From contig NZ_FOMS01000002.1 in assembly GCF_900112685.1 (NCBI RefSeq), positions 1 through 64,000 of the forward strand: a stretch of 64,000 nucleotides of DNA. Direction: 5' to 3'. This DNA comes from Roseivivax sediminis (GTDB lineage Bacteria > Pseudomonadota > Alphaproteobacteria > Rhodobacterales > Rhodobacteraceae). The stretch's first letter is position 1. Each line of letters begins with the position of its first letter. The notes beneath the pieces were generated by a model that had not been told where the DNA came from, did not search any database, and saw only the letters and a list, made by a program, of their open reading frames with translations. A program made the translations under genes and the position numbers. Shown here in pieces: positions 1-64,000 of this stretch.

Positions 1-666
1 CACCTCGAACTCGATCTTCTGGGTCAGCGTCGGGGTGCCGTCCTCGGCGATGTCCATCACCGACACCGTGCCGCCGATCTCGGACGAGACGTAAAGCCGG
101 GTGCCGTCCGCGGTGTACTGCGCGTAGCGCGGGCGCTGGTCGACGAGGATGTTGTGGTCGATCTCGTAGGTCTCGGTGTTGATGAAATGCGCCATGTTCG
201 TGGTCTCGGACGTGTTGACCACGTATTTCTGGTCGGCGCTGATCCCCATGCCCTCGGGCTCCACGCCCACCGGCACCTCGGCCAGAACCTGCCGCGTCTC
301 GGTGTCGGTCACGGTGACGAGGTTGTCGTCCTCGTTCGCGATGTAGAGCGGGTTGCCCGAGGGGTGGATCACGAACAGCTCCGGGTCCGGGCCCGAGGGG
401 AGGGTGTAGAGTTCCTCGTAGGTCTCGGTGTCGAAGACGCGCACGGTGTCGTCGTCCGAGGCGCAGACATAGAGCTTCGTGCCGTCGGGCGAGATGGTGA
501 TCCCGCGCGGGCGGTTGCCGGCGGGAAATTCCTCGATCACCTCCCAGGTGTCGCTGTCGATCACGGTCACGGTGTTGCCGCGCTCGTTCGACACGAAGAC
601 CTTGTTGGCGAGCGCAGGGCTCGCGGTCAGCGCGGCGAGCGCGGTGGTCAGGATCAGATGTTTCAT
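1..666 (-). CDS. PQQ-dependent catabolism-associated YVTN beta-propeller protein (partial)
   Basis: Exported beta-propeller of the kind found beside PQQ alcohol dehydrogenases (YVTN/YncE-like family); its biochemical role is unknown. The translation starts MKHLILTTALAALTASPALA, a clear signal peptide, followed by repeated blades such as VFVSNERGNTVTVID, LYVCASDDDTVRVFD and LYIANEDDNLVTVTDTETR. The C-terminus lies beyond the left edge. The start is ATG with AAGGA nine bases upstream, 17 bp after the stop of the ABC-type binding protein gene, so the two are probably cotranscribed. The periplasmic location follows from the signal peptide. The family is confident; any link to substrate handling is inferred from context. 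Confidence 0.85.
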   Translation of the reverse strand, partial: MKHLILTTALAALTASPALANKVFVSNERGNTVTVIDSDTWEVIEEFPAGNRPRGITISPDGTKLYVCASDDDTVRVFDTETYEELYTLPSGPDPELFVIHPSGNPLYIANEDDNLVTVTDTETRQVLAEVPVGVEPEGMGISADQKYVVNTSETTNMAHFINTETYEIDHNILVDQRPRYAQYTADGTRLYVSSEIGGTVSVMDIAEDGTPTLTQKIEFEV

Positions 667-683
667 ATGTCTTTGTCCTTGCC

Positions 684-1871
684 TCACTCGAAGGCGCTGC
701 AGTCGGATTCGGGCGCGTCGAGGCCCATCGAGTCGAGCGGGGAGCGCTGGTGCAGGAACCCGTCCTGCGGGCTCACGCTGACGGTAATGCGCCCGTCGTA
801 AAGCAGGATCGGCTGGCGCATCTGGCCGTTCCAGGTGCGGAAGGTGACGGGCTGGCCCTTGAACGCCGCGAGCTCGAAATCATCCGACAGCGCGTAGTCG
901 CGGATCGCGTCCGGCTCCGCGCTCGAGATCCGCGTGACCGCCTCTCCGACGACACGCAGGGCAAGCCAGGTGTCGTAATCCTCCTCCCTCATATAGCGCT
1001 GACCGAGATCGTCGAACCGCGACTGGAGCTGCATCGCGCCCCAGAACTCGTGCGCCCCGTGCATCGTGACCGGTACGAGGCCGCCCGATCCCATCACCGG
1101 GCGCGGCGTCCACTGATGATACGGCAGGTACTCGGCGAAGACGTCGGAGCGGTCGGCGGCCATCACCACGTCATGTTCTTCCGTGTCCTGCATGAAGGTG
1201 GGCAACTGGCGCTGTACCTGCACGATGCCGGAATCGGTTCGCCGCGCCCCGCCGGTATCCTCGAACTCGCGCTCTTCCACGATCTCGGCCCCGAATTTGG
1301 TGGCGGCGTTGCGCAGGGCGTCCGCGAACTGCCGGTCCTCGGGGTTGGAGCCGGAGACGAGCAGCCACTCTTCCCACTGCTTCCAGATCGCGAACTGCGC
1401 CACCGCGTCGGCCATCATGTTGTGCGACGGCGCGGTGTGCAGAAGGTTCGCGCGACATTCGCCGCTGCGCAGCGCCGCATCGCGCGCCAGCGCGTTGAAC
1501 ACCAGCGCGCCGTCCTCCGATGCGCGGTCGGTGAGGCGCAGCAGGTCTTCCGCTTCAGCCAGGATCACGAAAAGCCGGACACCGTCCGCGATCAGCCGGT
1601 CGAGCGCCGCGTCGGCATCTTCCGGCGTCGTGGCGACGGTCTCGGTCTCGAAGGTGTGGCCGAGGAACTGGCCGGTGGTGCCGTTATCCTCGTCCGCGAG
1701 CCGGGCGCCGGCAAAGCCGACATCCTCGGACGGGTGCTCATAGCGCGAGATGGGCAGCAATTCGTCGTAGTCGATGCGCAGCACCGCCGCGCGCACATCG
1801 ACCGCCGCGGCCGGGCCTGCAAGTGCAAGGCCGCCGAACGCGAAAGCGCAGATCGCGAGAAATCGTTTCAA
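684..1871 (-). CDS. ABC-type substrate-binding protein of the PQQ-dependent alcohol dehydrogenase system
   Basis: Periplasmic binding protein of about 395 aa (PBP type 1 fold), in the family annotated as 'ABC transporter substrate binding protein, PQQ-dependent alcohol dehydrogenase system'. I chose a TTG start because GGAGG sits five bases upstream and it begins directly with the signal peptide (LKRFLAICAFAFGG...GPAAA); an upstream extension would read through the ribosome-binding site. No permease or ATPase lies next to it inside the window; they may lie beyond the left edge. It is read divergently from the DUF3280-like gene, leaving about 120 bp for two promoters. The natural ligand is unknown. 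Confidence 0.82.
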   Translation of the reverse strand: MKRFLAICAFAFGGLALAGPAAAVDVRAAVLRIDYDELLPISRYEHPSEDVGFAGARLADEDNGTTGQFLGHTFETETVATTPEDADAALDRLIADGVRLFVILAEAEDLLRLTDRASEDGALVFNALARDAALRSGECRANLLHTAPSHNMMADAVAQFAIWKQWEEWLLVSGSNPEDRQFADALRNAATKFGAEIVEEREFEDTGGARRTDSGIVQVQRQLPTFMQDTEEHDVVMAADRSDVFAEYLPYHQWTPRPVMGSGGLVPVTMHGAHEFWGAMQLQSRFDDLGQRYMREEDYDTWLALRVVGEAVTRISSAEPDAIRDYALSDDFELAAFKGQPVTFRTWNGQMRQPILLYDGRITVSVSPQDGFLHQRSPLDSMGLDAPESDCSAFE

Positions 1872-1990
1872 GATGTCCTCCCATGTCGGTTTTCCCGACC
1901 TCTGAAAAAGGTGCCAGATACGGCCTCCGCCCGGTAACCGATACCTTCGGATCATTGCCGATCGCCGCCGCCGCGCCGACGATGCCGGCC

Positions 1991-2515
1991 ATGCGATACT
2001 TAATTACAATGCTGGCTGCCCTGCTCGGCCTTGCCGCCCCGGCCCTGGCCCAGCAGGACTGGCCCGAGCTCGACCGCTCCGCAGAGGTGGCTTTCTTCGG
2101 GATCACCTATCTTGACGATTCGATCCAGACCGAGATGCAGGGCGCCGACCCCGCCGAGGCCGCACGGATCGGGATGCTCGAGGAGCTGGTGGCCGACCGC
2201 TTCGCCGAAGAAGGCTGGACCCTCGCCGACACCGCCCCGGTGCAGGACCAGATCGACCGCGTGGTGAACCCGGCCAAGTGCTACGGCTGCGACACCCGCG
2301 CGGCGGCGGATCTGGGCGCCGGCTACAGCCTCGTGGGCGAGGTGCAGAAGGTGTCGAACCTGATCCTGTCGATGAACCTGCAGATGCGCGACGCCGAGAC
2401 CGGCGACATGGTGCGCGGGCGCGTCGTCGACATCCGCTCCAACACCGACGAGTCGTGGCAGCGGGGCATGAATTACATTCTGGACAACACGTTCTTCGAA
2501 GAGGAGGGAGAATGA
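1991..2515 (+). CDS. exported DUF3280/DUF2380-like protein of the methanol-oxidation island
   Basis: A 174-aa exported protein of unknown function. The ATG gives MRYLITMLAALLGLAAPALA, a signal peptide cleaved before QQDWPEL. The mature part has an AEVAFFGI strand near the N-terminus, a CYGC pair (about residues 97-100) and the segment GEVQKVSNLILSMNLQMRD followed by DIRSNTDESWQRG. These features match, from memory, DUF3280-type proteins found in methylotrophy clusters. It is the first gene of a plus-strand operon: its TGA overlaps the ATG of the MxaD-like gene (ATGA). The assignment rests on motif recall rather than a search. Confidence 0.7.
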   Translation: MRYLITMLAALLGLAAPALAQQDWPELDRSAEVAFFGITYLDDSIQTEMQGADPAEAARIGMLEELVADRFAEEGWTLADTAPVQDQIDRVVNPAKCYGCDTRAAADLGAGYSLVGEVQKVSNLILSMNLQMRDAETGDMVRGRVVDIRSNTDESWQRGMNYILDNTFFEEEGE

Positions 2516-3027
2516 AACGACGCATCTTCATGGGGCTGGCGCTCGCGGCGACGCTGCCGGGGCTGGCGCTCGCCCATGGACCGACCCGCCAGAAGATCAC
2601 CGTGACGACGGAAGTCGCGGCGGAGCCGGCCGAGGTCTGGGAGGCCATCGGCGACTTCCAGGACCTGACCTGGCACCCCGCGGTGATCAGCCAGACCGGC
2701 GAGGGCGGCAACGAGATCGATGCGACCCGCGTTCTGCACCTGAGCGATCAGGGCGCGGACGGGCCGACGATCTCCGAGATCCTCTACAAGTACGACGCCG
2801 ACAAGATGACCTATTCCTACCGCATCACCGATGTGGCGGTAGAGGTGCTGCCGGTGACGAACTATTCCTCGCACCTCACGGTCAAGCCGCTCGACGGGGG
2901 CGGATCGCTGGTCGAATGGCGCGGCGCGTTCTATCGCGGCTATCCGAACAACGATCCCCCCGAAGAGCTGAACGACGAGGCGGGCATGACCGCGCTGGTC
3001 GAGCGGTTCGGTGCGCCGGGCTCGTGA
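2512..3027 (+). CDS. MxaD-like periplasmic SRPBCC protein
   Basis: A 171-aa exported protein with the SRPBCC (START-like) fold. The signal peptide is MKRRIFMGLALAATLPGLALA; the mature part shows KITVTTEVAAEPAEVWEAIGDFQDLTWHP and, near the end, LVEWRGAFYR, typical of polyketide-cyclase/dehydrase-like proteins. MxaD in methylotrophs is a periplasmic protein of this fold and has been reported to affect electron transfer from methanol dehydrogenase to its cytochrome. The xox setting supports a similar role here, but that is inference. The ATG overlaps the previous stop, and the next gene starts 17 bases before this one ends, so the operon is tightly coupled. Confidence 0.72.
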   Translation: MKRRIFMGLALAATLPGLALAHGPTRQKITVTTEVAAEPAEVWEAIGDFQDLTWHPAVISQTGEGGNEIDATRVLHLSDQGADGPTISEILYKYDADKMTYSYRITDVAVEVLPVTNYSSHLTVKPLDGGGSLVEWRGAFYRGYPNNDPPEELNDEAGMTALVERFGAPGS

Positions 3028-3952
3028 TCTTGCGCTGATCCTGACCCTCGCCGCGTGGCCCGCGGCGGGGGACATGGCCTTCGTGACCAACCAGAACGGC
3101 GACAGCCTGAGCGTTCTGGACCTCGAGACCCGGCAGGAGGTCTCGCGCATCGACGTGCCGGGCAAACCGGCGGGTGTGGCCGCGCATCCAGGCCTCGGCA
3201 TCTACACTGTGTCCCCCGACAGCAAGACCGTTCGGCGCTTCGACGCTGCGACCCGGGAAGTCGTGGCCGAGACGGTGCTGGACGGCGGGCCGACGGGCAT
3301 CGCGGTCGACGCAGGGCGCGGCCGCGTTTTCGTGTCCGACTGGTACAATGCCCGGATCTGGGTGCTGGACGCGGCCGATCTGTCGGTAATCCGGGACCTT
3401 GCAACCGGTGCCGCGCCGGCGGGGCTGGATTTCTCGCCGGACGGGCGCTGGCTCGCCTCTGCCGACCGCGACGCTGATGCTGTGTCGATCGTCGACGCCG
3501 AGACACTTGAACGGCACGCGGACGTCGCCGTGGGCACCCGCCCCTTCGGGCTGCGCTTCGCTCCGGACGGGCGGCTCTTCGCGGCCAACGTCGGGAGCAA
3601 CGACGTCAGCGTGGTCGATCCGGTCGCGGGCGAGGTTCTGGCAACCTTCGGCGTGGGCGACCGGCCCTATGGCGTCGCCTTCGCAGCGTGGCACGCCTTC
3701 GTCACCAACCAGTATGCCGGCACGGTCAGCGTCGTCGCGCTCGATACCCTCGAGGAGGTCGCGGTGGTGAGTGTCGGGGAATATCCCGAAGGGATCGACG
3801 TGACGGAGGACGGCGGCACCCTCATTGTGGCAAACTGGTTCGATAACAGCGTGACGCTGATCGACGCGAAGACGCGCGAGGTGACGGGCGAGATCGCGGT
3901 CGGCGACGGGCCGCGCGCCTTCGGGGCGTTCGTGATGGGAGGACCGGAATGA
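3011..3952 (+). CDS. exported YVTN-family beta-propeller protein
   Basis: A 313-aa exported propeller. GTG start (VRRARDLALILTLAAWPAAG) inside the end of the MxaD-like gene, giving a signal peptide cleaved before DMAFVTNQNG. At least six blades are visible, each with an FVTNQ/LFAANVGSN/LIVANWFDN strand followed by V-V-D and a T.E turn. It is a second propeller in addition to the one at the left edge. It probably acts in the periplasm, as a scaffold or in relay with the quinoproteins (inference). Its stop overlaps the ATG of the SoxYZ-like carrier gene. Confidence 0.8.
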   Translation: MRRARDLALILTLAAWPAAGDMAFVTNQNGDSLSVLDLETRQEVSRIDVPGKPAGVAAHPGLGIYTVSPDSKTVRRFDAATREVVAETVLDGGPTGIAVDAGRGRVFVSDWYNARIWVLDAADLSVIRDLATGAAPAGLDFSPDGRWLASADRDADAVSIVDAETLERHADVAVGTRPFGLRFAPDGRLFAANVGSNDVSVVDPVAGEVLATFGVGDRPYGVAFAAWHAFVTNQYAGTVSVVALDTLEEVAVVSVGEYPEGIDVTEDGGTLIVANWFDNSVTLIDAKTREVTGEIAVGDGPRAFGAFVMGGPE

Positions 3953-4758
3953 GACATCTTCTGATCGCCGCCGCGCTTGCCGCCGCGCCCGCAGTCGCCG
4001 CCGCGACCCCGACGGCCTGGGACAACGTGGCGGTGCAGCTTTACGGCGACCGGGCGCTGCTGGACGGCGCCGACGTCATCGCCATCGACGCGCCCTATCG
4101 CTCGGACATGGATGCGCGCACGCGGATCGCGGCCGAGGTGGCGGCGCCCGAGGGCCTGCGGATCGGGAAGGTGACACTGGTGCTCGACGAGAACCCGATG
4201 CCGGTCTCGGCGGTGTTCGAGCTCGACGCGCCGCAGGAGCGGTTCTTCTTCGACGTGACAATGCGGGTGAACGGCCCGACGCCGGTGCACGTGGTGGCCG
4301 AGACCACCGATGGCCGGCTTTTCGTGGCGGGCACCTACGTCAAGACTTCGGGCCAGGGCGCCTGCGCCGCGCCGCCGGGGACCGATCCGGATAAGGCGCT
4401 GGCGACGCTCGGCGACATGGTCCTCACGGTGGAGGCCGGGGCCGGAGGGACGGCAGCGGGGCGGCTTGCCGCGCTCGGCGCGCGGCAGAGCCGGCTCGAC
4501 GTGGATATCTCTCATCCCTCGCATTCGGGGATGCAGAAGGACCAGATCTCGCTCCTGTTCATCCCGCTGCGCTACGTGCAGGACGTGGCCATCGACCTCG
4601 ACGGGGCGGGATACGTCGACATCACCGGCTCAATCTCCCTCTCGGAAAACCCGCGCGTCAGCCTGTCGATCCCCGGCGGCGCGCAGAGCGTCGATGTCAC
4701 CATGACCGACACCGACGGCACGGTGAGCCATGCCTCCACCCGCCTGCCGGGGTTCTGA
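3949..4758 (+). CDS. quinoprotein dehydrogenase-associated SoxYZ-like carrier (copy 1)
   Basis: A 269-aa exported fusion of a SoxY-like and a SoxZ-like domain. Signal peptide MRHLLIAAALAAAPAVAAA; the SoxY-like part runs to about residue 140 and carries one Cys (C139, context QGACAAPPG) where sulfur-oxidizing SoxY has its substrate-bearing Cys; the SoxZ-like part follows, with HPSHSGMQKDQ and the IPLRYVQDV strand. The family is known from gene neighbourhoods of PQQ dehydrogenases; what it carries is unknown. It is the last gene of the 1991-4758 operon and converges on the CXXCW gene. A second copy lies at 13167-13973, whose Cys context (SGGCSA) is closer to classical SoxY. Confidence 0.82.
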   Translation: MRHLLIAAALAAAPAVAAATPTAWDNVAVQLYGDRALLDGADVIAIDAPYRSDMDARTRIAAEVAAPEGLRIGKVTLVLDENPMPVSAVFELDAPQERFFFDVTMRVNGPTPVHVVAETTDGRLFVAGTYVKTSGQGACAAPPGTDPDKALATLGDMVLTVEAGAGGTAAGRLAALGARQSRLDVDISHPSHSGMQKDQISLLFIPLRYVQDVAIDLDGAGYVDITGSISLSENPRVSLSIPGGAQSVDVTMTDTDGTVSHASTRLPGF

Positions 4759-4761
4759 GCC

Positions 4762-5307
4762 TCAGGGCTCCCCCGCCATCGGCTCGATCACTTCGAGCGG
4801 ATAATCCCAGAGCGCCCAGCCGTCGGTGCCCTCGGGCAGCCAGTAAACCTCGCTGTAACCGTATTCGAGCGCGCGTTTGGCGGCGTTCCAGGACATCCAG
4901 CAAGCCTCCAGACAGAAGAACAGGACCGGGTGATCCTTGTCGCCCCCCGTCGCCACATCGAGCCCGGCGCGGAAGTAATCGGCCGTCTCTTCCGCGATGG
5001 CGCCGTAGCCGACATTCGGAAGCCAGGTCGCGCCGGGGACGGACTGTCGGGGCGTGTCGCGCCAGATCGTGCCCTCGGGCAGGTTCTTCGGCTTCGGGGC
5101 GCGGGGCAAGACGTCGATGAACGCCGTCTCTCCCGCCTTCCAGAGCTCGTGCGCGCCTTCCGGTCCGACCACGCGCGCGCCGTCCAGCGTTGCCGGAACC
5201 GGGGCGCGGTAGTCATCCATCCGGTAGCCGGCCGGCTCCTCGGCCGCCTGGGCAAGCGCGAAGGCCGGCAGCGCTGCAATTAGCAGCGCCGCCGGCCAGC
5301 GCATCAT
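4762..5307 (-). CDS. PQQ-dependent catabolism-associated CXXCW-motif protein
   Basis: A 181-aa exported protein with a rhodanese-like core. The signal peptide is MMRWPAALLIAALPAFALA. The signature is CLEACWMSWNAAKRA (about residues 137-151), a Cys-x3-Cys-Trp form of the CXXCW motif, preceded by VLFF. Two adjacent ATG codons are possible; I chose the first because GAGG is seven bases upstream, and its ATGA overlaps the stop of xoxJ. It ends the frmA-to-xoxJ run of minus-strand genes. It may exchange sulfur or disulfide groups with the SoxYZ-like carriers; that is inference. Confidence 0.8.
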   Translation of the reverse strand: MMRWPAALLIAALPAFALAQAAEEPAGYRMDDYRAPVPATLDGARVVGPEGAHELWKAGETAFIDVLPRAPKPKNLPEGTIWRDTPRQSVPGATWLPNVGYGAIAEETADYFRAGLDVATGGDKDHPVLFFCLEACWMSWNAAKRALEYGYSEVYWLPEGTDGWALWDYPLEVIEPMAGEP

Positions 5308-6146
5308 TGCGAGACCTCGACGATCTCCGTCCCCATGTCGTTGACCAGCGGCACGCCCGCTTCGGACAGGATGGCGTTGATCTCGTCCTGGTGGCGGCGG
5401 ATCAGCGAATTCAGCTCGCGTTTCCACACCTCCTCGCCACGGCGCACACCCATCGTGATCCGGAAGAACAGCCGCGGCGGGCCGTCCTCCGCGATCAACG
5501 GCACGACTTTCATGTCGGGATGCTCGTCTTTCACCAGCGGCCCGCCGATCGGCCCCCAGAGCACCGCGGCGTCGAGCTCTCCTGCATCGAGATCGGCCAG
5601 CATGTCCTGCGCAGGGCTTTCGTAACGGCGGTCGACGAAGAGCCTGTAGGCCTCCGCGTCACCCATCAGGCCGTTGCGCGCCATGTGATTTCCCGGCGGA
5701 GAGCCCGCGATGACGCCGATCCGCTTGCCCTCGAGTGCGGGGTCGGACAGTGCCGTGACCTCCGACAGCTCCCCGTCTTCGGGGACGATAAGGGTGTAGA
5801 CCGACGTGAAGTAGTGGTTGGTGTTCTGCACCAGCTCGTGGCCCTGGGCGTAACCGATCACCACGTCGCAGCGGTTCGCCGCCAGCGTGTTGCGGATGAA
5901 GCCGGTGGCCATCGGGAACCATTCGTAGGTGAGCGGGCGATCCAGCTTCTCCGCCAACAGCGCCGCGATCTTGTTCTCGAAACCCTCCCCGGCTTCGTTC
6001 GACATCGGATAGTTGGCCGGATCGGCGCAAACCCTGAACGCGTTCTGGGACACGAGATCAGAGGTTTGCGCCGTGACCGGCCCTGCCTGGGAGGCCAGCA
6101 GGGCCAGTACGAGAAGTCCGGAAGGCTTAGCCGCCCATGCAGGCAT
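5304..6146 (-). CDS. xoxJ: XoxJ/MxaJ-like periplasmic binding protein of methanol dehydrogenase
   Basis: A 280-aa exported protein of the MxaJ/XoxJ family, which has a solute-binding-protein (type 2) fold and is thought to help mature or activate PQQ methanol dehydrogenase. Visible: signal segment SGLLVLALLASQAGPVTA, then FRVCADPANYPMSNEAGEGF at the start of lobe 1, GKRIGVIAGSPPGNHMARNG in the middle and DAAVLWGPIGGPLVK in lobe 2. Its first 20 bp overlap the end of xoxG, so translation is likely coupled. The order xoxF-xoxG-xoxJ is the standard lanthanide methanol dehydrogenase arrangement. Confidence 0.88.
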   Translation of the reverse strand: MPAWAAKPSGLLVLALLASQAGPVTAQTSDLVSQNAFRVCADPANYPMSNEAGEGFENKIAALLAEKLDRPLTYEWFPMATGFIRNTLAANRCDVVIGYAQGHELVQNTNHYFTSVYTLIVPEDGELSEVTALSDPALEGKRIGVIAGSPPGNHMARNGLMGDAEAYRLFVDRRYESPAQDMLADLDAGELDAAVLWGPIGGPLVKDEHPDMKVVPLIAEDGPPRLFFRITMGVRRGEEVWKRELNSLIRRHQDEINAILSEAGVPLVNDMGTEIVEVSQ

Positions 6147-7068
6147 TTTCCATCTCTCGAATCATGTCGGATTTCGGTTCCTTGTTGGCCGGACGGCCAC
6201 GCGCGACTTCCCCGGCACCACGTGCCTTGAGGTAGACGTAGATATCGTCAAGGTAGCACATGACGTTGGCGTTGTCGCCGAACGACGGCATGACGGAATT
6301 GCCGTTCTTGCGGCCGTTCACCACGACGTCGTAGAAGTCGTAGTAATCCATGTTCACGGCGGAATTCTTGATCGCCGGCGCGTAGGTCGAGCCTTCGCCG
6401 TCCGGGCCGTGGCAGACATGGCATTCGGAATGATAGCGGCGGAAGCCGGAATAGGTCAGCCAGTCGATCGTGCCGTCCTCGGCCACGTGAAAGGTCGGAA
6501 TGTCGTCCTCGGTGTAGTAGCGGCCGCCGTCCTCGTAGGCGACGACGATGTTCGGATCGCCCTGGACGTCGGCCTCGGTGACTTCGGCGTCCGAATTCTC
6601 GGCCGAGGCTTCGTCCGCGCCACCCTCGGGGTCTGAGTCCGGATCCGCATCTGGTTCGGACATGCTGTTCTCGCCCTCGCCATCACCCTCGGGCGTCGGC
6701 GCGGTTTCCGCACCGCCGGTCACAGCGCCGCCGGTCTCGGCATTCTCGCCGGTCTCTTCGGCCGTGCTGCCGCCTTCCGGCGTCTCTTCGGGGGCGCCGC
6801 CGTCACCTTCGGTGTCTGGGCCGGTCATCGTGGTGGTGCCCTCGCCGCCGTCGGCGGGCTCCACCGGCGCGGTGGCCGCGCCCTCCACCGGCTGATCCTC
6901 GGAGGTCGAGGTGTCCGGCAGGCTCATGTCGCAGCCGGGCTCGGTGTCGAAATCTTCGGGGCAGTCGGGTTCTTCCGAGCCGTCCTGGGCCCAGGCGCTG
7001 GCGCCCAGCGAAACCGTCAGGGCGGCCGCGGCTATCAGGGTGAAACCGTACCGGGTCGTCGCGTGCAT
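6127..7068 (-). CDS. xoxG: c-type cytochrome, electron acceptor of XoxF, with long acidic linker
   Basis: A 313-aa periplasmic cytochrome c of the cL/c-553i type that takes electrons from XoxF. Residues 1-28 are a signal peptide. The haem motif is CHVCH at 216-220, and Met260 (SVMPSFG) is the likely distal ligand. Other Cys at 36, 46, 271 and 310 could form disulfides. Between about 30 and 170 lies a low-complexity stretch rich in Glu, Asp, Gly, Pro and Thr, roughly 140 residues that are not part of the cytochrome fold. The ATG has AAAGGA eight bases upstream. It sits 84 bp after xoxF, separated by a strong hairpin. Confidence 0.9.
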   Translation of the reverse strand: MHATTRYGFTLIAAAALTVSLGASAWAQDGSEEPDCPEDFDTEPGCDMSLPDTSTSEDQPVEGAATAPVEPADGGEGTTTMTGPDTEGDGGAPEETPEGGSTAEETGENAETGGAVTGGAETAPTPEGDGEGENSMSEPDADPDSDPEGGADEASAENSDAEVTEADVQGDPNIVVAYEDGGRYYTEDDIPTFHVAEDGTIDWLTYSGFRRYHSECHVCHGPDGEGSTYAPAIKNSAVNMDYYDFYDVVVNGRKNGNSVMPSFGDNANVMCYLDDIYVYLKARGAGEVARGRPANKEPKSDMIREMENACMGG

Positions 7069-7104
7069 CGCGCGTGTCCTTTGGTCTTTCGGGGGAAAGT
7101 AGAA

Positions 7105-7135
7105 CGGGCCGACACGGTGTTGGCGTGCCGGCCCG
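7105..7135 (-). terminator. stable hairpin between xoxF and xoxG (partial terminator or mRNA stabilizer)
   Basis: Inverted repeat: CGGGCCGACACG pairs with CGTGCCGGCCCG across a 7-base loop, a 12-bp stem with one mismatch. On the minus strand it is followed by a mildly T-rich stretch (TTCTACTTTC) but no long T run. It lies 17 bp after the xoxF stop. Such elements often set a high xoxF to low xoxG mRNA ratio by attenuation or 3'-end protection; which applies here is not known. Confidence 0.55.
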
Positions 7136-7152
7136 CGGGGATCATGCCGATA

Positions 7153-8955
7153 TCAGTCCGGCAGTGCGAAGACGGTCAGTTGCCCGCCGAGCGCGGTGTA
7201 GTCGCTCAGCGCCGAGTAGCCGCCCACGGCGCCGAGGCCGTCGTTGGGGTTGGTCAGACCGGCCGCGAGACCGATGCCGGCCCAGCCGCCGACGCCCGAC
7301 AGGATGCCCACGTACTGCTTGTCGTCGTGGGTGTAGGTCATCACGTTGCCGATGATGCCCGACGGAGTCTTGAAACGGTAGAGTTCGTCACCCGTCTCGG
7401 CGTCCACGGCCTTCAGGTAGCCCTCGAGCGTGCCGTAGAAGACGATATCCCCTGCCGTGGCCAGAGCGCCCGACCAGACCGAGAACTGCTCCGGGATGGA
7501 CCACTTGATCTCGCCGTTGATGTTGTCCCAGGCGATGAAGTTACCCATGCCGCCGTGGCTGTCCGGCGCGGGATACATCGACAGGGTCGCACCCACGTAG
7601 GGCTGACCGGCCGTGTAGCTCACCCGGAACGGCTCGTAGTCCATGCAGACGTGGTTCGTCGGCACGTAGAACGTTTCCGTCTTGGGCGAGTAGGACGCCG
7701 GCTGCTGGTCCTTGGTGCCGAGCGCGGCCGGGCAGATGCCGGTCGAGTTCACGTCCTCGCCGTTCTGCTCGGTCGAGTACTGCGCCACCACTTCGGGACG
7801 GCCGTAGGTGTCGGATTCGGGGTCCATGTCGACACCCGTGGTCCAGTTCACCACCGGATCGAACTTCTCGGCCAGGAGGAGTTCACCCGAGACGCGGTCC
7901 ATCGTGTAGGCGAGACCGTTCCGGTCGAAGTGGGTCAGAAGCTTGCGCTCTTCGCCTTCCCACTCCTGCTCGGTCAGGATCATCTCGTTGACGCCGTCGT
8001 AGTCCCACTCGTCGTGCGGGGTCATCTGGTAGACCCACTTGGCCTCGCCGGTGTCGATGTCGCGGGCGAAAACGGTCATCGACCACTTGTTGTCACCCGG
8101 GCGCTGCGCCGGGTTCCAGGTCGAGGGGTTGCCCGAGCCGTAATAGAAGAGGTTCTCCTCCATGTCGGCCGCGTACCAGCCCCAGGTGGTGCCGCCGCCG
8201 ATCTTCCACTGGTCGCCTTCCCACGAGTTGAGCGAGCTGTCGGCGCCCACGGGCTCTCCGTGCTCCATGGTGTTCTCGGGGTCGAAGAGGATCTGATCGT
8301 CCGGGCCCACCGAATAGGCGCGCCATTCCTGCTCGCCGCTCTCGATGTTGTAGGCGGTGACGTGCCCCTGCACACCGAATTCGCCGCCCGAGATGCCGAC
8401 GATGATCTTGTCCTTGACCGGCAGCACCGTCGCGGTGTTGGTCTCGCCGACCGACGGATCGCCGTTCACCTGCTCCCACGCAACCTCGCCGGTTTCGGCA
8501 TCGAGCGCGACGACCTTGGTGTCGGCCTGGTGCAGGAAGACCTTGCCGTCGGCATAGGCGACCCCGCGGTTGACGGTGTCACAGCACATCACCGGAATGA
8601 CGTCCGGATCCTGCTGCGGCTCGTACTTCCACTTGATCCGGCCCTCGTTCGCGAGGTCGAGCGCGTAGACGATGTTCGGGAACGGCGTGTGCACGAACAT
8701 CGTGTCGCCGACCACCAGCGGGGAGCCTTCATGCCCGCGCAGAACGCCGGTCGAGAAGGTCCACGCCACCTGCAGATCGCCGACGTTCTCGGCGTTGATC
8801 TGGTCGAGCTCGGAATAGCGCTGGTTCTTGTAGTCCCCGGTCTGGATGGCCCACTGGTTCGGGTCATCCATCAGGTTGATGAGATCGTCGTTGGCGACCG
8901 CCATCGAGGCGGTGGCGAGCGCGATCCCGGATGTCAAAAGCGTGAGCTTTTTCAT
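7153..8955 (-). CDS. xoxF: lanthanide-dependent PQQ methanol dehydrogenase XoxF
   Basis: A 600-aa periplasmic quinoprotein that oxidizes methanol (and perhaps formaldehyde), passing electrons to XoxG. The ATG is preceded by GGGAG; signal peptide [21 protein letters not shown]. Adjacent cysteines Cys124-Cys125 (PVMCCDT) form the disulfide over PQQ. The metal site is visible: Glu192 (GGEFG), Asn276 (SGNPSTWN), catalytic Asp318 and Asp320 in HDEWDYDG. Asp two residues after the catalytic Asp separates XoxF (lanthanide) from MxaF (calcium, Ala there). Conserved WGWYAADM precedes the Asn. It is probably a XoxF5-type enzyme, as in other Rhodobacterales (inference). No mxaF or mxaI is present in the window. 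Confidence 0.96.
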
Positions 8956-9059
8956 TTCCAACTCCCTTGTTGACGTTCTTCGTCCTTGATGCGGAGCGCC
9001 GATGCGGGGAGTGCTCCCGCGCCGCCGCGTCCGTTGGTCCGGCGCTTGCCGGAGCGCAT
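8952..9059 (-). CDS. possible leader ORF upstream of xoxF (doubtful)
   Basis: A 35-codon frame starting [20 protein letters not shown] whose TGA overlaps the xoxF ATG (ATGA). A GGAGGAGA stretch lies 9 bases before its ATG. The peptide is basic and has no recognizable domain. It may be chance in GC-rich DNA, or a short upstream ORF translationally coupled to xoxF. Low confidence. Confidence 0.2.
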
Positions 9060-9262
9060 CGTGGGTCTCTCCTCCCTTGCGCCCTGGCGGTGCGGACATG
9101 CCGCGCTCTTACGTCCCTCCTTGATCTCCGGTCCCGAGGCGCGCACGTTTCGCGGCGAATCTCGCGCGGCCCCTGTCTTGTTCGGCGCTGCGGTGCGCGC
9201 CGCGGCGGTGGAATCGGGCGCGACGCGCGCTGTCGCGGTATCTGCCGCCCTCTTCCATCGAC
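8956..9262. promoter_or_regulatory. xoxF upstream region
   Basis: About 300 bp between the fghA stop and the xoxF start, expected to hold the xoxF promoter and regulator sites. I found no convincing -35/-10 pair, clear inverted-repeat operator or T-tailed terminator. The only structure noted is the short frame at 8952-9059 that abuts xoxF. Confidence 0.4.
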
Positions 9263-10087
9263 TCAGTGCAACCTCTCTGCGTGCCACACCACGTGATCAC
9301 GGGCGAAGCTGCTCACGAAACGTAGCGAATGGTCGTATCCCTTCTGCACCCGGAACGTGCCGGGCTGCCGGCGCTTGGCCATCATCGTCGCGAAGGCCTC
9401 CGGACGCAGGAGGTCGAGGTACTGATCTTCCGCGCCCTGATCGACCAGGATGTCCGTCTTCCAGCCCAGATCGTCCAGAAGCAGCGTCGAATCGTGCTCC
9501 GACCAGGCTGTCTCGTCATCGCCGAGATAGGCCGAGAGCTGCTTGCGCCCCCATTCCGAACAGGTCGGGTTGGCGATCGGCGCGAAGGCCGACAGGGACG
9601 AGAACATCTCCGAATTGCGCAGCGCCATGGTCAGCGCCCCGTGCCCGCCCATGGCGTGACCGGTGATGCCGTGCCGGTCCTCGACCGGCAGATGATCGAG
9701 CACCAGGTCGCGGAGCTCGTTCAGGATGTAGTCGTACATCCGGTAGTGGGTCCGCCACGGATCTCGCGTGGCGTTGAGGTAGAACCCCGCGCCCTGGCCG
9801 AGATCCGCATCCGCGTCATCGGCGACCGTATCGCCCCGCGGCGAAGTGTCTGGAAAGACGACGGCCAGTCCGTGTTCGGCCGCGTGCTTCTGGAACCCAC
9901 CGGCTTCGACCGCCGCCTCGGGCGTGCCGCTCAGGCCGGACAGGTACCACAGGACCGGCACCGGACCGTCCGCAGCCTGGGGCGGCAGGTAGGCCGCGAA
10001 GGTCATCTCGCAGCCGCAGGTGTTCGAGGGGTGGCGGTAGACCGTCTGGATCCCCCCGAAGCTGCGGTTCTGCGAGACGATGTCCAT
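9263..10087 (-). CDS. fghA: S-formylglutathione hydrolase family protein lacking the catalytic serine
   Basis: A 274-aa esterase-D/FGH family alpha/beta hydrolase. In the pathway it would cleave S-formylglutathione to formate and glutathione. Family marks are WYLSGLSGT, FPDTSPRG, HYRMYDYILNEL, SAFAPIANP, VDQGAEDQYL and GYDHS. The nucleophile elbow reads GHAMGGHG: residue 145 is Ala (codon GCC) where active enzymes have GHSMGGHG. The other two likely triad residues, Asp221 and His253, are kept. It starts 12 bp after frmA and should be cotranscribed. As encoded the enzyme should be inactive or have another role; sequencing error is the main alternative. Confidence 0.85.
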   Translation of the reverse strand: MDIVSQNRSFGGIQTVYRHPSNTCGCEMTFAAYLPPQAADGPVPVLWYLSGLSGTPEAAVEAGGFQKHAAEHGLAVVFPDTSPRGDTVADDADADLGQGAGFYLNATRDPWRTHYRMYDYILNELRDLVLDHLPVEDRHGITGHAMGGHGALTMALRNSEMFSSLSAFAPIANPTCSEWGRKQLSAYLGDDETAWSEHDSTLLLDDLGWKTDILVDQGAEDQYLDLLRPEAFATMMAKRRQPGTFRVQKGYDHSLRFVSSFARDHVVWHAERLH

Positions 10088-10099
10088 TTCCCATGTCCC

Positions 10100-11212
10100 T
10101 CAGAAGGTGACGACGGCGCGGATGGACTTGCCCTCGTGCATGAGGTCGAAGCCGTGGTTGATCTCGTCGAGGGTGAGGGTGTGGGTGATCATCGGGTCGA
10201 TCTCGATCTTGCCCTGCATGTACCAGTCGACGATCTTCGGCACGTCCGTCCGGCCCTTGGCGCCGCCGAAGGCCGTGCCCTTCCAGACCCGCCCGGTGAC
10301 GAGCTGGAACGGCCGGGTGGAGATCTCCGCCCCCGCCGGCGCGACGCCGATGATGATCGATTCGCCCCAGCCCTTGTGCGCCGATTCCAGCGCCGTGCGC
10401 ATCACGCCCACGTTGCCCGTGGCGTCGAACGTGTAGTCGCCGCCGCCGCCGGTCAGTTCGACCAGATGCGCCACGAGATCGCCTTCAACCTCTTTCGGAT
10501 TGACGAAATCGGTCATCCCGAAGCGCGTCGCCATCTCTTTCTTGTCGGGGTTGAGGTCGACGCCGACGATCTGGTCCGCGCCAGCGAGCCGCAGGCCCTG
10601 GATCACGTTCAGACCGATCCCGCCGAGGCCGAAGACGATCGCCCGGCAGCCGATCTCGGCCTTGGCGGTGTTGATCACCGCGCCGATGCCGGTGGTCACG
10701 CCGCAGCCGATATAGCAGATTTTATCGAACGGAGCGTCCTTGTTAACCTTTGCCAGCGCAATCTCCGGCAGGACCGTGTGATTGGCGAAGGTGGAACAGC
10801 CCATGTAGTGATGCAGCACCGTGCCGTCGTCGAGGCTGAAGCGCGACGTGCCGTCGGGCATCAGGCCCTTGCCCTGCGTGCCCCGGATCGCCTGGCAGAG
10901 GTTGGTCTTGCCCGAGAGGCAATATTCGCATTCCCGGCATTCGGGGGTGTAGAGCGGGATGACATGGTCGCCCGGCTCTACGCTGGTGACGCCCTCGCCG
11001 CATTCCACCACGACGCCGGCGCCCTCGTGCCCGAGAATGCTCGGGAACAGACCCTCGGGGTCAGCGCCCGAGCGGGTGAATTCATCGGTATGGCACAGCC
11101 CCGTCGCCTTGATCTCCACCAGAACCTCGCCCGCCTTCGGGCCCTCCAGGTTCACGTCCATGATCTCCAGCGGCTTGCCCGCTTCCATCGCCACCGCAGC
11201 ACGCGTTTTCAT
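10100..11212 (-). CDS. frmA: S-(hydroxymethyl)glutathione dehydrogenase (class III alcohol dehydrogenase)
   Basis: A 370-aa zinc alcohol dehydrogenase (also called adhI or flhA in relatives) that oxidizes the formaldehyde-glutathione adduct to S-formylglutathione with NAD+. Catalytic zinc ligands Cys40 (ATGLCHTD) and His62 (GHEGAG), structural zinc cysteines 92, 95, 98 and 106 ([16 protein letters not shown]), and the Rossmann motif [12 protein letters not shown] are visible. The length fits the family. AAGGAG lies seven bases before the ATG. It is first of the frmA-fghA pair upstream of xoxF and handles the formaldehyde made in the periplasm. Confidence 0.95.
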
Positions 11213-11372
11213 GTGCTGACTCCTTCCCTCGGCTATGTTCCGTGCGCACTTCGACGCTTGACCGGAGTATGGCGGCCGCCGGCTTGGCCGAACAACGCAG
11301 ACCTTGGTGGGTATTCGTCCGAGTGGACTCCGGCACGCGCCAAAACCATAATGGATTCAGGGAGTGAGACAC

Positions 11373-11987
11373 ATGCTGAGATCCATGAACATCGCCGCCG
11401 CACTGGCCCTCGTGCTGGTCGGCGGCACCGCGACCGCCAACACCTACGAAGACCCCACCTGGCCCTGCGTACAGCGCAAGGTTGAGAGCCTTTCACAGGG
11501 CCTCATGTGGCCGCCGAGCGAAGAGCCGACGCCGGAATTGGACGAGGCGCTTGAGGCAGCGGTCGACGACCTCGCCGCCGTGCTCTCGCTGCGGCGGGTG
11601 TCGCTCGAAGAGGCCGAGACGCGGGTGTCGGAGTTCGTGGCGGAGCATGGCGCCAACCGCGCGGTCCTGAGCGAGGTCTTCACCCGCGTCTTCGAGGAGT
11701 TGTCCGGGCGCCGCGGGCAGATCATCGACGGGATCGCGGATTTCTCCCTCGGCCAGATCGAGCTTTCGAAGAAGATCGATGCCGCTCGGTCCGAGATGGA
11801 CGAGGCGATGCAGGCCGAAGATCCCGATTTCGACCGGGTCGATGCGCTGGAGGAGCAGATCGACTGGGACGAACGGATCTACACCGACCGCCAGCGGTCC
11901 CTGCGCTATGTCTGCGAGACGCCGGTGTTGCTGGAACAGCGGCTCTATTCGCTGTCGCAGATCCTGCAACGGGCGGCCCAGGGCTAG
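11373..11987 (+). CDS. exported helical protein of unknown function
   Basis: A 204-aa protein I cannot name. It starts at ATG with GGAG eight bases upstream; the first 22 residues are a signal peptide. The mature protein is almost entirely predicted helix and rich in Glu, Leu, Arg and Asp, with only two cysteines (C32 in TWPCVQRKVESLS and C181 in RYVCETPV) at the two ends, which could form a disulfide closing a helical bundle. It is divergent from frmA and convergent with the SoxH-like hydrolase gene. Its place inside the relay cluster suggests a periplasmic role in alcohol oxidation, but no function is known to me. Confidence 0.75.
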   Translation: MLRSMNIAAALALVLVGGTATANTYEDPTWPCVQRKVESLSQGLMWPPSEEPTPELDEALEAAVDDLAAVLSLRRVSLEEAETRVSEFVAEHGANRAVLSEVFTRVFEELSGRRGQIIDGIADFSLGQIELSKKIDAARSEMDEAMQAEDPDFDRVDALEEQIDWDERIYTDRQRSLRYVCETPVLLEQRLYSLSQILQRAAQG

Positions 11988-11993
11988 GGAGCC

Positions 11994-13037
11994 TCACTCC
12001 CATTCGAGTTCTGTGAAGGCGACCGTCGCGTTGCGCGGGTTGTAGGCGTCGAAAAGCGCCCAGCTGCCGGCCTCTTCCTGCGCGATGTGCGTCACCGCCT
12101 CGCCCAGCCGTTCGCCCGCGTCGATGGCCGCGCGCGTGTCGGCGGCGAGCGTGTCGAGGTACCGGCCGAGCGGCGCTGCCCCGTCAGGCCAGTCGAGCAC
12201 CGGACCGCCATGGCCGGGCACGACCCGTACCGCGTCCTGCCGCGAGAGCTCCGCCAGCACCTCCTGCCAACCGCGCAGCGAGCCGTCGAGCGCCGGAACA
12301 TGGTCGTCGAAGACGAGGTCCCCGGCGATGAGCGTGCGTGTCATGGGATCGAAGACCGAAAGATCGGTTTCGGTATGGGCCAGCGGCCAGGCTTTCAGTG
12401 CCAGTGCCCGCCCGCCGAGGTCGATCTCGCCCCCCTCCGCGATCGTCCGGTCGACCTCGACGATCCGGGAGCCGATGAAGGCGCCGGGGCCGATCAGCTC
12501 CGCAAAGCTTTCGCCATAGTTCGCCGCGCGGTCCGACAGAGCGCGGGGCAGCTTGGCATGGCCGACGATCTCGGCCCCGGCCTCCGCGAAGACGGAGGCA
12601 CCGAAGACGTGGTCGGGGTGCATGTGGGTGAGGATCGCATGGCTCAGCGGCTTGTCCGTGCGCGCCCGGATCGCGCGCCACGTCGCCTCGCCCACGGCGC
12701 GGGAGCCGCCGCTGTCGATCACGGCGACGCTGTCCTCCCCGATGACGAATGCGATGTTGGACACGTCCCCAAGGTTCGCCGCGTCCGGCTCTGCCACCGT
12801 GCCGCGATGCACGAAGAGGCCGGGCGCCACCTGTGTCACGTCGAGCGCCGGACCGGCCGGGGCACAGGACGGGGCGCCGCGCGCCACGAGCGGGTCGAAC
12901 AGGCCGGGATCGGGCGGGCGCGCGGCGAGCGCCTCGGCGCAGGCGGCCCGCGTCTCCGCCTCGTAGCCGGGCAGGAGCGTTGGTCTGCAGACCTCGGCCG
13001 ACAGGGTCAGGCACAGCGTCAGGGCGGCTTCGAACAT
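11994..13037 (-). CDS. quinoprotein relay system zinc metallohydrolase (SoxH-related)
   Basis: A 347-aa exported metallo-beta-lactamase-fold protein of the SoxH-related family found with SoxYZ-like carriers near PQQ dehydrogenases. I chose the ATG that gives MFEAALTLCLTLSAEVC because AAGGAG lies five bases upstream. The zinc motif HMHPDH is at 138-143, followed by a LAHTETD histidine, AGDLVFDDH and VVPGHG, so both metal sites look complete. The N-terminal 60 residues hold four cysteines, unusual for the lactamase fold. It is divergent from SoxYZ copy 2 and may release a group carried on that protein's Cys (inference). Confidence 0.85.
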   Translation of the reverse strand: MFEAALTLCLTLSAEVCRPTLLPGYEAETRAACAEALAARPPDPGLFDPLVARGAPSCAPAGPALDVTQVAPGLFVHRGTVAEPDAANLGDVSNIAFVIGEDSVAVIDSGGSRAVGEATWRAIRARTDKPLSHAILTHMHPDHVFGASVFAEAGAEIVGHAKLPRALSDRAANYGESFAELIGPGAFIGSRIVEVDRTIAEGGEIDLGGRALALKAWPLAHTETDLSVFDPMTRTLIAGDLVFDDHVPALDGSLRGWQEVLAELSRQDAVRVVPGHGGPVLDWPDGAAPLGRYLDTLAADTRAAIDAGERLGEAVTHIAQEEAGSWALFDAYNPRNATVAFTELEWE

Positions 13038-13166
13038 CGGCGCTCCTTTCACGGTCAGGGTCGCGCGCGCACGGGGCCGTGATCCAGTCCGACGAAGGGC
13101 GCAATGGGCGCAGGCGCGGTTTTATGTCATGCTAGTAATCATCCATGCCATTCGAGGAGGAGGAGC

Positions 13167-13973
13167 GTGACCCGACTGACCGCTTGCGCCGCCGCGCTGA
13201 CCGCGCTTCTGGCCGCACCCGCCGTCGCAGAGGAGGTTCGCAACCCGCTCACCGACAGCGCCGCCTGGGAGGATCTGCGCTACGACGTGGTGGGCGATGC
13301 CGCGCTCGCCGACGGCGCTGACTTGTTTACCGTGGACGCGCCCTACCGGGCTCACGATGCCGCGACGGTCCCGATCGCGATCACCCAGACCGACCCGGAC
13401 ACGCCGATCAATGCGGCGACCGTGGTGATCGACGAGAACCCCGCCCCGGTCGCCGCGAACTTCGAATTCGGCGCCGCGATGGCCCCGCTGGATTTCGAGC
13501 TGCGGGTGCGGGTGAACCAGTATTCCAACGTGCGCGTGATCGCCGAGACGCCCGAAGGACTGGCCATGGGGGGGCGCTTCGTGAAGGCGTCGGGCGGATG
13601 TTCGGCGCCGGCCTCGCGTGATCCGGAAGTGGCGCTCGCCTCCATGGGGCAGATGAAGCTGCGCCAGTTCGACACGCCGGCGATGTCGACCGCCCGGCGC
13701 GAGGCGCAGATCATGATCAGGCACCCGAACTATTCGGGGCTTCAGCGCGACCAGATAACGCAGCTCTTCATCCCGGCGCATTTCATCGACGAAATGGAAG
13801 TCTGGCAGGGTGATGAGAAGCTCTTTTCGATGACCGGCGGCATCTCGATCAGCGAGAACCCGGTCTTCCGCTTCTCCTATGCCGACAACGGGTCGACGGA
13901 TCTGCGGGTGCGGGCGACGGACACCGAGGGCAACGTCTTCGAGCGCAAGTTGCCGAAGGATGCACAAGGATAA
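13167..13973 (+). CDS. quinoprotein dehydrogenase-associated SoxYZ-like carrier (copy 2)
   Basis: A 268-aa exported SoxY-SoxZ fusion. The GTG start (VTRLTACAAALTALLAAPAVA) is chosen because a purine-rich GAGGAGGAGGAGC immediately precedes it. The carrier Cys is C145 in ASGGCSAPAS, close to the GGCGG arm of SoxY; the SoxZ-like half has RHPNYSGLQRDQ and LFIPAHFIDEM. It resembles copy 1 at 3949-4758 along the whole length, yet the Cys context differs (GGC here, GAC there). It is divergent from the zinc hydrolase gene. Confidence 0.85.
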   Translation: MTRLTACAAALTALLAAPAVAEEVRNPLTDSAAWEDLRYDVVGDAALADGADLFTVDAPYRAHDAATVPIAITQTDPDTPINAATVVIDENPAPVAANFEFGAAMAPLDFELRVRVNQYSNVRVIAETPEGLAMGGRFVKASGGCSAPASRDPEVALASMGQMKLRQFDTPAMSTARREAQIMIRHPNYSGLQRDQITQLFIPAHFIDEMEVWQGDEKLFSMTGGISISENPVFRFSYADNGSTDLRVRATDTEGNVFERKLPKDAQG

Positions 13974-14164
13974 GGTGATAACCTGCCGGTGGAGCAGCGT
14001 TCTGACCGCCCGAATGGCACCGGACGTGCCGGGCGCGCGGGCGCGCTGTCACCCGCGTGCGACGTTCATGTTGCAGAGGGGCTTGGCTGGCACAAAAGAA
14101 CGAAACTCGGAGGCTGTAGCGCCAGACCCCGGTCCGGCGCGCGCCCGGTTTCTGCACTGAGCCC

Positions 14165-14512
14165 TCAGAAACAGATGATCTCCGCCTCCGCCTGCGCGCG
14201 CCGAAGTTCGGCCACCAATTCGTTCATCGAGGCCGCGCTCTTGAAGATTGACGTGCGCTCGCCGCCTACCAGCTGCATCGACAGGACCGTCTCCGCCTGA
14301 ACGTATTCCTCGTAGGGCAGGATCTTGGCGATCTCGTCGATGGAGCAGGAGCATTGCTCCAGCACCCGCCGGTTCTGGCCGTTCGACGCCATGCAACCGA
14401 AGATGTAATCCGCCCGCGCCGCGGTTGGATAGTCGTTCAGCCGCTCCGCCGCGCTTTGCGCGTGAAGCGCCCCGGCCGCGAGCATGAAGACGAGCGACAG
14501 GACGTGTCTCAT
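14165..14512 (-). CDS. small exported Cys-containing protein of unknown function
   Basis: A 115-aa protein with signal peptide MRHVLSLVFMLAAGALHAQ. The mature part is short and helical with cysteines at 40, 54, 56 and 114 (FGCMASN, EQCSCSID, EIICF), perhaps two disulfides or a CxC redox pair. Its ATG overlaps the stop of the next gene upstream on the minus strand (ATGA), so the two form a coupled pair. I do not recognize the family. The place beside the relay genes suggests a link to periplasmic methanol oxidation. Confidence 0.72.
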   Translation of the reverse strand: MRHVLSLVFMLAAGALHAQSAAERLNDYPTAARADYIFGCMASNGQNRRVLEQCSCSIDEIAKILPYEEYVQAETVLSMQLVGGERTSIFKSAASMNELVAELRRAQAEAEIICF

Positions 14513-15180
14513 TGCTCTGCCTCCGCCGCCCGGTCGATTTCTTGGAGCCGCATCTGCGAGGCATAGAGCGGTGCCTCCCCCTCGCCCGGCGCCTCGGCGC
14601 TGAGCGACAGGTACCAGCCCGGCACCTCTTCGGACATCGTGACGGTCAGCGCGAGATCGGCGAAGCCGGCCATCTCGGACCTGTTGGGATCCTCGGTGAA
14701 CGGGGTCAGCGTGACTGTGGTCGCGGCAACCTCGTCGCCCTGCCACTCGGCGGTGCCCTCGGTCACGTTGCCGGGGCGGGCCATCGCCTCCTTCACGCGG
14801 TTGCGGATGTAGAAGGGGCTGCCGCCGGCGGTCTCGGCCATGTCGCGCACGACGGTTTCGTAGAAATACATGATCATCGGGTTGCCGACGCTGGCCGGAA
14901 AGCGGCCGAGCGTGCGGTACTTGTCGCCCTGCCGGAATTCCAGCGTGGCGATCTCGACGCCCTGATCCTCTCCGAAGGTCAGGGCGATGCGCCCGGTGTC
15001 GCGCAGCGCGGCGTCGGCCTTGGCGCTGTTTTCGACATGGCGGTCGTAGACCAGCGTCGCCTCGCGCGAGATTTCGTCGAGCGTGCCGTTCTTGAACAGA
15101 AGATCGTAGCTCGCCGCCGGCTCCGCCCCGGCGGCGGACGCCGCGGCGAGAAACCCGATGAGCGCCAGAATGCGTGGCAT
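14509..15180 (-). CDS. exported protein of unknown function
   Basis: A 223-aa protein starting MPRILALIGFLAAASAAGAEP, a signal peptide, with GGAGG five bases before the ATG. The mature part looks beta-rich (GRIALTFGEDQGVEIATLEF, DEVAATTVTLTPFTED, LALTVTMSEEVPGWYLSL) and has no cysteine. It resembles a generic periplasmic binding or lipocalin-like protein, but I cannot assign a family. It is 50 bp after the histidine kinase stop and is coupled to the 115-aa Cys protein gene. Confidence 0.75.
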   Translation of the reverse strand: MPRILALIGFLAAASAAGAEPAASYDLLFKNGTLDEISREATLVYDRHVENSAKADAALRDTGRIALTFGEDQGVEIATLEFRQGDKYRTLGRFPASVGNPMIMYFYETVVRDMAETAGGSPFYIRNRVKEAMARPGNVTEGTAEWQGDEVAATTVTLTPFTEDPNRSEMAGFADLALTVTMSEEVPGWYLSLSAEAPGEGEAPLYASQMRLQEIDRAAEAEQ

Positions 15181-15230
15181 GTCGTCCTCCCTTTCGTCTC
15201 TGCCCAGCCTGTGCGGTGGCGCGCGCGCTG

Positions 15231-17477
15231 TCAGGGCAGACTTTTGTCGGGGCCCGGTCCCTCCGGCGCCTGCCAGCGCGTCTTCCAGTCGATCAGCGGC
15301 CGCAGCCTGCCAAGCTGCACCGGCTTCGTCAGCACCGCGAATCCGATCTCGGCGCCCTTGCGGATCAGCTCCGGGCTGCGGTCGGCGGTGATCATGATCG
15401 CTGGAACCTTCACGCCGGTCTCGGCCCGGATTGCCTTGATCGCCTCGATCCCGGTGTCGCCGCGGTCGAGTTGGTAGTCGGCCAGCACGATGTCCGGCGC
15501 CATGCCGATATCGCGCACCATCTGGAGCGCTTCCTCGGTCGAGGCGGCGGCCAGCACGCTCGCCCCCCAGGATTCGAGCTTCTGGGTCGTGGCGAACAGC
15601 ACATCCGGATCGTTCTCCACGATCAGCACGATCCGGTCCATGGTCTCGGACGGGGGTGGCTGGTCGGGCGCGTCCGCGGCCGGCATCCGCCGCCCCGGCA
15701 CCACCTGCATCTCGATGGAAAAGACCGACCCGACGCCCGGCTTGGAGCGCACGCGCACCTTGTGGCCCATGTGACGGCAGGTGCGTTCGACGATGGACAG
15801 GCCCAGTCCCATGCCCGACCCGAACGGCACGTTCTCGGCCCGCGCGAATTCGTCGAAGATGCGGGTCTGATCGTGCGCACTGATCCCGAGGCCGGTATCC
15901 CAGACCTCCAGCACCACCGAGCCCGGCCGCCGCCGGCAGCCGACAAGGACGCGCCCGCCCGCGCCCGTATACTGAATCGCGTTGACCACGAGGTTCTGGA
16001 TGGACCGCATCAGATAGCGCTGGTCCGACCGGACCACCGCCGAACAGGGCACGGCGTCGAGCCGCACGCCCTTCTTGGCCGCAACCGGCGTCTGATCCTC
16101 GATCACGCTCTGCATCAGGGTGCCAAGACAGACATCGGCAGGCGTCAGCGCCCCGTCGGTCGAATCGAGCCGCGAGATGTCGAGCAGGGCGTGCAGGATC
16201 TCCTCGATCGACTGGAAGGACCCGTCGAGCCGTTCGAGCGAGGGCGAAAGCGGCGTGCCTTCCGCACTTTCGCGCAAGGTGGAGATCAGCAGCTTCGCCG
16301 CGTTGATCGGCTGCAGAAGGTCATGGCTCGCCGCGGCGAGAAAGCGGGTCTTGGACGACACCGCGGCCTCCGCCGCTTCCTTGGCGACACGCAGTTCCTC
16401 TTCCACGCGGGCCTGCGCCTCGTATTGGGCCGTCAGGCGGCGGTTGGCGCGGGTCAGTTCCGCCGTGCGCTCGCCGACGCGCTTTTCCAGCATCTCGGTC
16501 GCGCGGCTTTCCAGCGTCACATCCTTCACGTCGACGAGGAAGCCACCGTCGGGGAGCGGGTGGACGTGCAGGTCCAGCACCCGGCCGCCCGAATGGCGCA
16601 GACGCCGCCGCAGACGGCCGTGCCGCGCGAGCCGGTCGCGCCAGCCGTCGACCTCTGCCAGATCGGCCGTCTGGAACAGCCCGTTGGCGCGGATGAAGCC
16701 GAGGATCTGCGTCAGGCTGGTGCCCTTCTGCAAAAGCGTGAAGGGCAGGCCCAGAAGCTCGCGGAAGCCGGTGTTGTGCAGGATCACCTCGCCGTCGCGG
16801 CTGAAGGTGCAGATGCCCGATCCCATGTGCTCGAACGCGGCTTGCAGGTACTGGGCCTGCTCGTCGATCAGGTTTTCCTTCTCGGACCGGTTCTTGCGGA
16901 CGATCCCGGTGATCTCGGTCTGCAGAATCACCAGCGTGTCGGCCGAGGTGCGCTGCAGGTTGATCTGGTACCAGCGATCCTGCGCCAGTTCGATCACGAA
17001 GGACAGGACCGACGTGCCCACCGGCCCGTGCCGCGCGCGGGTGAGAGAGCTGTGGATGCGCCGGTCGGTAGACACGAGGTGCCGGCTTTCGGCCATCGCC
17101 TCGAAGTAATCCTCAAGGCTCAGGCCCGGCCGCACCCGCGCGCCGATATCAGGCAAGAGATGCTGGAACAGCTCGTTGCAGACCTCGAGCCGCCCTTCGG
17201 AGAAGAGCGCAACACCCCCTTCAAGCGCGGCCAGCGCATCTGTCAGGGTGCGGCGCGTGCGTTCGCGGTCGCTGCGCACGACCTCGAGCTCGCTTTCGGT
17301 CCGCTCAAGATCGCGGGTCTTGGCCCAGACCTGGCCCTGCAGGGCGACGGCCGACTGGAAGGCGCTGTAGGCCGAGCCCGACAGGTCGTGTTCGCGGTTG
17401 GCCCGGCGGATCAGCGCGTCGATGATCTTGGCCTGCCGCGCCACCTGCGTTTCGAGCGGGACGTCGGGGTCGATCAA
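15231..17477 (-). CDS. hybrid histidine kinase, PAS-type, with C-terminal receiver (NahK/FlhS-like)
   Basis: A 748-aa cytoplasmic hybrid kinase without membrane segments. Order: N-terminal coiled coil (about 50-80), PAS-like region (about 85-190), a second PAS domain (about 210-325), coiled coil (about 325-375), HisKA with phospho-acceptor His385 (ASHDLLQP), HATPase (N-box about 495, G-box DTGLGIS and GSGMGLGLS), and a receiver domain (about 615-735) with Asp667 and Lys718. The start appears to be TTG, overlapping the FIST gene stop; ribosome-binding support is weak, so the N-terminus is uncertain. Pairing with a FIST protein matches the NosP-NahK arrangement; pairing with a LuxR-type regulator beside C1 genes recalls FlhSR of Paracoccus. 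Confidence 0.85.
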   Translation of the reverse strand: MIDPDVPLETQVARQAKIIDALIRRANREHDLSGSAYSAFQSAVALQGQVWAKTRDLERTESELEVVRSDRERTRRTLTDALAALEGGVALFSEGRLEVCNELFQHLLPDIGARVRPGLSLEDYFEAMAESRHLVSTDRRIHSSLTRARHGPVGTSVLSFVIELAQDRWYQINLQRTSADTLVILQTEITGIVRKNRSEKENLIDEQAQYLQAAFEHMGSGICTFSRDGEVILHNTGFRELLGLPFTLLQKGTSLTQILGFIRANGLFQTADLAEVDGWRDRLARHGRLRRRLRHSGGRVLDLHVHPLPDGGFLVDVKDVTLESRATEMLEKRVGERTAELTRANRRLTAQYEAQARVEEELRVAKEAAEAAVSSKTRFLAAASHDLLQPINAAKLLISTLRESAEGTPLSPSLERLDGSFQSIEEILHALLDISRLDSTDGALTPADVCLGTLMQSVIEDQTPVAAKKGVRLDAVPCSAVVRSDQRYLMRSIQNLVVNAIQYTGAGGRVLVGCRRRPGSVVLEVWDTGLGISAHDQTRIFDEFARAENVPFGSGMGLGLSIVERTCRHMGHKVRVRSKPGVGSVFSIEMQVVPGRRMPAADAPDQPPPSETMDRIVLIVENDPDVLFATTQKLESWGASVLAAASTEEALQMVRDIGMAPDIVLADYQLDRGDTGIEAIKAIRAETGVKVPAIMITADRSPELIRKGAEIGFAVLTKPVQLGRLRPLIDWKTRWQAPEGPGPDKSLP

Positions 17478-18631
17478 TGCAGGTCCCTCCGCACCGGGTC
17501 GAAGAAGGACACGCCCACGAAGGTCTGGTTCACGTGCACGCCCCGGTGCTGTTCGCCGTAGGTGTTAAAGCCGAAGACCCGCGCCGCCGACAGGATCTTC
17601 GACACCGGGTCGGTCAGCTGCTTCTGCTCGATCTCCAGCTTGCGCAAGACGCAGTCGAAACCGAGGATGAAGTCGGGCGCCTCGCCCCGCGGGCCGCGCA
17701 CGTCGAGGCCGGCTTCCAGCGTCTCGATGATCTCCTTGCCGCGGCCGAGCGTCATCAGGAGCCCGTCGTCGATCGCAGACAGGAAGGACAGCGCCTGCCC
17801 CCCGCGCGCGCCCTGGATCGCGCGGACGTGGTACGCTTCGTTCTGCCGCACCAGGATCGGGTTCTCCGCGAAGATCTCGGGTGACAGGTGATCAACCGGG
17901 CAGCCGACGATGCGCGCGTATTCCGCCGCCGCCGGGGCGCCGTTGATCTCGAGCACCAGCCGTTCCTCGGGCAGCGCATCGGTGACGACCATGCGCGTAT
18001 CGGTCGGCAGGAAATGGTCGAAGCCGAGCCCCTCGAACACCAGGTCGGTCTCGATCAGCAGCAGCAGCGCGGCATTGGTGTGGAAGCGCCCGCGATGCAG
18101 CACGAAGGTCTCGCGGAAGTCGAGCCCGTTGCCGGCCGAGCCGCCGAAGATCGGCAGATCCTCCAGCGCCGTGACCAGCGTCGAGACGAGCAGATCCTCC
18201 TGTTTCGACAACCCGTCGGCAAAGACCAGCGCCAGCCGGCTCCAGCCCGCCGTGTGCTGGAACTGGGTGTCCTGGCGCCGCGCCTCGGACGCGATGGCCT
18301 TGATCGAGAGCGGGTTCAACGGTTCGATCAGGGCGGATGAGCAGCGGAAATGCTTCTTCGGGAAGGCCACCGCCATCAGCGCGTCGGTCTCGTAGCCCTC
18401 GGGCGTGATCTGCCCGGCCGTGGTGCAGCCGAAGACCGGCACGCCTCCCATCTGGCGGTCGAGTTCGGCTGCGAGAACGTCGCGCGGCAGATGCTCGGGC
18501 ACGAAGATCAGCACGAAACAGGTGGCCGGCAGCGGCAGCGCCGCCGTCACCTCCTCGACCGCCGCCGCGGCATCGCGCTCGTGCGAGACCGCAACGCTGA
18601 CATAGACGGGGCGTCCGGTTCCGTCCGGCAT
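17474..18631 (-). CDS. FIST-domain sensor protein (NosP-like)
   Basis: A 385-aa cytoplasmic protein with FIST N (about 20-220) and FIST C (about 225-365) domains. Family marks are VPVFGCTTAGQITPEGYE, FADGLSKQEDLLV, PIFGGSAGNG and ILGFDCVLRK. FIST proteins bind small ligands; the Pseudomonas homologue NosP binds haem and nitric oxide and controls the kinase encoded next to it. Here the kinase gene follows with a TTGA overlap, and the response regulator gene precedes it by 3 bp. It is therefore probably the input module of the three-gene sensory operon. The ligand is unknown; I did not identify a haem ligand. Confidence 0.85.
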   Translation of the reverse strand: MPDGTGRPVYVSVAVSHERDAAAAVEEVTAALPLPATCFVLIFVPEHLPRDVLAAELDRQMGGVPVFGCTTAGQITPEGYETDALMAVAFPKKHFRCSSALIEPLNPLSIKAIASEARRQDTQFQHTAGWSRLALVFADGLSKQEDLLVSTLVTALEDLPIFGGSAGNGLDFRETFVLHRGRFHTNAALLLLIETDLVFEGLGFDHFLPTDTRMVVTDALPEERLVLEINGAPAAAEYARIVGCPVDHLSPEIFAENPILVRQNEAYHVRAIQGARGGQALSFLSAIDDGLLMTLGRGKEIIETLEAGLDVRGPRGEAPDFILGFDCVLRKLEIEQKQLTDPVSKILSAARVFGFNTYGEQHRGVHVNQTFVGVSFFDPVRRDLH

Positions 18632-18634
18632 CGC

Positions 18635-19357
18635 CTACTGGCTCAGGAACGCGCGGGAATCCGGGTCGAGCCCGCCGGCGCCGTCGACCTCGGCCGCCTC
18701 CACCAGCACTGCCGCCTGCGTGCGGTTCTGGACGCCGAGCCGGCGCAGGAGCGCGGTGATGTGCGCCTTCACCGTCGCCTCGGCGAGGTTGAGGTCGTAG
18801 GCGATCTGCTTGTTCGGCTTGCCGGCTCGGATCAGCTGCATGATGCGGGCCTGCTGCGGCGTCAGTTCCGCCAGCTTTGGGTGCGCGCTTTCGCACAACG
18901 CGTCCGCCGGCGCCCCGTTCGCGCTGCGCTGATACCCGGCGGGGACGAACTTGCGCCCGGTGCTAACATCGGCCAGCGCGCTGCGCAGCACCTGGGCCGA
19001 GGCGTCCTTGGGCAGGAAGCCGGCGGCCCCGGCCTGCATCAGCGCATCGACCACCGGAACCGACGTCAGCGAGGAGATCACCAGGATTGGCGTGTCGGGA
19101 ATGCTCTCGCGCAGCGACTGGAAGCCCGAGATGCCGCTCACGTCCGGCAGCTTGAGATCGAACATGGCCAGGTCCGGTGCGAAACCATCGGCCACAAGGT
19201 CGAGCCCGGCGCGCAGGGTCTGCGCGGTCTCGATTCGACAACCTTCGAACACCAGGCTGATGGCCGCAGAGAGCGCGTCTCCGTAAAGTGGATGATCGTC
19301 AACGATGAGAACGGATGCGATCCGTCCGGGCGCGCGCGCGCACGTCGCATGTGTCAT
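18635..19357 (-). CDS. LuxR/NarL-family response regulator (FlhR-like by position)
   Basis: A 240-aa DNA-binding response regulator. The receiver domain (about 12-130) has the acidic pair DD at 20-21, phospho-acceptor Asp67 (LAMFDLKLPD) and Lys in LPKDAS. The C-terminal HTH (about 172-235) carries LTPQQARIMQLIRAGKPNKQ and TVKAHITALLRRLGV, typical of LuxR. The ATG is chosen because GGAGG lies eight bases upstream. It is the first gene of the regulator-FIST-kinase operon, 88 bp after the BatD-like gene. Likely targets are C1 oxidation genes in this island, by analogy with FlhR or the R. sphaeroides formaldehyde regulators (inference). Confidence 0.9.
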   Translation of the reverse strand: MTHATCARAPGRIASVLIVDDHPLYGDALSAAISLVFEGCRIETAQTLRAGLDLVADGFAPDLAMFDLKLPDVSGISGFQSLRESIPDTPILVISSLTSVPVVDALMQAGAAGFLPKDASAQVLRSALADVSTGRKFVPAGYQRSANGAPADALCESAHPKLAELTPQQARIMQLIRAGKPNKQIAYDLNLAEATVKAHITALLRRLGVQNRTQAAVLVEAAEVDGAGGLDPDSRAFLSQ

Positions 19358-19445
19358 GACAAAGTCCTCCCGGGTAGAAGGATAAACCCCGAAATCGCTA
19401 ACGCGCAACAAAATGACTCGATCCGCTCACGCCGATGCGAGAGCA

Positions 19446-20627
19446 TCAGCCGGTCGCCGCGTCGCCCCGCAGGAAGGCGCGAGCCAGGGCCCGCAGATCG
19501 CGCGGTCGCTCCGCTCCGCCGAACAGCGTTGAATCGAGCCGGTGCAGGATCGCCCGGCGCGCCGGATCGGGACCGTCCCGCCGGATCAGGGCCGCCCCCG
19601 CCCGCCGCAGCGCGGCAAGATCGCCCGCCCGAGCCGCACGCCGCACTTGCCGGCCCAGCGGGTCGAACGGACCGGAGCGCCACACCGCTTCCCCGGACAG
19701 CCGCCGCCCCGCCAGCATCGCGACGAGTCCGGCCAGAAGCCCCAGCGCGGCGACCAGCGCCAGGGGACCGCGCCGGAGGTTTCCCGCCGGGACGGTCCCG
19801 TCCTCGGCGGTCTCGACCAGCGTCGCATCCTCGTAGGCGATCCGTTGCGCCGAGATCGTCACGCGGTGCGCCTTCTCCTGCTCGGTGTCGAAATAGTCGA
19901 AGGAGATCGGCTCCAGGATCGCGGAGGTCGCGTTGGTGGGCCGCACCGTCCAGCGCCAGAAGGCGTAGGTCACCGGCCCCTGCGGCGAAAGCTCCACCAG
20001 CCGCTTCTCGGGATGCGCAAAGATCATTGCAGACGGAGAGGTCAGCTCCGGCATCGGCGGGATCATCTCGGGCGTGGCGCCCACCGCCTCGATGCGGATG
20101 ATGCGCAGCACACCCTCGCCTGGCCGCAACTGGTCGGGCGCATTCGACCAATCGTCCGATATCCGCAAGCTGCGAACGGGGAACCACCAGTCGACATCGG
20201 TGGGGGCCGGGCGCACCGTGAACGTCACAGGCTCCGACCGGATATCGTGATCGAACCAGTCGTCGCCCTCGTCCGTCAGGGTCAGGTGGTGGACGAACGG
20301 CCCGATCGTCACCTCGCCCGCCTCGTCCGGAAAAAGCGCCATGCGCCGCTCGAAATTCTTCACCTTCTGGCCGTTCTCGTAGCTGTCGTACCAACGGTCC
20401 TCGCCCAGCTGACTCCAGTTGAACCCTTCCAGCGCCGGCTGTTCCAGCGTCTCGCGGGTGACGTGGCGCCGGTATACCCCGTGTATCCGGATCATCACCA
20501 TCTGCTGCGTGTAGGGCTTACCTTCGGATTCTATCGTGACGGTCAATTCCGCATCGCGCGGGGCGACGTGCCGCGTCTGCGCCTGAGCCACCCCGGTCCA
20601 GAGCAGCACGATCAACAGCCATCTCAT
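19446..20627 (-). CDS. BatD-like membrane protein of the MoxR/VWA operon
   Basis: A 393-aa protein with signal peptide MRWLLIVLLWTGVAQA, a long periplasmic part of repeated Ig-like strands (for example LTVTIESEGKPYTQQMV, SEPVTFTVRPAPTDV), and one transmembrane segment near 280-300 (GPLALVAALGLLAGLVAMLAG), then a cytoplasmic tail rich in Arg, Ala and Leu. This matches BatD-type proteins that end MoxR/VWA clusters. It is last of seven genes read from moxR, with its ATG overlapping the stop of the TPR gene. Role: probably part of a membrane chaperone complex for periplasmic quinoprotein maturation (inference). Confidence 0.7.
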   Translation of the reverse strand: MRWLLIVLLWTGVAQAQTRHVAPRDAELTVTIESEGKPYTQQMVMIRIHGVYRRHVTRETLEQPALEGFNWSQLGEDRWYDSYENGQKVKNFERRMALFPDEAGEVTIGPFVHHLTLTDEGDDWFDHDIRSEPVTFTVRPAPTDVDWWFPVRSLRISDDWSNAPDQLRPGEGVLRIIRIEAVGATPEMIPPMPELTSPSAMIFAHPEKRLVELSPQGPVTYAFWRWTVRPTNATSAILEPISFDYFDTEQEKAHRVTISAQRIAYEDATLVETAEDGTVPAGNLRRGPLALVAALGLLAGLVAMLAGRRLSGEAVWRSGPFDPLGRQVRRAARAGDLAALRRAGAALIRRDGPDPARRAILHRLDSTLFGGAERPRDLRALARAFLRGDAATG

Positions 20628-21310
20628 CGCGGGTCCTCCGGCTCCGGCGGGGCAAGGCCCGCCTCGAAGCGCCGCTTTCGTTCGTGCGAAATGCGTGCGG
20701 CGAGGTAGTCGCCCGGCACGTCCGAAAGCTGTTCCAGCCAGCGGCGATTGGCGACCATGAACTTGTCGTCGAAGACGCGGCGGACGCCGGCCTGTTCACG
20801 GCTCGTCAACTCCGGCAGGCCCAGGAGCATCCCGGCATTCGTCGTCTCCGAACCCGTGCCGGCGGCACGTCCCGAGCCTTCGCCGATCGGAGCCGCCATC
20901 TCCGGGCCGGTCTCGTCCCGGCCCGAGAACCACTCGACAACAGATTCGGGATCGAGAGCGAGACCCGCGTAATAGGCAGCGACCAGATCGAAATTCGCCG
21001 AGGCGTCCGCGTCTCCGGCTGCCCGCGCGATGTCGTAGGCTTCCAGCGCGGCGGAATACCGGCCGGCCTGCGCCTCGGCGTTGCCGAGATTGTATTGGCT
21101 GTCGGCAGCGCGGAACGCGTCCGCAGCCTCGTCCCAGCGTCCGGCCCGGTACTCCGCCACGCCGCGCCAGGCCGGATCGGTCAGGAATGGCGCGGCGGCG
21201 CGCGGCATTCCGGCGGCCAGCAGCACGCGGCCGAAACCCGACGCGCCGTCCAGCACGAGGGCGAGAAGCGCCGACAGGACCGTGGCGGTCAGAAGGATCC
21301 GCGCGCTCAT
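20624..21310 (-). CDS. TPR-containing membrane protein (MxaK-like by position)
   Basis: A 228-aa protein starting MSARILLTATVLSALLALVL, a membrane anchor or signal segment. TPR-like helices follow: AWRGVAEYRAGRWDEAADAF, QYNLGNAEAQAGRYSAALEA and ANFDLVAAYYAGLAL, then a Gly/Glu/Thr-rich linker and a basic C-terminal part (RRWLEQLSDVPGDYLAARI). Similar TPR proteins (BatC/BatE, MxaK) occur beside VWA proteins. Both ends overlap neighbours by ATGA. It probably links the VWA proteins in a complex (inference). Confidence 0.68.
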   Translation of the reverse strand: MSARILLTATVLSALLALVLDGASGFGRVLLAAGMPRAAAPFLTDPAWRGVAEYRAGRWDEAADAFRAADSQYNLGNAEAQAGRYSAALEAYDIARAAGDADASANFDLVAAYYAGLALDPESVVEWFSGRDETGPEMAAPIGEGSGRAAGTGSETTNAGMLLGLPELTSREQAGVRRVFDDKFMVANRRWLEQLSDVPGDYLAARISHERKRRFEAGLAPPEPEDPR

Positions 21311-22206
21311 GCCGCCACCCTGCGGAACAGCAACAGCGCCGGGATCAACGCCAGCGCGAGGACGAGCCGGCCGAGGTCCGCCCAGAACAGCAGCGGGTAG
21401 TCCTGGCGTTCGAGCCGCTCGCGGCCGCTCTGACCCATGAAGACGGCGAAAGCGTCGGTCTGATCGAGCGTGAAGACCTGCCCGCCGCCGACCTCGGCCA
21501 GTGTTTCCAGCGCCGCGTCGGGGGCCTCCATGCTCACCACCGACAACCGCGCGCCCTGCCCCGCGATCCCCGCCGCTTCTTCGAGCGGCACCGGCCCCTG
21601 CCCGCCGCCATCGGTGAACAGCACCACATCGCCGGCGAGCACATCGGCCTCCGACAGCATGCGCGCGGCAAGGGCGAGGCCGCGTTCCGGGCGGCTGCCG
21701 GGGTCGGGCACCGTGCCGTCGTCGATCAGCGACAGCGTCTGGCCGAGCTGTCGGATGTCGCCGGTGATGTCGGTCGCGACATAGGCGTCCCCGGCAAAAA
21801 CCACGAGTCCGCCGGGGCGCGCGCCCAGCGCGGCGATCCCGAAGCGGCCCATCGCCTGCATCTGCGGCCAGCGCGGGCTCTCCATCACCGAGGGCGAGGC
21901 GTCGATGACGAAGACCGCGCCATCGAGGTTGCGGAAGGCGGCGGCGTCGCGCCGTTCGACCGCCGGACCCGCCAGCGCGACCACCGTGATCGCCGCGACC
22001 AGCAGGGCCGCCCGGCCGAAGATCCGGGCGCTCCCGCCGTCCACGCGGCCAAGCGCGGAGAGCGCCGCCATCAGCTCGGGCTCGATCACACGGCCCCAAT
22101 CGCCGGGGCTCTGAGCGCGCCGGTGCAGCCACCAGGCGGCAAACGCCAGCAAGGGTAGTGCCAATAGCCACCACGGGCGCAGGAGCGTGACGTCGAACCC
22201 CGTCAT
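21307..22206 (-). CDS. VWA-domain membrane protein (MxaL/BatB-like)
   Basis: A 299-aa protein with two N-terminal transmembrane segments (about 10-30, 62-82), a von Willebrand A domain (about 95-260) and a C-terminal transmembrane segment (LGRLVLALALIPALLLF). The MIDAS motif is VIDASPSVMES (DxSxS), with a later TDGGG loop. I chose the ATG after GGGAGG, four bases upstream, giving MTGFDVTLLRPWW. MxaL in methylotrophs is of this type and is needed for correct metal insertion into methanol dehydrogenase. Overlaps both neighbours. Confidence 0.78.
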   Translation of the reverse strand: MTGFDVTLLRPWWLLALPLLAFAAWWLHRRAQSPGDWGRVIEPELMAALSALGRVDGGSARIFGRAALLVAAITVVALAGPAVERRDAAAFRNLDGAVFVIDASPSVMESPRWPQMQAMGRFGIAALGARPGGLVVFAGDAYVATDITGDIRQLGQTLSLIDDGTVPDPGSRPERGLALAARMLSEADVLAGDVVLFTDGGGQGPVPLEEAAGIAGQGARLSVVSMEAPDAALETLAEVGGGQVFTLDQTDAFAVFMGQSGRERLERQDYPLLFWADLGRLVLALALIPALLLFRRVAA

Positions 22207-23156
22207 GCCGCCTCCCGCCATGCGAGGCCGAGGCCGAAGAGCGCGGCGAGCGCGGCGGGCCAGACCCAGAAGGCGCGGTAGACCTCTGCGGCGAGCCCGT
22301 CGCTGTCCGTCGCCTCCAGCCGGTCGAGCGCCTCGGTCACGGCGAGCAGATCCTCGGTCGTTCTCACGCGGAAGCTCTCACCCCCCGAAATCTCGGAGAT
22401 CGCGCGCAGGGTCGCGGCGTCGACGACGCCGCGCTCGCCTTCGTCCGCGCTCTCCAGATCCTTCGGGCCGAGCGCGATCGTGTGCACCCGCACCCCCATG
22501 TCGGCGGCCAGCGCGGCGACCCCACGCGGCGCGGTTGCGCCGGCATTGTTCACCCCGTCCGACAGGAGGATCACCACCCGGGAAGCGGCCTCCGATTCCT
22601 CCATTCGCTTCAGCGCGAGACCCAGCGCGTCCGAGATATTGGTCGCGCGGCCCGAGATGCCGATGGTCGCCTCCTCGATCCGGCGCGCGACGGCCTCCGT
22701 GTCGAAGGAGAACGGCGCGGCGTAATAGGCGTCGGACCCGAAGACGATGAGCGCAACGCGGTCCCCCGCCCGGCGACGGGCGAAATCCGCGCCGACGCGC
22801 TGCACCGCCTCCAAGCGGGCAATCTGCGCGCCGTCGAGGAAGAAATCGTCGCGCACCATGCTGCCCGACAGGTCGAGCGCGATGGCCAGATCGCGGCCCG
22901 AGACCTTGAGCGCCGGCACCGGCGAGAGCTGGCGAGGTCCGGCGAGCGCAAGCAGGATCAGCACCCAGATAACCCAGGGCACCGCGCGCTGCATCTGCGC
23001 GCCCGCCCCCGTGCTACCGCCCGACAAGAGCGCTTCGCCCACTCGCTCCGGCACGGCGAGCGCGGCCCCCGCGTCGCGCCGCGGCGGCAACAGGCGCGCG
23101 GCAAGAAGCGGCAGGGGAAGCAGTAGTAGCGCCAGCGGCTGGGCAAGTTCAAGCAT
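22203..23156 (-). CDS. VWA-domain membrane protein (MxaC/BatA-like)
   Basis: A 317-aa protein with N-terminal segments (MLELAQPLALLLLPLPLLAA and WVIWVLILLALAG), a VWA domain with MIDAS ALDLSGSMVRDD, LIVFGSDAYYAAP, the ISDALGLALKR helix and LLSDGVNNAG, and a C-terminal transmembrane segment. It is the better preserved of the two VWA proteins: the MIDAS has the full DxSxS plus a Thr (GRATNISDAL). Its start overlaps the end of the DUF4381 gene by 8 bp. MxaC is the homologue in mxa clusters. Confidence 0.8.
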   Translation of the reverse strand: MLELAQPLALLLLPLPLLAARLLPPRRDAGAALAVPERVGEALLSGGSTGAGAQMQRAVPWVIWVLILLALAGPRQLSPVPALKVSGRDLAIALDLSGSMVRDDFFLDGAQIARLEAVQRVGADFARRRAGDRVALIVFGSDAYYAAPFSFDTEAVARRIEEATIGISGRATNISDALGLALKRMEESEAASRVVILLSDGVNNAGATAPRGVAALAADMGVRVHTIALGPKDLESADEGERGVVDAATLRAISEISGGESFRVRTTEDLLAVTEALDRLEATDSDGLAAEVYRAFWVWPAALAALFGLGLAWREAA

Positions 23157-23505
23157 GGCGGTCGAGCTCCGCCTGAAGTTCCGCCGCCTCCGGCAAACCG
23201 CCTGGGCGATAGAGGCTCGCCGCGATCTCGGCATAGCGCTCCGGCGCGCGCTCCCGCAGCAGGCGCAGGAGCGCGAGGCGCCGCGCCTCGTCCGGCAGCG
23301 CGTCGAGGGGTGCTTCGGCAGGCATACCGGCCCGCCGCGCGGTCAGGGTGCGCAGGAGCAGTCCGAGGATCAGCGCCAGCGCAAGGCCGAGCGCGAGCGC
23401 GGCGAACAGTTCTGCAACGAGGCCGCCGGGCGCATTCAGCGGCAGGTGGATATCGCGCAGACCGGCGTGCAGGGCCTCTTCGGTGATCGCGCGCGCGGGC
23501 TCCAT
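23149..23505 (-). CDS. DUF4381-family membrane protein
   Basis: A 118-aa protein with the LRDIHLPLNAP motif that marks DUF4381, followed by one transmembrane segment (AELFAALALGLALALILGLLL) and a basic, helical cytoplasmic tail (ALPDEARRLALLRLLRERAP). It lies between the DUF58 and VWA genes, as DUF4381 genes do in MoxR operons generally, in the position of mxaA. It may connect the VWA protein to the MoxR ATPase; that is inference. Confidence 0.75.
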   Translation of the reverse strand: MEPARAITEEALHAGLRDIHLPLNAPGGLVAELFAALALGLALALILGLLLRTLTARRAGMPAEAPLDALPDEARRLALLRLLRERAPERYAEIAASLYRPGGLPEAAELQAELDRHA

Positions 23506-23508
23506 CGT

Positions 23509-24408
23509 TCAGACCCGCTCCGGCGGAAAGGCGGTGGCGATCAGGCGGGCGATGTCCTCGGGCGAGGCGCCGGCGTCGATGGGAAGCGCCGGCGCGCCGG
23601 CGATCGTCGCGGTGTCCGTGGACCCGACCGAAGCCGCAATGCGCGCGCGGTGGCGGGTGCCGTCCGGCAGGCGGATCGGGTAGCTGCCGCGCGGCAGGTC
23701 CCGCGTCGCGCCGTCGCCGACGGACAGAAGGCGCGGCACCCGGTACCGCGACAGCGCCGCGAGCCGGTCGGCAAGACCCTCTCCGCCGCTGTCGAAGCCC
23801 GAGGCGATCACCACCTCGGCCCCGCGCGGCGCGATCCGCTCGAGCCGCGAGAGCCCCGCGACCAGCGGCGGATCGTCTTGCGCGCCGGCCAGCGCCAGGG
23901 CCAGCGCCGCCTCGTGCGCGCGCACGAGCCCGCCGATTACCTCCAGCATTCCCCGTGTGCGCCCCCGCGCGGGGACCGCCACCGGATCCCCGGCCGACAG
24001 CGCCAGAAGGCCGACGCGGCCGCCCTCCTCCACCACCCGCCAGCCGATGAGCGTCAGCGCCTCGGCGGCGGCGACGGAGCGGAAGGCGCGGCGCGTGCCC
24101 CAGAGCATCGCCGGCCGCATGTCGGCGACCAGCAACGTGACGCGATCGCGCTCCTCCTGGAAGCGGCGCACATGCAGCCGCCCGCTGCGCGCGGTGGCCC
24201 CCCGGTCGAGGTGGCGCACGTCGTCGCCGGGCACGTAGACCCGGACGTCCGCGACCTCCTGCCCGTGGCCGCGCCGCTTCGTCACGAAGCCCCCCGGCAG
24301 CGCCGACAGCGGCACCGTCCCGCCGGGCCGGAGCGCCAGCCGCCGCAGGGCGATCAGCGCTTCGGCCCGCAGCGCCACGCCCGGCGCGTCGAGCGCGGCG
24401 GCACTCAC
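23509..24408 (-). CDS. DUF58-domain protein (MxaS-like)
   Basis: A 299-aa protein with a GTG start that overlaps the moxR stop (GTGA). The central DUF58 signature is seen at YVPGDDVRHLDRGATARSG followed by LHVRRFQEERDR, preceded by KRRGHGQEVADVRVY. The second half looks VWA-like (VVIASGFDSGGEGLADRLAAL). MxaS is the DUF58 protein of mxa operons and works with the MoxR-type ATPase. No membrane segments. Coupled to moxR and 3 bp from the DUF4381 gene. Confidence 0.8.
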   Translation of the reverse strand: MSAAALDAPGVALRAEALIALRRLALRPGGTVPLSALPGGFVTKRRGHGQEVADVRVYVPGDDVRHLDRGATARSGRLHVRRFQEERDRVTLLVADMRPAMLWGTRRAFRSVAAAEALTLIGWRVVEEGGRVGLLALSAGDPVAVPARGRTRGMLEVIGGLVRAHEAALALALAGAQDDPPLVAGLSRLERIAPRGAEVVIASGFDSGGEGLADRLAALSRYRVPRLLSVGDGATRDLPRGSYPIRLPDGTRHRARIAASVGSTDTATIAGAPALPIDAGASPEDIARLIATAFPPERV

Positions 24409-25355
24409 AGCGGCTCCACCGAGTCGAGGATGTCGGCAACCAGCGCGCGCGGCGTGCGCCCCTCCGCTACCGCGCGCCAGGTCAGCACGAGCCGATGCGC
24501 GAGCGCGTCGCCCGCCACGTCGGCCACGTCCTCGGGCAGCGCGTGGTCGCGGCCGTGAAGGTAGGCCCGCGCCTTGGCCGCCGCGGCAAGGGCGAGCGAC
24601 CCTCGCGGGCTGACCGCGTGCTCGATCTCAATCGCGAAGGGCGCAGAGCGCGTCGCGGTGACGAGCCGGACGATGTAGTCGCGCAAGGGCGGCGCAAGGT
24701 GCACCGCCATCGCCGCCGCCTTCGCCGCGTTCAGATCGGACAGGCCGAGCCGCGCCGCGGGCACCGGATCGCCCTGCCCTTCGGCCTCCACCATGTCGAG
24801 GATGCGCCGCTCGGTCGCGGCGTCCGGCAGGTCCAGCAGCACGTGCATCAGGAAACGGTCGAGCTGCGCCTCGGGCAGCGGGAAGGTGCCGTCATGTTCG
24901 ATCGGGTTCTGGGTGGCCACCACCAGGAACGGGTCGGGCAGCGGATGGGTCGTGTCGCCCGCCGTAACCTGCCGTTCGGCCATCGCCTCCAGCAGCGCGG
25001 ACTGCACCTTGGGCGGGGCGCGGTTGATCTCGTCCACCAGGACGAGGTTGTGAAAGACCGGACCGGGCACGAATTCGAATCGCCCGTCCTCGGGCCGCCA
25101 CACCGGCGTGCCGGTGAGGTCCGAGGGCATCAGGTCGGGCGTGCACTGGATCCGGGCGAACCCGCCATCGACCGCGCGCGCCAGCCACTTGACCGCGCGG
25201 GTCTTGGCAAGGCCGGGCGCACCCTCCACCAGCAGGTGCCCTCCGGCCAGAAGCCCGATCAGCAGTCGCTCGATCAGCACCTCGTGCCCGACGAGTCCCT
25301 GCCCCAGATACGCCGAGAGATCCGCCACACCGGGCGGCGCCGTCACCTGAACCAT
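24405..25355 (-). CDS. moxR: MoxR-family AAA+ ATPase (MxaR-like)
   Basis: A 316-aa AAA+ ATPase. Walker A GAPGLAKT, MoxR signature RIQCTPDLMPSDLTGTPVW, Walker B LVLVDEINRAPPK, sensor 1 VVATQNP and the EAQLDRFLM arginine-finger region are all present. The ATG is chosen because GGGAGGAGAC precedes it. It is the first gene of the seven-gene operon that ends at the BatD-like gene. MoxR ATPases act with VWA proteins in assembling or metal-loading partner proteins. MxaR does this for calcium methanol dehydrogenase; here XoxF is the likely client (inference). Confidence 0.9.
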   Translation of the reverse strand: MVQVTAPPGVADLSAYLGQGLVGHEVLIERLLIGLLAGGHLLVEGAPGLAKTRAVKWLARAVDGGFARIQCTPDLMPSDLTGTPVWRPEDGRFEFVPGPVFHNLVLVDEINRAPPKVQSALLEAMAERQVTAGDTTHPLPDPFLVVATQNPIEHDGTFPLPEAQLDRFLMHVLLDLPDAATERRILDMVEAEGQGDPVPAARLGLSDLNAAKAAAMAVHLAPPLRDYIVRLVTATRSAPFAIEIEHAVSPRGSLALAAAAKARAYLHGRDHALPEDVADVAGDALAHRLVLTWRAVAEGRTPRALVADILDSVEPL

Positions 25356-25437
25356 GTCTCCTCCCTCGGCCGCAGGACGGGCCCCTGATCTGCAGCCTAG
25401 ACCGGCAAACTCGGTCCCACAAAGACAGCCCAAGGTC

Positions 25438-26355
25438 TCAGTCGAAGGGGATCACACATTCTGGATCGAACAACATCTCGAAATCGGCATTCGCCAGTGT
25501 GGTCCGCGTCCGGTCCGTCAGCGCCTCGTACCGCGCATCGATGAAGTCGAGGAAGGCGGCGTCGTTCGTTTCCTCCACCGGGGAGGACGCCACCGCGTGC
25601 AGCATGAACACGTCGAAGGCGCAGAGGCCCGTCGGGTTGGAGTTCAGGATCCCCTCCATGAACATCCGGCTTTCCCAGGGCAGATCCATCAGGTTGGTGG
25701 GATATTCCTCGAGCTTCGACAGGAAGGCGGCATCGCGGTCGAAATGCAGGATGTCCATACCGAAGGTGAAGGACTGGAACAGCTCCTCAATGAGGATGGA
25801 ACGGTAGAACGCCCGTTCGGTCCGTGTGACCGCGTTTGACGCGGCCTGCTTGACCATCAGGTGCGTGCCGGAGCCACGTCGGCCGAAGAAGGTCTGCGCC
25901 ATTGCCGGCGAGACCGCCATGTAGCTGCGTCCCGTGGGCAGGCCGAGTTTCAGGACCTCGTTCATCCAGTGCAGATCGTCGGTCAGGGCGGCATTCGGCG
26001 GCCGCCGGGAATAGAGCCGCAGGATCACCGTACGCCCGGTTCCGCAAGCCCGCGCGGAGGGCCCTGCATAGCGCATCGGCAGCGTCTTTCCCGAGGCGTC
26101 CCGCATCAGCGCGCGGAATTCGTCCAGCACGGCGCGCGTCTGCCGATTCGGCGCCTCACCGACGACGCAGATGGCCGCACCCGCCATGTCACGGCCGTTG
26201 ATGCGCACCGGGATCGACATGTCGCGCCCGATCATCGTGGTCCGCAGCTCGTAGACCCAACCCTTGCGCGCCATCTGCAGGACGGTGTCGCGCCCGCTCG
26301 CGGCGTCGGAGGCCGTGGACATCAGAAAGACAAGGGCCAGCACGGATCGCAGCAT
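25438..26355 (-). CDS. exported protein of unknown function (possible DUF2927-like)
   Basis: A 305-aa exported protein with signal peptide MLRSVLALVFLMSTASDA and GGAGG six bases before the ATG. Four cysteines (in AAICVVG, ARACGTG, GLCAFD and PECVIP) suggest two disulfides. The segment SILIEELFQSFTFGMDI recalls the EELxQ motif of DUF2927 proteins of Rhodobacterales, but the rest was not recognized. It lies directly upstream of moxR on the same strand, 82 bp away, and may be cotranscribed. Moderate confidence that it is a real gene, low for family. Confidence 0.7.
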   Translation of the reverse strand: MLRSVLALVFLMSTASDAASGRDTVLQMARKGWVYELRTTMIGRDMSIPVRINGRDMAGAAICVVGEAPNRQTRAVLDEFRALMRDASGKTLPMRYAGPSARACGTGRTVILRLYSRRPPNAALTDDLHWMNEVLKLGLPTGRSYMAVSPAMAQTFFGRRGSGTHLMVKQAASNAVTRTERAFYRSILIEELFQSFTFGMDILHFDRDAAFLSKLEEYPTNLMDLPWESRMFMEGILNSNPTGLCAFDVFMLHAVASSPVEETNDAAFLDFIDARYEALTDRTRTTLANADFEMLFDPECVIPFD

Positions 26356-26592
26356 CGGCTTCCTCCCTGTTCGACCAAGGATAGGGGGCGGAGGGTAGCC
26401 GTCCACTCGTGAGATCGGCGGCACGGTGCCGCACACGCACTGCGAACCTGCTGGGCAATGCGCCTCGGAACGATCAGATTCCGGGCGCTTCGCTGCGTTG
26501 CAGCATAGAGCGCCCGCCGGTCGGAAAGGGTCTTAAGACCTCTGGGCGTAGGGTGCGTTGACGTGACAGAGTATCAATCCTCGGAGGTTTGC

Positions 26593-26796
26593 ATGATCGA
26601 ACTCGTCTTCATCGCCTGTCTCGCCTCGGCTCCCGACGAATGTCGGGAACGCAGCTTGATGTTCACCGACGTGACACCGCGTCAATGCCTGATGGGCGCG
26701 CAGCCCGAACTGGCCCGCTGGGTCGGCGCGCATCCCGGTTACCGTATCGCCAGCTGGGCCTGCCGCGACGCCCGGACCGCGGAACGCAAGATCTGA
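26593..26796 (+). CDS. small Cys-containing protein of unknown function
   Basis: A 67-aa protein from an ATG with a perfect GGAGG five bases upstream. Cysteines at 9, 17, 32 and 57 (IACLASAPDECRERSL, PRQCLMGAQ, SWACRDA) suggest disulfides, and the first residues (MIELVFIACLASAP) may serve as an export or membrane segment. Similar short proteins are common in Rhodobacterales as far as I recall; no function is known to me. Confidence 0.65.
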   Translation: MIELVFIACLASAPDECRERSLMFTDVTPRQCLMGAQPELARWVGAHPGYRIASWACRDARTAERKI

Positions 26797-26875
26797 TCGC
26801 CGGCACGTTGGATCCCGGGGCTTGCCTTGCGAGGATTCGGGTGCCGGAGGGCAGCCGAAACAACCGCGGAAGCTG

Positions 26876-27343
26876 TCAGGCGGCGGTGCCGCCGCGTGGA
26901 TTGCGGCGCAGGATGGAGGCGTTGAGCGCACAAGCGACGCTGACCCAGCCGAGATACGGCACGAACAGAATGCCGGCGATCGTGTCGAGCCGCCACAGCG
27001 CGATCATGCAGGCGGCTACCGCGAGCCAGAGCGCGCCGAGCACGACCATGCCGACGCGGATCCGGTGCAGTCCGAAGAAGATCGGTGTCCAGAGCGTGTT
27101 GAGCGCGATCTGAAGCGCCCACAGGGCCATCGCGACGGCGTTGTCGTCCAGCATCGCCACGCGCGCACCGGCCGCCGCCATGCAGATGTACAGCGTGGTC
27201 CATGCGACGGGAAACAGCCAGTCGGGCGGCGTCCAGGCCGGTTTCGACAACTGGCGATACCATTCCCCCGGCGGGAAGATCGCGCCGGTGGTGCCGGCGG
27301 CGACACAGGCCGCCAGGAAGATCACGAAAACGATCCATATCAT
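26876..27343 (-). CDS. tspO: TspO/MBR family protein
   Basis: A 155-aa membrane protein with five predicted helices. Family marks are WYRQLSKPAWTPPDWLFPVAWTTLYICMA in segments (KPAWTPPDWLFPVAW) and ALNTLWTPIFFGLHR. TspO binds porphyrins; in R. sphaeroides it works in the outer membrane and modulates photosynthesis and tetrapyrrole genes. Here no photosynthesis genes are in the window, but cobalamin genes are. The ATG has no clear ribosome-binding site. Divergent from the MFS gene. Confidence 0.92.
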   Translation of the reverse strand: MIWIVFVIFLAACVAAGTTGAIFPPGEWYRQLSKPAWTPPDWLFPVAWTTLYICMAAAGARVAMLDDNAVAMALWALQIALNTLWTPIFFGLHRIRVGMVVLGALWLAVAACMIALWRLDTIAGILFVPYLGWVSVACALNASILRRNPRGGTAA

Positions 27344-27534
27344 GCAGTTGAGCTAGCCCGAACGACAAGAGCGATCAAGCCACGCCCGGTCCGGCAATCA
27401 ACGTCCTGAATCCGCGACTTCGGGTGGCGCTCACGCGCCGCCGCACGCATCGGGGCAGGGGACACAGCCCGCATCAATCCCTGCAAAGGCGGTTTCCGCT
27501 TGAACCCGTCCGGGGACCGGCAGATTGGAAGATC

Positions 27535-28776
27535 ATGCCGCTTCTGTCCTTCCTTCGCGACAATGCCCGGTGGCTGCTGGCCGGCGGATTGCTGACCTTC
27601 CTGTCGAGCTTCGGGCAGACCTTCTTCATCTCGGTCTTCGCCGGGGACATCCGCGCGGCCTTCGATCTCAGCCACGGCGCCTGGGGCGGGATCTATTCGC
27701 TCGGGACCACGGTCTCGGCGATGCTGATGATCGGGGCCGGGGGCCTGACCGACCGGTTCCGGTCGCGGGCGCTGGGGGGCATCGGGCTGGTGTGCCTGGC
27801 GCTGGCCTGTCTCGCGATGGCAGGCACCACGTCGGCCTGGATGCTGCCGGTGGCGATCCTTGCGCTGCGCTTCTTCGGGCAGGGGATGATGGGGCTCATC
27901 GCCATGGTGTCGATGTCGCGCTGGTTCGTCGCCGCGCGGGGGCGGGCGCTGTCGGTCGCGGGGCTGGGCGTGACGCTGGGGCAGGCGGTGCTGCCGGTGA
28001 TCTTCGTGGCGCTGCTGCCGCTGATGGACTGGCGGATGCTGTGGGTGATCGCGGCAGGCATCACGATCCTCGGGGTACCGCTGCTGCTGGTGCTTCTGCG
28101 GACCGAGCGGACGCCGCAGAGCCACGCGGCCGAGAGCGACGCCACCGGCATGGAAGGGCGGCACTGGAAGCGCGGCGAGGTGCTCCGGCACCCGTTCTTC
28201 TGGCTGATGGGGCCGGCGCTACTGGGGCCGCCGGCCTTCGGGACCGCGCTCTTCTTCCAGCAGGTGCATTTCGTGGAGGTGAAGGGCTGGCACCTGATCG
28301 AGTTCGTCAGCTTCATGCCGCTCTTTACGCTGGTCACGGTCGGGTCGATGATGCTGTCGGGCGGCGCGATCGACCGGTTCGGCACGGCGCGGGTGCTGCC
28401 GGTCTATCTCGTGCCGTCGATCCTTGCCTTCCTGTTCTTCGGGGCCGGCGATGCGCTCTGGACGGCGGCCGCCGGACTGGTGTTGCTGGGCATGACGCAA
28501 GGAATGCAGGCGACGCTGCCGAACGCGCTCTGGGCGGAGTTCTTCGGCACGCGGCACCTCGGCGCGATCAAGTCGATGGGCACGGCCATCATGGTGTTCG
28601 GCACCGCCATCGGACCGGGGCTGACCGGGGTGCTGATCGACCTCGGCATCGGGATCGAGGCGCAGTACCTTGGCGTCGCCGTCTATTTCGCTTGCGCGGT
28701 GGCGGCGATCCTTGCAGGGCTCGCGCTGGTGCGCCGCCGTTCCGGCATCCCGCGCGTCGAGGAGCCGGCAGGCTAG
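27535..28776 (+). CDS. MFS transporter
   Basis: A 413-aa permease with about twelve transmembrane helices in two halves. A conserved MFS loop 2-3 motif is seen at GGLTDRFRSRALGG, with the analogous GGAIDRFGTARVL in the second half. Start chosen at the ATG giving MPLLSFLRDNARWLLAGG. No substrate can be given. The gene stands alone between tspO (divergent) and the Smr gene (convergent, 6 bp apart). Confidence 0.85.
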   Translation: MPLLSFLRDNARWLLAGGLLTFLSSFGQTFFISVFAGDIRAAFDLSHGAWGGIYSLGTTVSAMLMIGAGGLTDRFRSRALGGIGLVCLALACLAMAGTTSAWMLPVAILALRFFGQGMMGLIAMVSMSRWFVAARGRALSVAGLGVTLGQAVLPVIFVALLPLMDWRMLWVIAAGITILGVPLLLVLLRTERTPQSHAAESDATGMEGRHWKRGEVLRHPFFWLMGPALLGPPAFGTALFFQQVHFVEVKGWHLIEFVSFMPLFTLVTVGSMMLSGGAIDRFGTARVLPVYLVPSILAFLFFGAGDALWTAAAGLVLLGMTQGMQATLPNALWAEFFGTRHLGAIKSMGTAIMVFGTAIGPGLTGVLIDLGIGIEAQYLGVAVYFACAVAAILAGLALVRRRSGIPRVEEPAG

Positions 28777-28782
28777 GGCGCC

Positions 28783-29391
28783 TCAGCGCCGACGGCGAAG
28801 GTAAACGTAGTAGGCGCCCTGACCGCCGTGCTTGATATGCGCCTCGGAGACCTGGAGCACCATCGCGCCGAGGGGCGGCGCGCGCAGCCACATCGGCACC
28901 TGCGTCTTCAGCACCCCCCGCCGGCGCGGCATCGGATCGTAGGGATCCTCCCGCTGACCCTTGCCGGTGATCACCAGGACGAGCCGCAGTCCCTTGGCCT
29001 GCGCCGAGAGGATGAAGCCCATCAGCGCGGGATGGGCTTCGTCGAGCGTCATGCCATGCAGGTCGATGCGCGCCTCGGGCGCGAGCTTGCCGCGTTTGAG
29101 CCGCCCGTAGGCCTTGGAATCCATGTCGACCCGGCTTTCCGACAGCCGATCCGAGGTCGATTGCGGCAGTGATACCGAATTTGCCGACCGCGCCCGTTCC
29201 CCGATCCGGAAGCGGGGCGGCTCCTTCGGCGTCGGCGACGTGGAATCGTGGGTCAGGGGACGTTGCACCGTCTTCGGGCCGGGGACCTGGTTGCGCGTCG
29301 GGCTGCCGCTCTGGCCCGGCAGCCGCTTCGCCGTGCGGGCCACCTGATTCCAGAGCTCCACTTCGTCGCGGCGCGGGCGGCGCCCCTTCAT
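28783..29391 (-). CDS. Smr/MutS2-domain protein
   Basis: A 202-aa cytoplasmic protein with a C-terminal Smr domain (about 110-202): ARIDLHGMTLDEAHPALMGF, LRLVLVITGKG and HIKHGGQGAYYVYLRRR. The N-terminal half is a basic and polar, probably disordered segment. Smr proteins are nucleases or nucleic-acid-binding factors. The ATG overlaps the mltA stop (ATGA); the Tim44-mltA-smr order is the usual one in alphaproteobacteria near dnaQ and secB. Confidence 0.9.
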   Translation of the reverse strand: MKGRRPRRDEVELWNQVARTAKRLPGQSGSPTRNQVPGPKTVQRPLTHDSTSPTPKEPPRFRIGERARSANSVSLPQSTSDRLSESRVDMDSKAYGRLKRGKLAPEARIDLHGMTLDEAHPALMGFILSAQAKGLRLVLVITGKGQREDPYDPMPRRRGVLKTQVPMWLRAPPLGAMVLQVSEAHIKHGGQGAYYVYLRRRR

Positions 29392-30449
29392 TGCACCGCT
29401 TCCGGCAACAGGGCGTAGGCGCGCTGGATCGGCAGCAGAACCACCATCCGGCCGGGATCGCGGTAGGTTCCGGCCTGTGCCCCGGCGGCCGATCCCGTGC
29501 CGACGAAGATGTCGGCGCGCTGCGCGCCCTGGATGGCAGACCCGGTATCCTGCGCGACCATCAGGCGGTTCAGCGGTCCTCCGCCCTCCTTCTCGATCCA
29601 CACAGGGGCGCCGAGCGGGACGTAATCGGGATCGACGGCGATACTGCGCATCGGCGTGATGGACCGGTTCATCGCCCCGAGCGGACCCTTGTCGGCCGGC
29701 ACCTCGCTGACCTCGCGGAAGAACACGTAGGAGGGGTTGTGCATCAGAAGCTCCTCGCCCTCGCCGGGGTTGTCGCGGACCCAGTTGCCGATGACCTCGG
29801 CCGAGGCCTCGTGCGGCTCAAGCGTGCCGCGGCGGATAAGTTCCTGACCGATGGAGCGGTAATCGTGCCCGTTAAACCCGCCGTAGCCGACACGGACCAC
29901 GCTTCCGTCGGGAAACCGGATGCGCCCCGAGCCCTGGATCTGCAGGAAGAACAGCTCCACCGGGTCGTCGACCCAGGCGATCTCGAGCTCGCGACCGACC
30001 ATGACCGGGGAGGACAGGATGTCCCGTCGCGTCAGCCAGGGCGTGTCGTCCTGCACCTCGGGCGGCTTGCGATAGACCGGGTAGCGATAGGTCGGGGAGG
30101 CGTGCGGCGCGCCGTCGAGCTCGGGTTCGAAATAGCCGGTGAACAGCGCCTCCTCGGAGCCATGGGTGATGCGCACCGGGCGAAAGAAAAGCTCGAAGAA
30201 CTGTCGCGCGTCGTCGCGGTGATCCGCCGCGGCGGAGCAGAGCGCCCGCCAGTCCGGATCTCGCAGATCCCGGCAGGTGTTCAGGAAGGTGTCGAGGGCG
30301 GCGGCGTGATCGTCCTCGGCCCACCCGTCCAGATCCGAGTAACCGAGGATCTCGTGATGCGGAGCCTCCGGCTCCCCGGGTTCGGAGCCGGGCGCGGGCG
30401 GGGCGGCCATTGCCCAGAGCCCCGCGAGGAGCGCCGCCCGAAGCCTCAT
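29388..30449 (-). CDS. mltA: membrane-bound lytic murein transglycosylase A
   Basis: A 353-aa exported MltA/3D-domain protein that cleaves peptidoglycan. The signal peptide is MRLRAALLAGLWAMAAPPAPG; no lipobox Cys is seen, so it may be soluble in the periplasm rather than lipid-anchored. Family marks are ALFTGYFEPELDGA, LFFLQIQGSGRIRF and, in the 3D domain, AVDPDYVPLGAPVW and VAQDTGSAIQG with catalytic Asp. Its stop and start overlap neighbours. Confidence 0.93.
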   Translation of the reverse strand: MRLRAALLAGLWAMAAPPAPGSEPGEPEAPHHEILGYSDLDGWAEDDHAAALDTFLNTCRDLRDPDWRALCSAAADHRDDARQFFELFFRPVRITHGSEEALFTGYFEPELDGAPHASPTYRYPVYRKPPEVQDDTPWLTRRDILSSPVMVGRELEIAWVDDPVELFFLQIQGSGRIRFPDGSVVRVGYGGFNGHDYRSIGQELIRRGTLEPHEASAEVIGNWVRDNPGEGEELLMHNPSYVFFREVSEVPADKGPLGAMNRSITPMRSIAVDPDYVPLGAPVWIEKEGGGPLNRLMVAQDTGSAIQGAQRADIFVGTGSAAGAQAGTYRDPGRMVVLLPIQRAYALLPEAVQ

Positions 30450-31105
30450 TCCCCCGTGGCGACCAACTGCCAGTTGGGATCGTCGCTGCCCATGGTCCGG
30501 GCGAAGGTCCAGAGATCCTTCTGCCGTTTGATCTGACTGGAACTGCCTTCCACGATCGTACCGTCGCGATCCTTCACCACCTGCGTCAATTCGCCGACGA
30601 ACCGCACGGTGATCTCCGCCAGCTGCGAATCAGGGTCGAGCGTCGCCTCGGTGAGCGTGGTCTCGCGCACACCCACGAACTCCGCCTCGATGGTCAGCCC
30701 CTGTTCCTCGCGCGCATGCACGACTTCCGCGAAGCTCTCGTAGACGTCGGGCGCGAGATAGGGCTGGATCTCTTCGAGCTTGCCGCGTTCGAACGCCATC
30801 AGGATCATCTCGTAGGCGCCGCGGGCGCCCGACAGGAAGTCGGCGACGCCGAAGGACGGCTCCAGTTGCTTCATCCTCGCCAGTGCCTTGGCGGACTCGC
30901 TGCCCTCGGGGACATGATCGACGATATCGCGATCCGGCCCGCCCTCAATCACCTCGAAGCCGCGGCGGTCGGCGGTCTTGCCGCTCGACGGCGGTGCGGG
31001 CGGCTTCTCGTAGCCTTCGCGGGTACCGAGCACGTTTTTCAAGCGCAGGATGAGGAAGACGGCGATCCCCGCCAGGACAAGTAACTGCAACATGGGGGAA
31101 TTCAT
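30446..31105 (-). CDS. Tim44-like (TimA) protein
   Basis: A 219-aa protein with an N-terminal transmembrane segment (MLQLLVLAGIAVFLILRL), a linker, and a Tim44 domain (about 85-219) with FLSGARGAYEMILMAFERGK and FVGELTQVVKDRDG. The start is the ATG after TTG, with GAGG five bases upstream. Caulobacter TimA is the comparable bacterial Tim44 protein, located in the periplasm or membrane. First of the Tim44-mltA-smr operon, divergent from fxsA. Confidence 0.9.
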   Translation of the reverse strand: MNSPMLQLLVLAGIAVFLILRLKNVLGTREGYEKPPAPPSSGKTADRRGFEVIEGGPDRDIVDHVPEGSESAKALARMKQLEPSFGVADFLSGARGAYEMILMAFERGKLEEIQPYLAPDVYESFAEVVHAREEQGLTIEAEFVGVRETTLTEATLDPDSQLAEITVRFVGELTQVVKDRDGTIVEGSSSQIKRQKDLWTFARTMGSDDPNWQLVATGE

Positions 31106-31210
31106 CAAGGCCTCACGTCGGGTGCATGGAAAGCGGCGAACTTCGGCCTTATGTAGGCGTTGGGCGCGGCCAAGTCTACCGGCCCGCCCATCGGAGTGGA
31201 GGTCGTCCCC

Positions 31211-31738
31211 ATGTGGCTATTCGTAGCGTTTCTGGCGGTTCCCCTGGTGGAAATCGCGTTGTTCATCCAGATCGGCGGCCTGATCGGGCTTTGGCCGACG
31301 CTCGGGATCGTGATCCTGACGGCATTGATCGGCACCTGGCTGGTCCGGTCGCAGGGCGCGATGGCGATGAATGACATCCGCCGGTCGTTCAACGAACTTT
31401 CGGATCCGACGGAGCCCATCGCCCACGGTGCGATGATCCTGATCGCCGGGGCGCTGCTGCTCACGCCCGGTTTCTTCACCGACGCGGTCGGCTTTTCGCT
31501 GCTTATGCCGCCGGTGCGCAAGATGGTCATGCGCCATGCTTCGCGGCATGTGAAGATGCGCCGGTTCGAGATGGGCGGGGCAGGCGACCCGCGCCGCCGC
31601 CAGCCGCACCCAGGGCGCGACCCGAACCGCCCCGGAACGCCGCCCGGGGACGATATCATCGAGGCGGAATACGAGGACGTCTCTCCGCCGCCGAACAAGC
31701 AGCCGACGCATCCCGGATCGGGTTGGACAAAGCACTGA
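31211..31738 (+). CDS. fxsA: FxsA family membrane protein
   Basis: A 175-aa protein starting MWLFVAFLAVPLVEIALFIQ, then IGGLIGLWPTLGIVILTALI and a third segment ALLLTPGFFTDAVGF, the normal FxsA fold. The cytoplasmic C-terminus after about residue 110 is Arg/Pro-rich and longer than in E. coli. FxsA suppresses exclusion of phage T7 when overproduced; its ordinary function is unclear. It is divergent from the Tim44 gene and followed by a hairpin before secB. Confidence 0.92.
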   Translation: MWLFVAFLAVPLVEIALFIQIGGLIGLWPTLGIVILTALIGTWLVRSQGAMAMNDIRRSFNELSDPTEPIAHGAMILIAGALLLTPGFFTDAVGFSLLMPPVRKMVMRHASRHVKMRRFEMGGAGDPRRRQPHPGRDPNRPGTPPGDDIIEAEYEDVSPPPNKQPTHPGSGWTKH

Positions 31739-31741
31739 AAA

Positions 31742-31760
31742 GCGGCCCGCCGCGGGCCGC
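31742..31760. terminator. GC hairpin after fxsA
   Basis: Perfect 8-bp inverted repeat: GCGGCCCG, loop CCG, CGGGCCGC, lying three bases after the fxsA stop and 67 bp before secB. There is no T-tract, so it is either a weak Rho-independent terminator or a Rho-assisted stop. Confidence 0.45.
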
Positions 31761-31827
31761 GGCCGGCTTGCTAATGTTCTGCCCGCCTTGCTAAGGCTCT
31801 TGCGAAGATGTCTCAGGGAGCCCCGTG

Positions 31828-32358
31828 ATGAGCGATACCAGTACCAATCCGCCGGAAAACGGCGCCGCCGCGCCGGAACAGACGCCGCAGATCAAGATGA
31901 ACGTCCTCGCGCAGTACATCCGCGACATGTCGTTCGAGAACATTCTCGCGCAGAAGGGCTCATCGGGAAATGCCCAACCGGATGTGCAGGTGCAGGTGAA
32001 CCTTGACGCCAAGAAGCGTCAGACCGAGCACCAGTACGAAGTGGTGATGAAGCTGAAGGTCGACAGCAAGGCCAAGGAATCCGGCGACCAGCTGTTCCTG
32101 ATGGAAATCGACTATGCCGGCATCTTCCACATCGAGAACGTGCCGGAAAACCAGCTGCATCCTTTCCTGCTGATCGAATGCCCGCGGATGCTCTTCCCGT
32201 TCGTGCGCCGCATCGTGGCGGACCTGTCGCGAGACGGCGGCTTCCCGCCACTGAACCTCGAGACGATCGACTTCGTCCAGCTCTACCGTTCGGAGATCCA
32301 GCGCCGTCAGCAGGCGCAGGCAGCCACTCAGCCGACCGAAACGCAGGGCCAGGCCTGA
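31828..32358 (+). CDS. secB: protein-export chaperone SecB
   Basis: A 176-aa SecB. The ATG after GTG is chosen with GGGAG seven bases upstream. Motifs: IRDMSFENILAQ, YEVVMKLKVDSKAKESGDQ, FLMEIDYAGIFHIENVPEN, and ECPRMLFPFVRRIVADLSRDGGFPPLNL. It keeps precursors unfolded for SecA. The two tails (before 22 and after 160) are polar and Gln-rich. Converges with dnaQ, with one base between the stops. Confidence 0.96.
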   Translation: MSDTSTNPPENGAAAPEQTPQIKMNVLAQYIRDMSFENILAQKGSSGNAQPDVQVQVNLDAKKRQTEHQYEVVMKLKVDSKAKESGDQLFLMEIDYAGIFHIENVPENQLHPFLLIECPRMLFPFVRRIVADLSRDGGFPPLNLETIDFVQLYRSEIQRRQQAQAATQPTETQGQA

Positions 32359-32359
32359 C

Positions 32360-33046
32360 TCAGAGCCGTGACCAGAGGGCGTTTTCGCCCAGTGCATCGA
32401 CAAAGGCGGCGTGAGCCGCCTTTTCCTTTTCCGTGATTCGCGGCGGCAAAGGCGTTGGACGCGGGCGCGGGCGCCAGTTGTCGGACTGGCCCGCCGCGGC
32501 GCCGGACGTGTCGGTCGACAGCGCGAAATCGGGCTGCTTGCCGCCGATCAGCTCCAGGTAGACCTCGGCCAAGATCTCGCTGTCGAGAAGCGCGCCATGC
32601 AGCGTGCGCGACGAATTGTCGATCGCAAACCGCCGGCAGAGTGCGTCGAGAGAGGCAGGCGAGCCGGGGAACTTCGCGCGGGCGATGGCCAGGGTGTCGA
32701 CGGCCTGCTCCCACGGCAATTGAGGCTTTTTCAGCCAGCCCAGCTCCGCGTTCAGGAATTTCATGTCGAAGGCCGCGTTGTGGATGACGATCTTGGCGTC
32801 GCCCACAAAGGTCAGGAACTCGTCCGCGATCTGCGCGAAGACGGGCTTGTCGCGCAGGAAATCGTCGCCGAGGCCGTGCACCTCGAATGCCTCCTGCGGC
32901 ATGCCGCGTTCGGGGTTGATGTACTTGTGGAATGTCTGGCCGGTGGCGACGTGGTTCCACAGCTCGACCGCGCCGATCTCCACGATCCGGTCGCCCTGTT
33001 CGGGATCGAAGCCGGTGGTTTCGGTGTCGAGAACGATTTCGCGCAT
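32360..33046 (-). CDS. dnaQ: DNA polymerase III epsilon subunit (3'-5' exonuclease)
   Basis: A 228-aa DEDDh exonuclease. Starts [20 protein letters not shown] (Exo I Asp-Glu), with Exo [16 protein letters not shown] and Exo [17 protein letters not shown]. It proofreads for the alpha subunit. Downstream of coaE by one base, so cotranscribed with maf-aroE-coaE. The C-terminal tail is basic and Pro-rich. Confidence 0.96.
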
Positions 33047-33047
33047 C

Positions 33048-33629
33048 TCAGAACCTTCCGATCTGGTCGAGCACAGCTTGCACGTCCCGGGCGGCACTCT
33101 CAAGCGAGGTGGTGTCGATGACGAAATCCGCGCGGGCGCATTTCTCTTCGTTGGGCAACTGCTTGGCCCGGATCGCCTCAAACTGCGCGCGCGTCATCGT
33201 ACCGCGGGCGAGCACCCGCTCGGCCTGCGTTTCACGTGAAACGTCGACGCAGGCGGTGGCGTCCATCTCGACGTCCGATCCGGTCTCGAAAAGAAGCGGG
33301 ATGTCGAACACGGCGACAGGCGCCCCCGTCTCCTCGGCGAAGCGGGCGCGGTCGTTGCGGACGAGCGGATGCACGATGGACTCGATCTCGCTGAGGGCAT
33401 CGGGATCGGCGTCGATGAGGCGGCGCAGCGCCGGGCGGGAGACGGCACCCTTCTCGATCGCGTTGGGAAACCGCGCGCCGAGCGGGGCAACGGCAGCACC
33501 GCCGGCCGCGTAGAGCCGATGAACGGCTTCATCCGCATCCCAGACGGCACAACCACGCTCCGCGAACATCGAGGCGGTGGTCGATTTTCCCATGCCGATG
33601 GAGCCGGTGAGACCGAGCTTGAAGGTCAT
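33048..33629 (-). CDS. coaE: dephospho-CoA kinase
   Basis: A 193-aa P-loop kinase for the last step of coenzyme A synthesis. P-loop [12 protein letters not shown], then [15 protein letters not shown] and PLLFETGSD. The ATG overlaps the aroE stop (ATGA). A parS-like palindrome at 33228-33243 is read as DVSRETQA in this frame, a striking case of a binding site within a coding region. Operon with maf, aroE and dnaQ. Confidence 0.95.
33228..33243. other. parS-like site in coaE
   Basis: CGTTTCACGTGAAACG, a perfect 16-bp palindrome with the 14-bp core GTTTCACGTGAAAC; only the two outer bases differ from the ideal TGTTTCACGTGAAACA. It lies inside coaE, about 1.8 kb from the predicted oriC, on the other side from parAB. 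Confidence 0.8.
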
Positions 33630-34468
33630 CGCAACACCGCGTCGCGGGTCTCGTCGTCGACCTCGGGCCGGACTCCGAACCAGCGTTCGAAGCCGGGCAC
33701 CGCCTGGTGCAGCAGCATGCCGAGCCCGTCGACCACCGTCGCCCCCCGGTCCGCCGCAACGCGCAGGAGCCGGGTTTCGAGCGGGGCATAGACGAGATCG
33801 TTGACCACCGTCCCCGGCCCGATCCCGTTCAGCGGCACGCTCAGCTCCGGATGGCCGACCATGCCGAGCGAGGTCGTGTTGACCACCAGCCGTGCCTCGC
33901 CGAGAGCGTTGCCGGCCTGGTCCCAATCGACCACGCGAACCCGCGACCCGAATAGGTCGGCCAACCGCTCGGCCCGGTCCCGGGTCCGGTTGGTGAGCCG
34001 GACCTCCGGCACGCCGGCATCCAGAAGCGCCGCCAGCACCGCACGCGCGGCACCACCAGCACCGAGCACCACGGCCGCGCCCGTATCGCCCCGCCAGTCC
34101 GGCACACAATGCTGCAGGTTGGCGATGAAGCCGTATCCGTCCGTATTGTCGGCCTCGATCGTGCCATCCTCATGAAAGACCAGCGTGTTCGCCGCCCCGA
34201 CGAGCTTCGCGCGCTCCGTGACCGTGTCGGCGATCTCGCAGATCGCTTCCTTGTGGGGGATCGTCACGTTGGCGCCGACGAAGCCCATCTCGGGCAGGGT
34301 GCGCACGATCCGATCCAGCGCCTCCGGCGCGATATCGAGCGGGATGTAATGCCCCGGCAAGCCGTGCTTGCGCAGCCAGTAGCCGTGCAGGCGCGGAGAC
34401 CGGGAATGGGCGATCGGATGCCCGATCACGGCCGCGAGCGGGATGCGGGCAGGGGCGCTGTCAGTCAT
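33626..34468 (-). CDS. aroE: shikimate dehydrogenase
   Basis: A 280-aa shikimate dehydrogenase (NADPH). N-terminal [20 protein letters not shown], substrate Lys in [17 protein letters not shown], and the nucleotide motif [15 protein letters not shown] with NRTRDRA. The catalytic Lys/Asp pair is kept. It overlaps the maf stop and the coaE start by ATGA; the operon order matches other alphaproteobacteria. Confidence 0.95.
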
Positions 34469-35064
34469 CCCGGAAGATCTCCGCGCAGGACGAGGTGGTT
34501 CAGAAACTCCAAGAGCGGCAGCCCGAGGATGGTGAAGTGATCGCCGTCGACACGGGCGAAGAGACGAACGCCCTCGGCCTCCAGCTTGTAGCCACCGACC
34601 GAGCTGGCGACATCCGGCCAGGCGCGGTCGAGATAGCTGTCGAGGTAATCCTCAGAGAACGCCCTCATCGTCAGCGTGGCGGTGCCCACGTGACGCCAGG
34701 TCGGCGCACCGTCCTCGTAAAGCACCGCAGCCGAGAGCAGTTGGTGACGGCGGCCGCGCAGCTCCAGCAATTGCGCGCGTGCGTCCTCCCGACTCCCGGG
34801 CTTGCCCAGGACACGGCCGTCCAGCGCGAGCACCTGGTCGCATCCCAGGACGCTGGCCGACGGCTCCCGTCCGGCAACCTTCTGCGCCTTCATCTCCGCG
34901 AGCGCATCGGCAATGTCGCGCGGCGTGGCCTCTTCGGCCTCGAGCCCCGCACGCATCGCGGGTTCGTCGATTCGCGCAGGGGCGGTGCGGTGCGGCACAT
35001 CAGCTGCCCTCAGCATCTCCGAGCGCGTGATCGAACCTGATGCGAGGACGAGATCGAACGACAT
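34465..35064 (-). CDS. maf: Maf-family nucleotide pyrophosphatase (YceF-like)
   Basis: A 199-aa Maf protein that hydrolyses non-canonical nucleoside triphosphates. N-terminal [37 protein letters not shown], and [15 protein letters not shown], which looks closer to the YceF (m7GTP) than to the YhdE group. It is the first gene of the maf-aroE-coaE-dnaQ operon and borders the predicted origin region. Confidence 0.93.
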
Positions 35065-35623
35065 CTTGGGGACAACCCGGTTGGTAAATCGCGGTAAGGT
35101 CTGGGCGCGGTTCTGGGGAAAGACGCGAGGCGATGCAAGTCGGGGGAGGACTCGCCCGGACGTGCACCGTGCCTCCCGCCGGCATCCCGACGTGGAGAGG
35201 ATAAATCAGCGCCTGTGAACAACAGGGCTTCACTGTCGTCAGGCAAAAGAAATCCACAGGCCCCTGGATCACGGGCGGACACTCATCTTTCTGGATTAAT
35301 TGGATAATATTGTCAGACGGCCGTGTTTGCATGAATTTCTCCAGAGACTTGTCCTCAGAAGCTCCGGGTTGGGGAGAAGCCGATGGGCGGTTTCGAAATC
35401 CACAAGGCGGGCGGCCCCTACTATCCAAATCATCCTTTCTTTAAAATGGTATTGAAGAAGGTGTTGCGGGTCGTTCGATTGACTCCGCTCGGCATTACGC
35501 CTATGTGACCTCAGCCTCTCGTCCGAGAGCGCACCATCCCGTTGAACGATGATCAGAGACGCCGCACACCCCTGCGGCAGACACCATGGCATGCCGCACC
35601 CGCGCCGGCATGGGAGTACCCGG
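35065..35623. other. predicted chromosomal replication origin (oriC), gene-free
   Basis: A 559-bp gene-free gap, unusually AT-rich for this DNA around 35281-35330 and 35425-35460. It lies between maf and rho, the place of oriC in many alphaproteobacteria. DnaA-box-like 9-mers, each with 7 of 9 matches to TTATCCACA: TGTGAACAA at 35214 (reverse strand TTGTTCACA), AAATCCACA at 35250 and 35396, ATTGGATAA at 35299 (reverse), TTGTCCTCA at 35349 and CTATCCAAA at 35421. An AT-rich block near 35293-35312 could be the unwinding element. parS sites and parAB lie nearby. The maf and rho promoters must also be here; I could not fix them. Confidence 0.6.
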
Positions 35624-36895
35624 ATGAACCTCGAGAAGCTGAACCTGTCCGATCTGAAGGCGCAAAGCCCGAAGGCCCTCCTGGCGCTGGCCGAGGAGCT
35701 CGAGATCGAGAATGCCTCGACCATGCGGAAAGGCGAGATGATGTTCCAGATCCTGCGCGAGCGCGCGGACGAGGGATGGGACATCTACGGGGACGGAGTG
35801 CTGGAGGTGCTGCAGGACGGGTTCGGATTCCTGCGCTCGCCCGAAGCGAACTATCTTCCGGGACCGGACGACATTTACGTGTCGCCGGAGATGATCCGGA
35901 AATTCTCGCTGCGGACCGGCGATAGTGTCGAGGGTCAGATCCGCGCGCCGGAAGAGGCGGAGCGATACTTTGCCCTGATAGATGTCGGTCAGATCAATTT
36001 CGAGGATCCCGAGCGGGCGCGGCACAAGATTGCCTTCGACAACCTGACGCCGCTCTATCCCGATGAGCGGCTACAGATGGAGCTCGACGATCCCACGGTG
36101 AAGGATCGTTCCGCGCGGATCATCGACCTGGTCGCGCCGATCGGGAAGGGCCAGAGGTCGCTGATCGTGGCGCCGCCGCGGACCGGTAAAACGGTGCTGC
36201 TGCAGAACATCGCGACGTCGATCGAGCGCAACCATCCCGAATGCTACCTGATCGTGCTGCTCATCGACGAGCGGCCCGAGGAGGTCACCGACATGCAGCG
36301 CTCCGTGAAGGGGGAGGTGATTTCCTCCACCTTCGACGAGCCGGCGACGCGTCACGTGGCGGTGAGCGAGATGGTGATCGAGAAGGCCAAGCGGCTCGTG
36401 GAGCACAAGCGAGATGTTGTGATCCTTTTGGATTCGATCACAAGACTTGGACGTGCGTACAACACGGTGGTGCCGTCGTCCGGGAAGGTCCTGACCGGGG
36501 GTGTCGATGCGAACGCCCTGCAGCGGCCGAAGCGGTTCTTCGGGGCCGCGCGGAACATCGAGGAAGGCGGATCGCTGACCATCATCTCCACCGCTCTGAT
36601 CGACACCGGCAGCCGGATGGACGAGGTCATCTTCGAGGAATTCAAGGGCACGGGCAACTCCGAGATCGTGCTGGACCGCAAGGTCGCGGACAAGCGGGTG
36701 TTCCCGGCAATGGACATCCTCAAATCTGGCACGCGAAAGGAGGAGCTGCTCGTCGACAAGGGCGACCTGCAGAAGACCTTCGTGCTGCGGCGGATCCTCA
36801 ACCCGATGGGGACCACGGATGCGATCGAGTTCCTGATCTCAAAGTTGAAACAGACGAAGACGAACTCCGAGTTCTTCGATTCGATGAACACCTGA
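35624..36895 (+). CDS. rho: transcription termination factor Rho
   Basis: A 423-aa hexameric RNA helicase. N-terminal [23 protein letters not shown]-binding core [15 protein letters not shown], Walker [14 protein letters not shown], Walker [17 protein letters not shown], and the Q/R-loop region. The length fits the family. GGGAG lies seven bases before the ATG. It is the first gene of the rho-mnmE-mnmG-rsmG-parA-parB run. The reader should note that few strong intrinsic terminators were seen in this DNA, so Rho probably ends many transcripts. Confidence 0.97.
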
Positions 36896-36905
36896 GCGAG
36901 GCGCC

Positions 36906-38192
36906 ATGGACACGATCTTTGCCCTGGCCAGCGCGCCGGGGAAGGCGGGCGTGGCTGTGGTTCGAATATCGGGACCGGCTGCCTGGTCTGCCGGGCGGGC
37001 GCTGGCGGGAACCCTGCCGGCGCCACGCCAGGCCGGTTTGAGGCGCTTGCACGATCATGGCGGCGGCTTTCTGGACGAAGCGCTGGTGCTGGCTTTTGAA
37101 GCAGGGCGCAGCTTTACCGGCGAGGAATCGGTGGAGCTGCATTTGCACGGCTCGGCAGCGATCGTGCAGGCGGTGCTGAAGGAGCTGGCCGCGGAGTCCG
37201 GATTGCGACCGGCAGAGCCCGGGGAGTTCACACGGCGCGCCATGGAAAACGGGCGCCTCGACCTGGCCCAGGTCGAGGCTCTGGCTGATCTGATCGAAGC
37301 CGAGACCGAGGCGCAACGACAGCAGGCATTGCGGGTTTTTGCCGGGGCCTTGGGTGACAAGGTGGCCAGGTGGCGCGCGGATCTCGTGCGGGCGGCATCC
37401 TTGCTGGAAGCCGTGATGGACTTTGCCGACGAGGAGGTTCCGACGGATGTTTCGCCGGAGGTGATCGAACTGATCGACCGCGTTCAGCACGCCCTCGAAA
37501 CGGAGGTACGAGGATTCGAGAGCGCGGAGCGGGTACGGTCCGGGTTCGAGATCGCGATTGTCGGTGCACCGAACGTGGGCAAGTCGACCTTGCTGAATAC
37601 GCTTGCGGGACGCGATGCAGCGATCACGTCCGAAGTGGCGGGAACGACGCGCGACGTGATCGAGGTCCGGATCGACCTTGGAGGCTTGGCCGTGACAATT
37701 CTGGACACGGCGGGGCTTCGGGAGACGGAGGACAGAGTCGAAGCACTGGGCGTGGCCCGCGCCCGGGATCGCGCGGAAAGAGCGGATTTGCGCGTATTCC
37801 TGTCTGAGCAGGACGAAGCGCCGGATGACATTGCAGCACGTCCCGGAGACCTGTCTTACAGGACGAAAGCCGACCTCACCGGCGACGGGAAAGGTATATC
37901 CGCGAGGACGGGGCAGGGGATTGAGCGCGTTGTCTCGGATATCCGTGCGGCACTCGTGGATCGAGCGGCTGGCGCCGGCCTTGTCACGCGAGAGCGTCAC
38001 CGGCTGGCCATGACCCATGGCATCGAGCGGCTCCGGGCCGCCGCCGACGTGGTGAGGCAAGGGCCGGAGATGTATGATATCGGGGCGGAAGAGCTCCGAT
38101 CCGCGATTCGGCGCCTGGATTCGGTGATAGGTCGTGTGGACGTGGACTCGGTGCTCGACGAAATCTTCTCGAGCTTCTGTCTCGGCAAGTGA
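36906..38192 (+). CDS. mnmE: tRNA modification GTPase MnmE
   Basis: A 428-aa GTPase that with MnmG makes the 5-carboxymethylaminomethyl group of U34 in tRNAs. N-terminal [24 protein letters not shown]1 [10 protein letters not shown]2/G3 GTTRDVI and DTAG, and the C-terminal FCLGK (usual FCIGK), whose Cys is needed for activity. The start is 10 bp after rho; the end is 13 bp before mnmG. Somewhat lower GC at third positions than the cob genes. Confidence 0.95.
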
Positions 38193-38197
38193 TGGAG

Positions 38198-38213
38198 TGT
38201 TTCACGTGAAACA
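38198..38213. other. parS centromere site 1 (at the mnmG start)
   Basis: Perfect TGTTTCACGTGAAACA. It covers the chosen GTG start codon of mnmG (GTG at bases 9-11 of the site) and lies about 2.6 kb from the predicted oriC. ParB should load here. Confidence 0.95.
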
Positions 38214-40074
38214 TGAAGCCTACGACGTGATCGTGATCGGCGGCGGACATGCCGGAGCGGATGCCGCGCACGCGTCCGCCCGGATGGGCGCACGAACGGC
38301 GCTCGTGACGATGTCCGAGAGCGGCATCGGCGTGATGTCTTGCAACCCGGCGATCGGAGGCCTCGGCAAGGGACATCTGGTCCGCGAGATCGATGCGCTC
38401 GACGGTGTCATGGGGCGAGTCGCGGATCGGGCCGGCATTCAGTTCAGGCTCCTCAATCGCCGAAAGGGCCCCGCCGTACAGGGACCACGAGCGCAGGCGG
38501 ATCGAGAGTTGTATCGCGCGGCCATGCTGGCGGAGATGAAAGCGCAGCCGCTGCTCGATATCGTGTCGGGCGAGGTTGTCGACCTGGATATGGATAGCGG
38601 TCGTGTGACGGGTGTGATTCTTGCGGATGGGAGTCGGATCACGACGCGAGCGGTTGTCCTGACCACCGGGACGTTCCTGCGCGGGGTCATTCATGTCGGG
38701 GATGAGCGTCGATCCGGTGGGCGCATGGGCGATAAGGCATCGGAGCGCCTGGCAGCGCGGATCGATGCGCTCGGGCTGCCACTGGGTCGGTTGAAAACGG
38801 GCACGCCGCCTCGGATCGATGGCCGGACGATAGATTGGGACAGACTGGAGCGACAGCCGGGCGACGACAATCCGGTCCTCTTTTCCTTCCTGTCGGGCGC
38901 ACCCGCCGCCCGCCAGGTCTCCTGCGCCATCACTCACACGAACGGGAGGACGCACGAGATCATCAAGGAGAACCTCCATCGTTCGGCGATGTATGGCGGT
39001 CGGATCGATGGCGTGGGGCCGCGTTACTGCCCATCCATAGAGGACAAGGTGGTGCGCTTTGCGGACAAGGAATCGCACCAGATCTTCCTCGAACCGGAAG
39101 GGCTCAACACGTATCTCGTTTATCCCAATGGGATTTCGACGTCGCTGCCTCCGAGCGTTCAGGAGGATTACGTGCATTCTGTGGTCGGTCTCGAAACTGC
39201 GAGGATCGAACAACCGGGCTACGCAATCGAGTATGACTACGTCGATCCGCGGGCGCTGGACCTGACCCTCAGGGTCAGGGATTGCGAGGGCCTGTTCCTG
39301 GCCGGTCAGATCAATGGCACGACGGGCTACGAAGAGGCCGCGGCGCAGGGTGTGGTTGCCGGACTCAACGCGGCGCAGGCCGCTCGGGGCGGCGATCCTG
39401 TGACGTTCAGTCGGGCCGACAGCTATATCGGTGTGATGATCGATGATTTGACCACTCGCGGCGTTGTCGAACCGTACCGGATGTTCACGTCTCGCGCTGA
39501 GTTCCGTCTTTCTCTGCGCGCGGATAACGCGGACCAGAGATTGACGCCTGTCGGGCTGAAGGCCGGATGTGTTGGCGAGACCCGGCGGACAGTGTTCGAG
39601 CGGAAGATGGAGGCGCTGGGTGCAGCGCGAGGACTCCTGGAATCGATGAACCTTACACCGAAAGAGGTGCGAGGGCTCGGGATCGAAGTTGCCCAGGATG
39701 GCAGTCGTCGCAACGGGATGGATCTTCTGGCTTTTCCGCAAACGACGTTCGACCAGTTGGTCGGTGCGGCGTCGGAGCTCGGGAATGTGACGCCCGAGAT
39801 TCGAGCGCAGGTCAAGAACGATGCGATCTACGCAAATTACATTGAGCGGCAGAAACAGGACGTGGCCGTTCTCCGGCGTGAAGAGGAGACGCAAATTCCG
39901 CTGGATTTCGATTTTCAGGCCCTGAACGGGTTGTCGAACGAATTGAAGATGAAACTGACGGCGACGCGTCCGGTCAATCTGGCACAGGCCGGACGGATCG
40001 ACGGCATGACTCCGGCGGCCATGACGCTGATCCTGTCGCGGCTCCGCCAGGTTGCTCAGTCGAAATCGGCATGA
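38206..40074 (+). CDS. mnmG: tRNA uridine-5-carboxymethylaminomethyl modification enzyme MnmG
   Basis: A 622-aa FAD enzyme (GidA), partner of MnmE. FAD motif [21 protein letters not shown], then [26 protein letters not shown] and [20 protein letters not shown]. The start is the GTG within the parS site, because GGAG lies eight bases upstream; a further GTG three codons earlier (VFHVKH) lacks room for a ribosome-binding site. The N-terminal MKHEAYDV is therefore partly dictated by the parS sequence. It overlaps rsmG by ATGA. Confidence 0.95.
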
Positions 40075-40691
40075 ACGAGATCCGCACCGGGGCAGGGCGT
40101 CCCGTTGTTTCACGTGAAACATCGGAGCGGCTCGCCATCTACGCCAAGCTCGTCCGCAAGTGGTCTCCCCGCATCAATCTCGTTGCTCGCTCGACCCTCC
40201 CGGTTCTGGAGAGCCGGCACATCGCGGATTCCGCACAACTCTTCGCTCTCGCTCCTGCTGCGGCGAGTTGGGCGGATCTCGGAACCGGAGCGGGCTTTCC
40301 GGGGCTCGTTTGCGCCATCCTCGCGGCGGAGGATCGCCCCGCTACTACCTTCACTCTCGTCGAATCGGACCAACGAAAGTCCGCCTTCCTGCGTACGGCC
40401 ATACGGGAAACGGGTCTTTCCGTTAGTGTCGTCACCGAGCGGGCGGAATCCTTGGCACCGCTGGCCAGCAGCGTACTGAGTGCGCGCGCCCTCGCGGATT
40501 TGTCCACCCTCCTGGATCTGACCGAACGCCACTTGGCCCCTAGCGGAACCGCTCTGTTCCCGAAGGGTGCGACGTGGGAAAAAGAGGTGGCGGAGGCGCG
40601 TGCCAGATGGTCTTTTTCGGTGACCGCGCATACAAGTGAAACACACCCTGATGCCGTAATCCTTCAGATTGGAGATGTCGCCCATGTCTGA
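40071..40691 (+). CDS. rsmG: 16S rRNA (guanine527-N7)-methyltransferase RsmG
   Basis: A 206-aa SAM methyltransferase (GidB). Motifs: [38 protein letters not shown] (SAM) and [16 protein letters not shown] second perfect parS site lies in codons for VVSRET near the N-terminus. It overlaps mnmG (ATGA) and parA (8 bp). Its codon use is lighter in GC than neighbouring blocks. Confidence 0.93.
40106..40121. other. parS centromere site 2 (in rsmG)
   Basis: Perfect TGTTTCACGTGAAACA, inside rsmG, 1.9 kb from site 1 and about 0.6 kb upstream of parA. Read in frame as V-S-R-E-T. Confidence 0.95.
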
Positions 40692-41493
40692 TCCGACCCG
40701 CCTGGAAGGTCCGAAGATCATCGCGATTGCCAACCAGAAGGGGGGCGTCGGGAAAACGACGACGACGATCAATCTCGGTGCCGCACTCGCCGAACAGGGG
40801 CTCAATGTCCTGATCGTCGATCTCGATCCGCAGGGTAATGCGTCGACCGGCCTCGGGATCGAACCCGATGAGCGGCAATACACGACATACGAACTCCTGC
40901 TCGATGACGTCGCTCTCGAGGATGTCATTCGCAAGACCGAAACGCCCGGTGTTGCCCTGATCCCGGCGACCATCGATCTCAGCAGTGCCGACATCGAACT
41001 GTATTCAAACGAGAAGCGCAGCTTTTTGCTGCATGATGCGCTGCGCCAGCCGGCCCTCGACAGCTTCGGCTACGATTACATCCTGATCGATTGTCCGCCT
41101 TCCCTGAACCTCCTGACGGTGAATGCCATGGTGGCGGCGCATTCCGTGCTCGTCCCGCTGCAGTCGGAGTTCTTCGCCCTCGAAGGTCTCTCCCAGCTCA
41201 TGCTGACGATTCGGGAGGTCCGCCAATCGGCCAATCCCGACCTCCGGATCGAGGGCGTGGTCCTGACCATGTACGACGCCCGCAACAACCTGTCGCAACA
41301 GGTAGAGGCGGATGCCCGCGCAAACCTTGGTGATCTCGTGTTCGACACCGTGATCCCGCGGAATGTTCGCGTTAGCGAAGCCCCTTCCTACGCCATGCCG
41401 GTCCTCGCCTATGACAGCCAGTCGAAAGGCGCCTCCGCTTATCGGACACTGGCCGCGGAACTCCTCAAAAAGAACACAAAACTCGCGGCCTGA
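40684..41493 (+). CDS. parA: chromosome partitioning ATPase ParA
   Basis: A 269-aa ParA/Soj ATPase. Deviant Walker A KGGVGKTTTTINLG, DLDPQGNAS, and LIDCPPSLNLLTVNAM. Start chosen at the ATG nine bases after GGAG; an ATG at 40675 (and CTG/GTG further up) is possible. It moves ParB-bound parS sites near the origin. Overlaps rsmG by 8 bp; parB follows 16 bp after its stop. Confidence 0.96.
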   Translation: MSDPTRLEGPKIIAIANQKGGVGKTTTTINLGAALAEQGLNVLIVDLDPQGNASTGLGIEPDERQYTTYELLLDDVALEDVIRKTETPGVALIPATIDLSSADIELYSNEKRSFLLHDALRQPALDSFGYDYILIDCPPSLNLLTVNAMVAAHSVLVPLQSEFFALEGLSQLMLTIREVRQSANPDLRIEGVVLTMYDARNNLSQQVEADARANLGDLVFDTVIPRNVRVSEAPSYAMPVLAYDSQSKGASAYRTLAAELLKKNTKLAA

Positions 41494-41509
41494 GAAGAGG
41501 AACGAGCAG

Positions 41510-42421
41510 ATGGCAGACAAACGCGAAACTCGCCGCGGCCTGGGCCGCGGTCTCTCCGCGCTGATGGCGGATGTGGAGCCGGCGCCGCAGACGGAGGCGC
41601 CGCAGGAGGCGCCCCGACGCGCCGACCGGCTTATTCCGATCGAGAACATCGTTCCCAACCCGGACCAGCCGCGGCGCACTTTCACCGAGGAACAACTGAC
41701 CGAGCTTGCCGCCTCGATCCGCGCCAAGGGCGTGATCCAGCCGATCATCGTCCGTCAGAAGCCCGACGCAGCGGATATGTTCGAAATCGTGGCCGGGGAA
41801 CGGCGCTGGCGCGCGGCCCAACTGGCCAATCTCCACGAGATGCCGGCCTTGGTGCGCGAGTTCACCGACACCGAGGTTCTCGAGGTTGCGATCATCGAGA
41901 ACATCCAACGCGCCGACCTCAACGCCATTGAGGAAGCGGCCGGTTACCGGCAACTGATGTTCAAGTTCGGGCACACGCAGGAAAAGCTGGCCGAAGCGCT
42001 CGGCAAGAGCCGCAGTCACATCGCAAATCTGCTGCGCTTGCTCAATCTTCCCGAGGATGTTCAGGCCTTGGTCAGCGGTGGGGATCTTTCCGCAGGCCAT
42101 GCACGCGCCCTGATAACGGCGCAGGATCCCTCTGCGCTGGCCCGTCGCGTCGTCGACAAGAAACTATCGGTGCGGGACACGGAGAAACTCGCCAGGATCG
42201 GTGGCGAAGAGAGCCCGCAGCTGAAGAAACGCGGCCGCCATGATATGCGGCTCGAGAAGGATGCCGACACCAAGGCTCTGGAAGGGGATCTCTCGGCGGC
42301 GCTCGGGATGAAGGTCAGCCTGGAGCACAAGCCGGGGGATGAAGCGGGGCGGATGGTGATCGGCTACGATACGCTGGAACAGCTGGATGCCCTGTGCGCG
42401 ATCCTCGGATCGGGGCGCTGA
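41510..42421 (+). CDS. parB: chromosome partitioning protein ParB
   Basis: A 303-aa ParB. N-terminal ParA-interacting RRGLGRGLSALMADV, then the CTPase domain with GERRWRAAQLA and ENIQRADLNAIEEA, the HTH (LAEALGKSRSHIANLLRLLNLP) that reads parS, and a C-terminal dimer region. The protein fits the parS sites found at 33228, 38198, 40106 and (weaker) 46748. It converges with hemW, 3 bp away. Confidence 0.96.
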   Translation: MADKRETRRGLGRGLSALMADVEPAPQTEAPQEAPRRADRLIPIENIVPNPDQPRRTFTEEQLTELAASIRAKGVIQPIIVRQKPDAADMFEIVAGERRWRAAQLANLHEMPALVREFTDTEVLEVAIIENIQRADLNAIEEAAGYRQLMFKFGHTQEKLAEALGKSRSHIANLLRLLNLPEDVQALVSGGDLSAGHARALITAQDPSALARRVVDKKLSVRDTEKLARIGGEESPQLKKRGRHDMRLEKDADTKALEGDLSAALGMKVSLEHKPGDEAGRMVIGYDTLEQLDALCAILGSGR

Positions 42422-42424
42422 CGG

Positions 42425-43579
42425 TCAGGGCAGGAGCTCGGTCACCACGGCGTTCAGCACAAGACGCCCCCTGGTGGTGGCGCGCAGCCGGGGCCCGCGA
42501 CGCTCCAACACCCCCATTTCCTGCATGTCGATGATCCGGTCCTGGGGCACGCTTCCCGGCGCGAGGCCTTCCCAGCGATCCAGATCTATGCCTTCCAGAA
42601 GGCGCATGCCCATCATCAGGTATTCGCCGACCTGGTCAAGCGGCGCGACGGGATCGTCGACCCGGTCGCCGCAGCCTGTCTCTGCCTTCTCCAGCCAGGC
42701 GCCCGGATTGCGCCATCCGGCTGTGGCGCGCTTCTCACCCTCAAGAGTGAGCCGACCATGCGCGCCGGGGCCGATGCCGGCGTAATCTCCGTAGCGCCAA
42801 TATACCAGGTTATGGCGGGATTCCGCCCCCGGCATGGCATGGTTCGACACTTCGTAGGCCGGGCGTCCCGCCGCATCGCAGATTTCCTGCGTCCTGTCGT
42901 AGAGATCCGCGGACAGGTCCTCGTCCGGCAGCCCGCGCAGCGTCCCGGTTCTGGCGCGGTCCCAGAATGCGGTGCCTTGTTCGATGGTCAGCTGGTAAAG
43001 CGAGAGATGATCGACCGCCATGGACAGCGCCTCGCGCAGTTCCGCCTCCCAGGCCGCAAGATCCTGGTCCTGCCGGGCGTAGATCAGATCGAAGCTCACC
43101 CGCGGAAAGATGTCGCGGGCCACGTCATAGGCGGCGCGGGCCTCCGCAACCGAATGCAGCCGGCCCAGGCGCCGCAGGTCGGAATCGTTCAGTGCCTGGA
43201 GGCCCATCGACAGCCGGTTCACTCCGGCACTTGCGAAGCCGCGAAATCGGCCGGCCTCGACGGAACGCGGGTTGGCTTCGAGCGTGATCTCGGCTTCCGG
43301 CGAAAGGTCCCAGCCCTGGCGCACCGCGGTCAGGATCCTGTCCACCAGTTCGGGCGACATCAGGCTCGGCGTGCCGCCCCCGAAGAAGACAGTATCCAGC
43401 CGACGTGGCCCAGTCCGCCGGGCTACACGCGCGATTTCCGCCTCGAAGGCGGCACCCCAGCGTGCCTCATCGATTTCACGAACGACGTGCGAGTTGAAGT
43501 CGCAATAGGGGCACTTGGCCTCGCAGAAAGGCCAATGCAGGTAGAGCCCGAAGCCGCCGGCTTGCCAATCCTCAGCCAA
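42425..43579 (-). CDS. hemW: radical SAM haem chaperone HemW
   Basis: A 384-aa radical SAM protein formerly annotated as HemN-like coproporphyrinogen oxidase. Iron-sulfur motif CEAKCPYC (CxxxCxxC) near residue 19, GGGTPS, and HNLVYWRYGDYAGIGPGAHG, typical of HemW rather than HemN. A TTG start overlapping the rdgB stop is used; no ATG is available before the FeS motif, so the exact N-terminus is uncertain. Confidence 0.9.
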   Translation of the reverse strand: MAEDWQAGGFGLYLHWPFCEAKCPYCDFNSHVVREIDEARWGAAFEAEIARVARRTGPRRLDTVFFGGGTPSLMSPELVDRILTAVRQGWDLSPEAEITLEANPRSVEAGRFRGFASAGVNRLSMGLQALNDSDLRRLGRLHSVAEARAAYDVARDIFPRVSFDLIYARQDQDLAAWEAELREALSMAVDHLSLYQLTIEQGTAFWDRARTGTLRGLPDEDLSADLYDRTQEICDAAGRPAYEVSNHAMPGAESRHNLVYWRYGDYAGIGPGAHGRLTLEGEKRATAGWRNPGAWLEKAETGCGDRVDDPVAPLDQVGEYLMMGMRLLEGIDLDRWEGLAPGSVPQDRIIDMQEMGVLERRGPRLRATTRGRLVLNAVVTELLP

Positions 43580-44183
43580 AGATCGCCGACACGAACTTGC
43601 GCATCGCGTCCGCGCGATGGCTGATCTCGTTCTTCTTCCAGCGATCCATCTCTGCGAAGGTCAGGTCGTAGCCCTCCGGCTGGAAGATAGGATCGTAGCC
43701 GTGCCCCTGGTCGCCGCGCATCGGCCAAACCACGCGCCCCTCCATGACGCCGGGAAAGACCGCGTCGCTGCCATCGGGCCAGGCGAGGACGAGGGTACAG
43801 CAGAAACGCGCGCTCCAGGGTTCCGTTGCGCCTATTTCGACGAGGCGGGCATGGGTTTTCTTCATCGCCATGACAAAATCGCGCCCCGACCCCGTCTCGG
43901 CCCAGTCGGCGGTGTAGACGCCGGGCGCTCCGTCCAGGGCGTCGATCTCGATCCCCGAATCGTCGGCGAGGGCCGGCAGGCCCGTCGCGCTGGCGGCGGC
44001 ATGGGCCTTGATCCGGGCGTTCTCCACGAACGTGGTCCCGGTCTCTTCGGGCTCCGGCAGGTCCCGGTCCGCGGCCCCGACGACGTGCACCCCGTGCGGC
44101 GCGAGCAGCGCTTCCATCTCCTCGAGCTTGCCGCGATTGTGCGTCGCGATCAGGAGCGTGTCGCCGCCGATGCCCTTGCTCAT
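43572..44183 (-). CDS. rdgB: dITP/XTP pyrophosphatase RdgB
   Basis: A 203-aa Ham1/ITPase family enzyme that removes ITP and [47 protein letters not shown] and [10 protein letters not shown] are the usual marks. Its ATG overlaps the rph stop (ATGA). Operon rph-rdgB-hemW, a common alphaproteobacterial order. Confidence 0.95.
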
Positions 44184-44893
44184 GCCAGCGCCGCCTGCTG
44201 CGCCGCGACCAGCTCGCCGACTCCCTTTTCCGCCAATTCCACGAGCCGGTCGAGCTCGGAACGGGAGAAGGTCGCGCCTTCGGCCGACATCTGCACCTCG
44301 ATCAGCCGTCCATCGCCGCGCAGGATGAAATTGCCGTCGACGCCGGCCTCGCTGTCTTCGGCGTAGTCGAGATCGAGCACCGGCTGACCGGCATACATCC
44401 CGCAACTCACCGCCGCGACCGGAGAGACCAGCGGATCGCTGATCACGTCGCCGGCCTTCATCAGCGCGTTCACGGCCATCCGCAGCGCGACCCATCCGCC
44501 GGTGATCGAGGCGCAGCGGGTGCCGCCGTCGGCCTGGATCACGTCGCAATCGACGGTGATCTGCCGTTCACCCAGGGCAACGCGGTCGACCCCGGCACGC
44601 AGCGAACGGCCGATCAGCCGCTGGATCTCGACCGTGCGGCCACCCTGCTTGCCGGCCGTCGCCTCGCGCCGCATGCGCGAGGTTGTGGAGCGCGGCAGCA
44701 TGCCGTATTCCGCCGTCACCCAGCCAAGGCCCGAGCCCTTGATGAACGGCGGCACGCGATCCTCGATCGTCGCGGTGCACAGCACATGCGTGTCGCCCAC
44801 GCGGATCATGCAGGACCCTTCGGCATGCTTGGTCACGCCGGTCTCGATGGACACGTCGCGCATCTCGTCTAGGTTCCGTCCCGAAGGCCGCAT
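44180..44893 (-). CDS. rph: ribonuclease PH
   Basis: A 237-aa phosphorolytic 3'-5' exoribonuclease that trims t[65 protein letters not shown] and [24 protein letters not shown] lies six bases before the ATG. Divergent from hrcA. Confidence 0.96.
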
Positions 44894-44957
44894 TGCACTC
44901 TCCCGCTTGTCTGTCGCTCGCGGACTTAACGAAGCGGAGCAGGGGTGCCAAGGGCGA

Positions 44958-44986
44958 TTGACGCTGCCCGGACACTCGCCTTGAAT
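44958..44986 (+). promoter_or_regulatory. candidate hrcA-grpE promoter
   Basis: TTGACG, a 17-base spacer, then TTGAAT, 19 bases before the hrcA ATG. The -35 is 5/6 and the -10 is 4/6 against the sigma-70 consensus. No CIRCE operator is visible nearby. Confidence 0.4.
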
Positions 44987-45004
44987 GGCCGCCGGAGACG
45001 AAGG

Positions 45005-46069
45005 ATGACCGACGGAAGCCGCCTCCTCGACCAGATGAACGACCGCTCGCGCGAGGTATTTCGCCGGGTTGTCGAAGGCTATCTGGAAACCGGGGAACCG
45101 ATCGGATCTCGCAGCCTCACCCGGACCCTGTCCGAGAAGGTGTCGGCGGCGACGATCCGCAACGTCATGCAGGACCTCGAATATCTCGGCCTGCTGAATT
45201 CGCCGCATATCAGCGCCGGACGCATTCCGACGCAGCTAGGTCTCCGGCTTTTCGTCGACGGTCTGCTGGAGGTGCGCGATCTCGGCCATCACGACCGCGA
45301 GAAGCTGGACGCCACGCTCGGATCGAACACCGACGACGTCCCGGGGTTTCTGGAACGGGTGGGATCGGCGCTGTCGGGGGTGACGCAGGGCGCATCCCTG
45401 GTGCTAACTCCTAAACACGAGGCGCCAATCCGGCATATCGAGTTCGTCAGCCTCGCGCCCGACCGCGCGCTGGTGGTGCTGGTGTTCTCGGACGGGCACG
45501 TGGAGAACCGCGTGTTCACGCCTCCGCCCGGCCAGACCCCATCGTCGATGCGCGAGGCGGCGAACTTCCTCAACGCGTTGATCGAGGGCAAGACCCTGTC
45601 CGAGATCCGCCGCGAAATGGGGGAAGCGATCACCTCCCGCCGGCAGGAGATCGACGCGCTGGCGCGAGACCTGGTCGATTCGGGCCTCGCCGCATGGTCC
45701 GAGGACGGGCAGGCGCCCGAACGGTTGCTGGTGCGGGGCCGCGCCAATCTGCTGAGTCAGGAGGGTCAGGCCGAGGAACTCGATCGGATCAGGGAGCTTT
45801 TCGACGATCTCGAACGCAAGCGGGATATCGCCGAATTCCTCGATCTGACGCAGGAAGGCGACGGGGTGAGGATTTTTATCGGCTCGGAGAACAAACTTTT
45901 CTCGCTTTCCGGTTCCTCTCTGGTCGTGTCTCCATATATGAACGCGGACCGAAAGATCATCGGCGCGGTGGGGGTCATCGGCCCCACGCGGCTCAATTAC
46001 GGGCGCATCGTGCCGATCGTGGACTATACGGCACAGCTGGTCGGCAAGCTCATATCCGACCGCAGCTAA
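45005..46069 (+). CDS. hrcA: heat-inducible transcription repressor HrcA
   Basis: A 354-aa HrcA with an N-terminal winged helix ([32 protein letters not shown]) and a C-terminal HrcA dimer domain ([31 protein letters not shown] in pieces). It binds CIRCE operators in front of groESL; none lies by its own gene. The start is the ATG after GGAGACGAAGG. It is followed by grpE after 9 bp. Confidence 0.94.
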
Positions 46070-46078
46070 AGGATGACC

Positions 46079-46651
46079 ATGGCAGACCCGAAGAACGACG
46101 ATTTTCTCGATGACGTGGAAGCCGCCGAAGCCGAGGCGCGCGCCCACGAGACCGAGGAGCCCGATGCCGCGGCGCTCGAAGCGGATGAACTCGAATCGCT
46201 GCGTGCGGAGCGCGACGAATTGCGTGACCGCTTCATGCGCGCGCTGGCCGACGCGGAGAATGCCCGCAAGCGCGCCGACAAGGAACGTCGCGACGCCGAG
46301 AATTACGGCGGCACGCGGCTCGCCCGCGACATGCTGCCCGTGTACGACAATCTCGGCCGGGCACTGGCTGCCGCCGGCGAGACCGAGGGCGAGTCCAACG
46401 CGGCGCTGATCGAAGGCGTGGAGCTGACGCTGAAAGAGCTCTCCAACGTCTTCCACAAGCACGGTATCGAAGAGATCGCGCCGGAAGTGGGCGATAGGTT
46501 CGATCCCAAGCTGCACGAGGCGATGTTCGAGGCGCCGGTGCCGGGCACGAAGGCGGGCGACATCATCCAGGTTTCCGTGGTCGGCTTCATGCTGCACGAC
46601 CGGTTGCTGCGTCCGGCGCAGGTGGGCGTGAGTTCAACCCCGGCGTCGTGA
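46079..46651 (+). CDS. grpE: nucleotide exchange factor GrpE
   Basis: A 190-aa GrpE, cofactor of DnaK. Coiled-coil N-terminal half (AAALEADELESLRAERDEL), RDAENYGGTRLARDMLPVYD, then PEVGDRFDPKLHEAM and VVGFMLHDRLLRPAQVGV. Of two close ATG codons, the second fits AAGGA five bases upstream. dnaK is not in the window. Confidence 0.93.
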   Translation: MADPKNDDFLDDVEAAEAEARAHETEEPDAAALEADELESLRAERDELRDRFMRALADAENARKRADKERRDAENYGGTRLARDMLPVYDNLGRALAAAGETEGESNAALIEGVELTLKELSNVFHKHGIEEIAPEVGDRFDPKLHEAMFEAPVPGTKAGDIIQVSVVGFMLHDRLLRPAQVGVSSTPAS

Positions 46652-46671
46652 TCGTGATCCGTCCGGGCGCA

Positions 46672-46720
46672 CCGGGGGGGCGCTGCCCCCGTCGCCTGCG
46701 GCGCCTCCCCCGGGATATTT
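46672..46720. repeat. GC-rich extragenic repeat/terminator between grpE and mutS
   Basis: Nested inverted repeats: an outer CCGGGGG / CCCCCGG pair around two inner hairpins (GGGGGCGCTGCCCCC and CGCCTGCGGCG), followed by GGATATTTTCGGGCAGATGA. From memory, closely similar elements recur between genes in Rhodobacteraceae genomes. Lying between two convergent genes it probably terminates grpE and mutS transcripts. Confidence 0.6.
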
Positions 46721-46747
46721 TCGGGCAGATGAAACCAGGACCGCGCA

Positions 46748-46763
46748 TGTTTCACGTGGAACG
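46748..46763. other. degenerate parS-like site before mutS
   Basis: TGTTTCACGTGGAACG: 14 of 16 match the ideal site; read on the minus strand CGTTCCACGTGAAACA fits the looser TGTTNCACGTGAAACA consensus except at the first base. It is intergenic, about 11 kb from the predicted oriC. It may bind ParB weakly. Confidence 0.5.
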
Positions 46764-46771
46764 CGCGGGCC

Positions 46772-49405
46772 TCAGCCGGACAAGAGCGCCCGCAACTCGT
46801 AGAGAGCCTGCAGCGCGTCGCGCGGGCTGAGGTCGTCGGGCGACAGGTCGGCGAGGCGTGCCTCCACGGCGGAGGGTCGGTCCGGCGCCGGCGCATCGGC
46901 GACGGCGGCGAAGAGCGGCAGGTCGTCGATGAGGGCCTTGGGAGCGGTCCGGTCTCGCTCTCCCTGTTCCAGGGCTTCGAGCACGGATTTCGCCCGTGCC
47001 ACCACGGCGGGCGGGAGACCTGCAAGTTGCGCTACCTGCACGCCGTAGGATCGGTCGGCGGCACCGGGGCGCACCTCGTGCAGGAAGATCACCTCGCCGT
47101 CCCATTCCTTGACTGCCACAGTGGCATTTCGCACGCCGGGCAGCTTGCCGGCCAGTACCGTCAGTTCGTGGTAATGCGTCGCGAAGAGCCCGCGCACGCG
47201 GTTGACCTCGTGCAGGTGCTCCAGCGTCGCCCAGGCGATGGAGAGCCCGTCATAGGTGGCCGTGCCGCGCCCGATCTCGTCGAGGATTACCAGCGCGCGG
47301 TCGTCGGCCTGGTTCAGGATCGCCGCCGTTTCCACCATCTCGACCATGAACGTGGACCGCCCGCGGGCGAGGTCGTCCGAAGCGCCGACGCGGCTGAAGA
47401 TCTGGCTGACCACGCCGAGATGCGCGGCCCGGGCCGGCACGTAGGCGCCCATCTGCGCCAGTACCGCGATCAGCGCGTTCTGCCGAAGGTAGGTGGATTT
47501 GCCCGCCATGTTCGGGCCGGTGAGCAGCTCCAGCGCGGCGCCATCGGCCTCGGGTTCCAGAGTGCAGTCGTTGGCGATGAACGGATCGCCGCCCTGGTTT
47601 CGCAGCGCCCGTTCCACGACCGGGTGGCGCCCGCCCTCCACCGCGAAGACGCGGCTGTCGTCGACAACCGGCCGGGTCCAGTCCTCCGCGCGCGCGAGCT
47701 CCGCGAGCGCCGTGGCGAGGTCGAATTCCGCCAGCGCCGCCGCCAGCGCTCCGAGCGCGCCCGCCGCGTCGAGGGCCGCGGCACGCAATTCCGCGAACAG
47801 CCGCTTCTCGATCTCCAGCGCCTGCGCCCCGGCATTGAGGATGCGGGTCTCGAGTTCCGACAGCTCCACGGTGGTGAACCGCACCTGGTTTGCGGTGGTT
47901 TGGCGGTGGATGAAGGTCTCGGACAGGGGCGGCGACATCATCCGTTCGGCATGGGTTGCCGTGGTCTCGATGAAGTAGCCCAGCACGTTGTTATGCTTGA
48001 TCTTCAGGGAAGTGACACCGGTATTCTCGCAGTATTCCTTCTGCATGCGGGCGATGACGCTCCGCCCCTCGTCCCGCAGCTCGCGCGCGGCATCGAGATC
48101 GGCGTCGAACCCCGCTGCGACGAAACCGCCGTCCCGCACGAGGAGCGGCGGTTCGGCCACCAGGGCCGCGTCCAGGTGCTCGAGCAGCGCCTCCTGTCCG
48201 GTAAGCGCCGCGCGCTCGGCGGCCAGATGCTCGGGCAGGTTTACGTCACCGAGCGTGCCCGAAAGCGCCTCTGCCTGGGCCAGTGCCCCCCTCAACGCGG
48301 CCAGATCGCGCGGGCCGGCCCGATCGAGCGACAAGCGCGACAGCGCGCGTTCGAGGTCGGGCACCGCCCGGAGCGCGCTGCGCACCGCCTCGGCGCACCC
48401 TGGTGCCCCGAGCGCCCAGTCCACCGCCGCCTGCCGCCCGTGGATCGTCGGCAGATCGCAGGACGGCGCCGAAAGCCGCCGCTCCAGCAGGCGCGCGCCA
48501 CCCGCGGTCACCGTCCGGTCGATGACAGACAGGAGCGATCCGGCGCGGCCCCCGGCCATGCCGTGCGTCAGTTCAAGGTTGCGCCGCGTGGCCGCGTCGA
48601 TCTGCAGAAGGCGCGAGACCGCGTCGCGCCGCGGCGGCCGCAGGAGCGGCAGCTTGCCCTTCTGCGTAATGTCCAGATAGTCGACCACGGCGCCCATCGC
48701 CGACAGTTCCGCGCGTCCGAAGCTGCCGAAGGGCTCCAGGCTCGCCACGTTGTAGAGCGTGCGCAGTCGCCCCTCCGCGCTGCCGGAATCGAAGGAGGCG
48801 CGCCCGAGCGACGTGGGCGTCAGCCCCAGATCGTCCAAGACCGGGCGCAGCGCGGCTTCGCCGGCCTCGGTCATCAGAACTTCGGAGGGGGCGAGCCGGG
48901 CCAGCTCCGCGCCGATACGGGCCTGCGCCAGGGGCATCGCGTGGAATGCGCCGGTGGAGATGTCGCACCAGGCAAGCGCCCAGTCGCCGCGCACATCGGC
49001 CAGCGCCACCAGGTAGTTGTGCCGCCGCGCCTCCAGCAGCGTCTCCTCGGTCAGGGTGCCGGGGGTGACGAGCCGCACGACCTCGCGCCGGACCACCGAC
49101 TTGGCGCCGCGTTTCTTCGCCTCCGTGGGGCTTTCCATCTGCTCGCACACGGCGACGCGGAAGCCCTTGCGGATGAGCGTCAGAAGGTACCCCTCGGCGG
49201 CATGGACCGGAACGCCGCACATCGGGATGTCGTCGCCGGCATGCTTGCCACGCTTGGTCAGCGCGATGTCGAGCGCCTCGGCCGCCGCTGCCGCGTCGTC
49301 GAAGAACAGCTCGTAGAAATCGCCCATCCTGTAGAACAGCAGCGCATCGGGGTGCTCCGCCTTGATCTCCAGGTATTGCGCCATCATCGGCGTTGCCGCG
49401 GTCAT
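46772..49405 (-). CDS. mutS: DNA mismatch repair protein MutS
   Basis: An 877-aa MutS. Mismatch-binding [11 protein letters not shown] near residue 30, connector and clamp domains, ATPase motif [14 protein letters not shown], Walker [17 protein letters not shown] and signature [14 protein letters not shown]. The start is the ATG with GGAGG five bases upstream, giving [14 protein letters not shown]. It stands alone; the ppa-like gene lies 91 bp upstream on the same strand. Confidence 0.96.
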
Positions 49406-49496
49406 GCCTGCCTCCGCTTCCTCGGGCGCGGACAGTAGACCGGCGCCGGATGCTGCGAAAGCGGGTATTGGCCGGGCCGAGCCCGCGCGGCCCGCG

Positions 49497-50030
49497 TCAG
49501 CGCCCGCGGTGACGCTCTTCGGCTGCTTCGAGCATCGCCATCGCCTCGTCCTTCTCGCCACGGCCGACCAGGCGGAAGGGCCGCTCGATCATGCGGTTGT
49601 ACGTGTCGAAGAACTCCTCGATGTCCCAGGCAAAGCCGTGGCGCATCTCGGACATCGTCTCGACGCCTTCGTAGATCCGCGACATGTTGGCGATGGCCAC
49701 GATGCGGTCGTTGCGGGCCATCGTGCCGTCCTCGTCGTTCTCCATCTTCAGGACGCCGATCAGCCGCGCGTCGATCAGCGCACCGGCGGGCAACCCGCCG
49801 GCGGTGACCAGCATGATGTCGAGCGCGTCGCCGTCCTCGGCCAGGGTGGCGGGCACGAAGCCGAAGGAAAACGGAAAGGTCACGCCCTCGGGAAGCTCCA
49901 GAGCGATGCGGAACAGGCCGCTGTCGTCGATGTCGAATTTGTGTCGGCTGCCCTTGGGTGTTTCGATGAAGACGTTGACGGCGCCGTCCCGGGTACGGGA
50001 CGGAACGGATCGGATCGCGGTGCTGAACAT
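49497..50030 (-). CDS. divergent inorganic pyrophosphatase family protein
   Basis: A 177-aa protein of the family I inorganic diphosphatase fold: [38 protein letters not shown] and [12 protein letters not shown] are recognizable. The metal-binding trio D66, D68 and D71 and the further Asp at 99 are kept. Differences from the E. coli enzyme: no residue matches Arg43, Tyr55 is Phe, and the second Asp of the D97/D102 pair lies nine rather than five residues on (D108), with Arg instead of Lys104. Activity is therefore in doubt. AGGAG precedes the ATG by six bases. Confidence 0.78.
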
Positions 50031-50158
50031 CGGGCACTCCTTGGTGGCGGGTCCGGACCGCAGGTAGCGCGCCGCGCGTCTTTTTCAGCCGGTTCCGGCT
50101 GGTCGCACATGCCGTGCCTCGATAGAAGGATATGCCCGGATCTGAAAGGAGAGGCGTA

Positions 50159-51034
50159 ATGACCATCTGGAACCTCGGGTCGATCAACGCCGACCTCGTC
50201 TATCATGTCCCGCACCTGCCCGGACCGGGTGAGACGCTGGAAGCGCGGTCGTTGTCGCACGGGCTGGGCGGCAAGGGCGCGAACATGTCGGTGGCTGCGG
50301 CGCGGGCTGCGGCGCGCGTGGTTCACCTGGGGGCCGTCGGGAAGGACGGGACCTGGATGGTCGATCGGCTGCTGGAATACGGTGTGGATACGCGGTGTAT
50401 ACGCAGCGTCGGACCGACCTCCGGCCATGCGATCATCGCCGTGGACGATGCAGGCGAGAACCTCATAGTCATTCATGGCGGCGCCAATCGCGCCATCGAG
50501 GCCGGCGCCCTCTTCGCCGACATGGATGGCGCGGCGCGCGGCGACTGGTTCCTGACCCAGAACGAGACCAGCGCCCAGGCGGAGGCGGCAGAGATCGCCA
50601 AGTCGCGCGGGCTGCGCGTCGCCTATGCGGCCGCGCCCTTCGACGCGGGTGCGGCGCGCGCGATGTTGCCGTTTCTCGACCTGCTCGTCCTGAACGCGGT
50701 CGAGGCGGCACAGCTCGAGGAGGCGACAGGGCAGGGGATCGACACGCTCGGCATCACGGACGTGGTCGTCACCCTCGGGGGCCGGGGGTGCCGCTGGATC
50801 GCGCACGGCGCCGACCCGATCGAGATCCCGGCGCTGCCGGTCACGCCGGTCGACACCACCGGGGCCGGCGACACGTTCACCGGGTACCTCGTAGCGGGGC
50901 TCGATCGCGGCCTGCCGATGGAGCAGGCGCTCACGCTTGCCACCCGGGCCGCGGCGCTGATGGTCACGCGCGCCGGCACCGCCGACGTGATCCCCGACCT
51001 CAAGGAGATCGAGGATGTCGCATTCGGGCCCTGA
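50159..51034 (+). CDS. PfkB-family (ribokinase-like) sugar kinase
   Basis: A 291-aa kinase of the ribokinase family. NINADLVYHVPHLPGPGETL-like start (GSINADLVYHV), GGKGANMSVAAARA, VLNAVEAAQLEEATG, and the catalytic DTTGAGDTFTGYL. The substrate is unclear; ribose is possible but the usual rbs transport genes are absent. AGGAG lies seven bases before the ATG. It converges with msrA, 3 bp apart. Confidence 0.9.
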   Translation: MTIWNLGSINADLVYHVPHLPGPGETLEARSLSHGLGGKGANMSVAAARAAARVVHLGAVGKDGTWMVDRLLEYGVDTRCIRSVGPTSGHAIIAVDDAGENLIVIHGGANRAIEAGALFADMDGAARGDWFLTQNETSAQAEAAEIAKSRGLRVAYAAAPFDAGAARAMLPFLDLLVLNAVEAAQLEEATGQGIDTLGITDVVVTLGGRGCRWIAHGADPIEIPALPVTPVDTTGAGDTFTGYLVAGLDRGLPMEQALTLATRAAALMVTRAGTADVIPDLKEIEDVAFGP

Positions 51035-51037
51035 GCC

Positions 51038-51676
51038 TCAGACGAAGGGCGCGTTCGCCCCCCACAGCTCGCGCACCCGCTCATCGCGGCGACAGCCCTC
51101 GCGGTAGCGCTTGTAGGCGTCCGCGCGGTCGATCCAGCCGAAGCGGGTGAGCGTGCGCTCGTCGCTCTTGTAGTAGTCCTGGTGGTAGTCCTCGGCGTCG
51201 TAGAAGGTGCCGGCGTCCAGGATCGGTGTGACGATCTCCTGCCCGAGCTCCGATTGCGCGGCGCGCTTGGCGGCCTCGGCTTCGGCCCGCGCCTCCGGCC
51301 CGTCGACGAAGATCGCGGTGCGGTAGCTGTCGCCACGGTCGCAGAACTGCCCGCCCGCGTCCGTCGGGTCGATGGAGCGGAAGAACATGTCGTAGAGTTG
51401 CCGGCGCGAGATCTTGGCGGGATCGAAGGTGATCTCCGCCGCCTCGTAATGTCCGGTGCCCCCGGCCGTCACCTGTTTGTAGGTTGGGTCGGCCAGATCG
51501 CCGCCGGTATAGCCCGAGACGACCTCGCTTACCCCCTCGACGCGCTCGAAATCGGCCTCGACGCACCAGAAGCAGCCACCGGCGACGGTGATCTCGGCGG
51601 CGCCGGCGGCGCTGCCGAGGCCGAGGGCACAGACGGCGCCAAGGGCGCCGCGGCGCAGGATGTTCGGGATGTTCAT
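51038..51676 (-). CDS. msrA: exported peptide-methionine (S)-S-oxide reductase MsrA
   Basis: A 212-aa MsrA with an N-terminal signal segment (LRRGALGAVCALGLGSAAGA), so it is probably periplasmic, unlike the usual cytosolic MsrA. Catalytic AGGCFWCVEADFERVEGV, GYTGGDLADPTYKQV, TGHYEA and FFRSIDPTDAGGQFCDRG. Recycling cysteines may be the one in QFCDRG and EGCRRD. It could protect exported quinoproteins from oxidation (inference). AGGAG precedes the ATG. Confidence 0.93.
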   Translation of the reverse strand: MNIPNILRRGALGAVCALGLGSAAGAAEITVAGGCFWCVEADFERVEGVSEVVSGYTGGDLADPTYKQVTAGGTGHYEAAEITFDPAKISRRQLYDMFFRSIDPTDAGGQFCDRGDSYRTAIFVDGPEARAEAEAAKRAAQSELGQEIVTPILDAGTFYDAEDYHQDYYKSDERTLTRFGWIDRADAYKRYREGCRRDERVRELWGANAPFV

Positions 51677-51774
51677 GGTGACTCTCCTCTCCGGAACTTG
51701 CCGAAAAGGGTGGGGCGCGCCGGCCGACCCGGCAAGCGCGCGCCCCGCACGGTCACGCGAAGATGAAGCCCGTG

Positions 51775-52065
51775 TCAGTGCGTGTAGGCGCCACGGGGTT
51801 CGAGATCGTCGAGCAGGATCGCGGCAAGGTCCTGCAACCGGCCGGCTTCCTCTTCGCTCAGTCCGTTGCGTCCGGTGAGCTTCTTGCAGAGCGTTCGGAA
51901 GGTCGCCTGGTTGCCACGGCGCGGCGTAGGGTCCGCCTCGAACGGGCGCGACGAGGGCGGCAGCGACAGAAGCCGTTTCGCAGACTGGCGCACGCGGTTG
52001 CGGCACAGCGCGCTCTGCGGCACGGATGCGATAAGGGCGATATCCATGAGCAGGTTGTTGGTCAT
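51775..52065 (-). CDS. small protein of unknown function, copy A of a tandem pair
   Basis: A 96-aa protein not recognized. It begins MTNNLLMDIALIASVPQSAL; the core RNRVRQSAKRLLSLPPSSRPF, then FRTLCKKLTGRN and EAGRLQDLAAILLDDLEPR, is shared along its whole length with copy B at 52420-52716. Two Cys (ALCRN and TLCKK) are kept in both. It is basic in the middle and helical at the end. GGAGA precedes the ATG by nine bases. The conserved 90-nt leader and hairpin are also shared. Probably a cytoplasmic or membrane-associated small protein; no function known. Confidence 0.68.
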   Translation of the reverse strand: MTNNLLMDIALIASVPQSALCRNRVRQSAKRLLSLPPSSRPFEADPTPRRGNQATFRTLCKKLTGRNGLSEEEAGRLQDLAAILLDDLEPRGAYTH

Positions 52066-52165
52066 ATTTTCAGGTCTCCGCAACGTGCCCGATCTGGTTC
52101 TGTCGGGCTTTGGTTGTTTTTTATTTTTCTTAAATCTGCGGAGAGTTGTATATACGGGGATCCCC
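52066..52165 (-). promoter_or_regulatory. leader A: inverted repeat and UTR hairpin of the small gene
   Basis: From its far end: GGGGATCCCC (52156-52165), adjoining GTATATAC, then an AT-rich run and a hairpin CCCGA...TCGGG (about 52087-52106), then GGAGA and the start. The inverted repeat begins 91 bp from the start codon, as in leader B. Confidence 0.55.
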
Positions 52166-52239
52166 TAGGTGCGGTTCCAATAAGGCAACGATGCCCGCTT
52201 TGGAGCGTTACAAGTGCGGGCATGGAAACGTGATTCTGA

Positions 52240-52376
52240 CGCGCATCAGCACCAGTGGCCCGATTTTCGCGCCGCTCGGGGACGAACCGGGCGTCCGGGC
52301 ATCTGGCGCAGGGCCACGCCGCGCTTCCTGCCGGGGGGTGAGTCGCGAGAGGGTTGTCGTGCCGATGCGCGCGGCG
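52240..52376 (-). pseudogene. decayed copy of the htpX 3' end
   Basis: About 137 bp that resemble the 3' end of htpX (about 52890-53030), displaced by 651-652 bp. The best match is GGGGTGAGTCGCGA plus GGTTGTCGTG and GATGCGCG, the code for the [11 protein letters not shown] region. It is broken by many changes and one or more indels, and has no start. It came with the tandem duplication of the small gene. Confidence 0.6.
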
Positions 52377-52419
52377 GCCGGGTCCGCCGCAACGCGACCG
52401 CCCACCGATGCAACGCCTG

Positions 52420-52716
52420 TCAGTCCTCTTTGGCAAGGCGGGGTTGCAGGTCCTCGAGCAGCGCCGCGGCCAGATCCTGAAGCCGGTCGGCCTCCGCGGG
52501 ATCAAGTGCGTTTCGGCTGGCGACTTTCCTGCAAATTGTACGGAAGGACGGCTGGCCCGAGCGGCGCTCCGTCGTGTCGGCGTCGAAGGCGCGTGACGTT
52601 GGCGGCAAGGCCACCAGCCGCCTGGCCGATTGACGCACGCGGTTGCGGCACAGCGCAGTGGCCGGGACTGACGCGATGAGCGCGATGTCCATCAGCATGA
52701 GCATGTGGTTGGTCAA
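52420..52716 (-). CDS. small protein of unknown function, copy B of a tandem pair
   Basis: A 98-aa paralogue of copy A, not recognized. I chose a TTG start (TTG ACC AAC CAC) since it aligns with the ATG ACC AAC AAC of copy A, has GGAGA eight bases upstream, and lies exactly 91 bp from the inverted repeat as in copy A. The frame stays open upstream to an ATG at 52806, but that would run into the leader. Core: MDIALIASVPATALCRNRVRQS and FRTICRKVASRN in pieces, EADRLQDLAAALLEDLQPR. Substitutions keep the frame and the same residues, so both copies appear under selection. Confidence 0.68.
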   Translation of the reverse strand: MTNHMLMLMDIALIASVPATALCRNRVRQSARRLVALPPTSRAFDADTTERRSGQPSFRTICRKVASRNALDPAEADRLQDLAAALLEDLQPRLAKED

Positions 52717-52816
52717 GGTGGTCGTCTCCGTAGCGAACCCGACCTGATCTTGTCGGGCTGCATGCATGCCCAACATTTCGTGAATCCGGGTCTGAAAGTC
52801 AGACACGGGGAACCCC
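52717..52816 (-). promoter_or_regulatory. leader B: inverted repeat and UTR hairpin of the small gene
   Basis: Homologous to leader A: GGGGAACCCC (52807-52816) next to TATACGG, a hairpin CCCGAC...GTCGGG (about 52738-52757), then GGAGA and TTG start. The hairpin stem has matching changes on both sides (CCCGA/TCGGG in A, CCCGAC/GTCGGG in B). Confidence 0.55.
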
Positions 52817-52896
52817 TATACGGAGTTTCAGCTTTGTGACGTTTGTTTGAGCCCGAGCGCCATTCTTGGACGGCCGCGCCACTATTCAGGCGCTGA

Positions 52897-53775
52897 TCAG
52901 CCCCAGGGCCCAGTTTTCGACGCTGTTTGGGGGTAGCCCGCCTGGCCCGCCATCTCGCGCAGTGCGGCGACGCGATTCTCGGTCGCGGGGTGAGTCGCGA
53001 AGAGGTTGTCGTGGCGATGCGCGTGGAGCGGATTCACGATGAACATGTGCGCTGTCGCCGGGTTGCGTTCTGCCGAGTCGTTGTCGATCCGCGCCGCCCC
53101 AGCCTGGATTCGCTGCAACGCGGACGCAAGCCAGAGCGGGTTGCCGCAGATCTCCGCGCCGGCCTTGTCCGCGGCGTATTCGCGCGTGCGGCTGATGGCC
53201 ATCTGCACCAGCGCCGCCGCCAGCGGGGCGAGGATCATCATCAGGATCGCGCCGACGATACCGAGCCCACCCTCGCGCCGTCCGCCGAAGAACAGCGCGA
53301 AGTTGGCGAGCATGGAGATCGCCCCGGCGAAGGTGGCGGTGACGGTCATGATCGCCGTGTCGCGGTTGCGAATATGCGCCAGCTCGTGCGCCACGACGCC
53401 GGCCAGTTCCTCGCGACTGAGGGTCTGCATCAGGCCGGAGGTCACCGCGACGGCGGCGTTGTGCGGGTCGCGCCCGGTGGCAAACGCGTTCGGCTGCGGG
53501 GTGTCGATGATGTAGACCGCCGGCATCGGCAGGCCGGCATTCTTCGCCAAGTCGCGCACCATCTGGGGCAGGCCGGAGCGGTCGTTCGGCCCGACGGGCT
53601 GCGCGTTGTGCATCCGCAGGATCATCCGGTCGGAATTCCACCAGGAGAAGGCGTTCATCCCGGCGGCGACCACAAGCGCGATAAGCATGCCACCCGTCCC
53701 GGCCAGCAGGTAGCCGAGCCCGAGGAAAAGGGCCGTCATCGCGGCCATCAGCATTGCCGTCTTCACGTAGCCCAT
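52897..53775 (-). CDS. htpX: membrane zinc metalloprotease HtpX
   Basis: A 292-aa membrane protease for misfolded membrane proteins. Two N-terminal transmembrane segments (about 8-48), the zinc motif HELAH with RNRDT following, two more segments, and the second zinc ligand in [11 protein letters not shown]. The start is ATG with GTGGAG seven bases upstream. A decayed duplicate of its 3' end lies at 52240-52376. It stands at the head of the minus-strand run after which the small genes lie. Confidence 0.95.
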
Positions 53776-53835
53776 TGCGGCACTCCACCTGTCACGAGGG
53801 GGATATAGGGACGCCGGGCGCCCCCGCAATATCGC

Positions 53836-54576
53836 TCAGAATGCGACGAGCGAGAGCCAGCCGCCGACCTCTGCCACCCGCTGCACGGCGCCAAGCACGT
53901 CGCCCGTCTGCCCGCCGATCCGGCGCATCGCGCGGTGGGCGACGGCAGCGGCGGCAAGGGCCTGCACCAGCGCCGAGGCAAGCGCCGCCGGACCGAGTGC
54001 GAGGCCGAGACCCACGGCCAGCGCCGCGCCGGCGAGCCCCGCGCGGCCAAGCCCGCCGCCCGCCGACTGGCCGAGCCCGTCCGTCCGCGCCGCCGGCAGC
54101 CACGCCGACACGCCGAGCATGGCCAGCCGGCTCGTCACCGAGAGAAAGAGGAAAGCGAGGAGGGGGGCTCCCCGGTCGAAGCCTGCGAGCGCCGAGGCCT
54201 CCAGCCCCACGGCGAGGATCAGCGCGAGCACGCCGTAACTGCCGATCCGGCTGTCGCGCATGATCTCCAGGCAATGCGCCCGGTCCCGCCCGCCGCCTAG
54301 CCCGTCGGCCAGATCCGCCAGCCCGTCGTGGTGCAGCGCGCCAGTCGCCAGTGCCATCGCGCCTACCGCAAGCAGGGCCGCCGCCAGCGCCGGCAACCCG
54401 GCGGTGATCGCCAGCCCCTGCGCCGCCCAGCCGATCGCGCCGATGGGCAGGCCGGCCAAAGGGTAGGCCCAGCGCGCCTGCGCGAGCGTGGGCGCGGGGT
54501 CGGTCAGCCGCCCCGCCGGCAGGCGGGTCAGCAGCATGACGGCCAGCTGCAGCTCCGCGAGGCGGGTGCGGATCAT
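53836..54576 (-). CDS. cobS: adenosylcobinamide-GDP ribazoletransferase (CobS/CobV)
   Basis: A 246-aa integral membrane enzyme that joins adenosylcobinamide-GDP and alpha-ribazole. Marks: [43 protein letters not shown] and [16 protein letters not shown]. Many transmembrane helices. It ends the cobU-cobT-cobS run; the ATG overlaps the cobT stop. Confidence 0.92.
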
Positions 54577-55580
54577 GCGCCCGAGACGCCCGCTTCGGCG
54601 AAGGTCGCCATGCCGTTGTGGCACTCCAGCGCGCCGCGCAGCACCGACAGCGCCACCGCCGCACCGGTGCCTTCGCCAAGCGCCATGTCGAGCTCCAGGA
54701 TAGGCCGCTGACCGAGCGCCTCGCAGAGCCGGCGGTGCCCGGGTTCGAGGCTCATGTGCCCGACCTGGCAATGGGCCAGAAAGGCGGGATCGGCGGCAAA
54801 GAGCGGTGCCGCTGCGGCGGTGCAGATGAACCCGTCGAGCAGGACGGGAATGCGCGCCGCCCGCGCCGCGAGGATCGCGCCGCAGATCGCCGCCTGTTCC
54901 CGCCCGCCGAGCGCGGCGAGGATCTGAAGACCGCTTGCCTCCGGGTGGCGCGCGATCCCGGCGGCCACCACCTCGGCCTTGCGCGCCATGCCCGCCGCGT
55001 CCGCCCCGGTGCCTCGCCCGATCCAGTCGGCCGCCGTGCCGCCGAAACAGGCATGGGCCAGCGCCGCCGAGACCGTCGAATTGCCGATCCCCATCTCGCC
55101 GAGGATCAGGATGTCGGGGCTCTCCACCGCGTCCGCCCCGCGGCGCATGGCGTCGAGGCACTCGTCCTCGGTCATCGCCGGGCCTTCGGTGAAGTCCGCG
55201 GTGGGCCGGTCCAAGTCCAGAGGCACCACGCTCAGCCGCGCGCCGGCATGGCGGCAAAGCTGGTTGATCGCCGCGCCGCCGCGTTCGAAGTTCGCGACCA
55301 TCTGCGCGGTGACCTCGGGCGGGAAGGGGCTGACGCCTTGCGCGCAGATCCCGTGATTGCCGGCAAAGACCAGCGCCTGCGCGTCGAAGACATGGGGGCG
55401 CGGATCGCCGCGCCAGCCGGCCATGAAGATCGCCAGATCCTCCAGCCGGCCGAGCGAACCCGGCGGCTTGGTCAACTCCGCCTGCCGGGCTCGGGCGGCG
55501 GAGGCGGCCTCCTCGTCGAAGGCGGGCAGGGCCGGCGCCGAGGCCGCGACGCGATCGAGGGACGAAAAATCGAGGCTCAT
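54573..55580 (-). CDS. cobT: nicotinate-nucleotide-dimethylbenzimidazole phosphoribosyltransferase
   Basis: A 335-aa CobT that activates the lower ligand base to alpha-ribazole phosphate. Marks: [44 protein letters not shown] and the catalytic Glu region near [10 protein letters not shown]. Overlaps cobU and cobS by ATGA. Nomenclature differs between organisms (CobU in Pseudomonas denitrificans). Confidence 0.94.
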
Positions 55581-56086
55581 GGTTTCACTTTCATCGGGTA
55601 GCCGGAGACGCAGAACAGGACCTCGTCGGCCGCCTGCGCGACGCGCTGATTGACGAGCCCCGCCGCGTCCCGGAAGCGGCGGGCGAGCGCGTTCTCGGGC
55701 ACGATCCCGGCGCCGACCTCGTTGGTGACGATTACGACCGGAGCGCTCTGGCGGGCCAGCGCGGTCGCGAAGGCCTCGGCCTCGGCCTCCCAGTCCCGCT
55801 CCGCGAAAAGGAGGTTGGACAGCCACAGCGTCAGGCAATCGACCAGACGCGGACCGCCGCCATCGGAGGCGTCGAGCGCCCCGGTCAGGTCGAGAGGGGC
55901 GGACACGGTGCGCCATTCGGCGCCACGCCGGGCCTGGTGGCGGGCAATGCGCTCGGCCATTTCGGGATCGTGCGCCTCGGCCGTGGCGATGTAGACGGCC
56001 GGCTGGCCGAGGGCGAGCGTGGTGCGCTCGGCCAGCGTGCTCTTGCCCGACCGGGCGCCGCCGGTGATGAGGATCGACTTTCCCAT
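55577..56086 (-). CDS. cobU: adenosylcobinamide kinase / adenosylcobinamide-phosphate guanylyltransferase
   Basis: A 169-aa bifunctional enzyme (CobP in P. denitrificans). P-loop [36 protein letters not shown] with the guanylylated His, [12 protein letters not shown] and [10 protein letters not shown]. No clear ribosome-binding site before the ATG. Divergent from the phosphatase gene, with 48 bp between starts. Confidence 0.94.
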
Positions 56087-56134
56087 GGCGACGTGACAAA
56101 GCAGAAACCCGATCCGGGGAAAAGACCAGTCGTG

Positions 56135-56692
56135 ATGCGCGCCGAGACCGTCGAGATCCTGCTTGTCCGACACGCCCCGGCCGACCATGGCGGACGGCTG
56201 ACGGGGCGCCGCGACGTGCCGGCGATCCTGCCCGATGCGGCGGCGCTCGCCCCGCTGCGCGCCGCGCTGGACGGCTGCGCCGTGATGTCGAGCCCCGCGC
56301 GCCGCTGCCGCGAGACCGCCGCTGCGCTGTTTCCCGGCGCGGTCGAGACCGACGCGTGCCTGTGGGAGCAGGATTTCGGCGAGGCGGAGGGCACGCCCTT
56401 CGACGCCCTCCCGGACCTCGGCCCGATGAGCCGGGGCGACATCGCCCGCCACGCCTATCCCGGCGGCGAGAGTTTCCTCGACCTGTGCGCGCGCGTTCGC
56501 CCGGCGCTGGAGGCGGCAGAGGGCCGGCTGGCGGTGATCGCCCATGCCGGAACGGTGCGCGCCGCGCTGGCGCTCGCGCTGAGCGATCCGGCGGATGCGC
56601 TTGCCTTCGACATCGCGCCGCTGTCGCTGACGCGGGTCCTGCTGCTCCCGGGCGGGGTGTCGATCCTTGGCGTGAACCGGACATTTGCGTGA
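56135..56692 (+). CDS. histidine phosphatase family protein (alpha-ribazole phosphatase-like)
   Basis: A 185-aa phosphoglycerate-mutase-like phosphatase. LVRHAPADHGGRLTGRRD is the RHG-type motif, with SSPARRCRETAAAL, WEQDFGEAEG and IAHAGTVRAAL. In this setting it could remove the 5'-phosphate of alpha-ribazole phosphate (the reaction of CobC in Salmonella), but that is inferred from place. Its TGA overlaps the ATG of the next gene. Confidence 0.82.
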   Translation: MRAETVEILLVRHAPADHGGRLTGRRDVPAILPDAAALAPLRAALDGCAVMSSPARRCRETAAALFPGAVETDACLWEQDFGEAEGTPFDALPDLGPMSRGDIARHAYPGGESFLDLCARVRPALEAAEGRLAVIAHAGTVRAALALALSDPADALAFDIAPLSLTRVLLLPGGVSILGVNRTFA

Positions 56693-57471
56693 TGCGGCGG
56701 ATCGCGGGGCATTTCGGCGAATGGCTGCAGGGCCGGAGCGCGGAGGGGCCGCTCGCCCTTGTCACCGTGGCCTGCGACGCGCTCGCCGTCACGGCGGAGC
56801 GGCTGTCGGACGGCCCGCTGAGTCTCGATCAGGTGCCGCAGTTCCTGACCGACCCGCAGGCGGCGCGAATGCTGGAGGCACTGGGCAAGCCCTCCGGGCG
56901 GTACCGGCTGCGGGCCGACATGCCGCCGGGCGGCGGGGCCGGGGCGTCGACCGCCGCGCTGCTGGCGCTGGCCGGGGACGGGGCGCCCGATGCGCTCGCC
57001 CGCGCCTGCCTGTCGGTGGAGGAAGCGAGCGATCCGTTGATGCACGCGCGGCCCGACAGCCTGCTCTGGGCGCCGCGCGAGGCCCGCATCCTGCGCCGCC
57101 TGCCGCCGCCGCCCCGCGCCGAGATCGTCGGCGGCTTCTTCGGCCCGCCGGTGCGCACCGACGCGGCCGATTGCGCCTTCCCTGACGTCTCCGACCTGAT
57201 CGCGGCGTGGGAGGCGGGGCCGGACCTTGCAACCGCCGCGGGGATCGCCGCGACTTCCGCTGCGCGCACCACGGCGCTGCGCGGGCCGCATGACGACCCC
57301 TCCGAAGCCCTTGCCCGCGAGACCGGCGCCCTCGGTCATCTGCGGGCGCATACCGGATCGGCGCGCGGTCTGATCTTCGCGCCGGGCACCGTGCCCGCCG
57401 GGGCCGAGGCGGCGCTCACGCGCGCCGGCTTCACCGGGGTGATCCGCTTCGAGACCGGGGGGGCGGCATGA
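56692..57471 (+). CDS. bluE: BluE/PduX-like GHMP kinase (L-threonine kinase)
   Basis: A 259-aa GHMP kinase. The ATP loop is ADMPPGGGAGASTAALLAL, with FGEWLQGRS near the N-terminus. Like PduX and the Rhodobacter protein BluE it probably phosphorylates L-threonine, giving the precursor of the aminopropanol linker of cobalamin. The gene stands directly before cbiB and cobC, which use the product, and overlaps both neighbours. Symbol by analogy. Confidence 0.75.
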   Translation: MRRIAGHFGEWLQGRSAEGPLALVTVACDALAVTAERLSDGPLSLDQVPQFLTDPQAARMLEALGKPSGRYRLRADMPPGGGAGASTAALLALAGDGAPDALARACLSVEEASDPLMHARPDSLLWAPREARILRRLPPPPRAEIVGGFFGPPVRTDAADCAFPDVSDLIAAWEAGPDLATAAGIAATSAARTTALRGPHDDPSEALARETGALGHLRAHTGSARGLIFAPGTVPAGAEAALTRAGFTGVIRFETGGAA

Positions 57472-58409
57472 CCTTCGCCGCCGCGATGCTGATTGCCGGG
57501 CTGATCGACGCGCGCCTCGGCTGGCCGGACAAGCTCTATGCAAAAATCGGCCATCCGGTCGTCTGGATCGGTGGGCTCATCGACCGGCTCGACACGCGCC
57601 TGAACGATCCGGCGCTGCCCGCGGAGACGCGGCAGCGCAACGGCGCGCTGACGGTGGCCATCGTCCTCGCCTCGGTCGGCATCCCGGCGCTTATCGTGCA
57701 GGCGATGCTGCCCGGCGGTTGGATCGGCGCGCTGCTGACCGGCGCGCTGGCCTGGCCGTTCCTCGCCATGCGGTCGATGTACGACCACGTTGCCGCGGTC
57801 GCCGCCCCGCTCGCCGCCGGGGACCGGCCGGCAGCGCGGCGGGCGGTGGCGATGATCGTGGGGCGCGATCCGGCGCAGCTCGACGAGGCCGGCATCGCCC
57901 GCGCGGCGCTGGAGAGCCTCGCCGAGAACACGTCCGACGGGATCGTCGCGCCGCTCTTCTGGGGGGTGATCGGCGGGCTGCCGGGGATCGCGCTCTACAA
58001 GGCGGTGAACACGATGGATTCAATGATCGGGCACCGCACGGCGCGGCACGAGGCGTTCGGTCGGGCGGCGGCGCGGCTCGACGATCTGGTCAATCTCGCG
58101 CCGGCGCGCCTCTCCGGCGCGGTCTTCGCGATGGTCTCGGCCCGGCCGGGCGCGGCGCTGCGCACCATGCGGCGGGCCGCGCCGCAGCATCGGTCCCCGA
58201 ATGCCGGCTGGCCGGAGGCGGCGATGGCCGGCGCGCTGGGCGTGCGCCTCTCCGGCCCGCGCGTCTACGCCGACCGGGTGGCGCCGGAGCCGTGGATCAA
58301 CGACGGCGCGCCCGATCCGGGGCCGGAGGCGCTGGCCCGCGGGCTTGATCTCTACCGCCGGGCGATGCTCTGTCTCGCGGCGATCCTTGCGGCACTGGCG
58401 CTGGCATGA
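57468..58409 (+). CDS. cbiB: adenosylcobinamide-phosphate synthase CbiB
   Basis: A 313-aa membrane enzyme (CobD in P. denitrificans) that attaches aminopropanol phosphate to adenosylcobyric acid. Marks: HPVVWIGGLIDRLD, ESLAENTSDGIVAPLFWGVIGGLPG, YKAVNTMDSMIGHRTARHEAFG and the DDLVNLAPARLSG segment. ATGA overlap at both ends. Confidence 0.94.
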   Translation: MTFAAAMLIAGLIDARLGWPDKLYAKIGHPVVWIGGLIDRLDTRLNDPALPAETRQRNGALTVAIVLASVGIPALIVQAMLPGGWIGALLTGALAWPFLAMRSMYDHVAAVAAPLAAGDRPAARRAVAMIVGRDPAQLDEAGIARAALESLAENTSDGIVAPLFWGVIGGLPGIALYKAVNTMDSMIGHRTARHEAFGRAAARLDDLVNLAPARLSGAVFAMVSARPGAALRTMRRAAPQHRSPNAGWPEAAMAGALGVRLSGPRVYADRVAPEPWINDGAPDPGPEALARGLDLYRRAMLCLAAILAALALA

Positions 58410-59395
58410 CGGAGGCGAGGGGCGGCATGGCGCGCGATCACGGCGGCGATCTCGACAGGGCGGAGGCGCGATACGGCACCGGCCCGTGGATCGACTTGTC
58501 GACCGGCATCAACCCCGAGCCCTATCCGTTGCCGGAGATTCCGCCCGAGGCCTGGGCGACCCTGCCCACCGCGCGGGCGATTTCCGCGCTCGAAGACGCG
58601 GCCCGGGCGGCTTACGGAGGCGCGGTGCGGCCGGTGGCGCTCGCCGGGGCGCAGGCGGCGATCCAGCTCGTCCCGCGGTTGGCGCAGCCCGGTGAGGCGC
58701 GCGTGGTGGGGCCGACCTACAACGAACATCGCGGCGCGCTGGAGGCGCAGGGCTGGACGGTGACGGAGGTGCAGGCGCCGGAGGATCTGGCCGGCGCCGA
58801 TCTCGGGGTGGTGGTAAACCCCAACAACCCGGACGGGCGGCGGTGGCGGCCCGAGCAATTGCTCGATCTGCGGTCGCGGGTGGGCCTCCTCGTGGTCGAT
58901 GAAAGCTTCGCTGATCCGGAGCCGGTGCTGTCGCTGTGTCCGCACCTTGCCGGGGCGGAGAACCTCGTTGTCCTGCGCTCCTTCGGGAAGTTCTACGGGC
59001 TGGCCGGCCTGCGGCTCGGTTTCGCGCTGTCTTCCGAGCCTTTGGCAGACCGGTTGCGCGCGCTGGCCGGACCGTGGGCGGCGAACGGACCAGCGATCAG
59101 CGTGGGTTGCGCGGCCCTCGCGGATGCGCATTGGCGGGAGGCGACCTGCGCCCGGCTGGTCGAAGATTCTGCCCGACTCGACGCGCTGGCCGGTGCCGCG
59201 GGATGGGACGTGGTCGGCGGCACGACGCTCTTCCGCACCTACGCCGCGCCGGATGCGATCGCCGCGCAGGAGGCGCTCGCCCAGGGCCGGGTCTGGAGCC
59301 GGATTTTCCCCTATTCGCCGCACTGGATCCGCCTCGGTCTGCCGCCTACTTCTGGCTGGCTGACGCTCGAAGCCGCGTTTTCCGCCCTGCGCTGA
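58406..59395 (+). CDS. cobC: threonine-phosphate decarboxylase / CobC aminotransferase
   Basis: A 329-aa PLP enzyme of fold type I, which decarboxylates L-threonine phosphate to aminopropanol phosphate. WIDLSTGINPEPYP, VVNPNNPDGRRW, VVDESFADPEP and the PLP Lys in VVLRSFGKFYGLAGLRLGF. It converges on cobQ; the two stop codons are directly adjacent (59393-59395 and 59396-59398). Confidence 0.93.
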   Translation: MTEARGGMARDHGGDLDRAEARYGTGPWIDLSTGINPEPYPLPEIPPEAWATLPTARAISALEDAARAAYGGAVRPVALAGAQAAIQLVPRLAQPGEARVVGPTYNEHRGALEAQGWTVTEVQAPEDLAGADLGVVVNPNNPDGRRWRPEQLLDLRSRVGLLVVDESFADPEPVLSLCPHLAGAENLVVLRSFGKFYGLAGLRLGFALSSEPLADRLRALAGPWAANGPAISVGCAALADAHWREATCARLVEDSARLDALAGAAGWDVVGGTTLFRTYAAPDAIAAQEALAQGRVWSRIFPYSPHWIRLGLPPTSGWLTLEAAFSALR

Positions 59396-60841
<1,446 letters not shown>

Positions 60842-60844
60842 GGC

Positions 60845-61189
60845 CTAGCCGCGCTTCGGCAGGAAGGCTTCCACGGCGGCCTGGGCGATCACCACGACCT
60901 CGCCGGTCGCGGGATCGGTCGAATCGAGCCCGCCGAACACCGCGCGCACCTCGGCCCGGCCGCGCGGCAGCTCTTCGGCCAGCGCGGCGGTGTCGAGCGC
61001 ATCGGGCGATTGCACGCCGATGGTCGCCACCACGCGCATGTCGCGGTGGTCGATCCCCTCGGCGTCGAGCAGCGGCAGGGACGAATGGCGCAGCGCGTCG
61101 GAAATCGCCCGGCGCGCGGCCTTCATGTAGTCGCGCCCGTGCACGTCGACGCCCATGCCCATCTCGAGGATCAGTCGCTGGTCGCTCAT
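60845..61189 (-). CDS. Lin0512 family protein, copy 1 (cobalamin locus)
   Basis: A 114-aa protein of the Lin0512 family. Marks LILEMGMGVDVHGRDYMKAA and ALRHSSLPLL, then ATIGVQSPDALDTAALAEELP and a repeat-like VVVIAQAAVEAFL end. Family members occur with cobalt or cobalamin genes, function unknown. Paralogue of the next gene upstream, with which it overlaps by ATGA. Confidence 0.85.
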   Translation of the reverse strand: MSDQRLILEMGMGVDVHGRDYMKAARRAISDALRHSSLPLLDAEGIDHRDMRVVATIGVQSPDALDTAALAEELPRGRAEVRAVFGGLDSTDPATGEVVVIAQAAVEAFLPKRG

Positions 61190-61536
61190 GCCGACGCCTC
61201 CCCGTTCATCGAAACGGAGACGATCGCGTTCGCCGTCACCGAAGGGGCGCCGCCCTCCGGGTGCGGCACGTCGAGCCCGCCGGGAACCGCGCGCACCGTG
61301 ACCTCGCCGTAGGGGAAGACGGCGGCGACGGCGCCGATGTCCACCGCGTCCGGGTCGGCGACGCCGATCTCCGCCTCGATGCGCATCTCGGCGCGGTCCG
61401 TTCCGTAATACTCGGCCAGCGCGATGGAGTTGTGCCACAGTGCGTCGCGCACGGCGCGGACAGCGGCGGCGGTGTAGTCCTGCCGGCGGATCGAAGTGCC
61501 CATGCCGAACTCGAGGATCAGTCGACGCGGCGCCAT
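61186..61536 (-). CDS. Lin0512 family protein, copy 2 (cobalamin locus)
   Basis: A 116-aa paralogue: LILEFGMGTSIRRQDYTAAA, ALWHNSIALAEYYG, AEIGVADPDAVDIGAVAAVFP and VTANAIVSVSMNG. Similar fold to copy 1, but substitutions at many positions, so the pair may form a hetero-oligomer. The ATG overlaps the cobO stop (TGATG). Confidence 0.85.
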   Translation of the reverse strand: MAPRRLILEFGMGTSIRRQDYTAAAVRAVRDALWHNSIALAEYYGTDRAEMRIEAEIGVADPDAVDIGAVAAVFPYGEVTVRAVPGGLDVPHPEGGAPSVTANAIVSVSMNGEASA

Positions 61537-62144
61537 CAGAATTCCACCCCTGCCTGCGCCTTAACCCCGTCGCGGAACGGGTGCTTGAGCAGATTCATCT
61601 CGGTCACGAGGTCGGCGGCCTCGATCAGCTCGGGCTTGGCGTTGCGGCCGGTGAGGACGACGTGGGTCATCTCAGGCTTCTCGTGCAGCAGGAAATCGAC
61701 CACCTCGTCGATATCGAGGTAATCGTAGCGCAGCGCGATGTTGATCTCGTCCAGCAGCACGAACCGGATCTCGGGATCGAGGATCTGCTCCTTCGCGAGG
61801 GTCCAGCCGTGCTGCGCGGCGGCGATGTCGCGCTCGCGGTCCTGCGTCTCCCAGGTGAAGCCCTCGCCCGAGACGAAAAAGCGGCATTCGTCCTCGAATC
61901 GCTCGCGCAGGAAGGTCCGCTCCCCGGTCTCCCAGTTGCCCTTAATAAACTGCACCACAGCAGCGGGCATGCCGTGCGCGATGCAGCGCATGATCATTCC
62001 GAAGGCGGAGGAGGACTTGCCCTTGCCGGTGCCGGTATGGACGATGATCAGGCCCTTTTCCTCGGTCTTGGTCTGCATCATCCGGTCGCGGGCGGCCTTG
62101 ATCCGCTTCATCTTTTCATTGTGCCGGGCGGCGTCGTGGTCCAC
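61536..62144 (-). CDS. cobO: cob(I)yrinic acid a,c-diamide adenosyltransferase CobO
   Basis: A 202-aa adenosyltransferase of the CobA/CobO/BtuR type. P-loop HTGTGKGKSSSAFGM, QFIKGNWETGE, LLDEINIALRYDYLD and TGRNAKPELIEAADLVTEM. GTG start with AAAGGAG six bases upstream. It adenosylates corrinoid in the aerobic pathway. First of the minus-strand run, divergent from the riboswitch arm. Confidence 0.95.
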   Translation of the reverse strand: MDHDAARHNEKMKRIKAARDRMMQTKTEEKGLIIVHTGTGKGKSSSAFGMIMRCIAHGMPAAVVQFIKGNWETGERTFLRERFEDECRFFVSGEGFTWETQDRERDIAAAQHGWTLAKEQILDPEIRFVLLDEINIALRYDYLDIDEVVDFLLHEKPEMTHVVLTGRNAKPELIEAADLVTEMNLLKHPFRDGVKAQAGVEF

Positions 62145-62165
62145 GGGCGGCTCCTTTCGCGAGGC

Positions 62166-62194
62166 TTGACATCGGGTGCGTTGCGCGCGCATGT
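62166..62194 (+). promoter_or_regulatory. candidate promoter of the riboswitch arm
   Basis: A perfect TTGACA, a 17-base spacer and the weak GCATGT, placed so that transcription would begin right at the start of the riboswitch. The -10 is poor, so this is tentative. Confidence 0.35.
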
Positions 62195-62202
62195 CAGCCC
62201 AT

Positions 62203-62395
62203 GCTGGTGCCCGTGTAAACGGGTGAAAAGGGAATGCGAGGGCCGATCCATCGGTCAGGCGCAGCCGCCCCCGCGACCGTGACCGGAGGCGCCGCCCCGA
62301 ATGCCACTGGCCCGAACGGGCCGGGAAGGCGGGGCGACGTGTCGGAGCCATCCGACCCTTCGCAAGCCGGGAGACCTGCCAGCAAGACAACGGAC
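62203..62395 (+). ncRNA. cobalamin riboswitch
   Basis: Conserved parts in order: GGTGCCCG followed by GGGAA, GCAGCCGCCCCCGCGACCGT (62261-62280), GCCACTG (62303-62309), GGGAAGGCGGGG (62323-62334), and the B12 box GCAAGCCGGGAGACCTGCC (62362-62380). It lies upstream of the DUF1636-cobW-cobN genes on the plus strand and should lower their expression when adenosylcobalamin is abundant. No T-tailed terminator follows; control may act on translation. Confidence 0.93.
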
Positions 62396-62505
62396 GACGA
62401 AACCGGACGGGGTGTTTCCGGGTGTCGGGCGGGCGCGCGGGCAGGGGCTCGCAGGCGCCCTTCCGGCCCATGGCCCCCGCACCCCGAGAAAGGGCCGCGA
62501 CCTCA

Positions 62506-62901
62506 ATGAACGCATCCCCCGCCGAGGCCGAGCTTCTGGTCTGCGTCAAATGCCGGCGCGGGCAGGACATGCCCGACGACGCGCGCCGTCCCGGCACGCA
62601 CCTTTTCGAGGCGCTGGCGGCGCGTCCCGCGCCCGAGGGCGTGACCATCACGCCGGTCGAGTGCCTGCAGAACTGCGACGATGGCTGCACCGTCGCGCTG
62701 CGCGGTCCCGGCCGCTGGACCTATGTCTACGGCCGCCTGCACGAGGCCGAGCACGTGGACACCCTGCTCGACGGCGCGGAGCGCTACCGCGACACCGCCG
62801 ACGGCCTGATCCCGTGGCGCCAGCGGCCCGAGCATTTCAAGCGCAACTGCATCGCCCGCGTGCCACCCCCCACATCTCAGGAGGAGCCCAAGAATGGCTG
62901 A
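62506..62901 (+). CDS. DUF1636 family metal-binding protein
   Basis: A 131-aa protein with LLVCVKCRRGQ and VECLQNCDDGCTVALRG, a thioredoxin-like ferredoxin pattern of four or five Cys, and TYVYGRLHEAEHVDTLL. DUF1636 proteins are linked to cobW and cobN and may bind metal. Start taken at the ATG giving MNASPAEAELL; an upstream in-frame ATG at 62470 is possible. The stop overlaps the cobW start. Confidence 0.88.
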   Translation: MNASPAEAELLVCVKCRRGQDMPDDARRPGTHLFEALAARPAPEGVTITPVECLQNCDDGCTVALRGPGRWTYVYGRLHEAEHVDTLLDGAERYRDTADGLIPWRQRPEHFKRNCIARVPPPTSQEEPKNG

Positions 62902-63949
62902 TCTGGAAAAACTGCCCGTCACCATCGTCACCGGCTTTCTCGGGTCCGGCAAGACGACCCTGATCTCGCAGCTCATGCAGAACCCGCAGGGCAAGCGGCT
63001 CGCGGTGGTCGTGAACGAATTCGGCGACGTCGGCGTCGACGGAGAGATCCTGAAGGGCTGCGCTATCCCCGATTGCCCGGCGGAGAACGTGCTCGAGCTG
63101 GCCAACGGCTGCATCTGCTGCACCGTGGCGGACGATTTCATCCCGACGATCCAGGCGCTGATGGCGCTCGATCCGCGGCCCGATCACATCCTGATCGAAA
63201 CGAGCGGGCTGGCGCTGCCGAAGCCGCTTCTGAAGGCGTTCGACTGGCCCGATATCCGCTCGAAGATCACCGTGGACGGCGTGATCGCGCTCGCCGATGC
63301 CGAAGCCGTGGCGACGGGCCGTTTCGCGCCCGACGTCGAGCGCGTGAACGCGCAGCGCGAGGCGGATGACAGCCTCGACCACGAAACGCCGCTGTCGGAG
63401 GTCTTCGAGGACCAGATCGCCTGCGCCGACATCGTGCTGCTGACCAAGCCCGACCTCGCCGGGCCGGAGGGCGTGGCGAAGGCGCGCGAGGTGATCGCCG
63501 CCGAGGCGCCCCGTCCGCTGCCGGTGGTCGAGGTCGCCGAGGGCGCGGTCGATCCGCGGGTGATCCTCGGCCTCGGCGCGGCGGCGGAGGACGACATGGA
63601 CGCGCGGCCGTCGCACCACGACGAGCCGCACGACCACGATCACGACGATTTCGAGAGCGTGGTGGTGGACATCCCCGAACTGTCGGACCCCGCCGAGCTG
63701 GTGACGCGGATCGAGCGGTTGGCCCGCGAGCGCAACATCCTGCGGGTGAAGGGCTACGGCGCCGTCGTCGGCAAGCCGATGCGCCTGCTGGTGCAGGCGG
63801 TCGGCGCGCGGGTTCGGCACCAGTACGACCGGCCCTGGGGGCCCGGCGAGGCGCGGGCCGGGCGGCTCGTGGTGATCGCCGAGCACGACGACGTGGACGA
63901 AGGCGCGATCCGGGCGGTGCTGGCGCCAGCGGCGGAGGCTGCCGAATAA
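62894..63949 (+). CDS. cobW: cobalamin biosynthesis protein CobW
   Basis: A 351-aa P-loop GTPase of the COG0523 family. Walker A GFLGSGKTTLI, metal motif GCICC (ELANGCICCTVADD), DRPDHILIETSG in pieces, and a His/Asp-rich region (SHHDEPHDHDHDD) like those that bind zinc or cobalt. It is thought to help cobalt delivery to CobN. It overlaps DUF1636 by 8 bp, with AGGAGG upstream. Confidence 0.95.
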   Translation: MADLEKLPVTIVTGFLGSGKTTLISQLMQNPQGKRLAVVVNEFGDVGVDGEILKGCAIPDCPAENVLELANGCICCTVADDFIPTIQALMALDPRPDHILIETSGLALPKPLLKAFDWPDIRSKITVDGVIALADAEAVATGRFAPDVERVNAQREADDSLDHETPLSEVFEDQIACADIVLLTKPDLAGPEGVAKAREVIAAEAPRPLPVVEVAEGAVDPRVILGLGAAAEDDMDARPSHHDEPHDHDHDDFESVVVDIPELSDPAELVTRIERLARERNILRVKGYGAVVGKPMRLLVQAVGARVRHQYDRPWGPGEARAGRLVVIAEHDDVDEGAIRAVLAPAAEAAE

Positions 63950-63950
63950 G

Positions 63951-64000
63951 ATGCACGTCGTCTTTCGCGAAAGCCATGGGCTCGAAGAGACCGAGACACC
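63951..64000 (+). CDS. cobN: cobaltochelatase subunit CobN (start only)
   Basis: The first 16 codons: MHVVFRESHGLEETET, typical of CobN (MHLLFRESHGLEE). It starts one base after the cobW stop and runs off the right edge. CobN is the large ATP-dependent subunit that inserts cobalt into hydrogenobyrinate a,c-diamide, in the aerobic route. Confidence 0.88.
   Translation, partial: MHVVFRESHGLEETET

Follow-up and report, generated by a model that had tools for sequence, protein, structure and literature searches.

What does a gene resembling that of S-formylglutathione hydrolase (FGH) do in a methanol/formaldehyde operon when the codon of its nucleophile serine reads alanine? The gene in question lies in the window, i.e. 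the whole stretch of 64,000 nucleotides of DNA from the marine bacterium Roseivivax sediminis that was analyzed, on the minus strand at positions 9263–10087 (ORF 10087 to 9263), and encodes 274 amino acids with no stops. Direct reading of the sequence confirmed the original prediction at its central point: codon 145 (9653–9655, minus strand) is GCC, giving Ala and an elbow of GHAMGGHG. The gene was also found intact between frmA and xoxF as described, with frmA, encoding S-(hydroxymethyl)glutathione dehydrogenase, 12 bases upstream (10100–11212, minus strand; TIGR02818, 609 bits against a cut-off of 543.95), and a gene for a PQQ-dependent alcohol dehydrogenase in the xoxF position on the other side (7153–8958, minus strand; TIGR03075, 761 bits for the ORF 7153–9099), which we take to be XoxF. 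The operon further contains a c-type cytochrome gene (6127–7068, minus strand; PF13442, 29 bits against a cut-off of 27) and a gene for a periplasmic substrate-binding-like protein (5304–6146, minus strand; PF00497, below the gathering score), presumably XoxJ-like, whose orthologues adjoin xoxF in three other genomes of the genus (G001, G003 and G006). Since gyrB is carried on the same contig (557,848 bases), the contig looks chromosomal. A gene for a fused SoxY-SoxZ protein (13104–13973) is located near the operon and adjoins a gene of the metallo-beta-lactamase fold (11994–13052); a SoxYZ gene is also found beside the operon of G006. A published pathway for a XoxF-using strain of the Roseobacter group includes FGH, and Roseivivax is not mentioned in the accessible part of that report (PMC5934484).

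The protein matches the FGH family model TIGR02821 with 390.4 bits, well above the curated cut-off of 281.7, and both Asp221 (9425–9427, minus strand) and His253 (9329–9331, minus strand) of the triad are present as expected, but its nucleophile motif is GHAMGG in place of the GHSMGG of active FGH. Alignment of the pocket and oxyanion loop (codons 52–62; 9902–9934, minus strand) showed that Leu52 is kept and that Cys54, His56, Asn58, Met60 and Lys62 are replaced; directly after the triad His (codons 255–256; 9320–9325, minus strand), Tyr255 is changed to Leu and Tyr256, the state in the Ser-bearing L003, to Arg. Among the substrate-site residues Cys, Asn, Lys, Trp and Phe, only Trp179 is kept (C54G, N58A, K62A and F223Y). 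The oxyanion-hole residues Leu52 and Met146 are retained in the window protein and absent from its G006 orthologue, and His144 and Trp179 are retained in both. In order to express these changes against a background, 80 near-invariant positions were defined across 89 Ser-bearing rows (including the best 80 of 351 relatives, with the duplicate rows L017 and L051 dropped), and six of the 80 were changed in the window protein (C54G, N58A, K62A, S145A, F223Y and Y255L), compared with a median of 0 and a worst case of 4 of 82 for the background rows in a leave-one-out analysis. Position 62 is already Arg in L003, as it is in G006. The claim that all other family marks are kept thus did not hold, with Cys54, Asn58, Lys62, Phe223 and Tyr255 changed as well.

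These positions were then placed on the Shewanella enzyme SfSFGH, with residue equivalence taken from sequence alignment. According to the accessible part of the structural report, Leu55, Cys57, Asn61 and Lys65 belong to the active site, the counterparts of Cys54, Asn58, Lys62, Phe223 and Ser145 are substrate-site, charged-site or catalytic residues, and the oxyanion hole is formed by the counterparts of Leu52 and Met146 (PMC6699074). Four of the six changed near-invariant positions would accordingly correspond to Cys57, Asn61, Lys65 and the nucleophile Ser148 of SfSFGH, and a fifth, conservative change to Phe226.

Annotation would call this protein an active FGH on the strength of its score above the equivalog cut-off, though the mechanism of the family is impossible for it. 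The acyl-enzyme route of serine hydrolases needs the nucleophile Ser and is closed without Ser145, and alanine replacement of the FGH triad has reportedly been studied; in view of this established chemistry, we regard the window protein as very probably dead as an FGH.

A trivial explanation would be an error of sequencing or assembly that turned Ser into Ala, as only a single base separates codon 145 from a Ser codon (GCC versus TCC). This explanation is rejected as extremely improbable because the orthologue of this operon gene in a separate genome, that of another species of the genus (G006; L004/L098), likewise encodes Ala at position 145 (elbow GHAAGGHG) and shares two further states, Asn58 to Ala, for which all three bases are changed to an identical codon in both, and Met60 to Val. 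The replacements moreover extend to Cys54, Asn58 and Lys62 in the window protein and to Cys54 and Asn58 in G006. The G006 copy is the more eroded of the two: 14 of the 80 near-invariant positions are changed, the oxyanion hole carries Leu52Gly and Met146Ala, and there is a two-codon insertion near residue 91. At three pocket positions the two copies differ from each other (Gly in the window copy or Glu in G006 at 54, Pro or Phe at 56, Leu or Phe at 255). Neither stops nor frameshifts were found in the operon fgh of the two species. In G006 a gene for a 159-residue c-type cytochrome (L098:1087–1566) stands between the Ala-type fgh and xoxF; the corresponding gap in the window, from fgh to the likely xoxF start (8959–9262, 304 bases), is too short for that gene.

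Ala at the nucleophile was rare in every sample. GHSMGG was present in 91 of 93 FGH rows (13 from the genus plus the best 80 of 351 relatives, two of the rows being from duplicate genomes), the exceptions being the window gene and its G006 orthologue; the scan for relatives was queried with peptides of the window protein only, so that copies eroded like that of G006 could escape it. In 190 genomes of the class, the pattern GHxMGGHGA gave 51 matches, 50 with Ser and one, that of the window, with Ala; not every match was individually confirmed to be an FGH, and elbows lacking Met, such as that of G006, are missed by the pattern. In a sample of 394 genomes of the family, from which G006 is absent, GHAxGGHGA gave seven matches, of which only that of the window is an FGH and the six others are not. 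By these counts, Ala at this site of FGH is far from chance.

The possibility that a second hydrolase does this step in the genome, raised in the original prediction, was borne out by a search for a second fghA, which found an FGH gene at C2:118023–118847 whose product is 58% identical to the window protein, reads GHSMGGHG and has its pocket positions unchanged. Each of the nine genus genomes sampled contributes one FGH to the clade of this protein (support 100/99); two of these genomes have FGH proteins identical to those of Roseivivax isoporae and R. halodurans, and a core Ser-bearing FGH is present in nine of nine. Judging from its sequence, this core enzyme can carry the S-formylglutathione hydrolysis step. 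The operon FGH together with xoxF is limited to four of the nine, the PQQ alcohol dehydrogenase always standing beside the operon fgh, and a full-length operon fgh and xoxF were both not found in the other five. When the same Ala was sought in the FGHs beside xoxF, it was present in two of the four operon copies, those of the window and G006; the copies of G003 and G001 have Ser145. The G003 protein (identical to R. isoporae L017; 81% identity to the window protein) and the G001 protein (identical to R. halodurans L051; 67% identity), both encoded at the same place before xoxF, keep Ser145, Cys54, His56, Asn58 and Met60, unlike the window protein. The Ser-type copy of G001 (L005/L051) is remote from its genus mates (branch 0.35), nonetheless the xoxF of this genome groups with those of the window and G006; the operon FGH of G001 has perhaps been replaced by transfer.

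The operon frmA also has a second copy in the genome (C2:122576–123685; G000, L097), 98% identical in protein. The two genes (10100–11212 and C2:122576–123685) differ at 45 of 1113 bases, 34 of them at third positions, and their flanks are unrelated (29% identity position by position over 300 bases upstream, 28% over 199 downstream), which looks like gene conversion between the frmA copies, even though the two FGHs of this genome share only 58% identity. In 28 of 51 contigs of relatives (L017–L067, among the best 80 of 351), the contig stops within the 1200 bases upstream of the operon fgh, at about the place of frmA, which would follow if assemblies throughout the family were broken by near-identical duplicates of frmA.

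How selection after the loss can be read depends on the age of the loss: if Ser145 was lost recently in each line, part of the selection measured would predate it. In the full FGH tree the window and G006 proteins were joined with support of 100/93, and in the codon model with all codons this topology was favoured by about 9 log units. When the active-site stretches were removed, support fell to 87/13 and a grouping of the window protein with L003 was not rejected (p-AU 0.40); likewise, the codon model without active-site codons discriminated no topology (lnL −4218.0, −4219.9 and −4218.1). The xoxF trees united the window with G006 (99/97 for DNA, 100/98 for protein), whereas in the tree of the operon binding-protein gene (window 5304–6146 against L098, L099 and L100) G003 was placed with G006 (98/90); this conflict suggests recombination inside the operon. 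In the rpoB+gyrB tree, the window genome paired with G004, and G006 paired with G001, within a single clade that leaves out G003 (100/99), and recombination has probably been at work in these genomes. The data fit a scenario in which Ser145 was lost in the ancestor of the four-genome clade, G004 lost the operon and G001 carries a different, more distant copy. Loss before the split of the window and G006 lineages is thus supported, not proven, and a single ancestral event rests on the shared active-site states and the xoxF trees.

An inactive copy beside an intact core enzyme might simply be decaying. Redundant with the core FGH, it would have lost its Ser and be on the way to being lost itself, the frame being still open through the short time elapsed or the need for downstream xoxF translation. 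The redundant core FGH in the same genome, the five of nine genus genomes in which operon fgh and xoxF were not found, and the G006 copy, with both oxyanion-hole residues gone and a two-codon insertion, all agree with such a relic. Its prediction of neutral evolution was evaluated by a codon model of GY94 type (F3x4, maximum likelihood, on a fixed tree of 11 orthologues, in a custom script and not a standard package). A single omega over all branches was estimated as 0.065; freeing the three post-loss branches gave 0.080 with no real gain (LR 1.4), and fixing omega at 1 on these branches was far worse (LR 224). Neutrality was rejected on both individual tips (omega = 0.049 and 0.112, LR against neutral = 50.2 and 32.8, for the window and G006, respectively), also without active-site codons (omega = 0.061 and 0.105, LR = 30.2 and 26.7), and other topologies gave similar values (0.051–0.055 and 0.119–0.121). 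The G006 tip was slightly raised over the common omega (LR 3.6), and three control tips showed no clear shift from it (LR 0.06–1.3). Differences between the window and G006 genes at codon positions 1, 2 and 3 numbered 53, 39 and 128, respectively, the third-position excess having a p value of 4e-14. Synonymous sites are near saturation, with dS on the window branch about 1.3, and synonymous rates are therefore uncertain; this uncertainty is not enough to move omega from 0.05 to 1. Assuming that the loss predates the G006 split, neutral drift of the Ala copy is rejected by the codon models, with omega at about 0.05.

The distribution of residue changes was in line with these values. Between the window and G006 proteins, 24 of 50 loop sites around the active site differed compared with 47 of 224 elsewhere (ratio 2.29, Fisher p = 0.0003), the 50-position loop set having been picked after the changes were seen. 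The loop/elsewhere ratio was 1.72 for the window against L003 and 2.46 for G006 against L003, and only 0.35–0.90 for five pairs of active orthologues, in which 40–51 of the 224 positions elsewhere differed; outside the loops, the window–G006 pair therefore lies within the range of active enzymes. Residue counts were used here because pairwise omega in the 50 loop codons reached the length bound through saturation (window–G006 and window–L003). Release of the catalytic loops on a scaffold whose constraint has changed little is the pattern expected when a pseudoenzyme is retained for a non-catalytic role. As neutral omega is rejected on both branches and the reading frame is intact in both species, we rank a decaying relic below a kept pseudoenzyme and consider it unlikely. 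The original prediction had offered an inactive relic or a binding protein: inactivity probably stands, and of the two alternatives the selection analysis points less to a relic than to a protein retained without catalysis. The G006 copy, with its 14 of 80 departures and slightly raised omega, looks like one that is decaying further.

The constrained scaffold with kept His144, Trp179, Asp221 and His253 leaves room for a partner protein of the active FGH or of FrmA, a binder of glutathione adducts or a new dyad chemistry. Some enzymes of the alpha/beta-hydrolase fold use general-base chemistry without the nucleophile, and the Asp221-His253 dyad in a reshaped pocket might likewise run a different, non-covalent reaction. 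That these two residues, His144 and Trp179 are kept in both species while their neighbours changed would agree with this, as would a burst of amino-acid change that the codon model puts on the shared ancestral branch; the burst, in which omega lies at the upper bound, depends on a very short branch (0.056) and is only a hint. The pocket residues at 54, 56 and 255, however, differ between the two species, which is at odds with a single new active site common to both, and G006 has lost both oxyanion-hole residues. A re-tooled enzyme seems to us quite unlikely.

The fold of the window protein is predicted to be intact in a structure model, so that a catalytic residue has been lost on what is, by prediction, a kept fold. 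Model confidence in the altered loops was somewhat lower than that of a Ser orthologue (67 versus 75 for residues 51–60, 71 versus 84 for residues 81–90), which is suggestive only. The dimer of SfSFGH is built by helices alpha2, alpha3 and alpha12 and strand beta1, according to the accessible part of its report (PMC6699074). In the window model, helices 56–63 and 255–273, probably equivalent to alpha2 and alpha12, overlap changed positions, and the changes may thus extend to the dimer face.

We therefore favour a kept pseudoenzyme, dead as an FGH and retained for a non-catalytic role, with a probability of roughly two in three. An ancestor shared with the G006 lineage would have lost Ser145 together with Asn58 and Met60, as their shared states suggest, at a time when the reaction was presumably already covered by the genus-core FGH, present and intact elsewhere on the chromosome. 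The catalytic loops would afterwards have been free to change, and purifying selection on the scaffold would have continued at about the strength seen in active orthologues, as the codon models indicate given an ancestral loss. By the chemistry of the family, the protein cannot form an acyl-enzyme by the usual serine route, and the methanol/formaldehyde operon most likely retains it for a purpose other than catalysis. Candidate jobs are pairing with the active FGH or FrmA, the changed positions in the probable dimer helices counting against a dimer partner, and binding of a glutathione adduct via the kept His144/Trp179/Asp221/His253 pocket. More speculatively, and with the odds well against it, the genus might have recruited the FGH scaffold to control C1 flux without catalysis: encoded in a single operon with FrmA and the methanol dehydrogenase of lanthanide type, the protein would capture a glutathione-bound C1 intermediate or pair with the core FGH and thereby sense or gate formaldehyde oxidation; if so, no earlier regulatory pseudoenzyme of the pathway would be on record in the literature searched. 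Reconstructions of the pathway would be in error wherever they assign the hydrolase step to the operon copy. Sister species have operon copies that bear Ser, and the cell itself has an intact paralogue, which makes this a clean natural case in which one can ask what the scaffold of a metabolic enzyme is kept for after catalysis ends.

In the literature searched, which omits most subscription journals, neither an FGH pseudoenzyme nor, judging by titles and the openings of abstracts, a Ser-less FGH was found, nor was any paper on FGH in Roseivivax or, by title and among the matches listed, on the structure of MPT51. Pseudoenzymes of the alpha/beta-hydrolase fold are in themselves a known kind. 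MPT51/FbpC1 of Mycobacterium tuberculosis, of the antigen 85 fold group, belongs to the same fold group as the window protein, but is distant from it (16% identity), secreted and part of an unrelated pathway. Compared with FGH/esterase D (TIGR02821; PDB 3i6y, 6jzl, 8ilj, 3e4d and 3fcx), the window protein has Ala for Ser at the nucleophile, the Cys, Asn and Lys of the pocket replaced, Tyr for Phe, and Leu for the Tyr that follows His-Ser.
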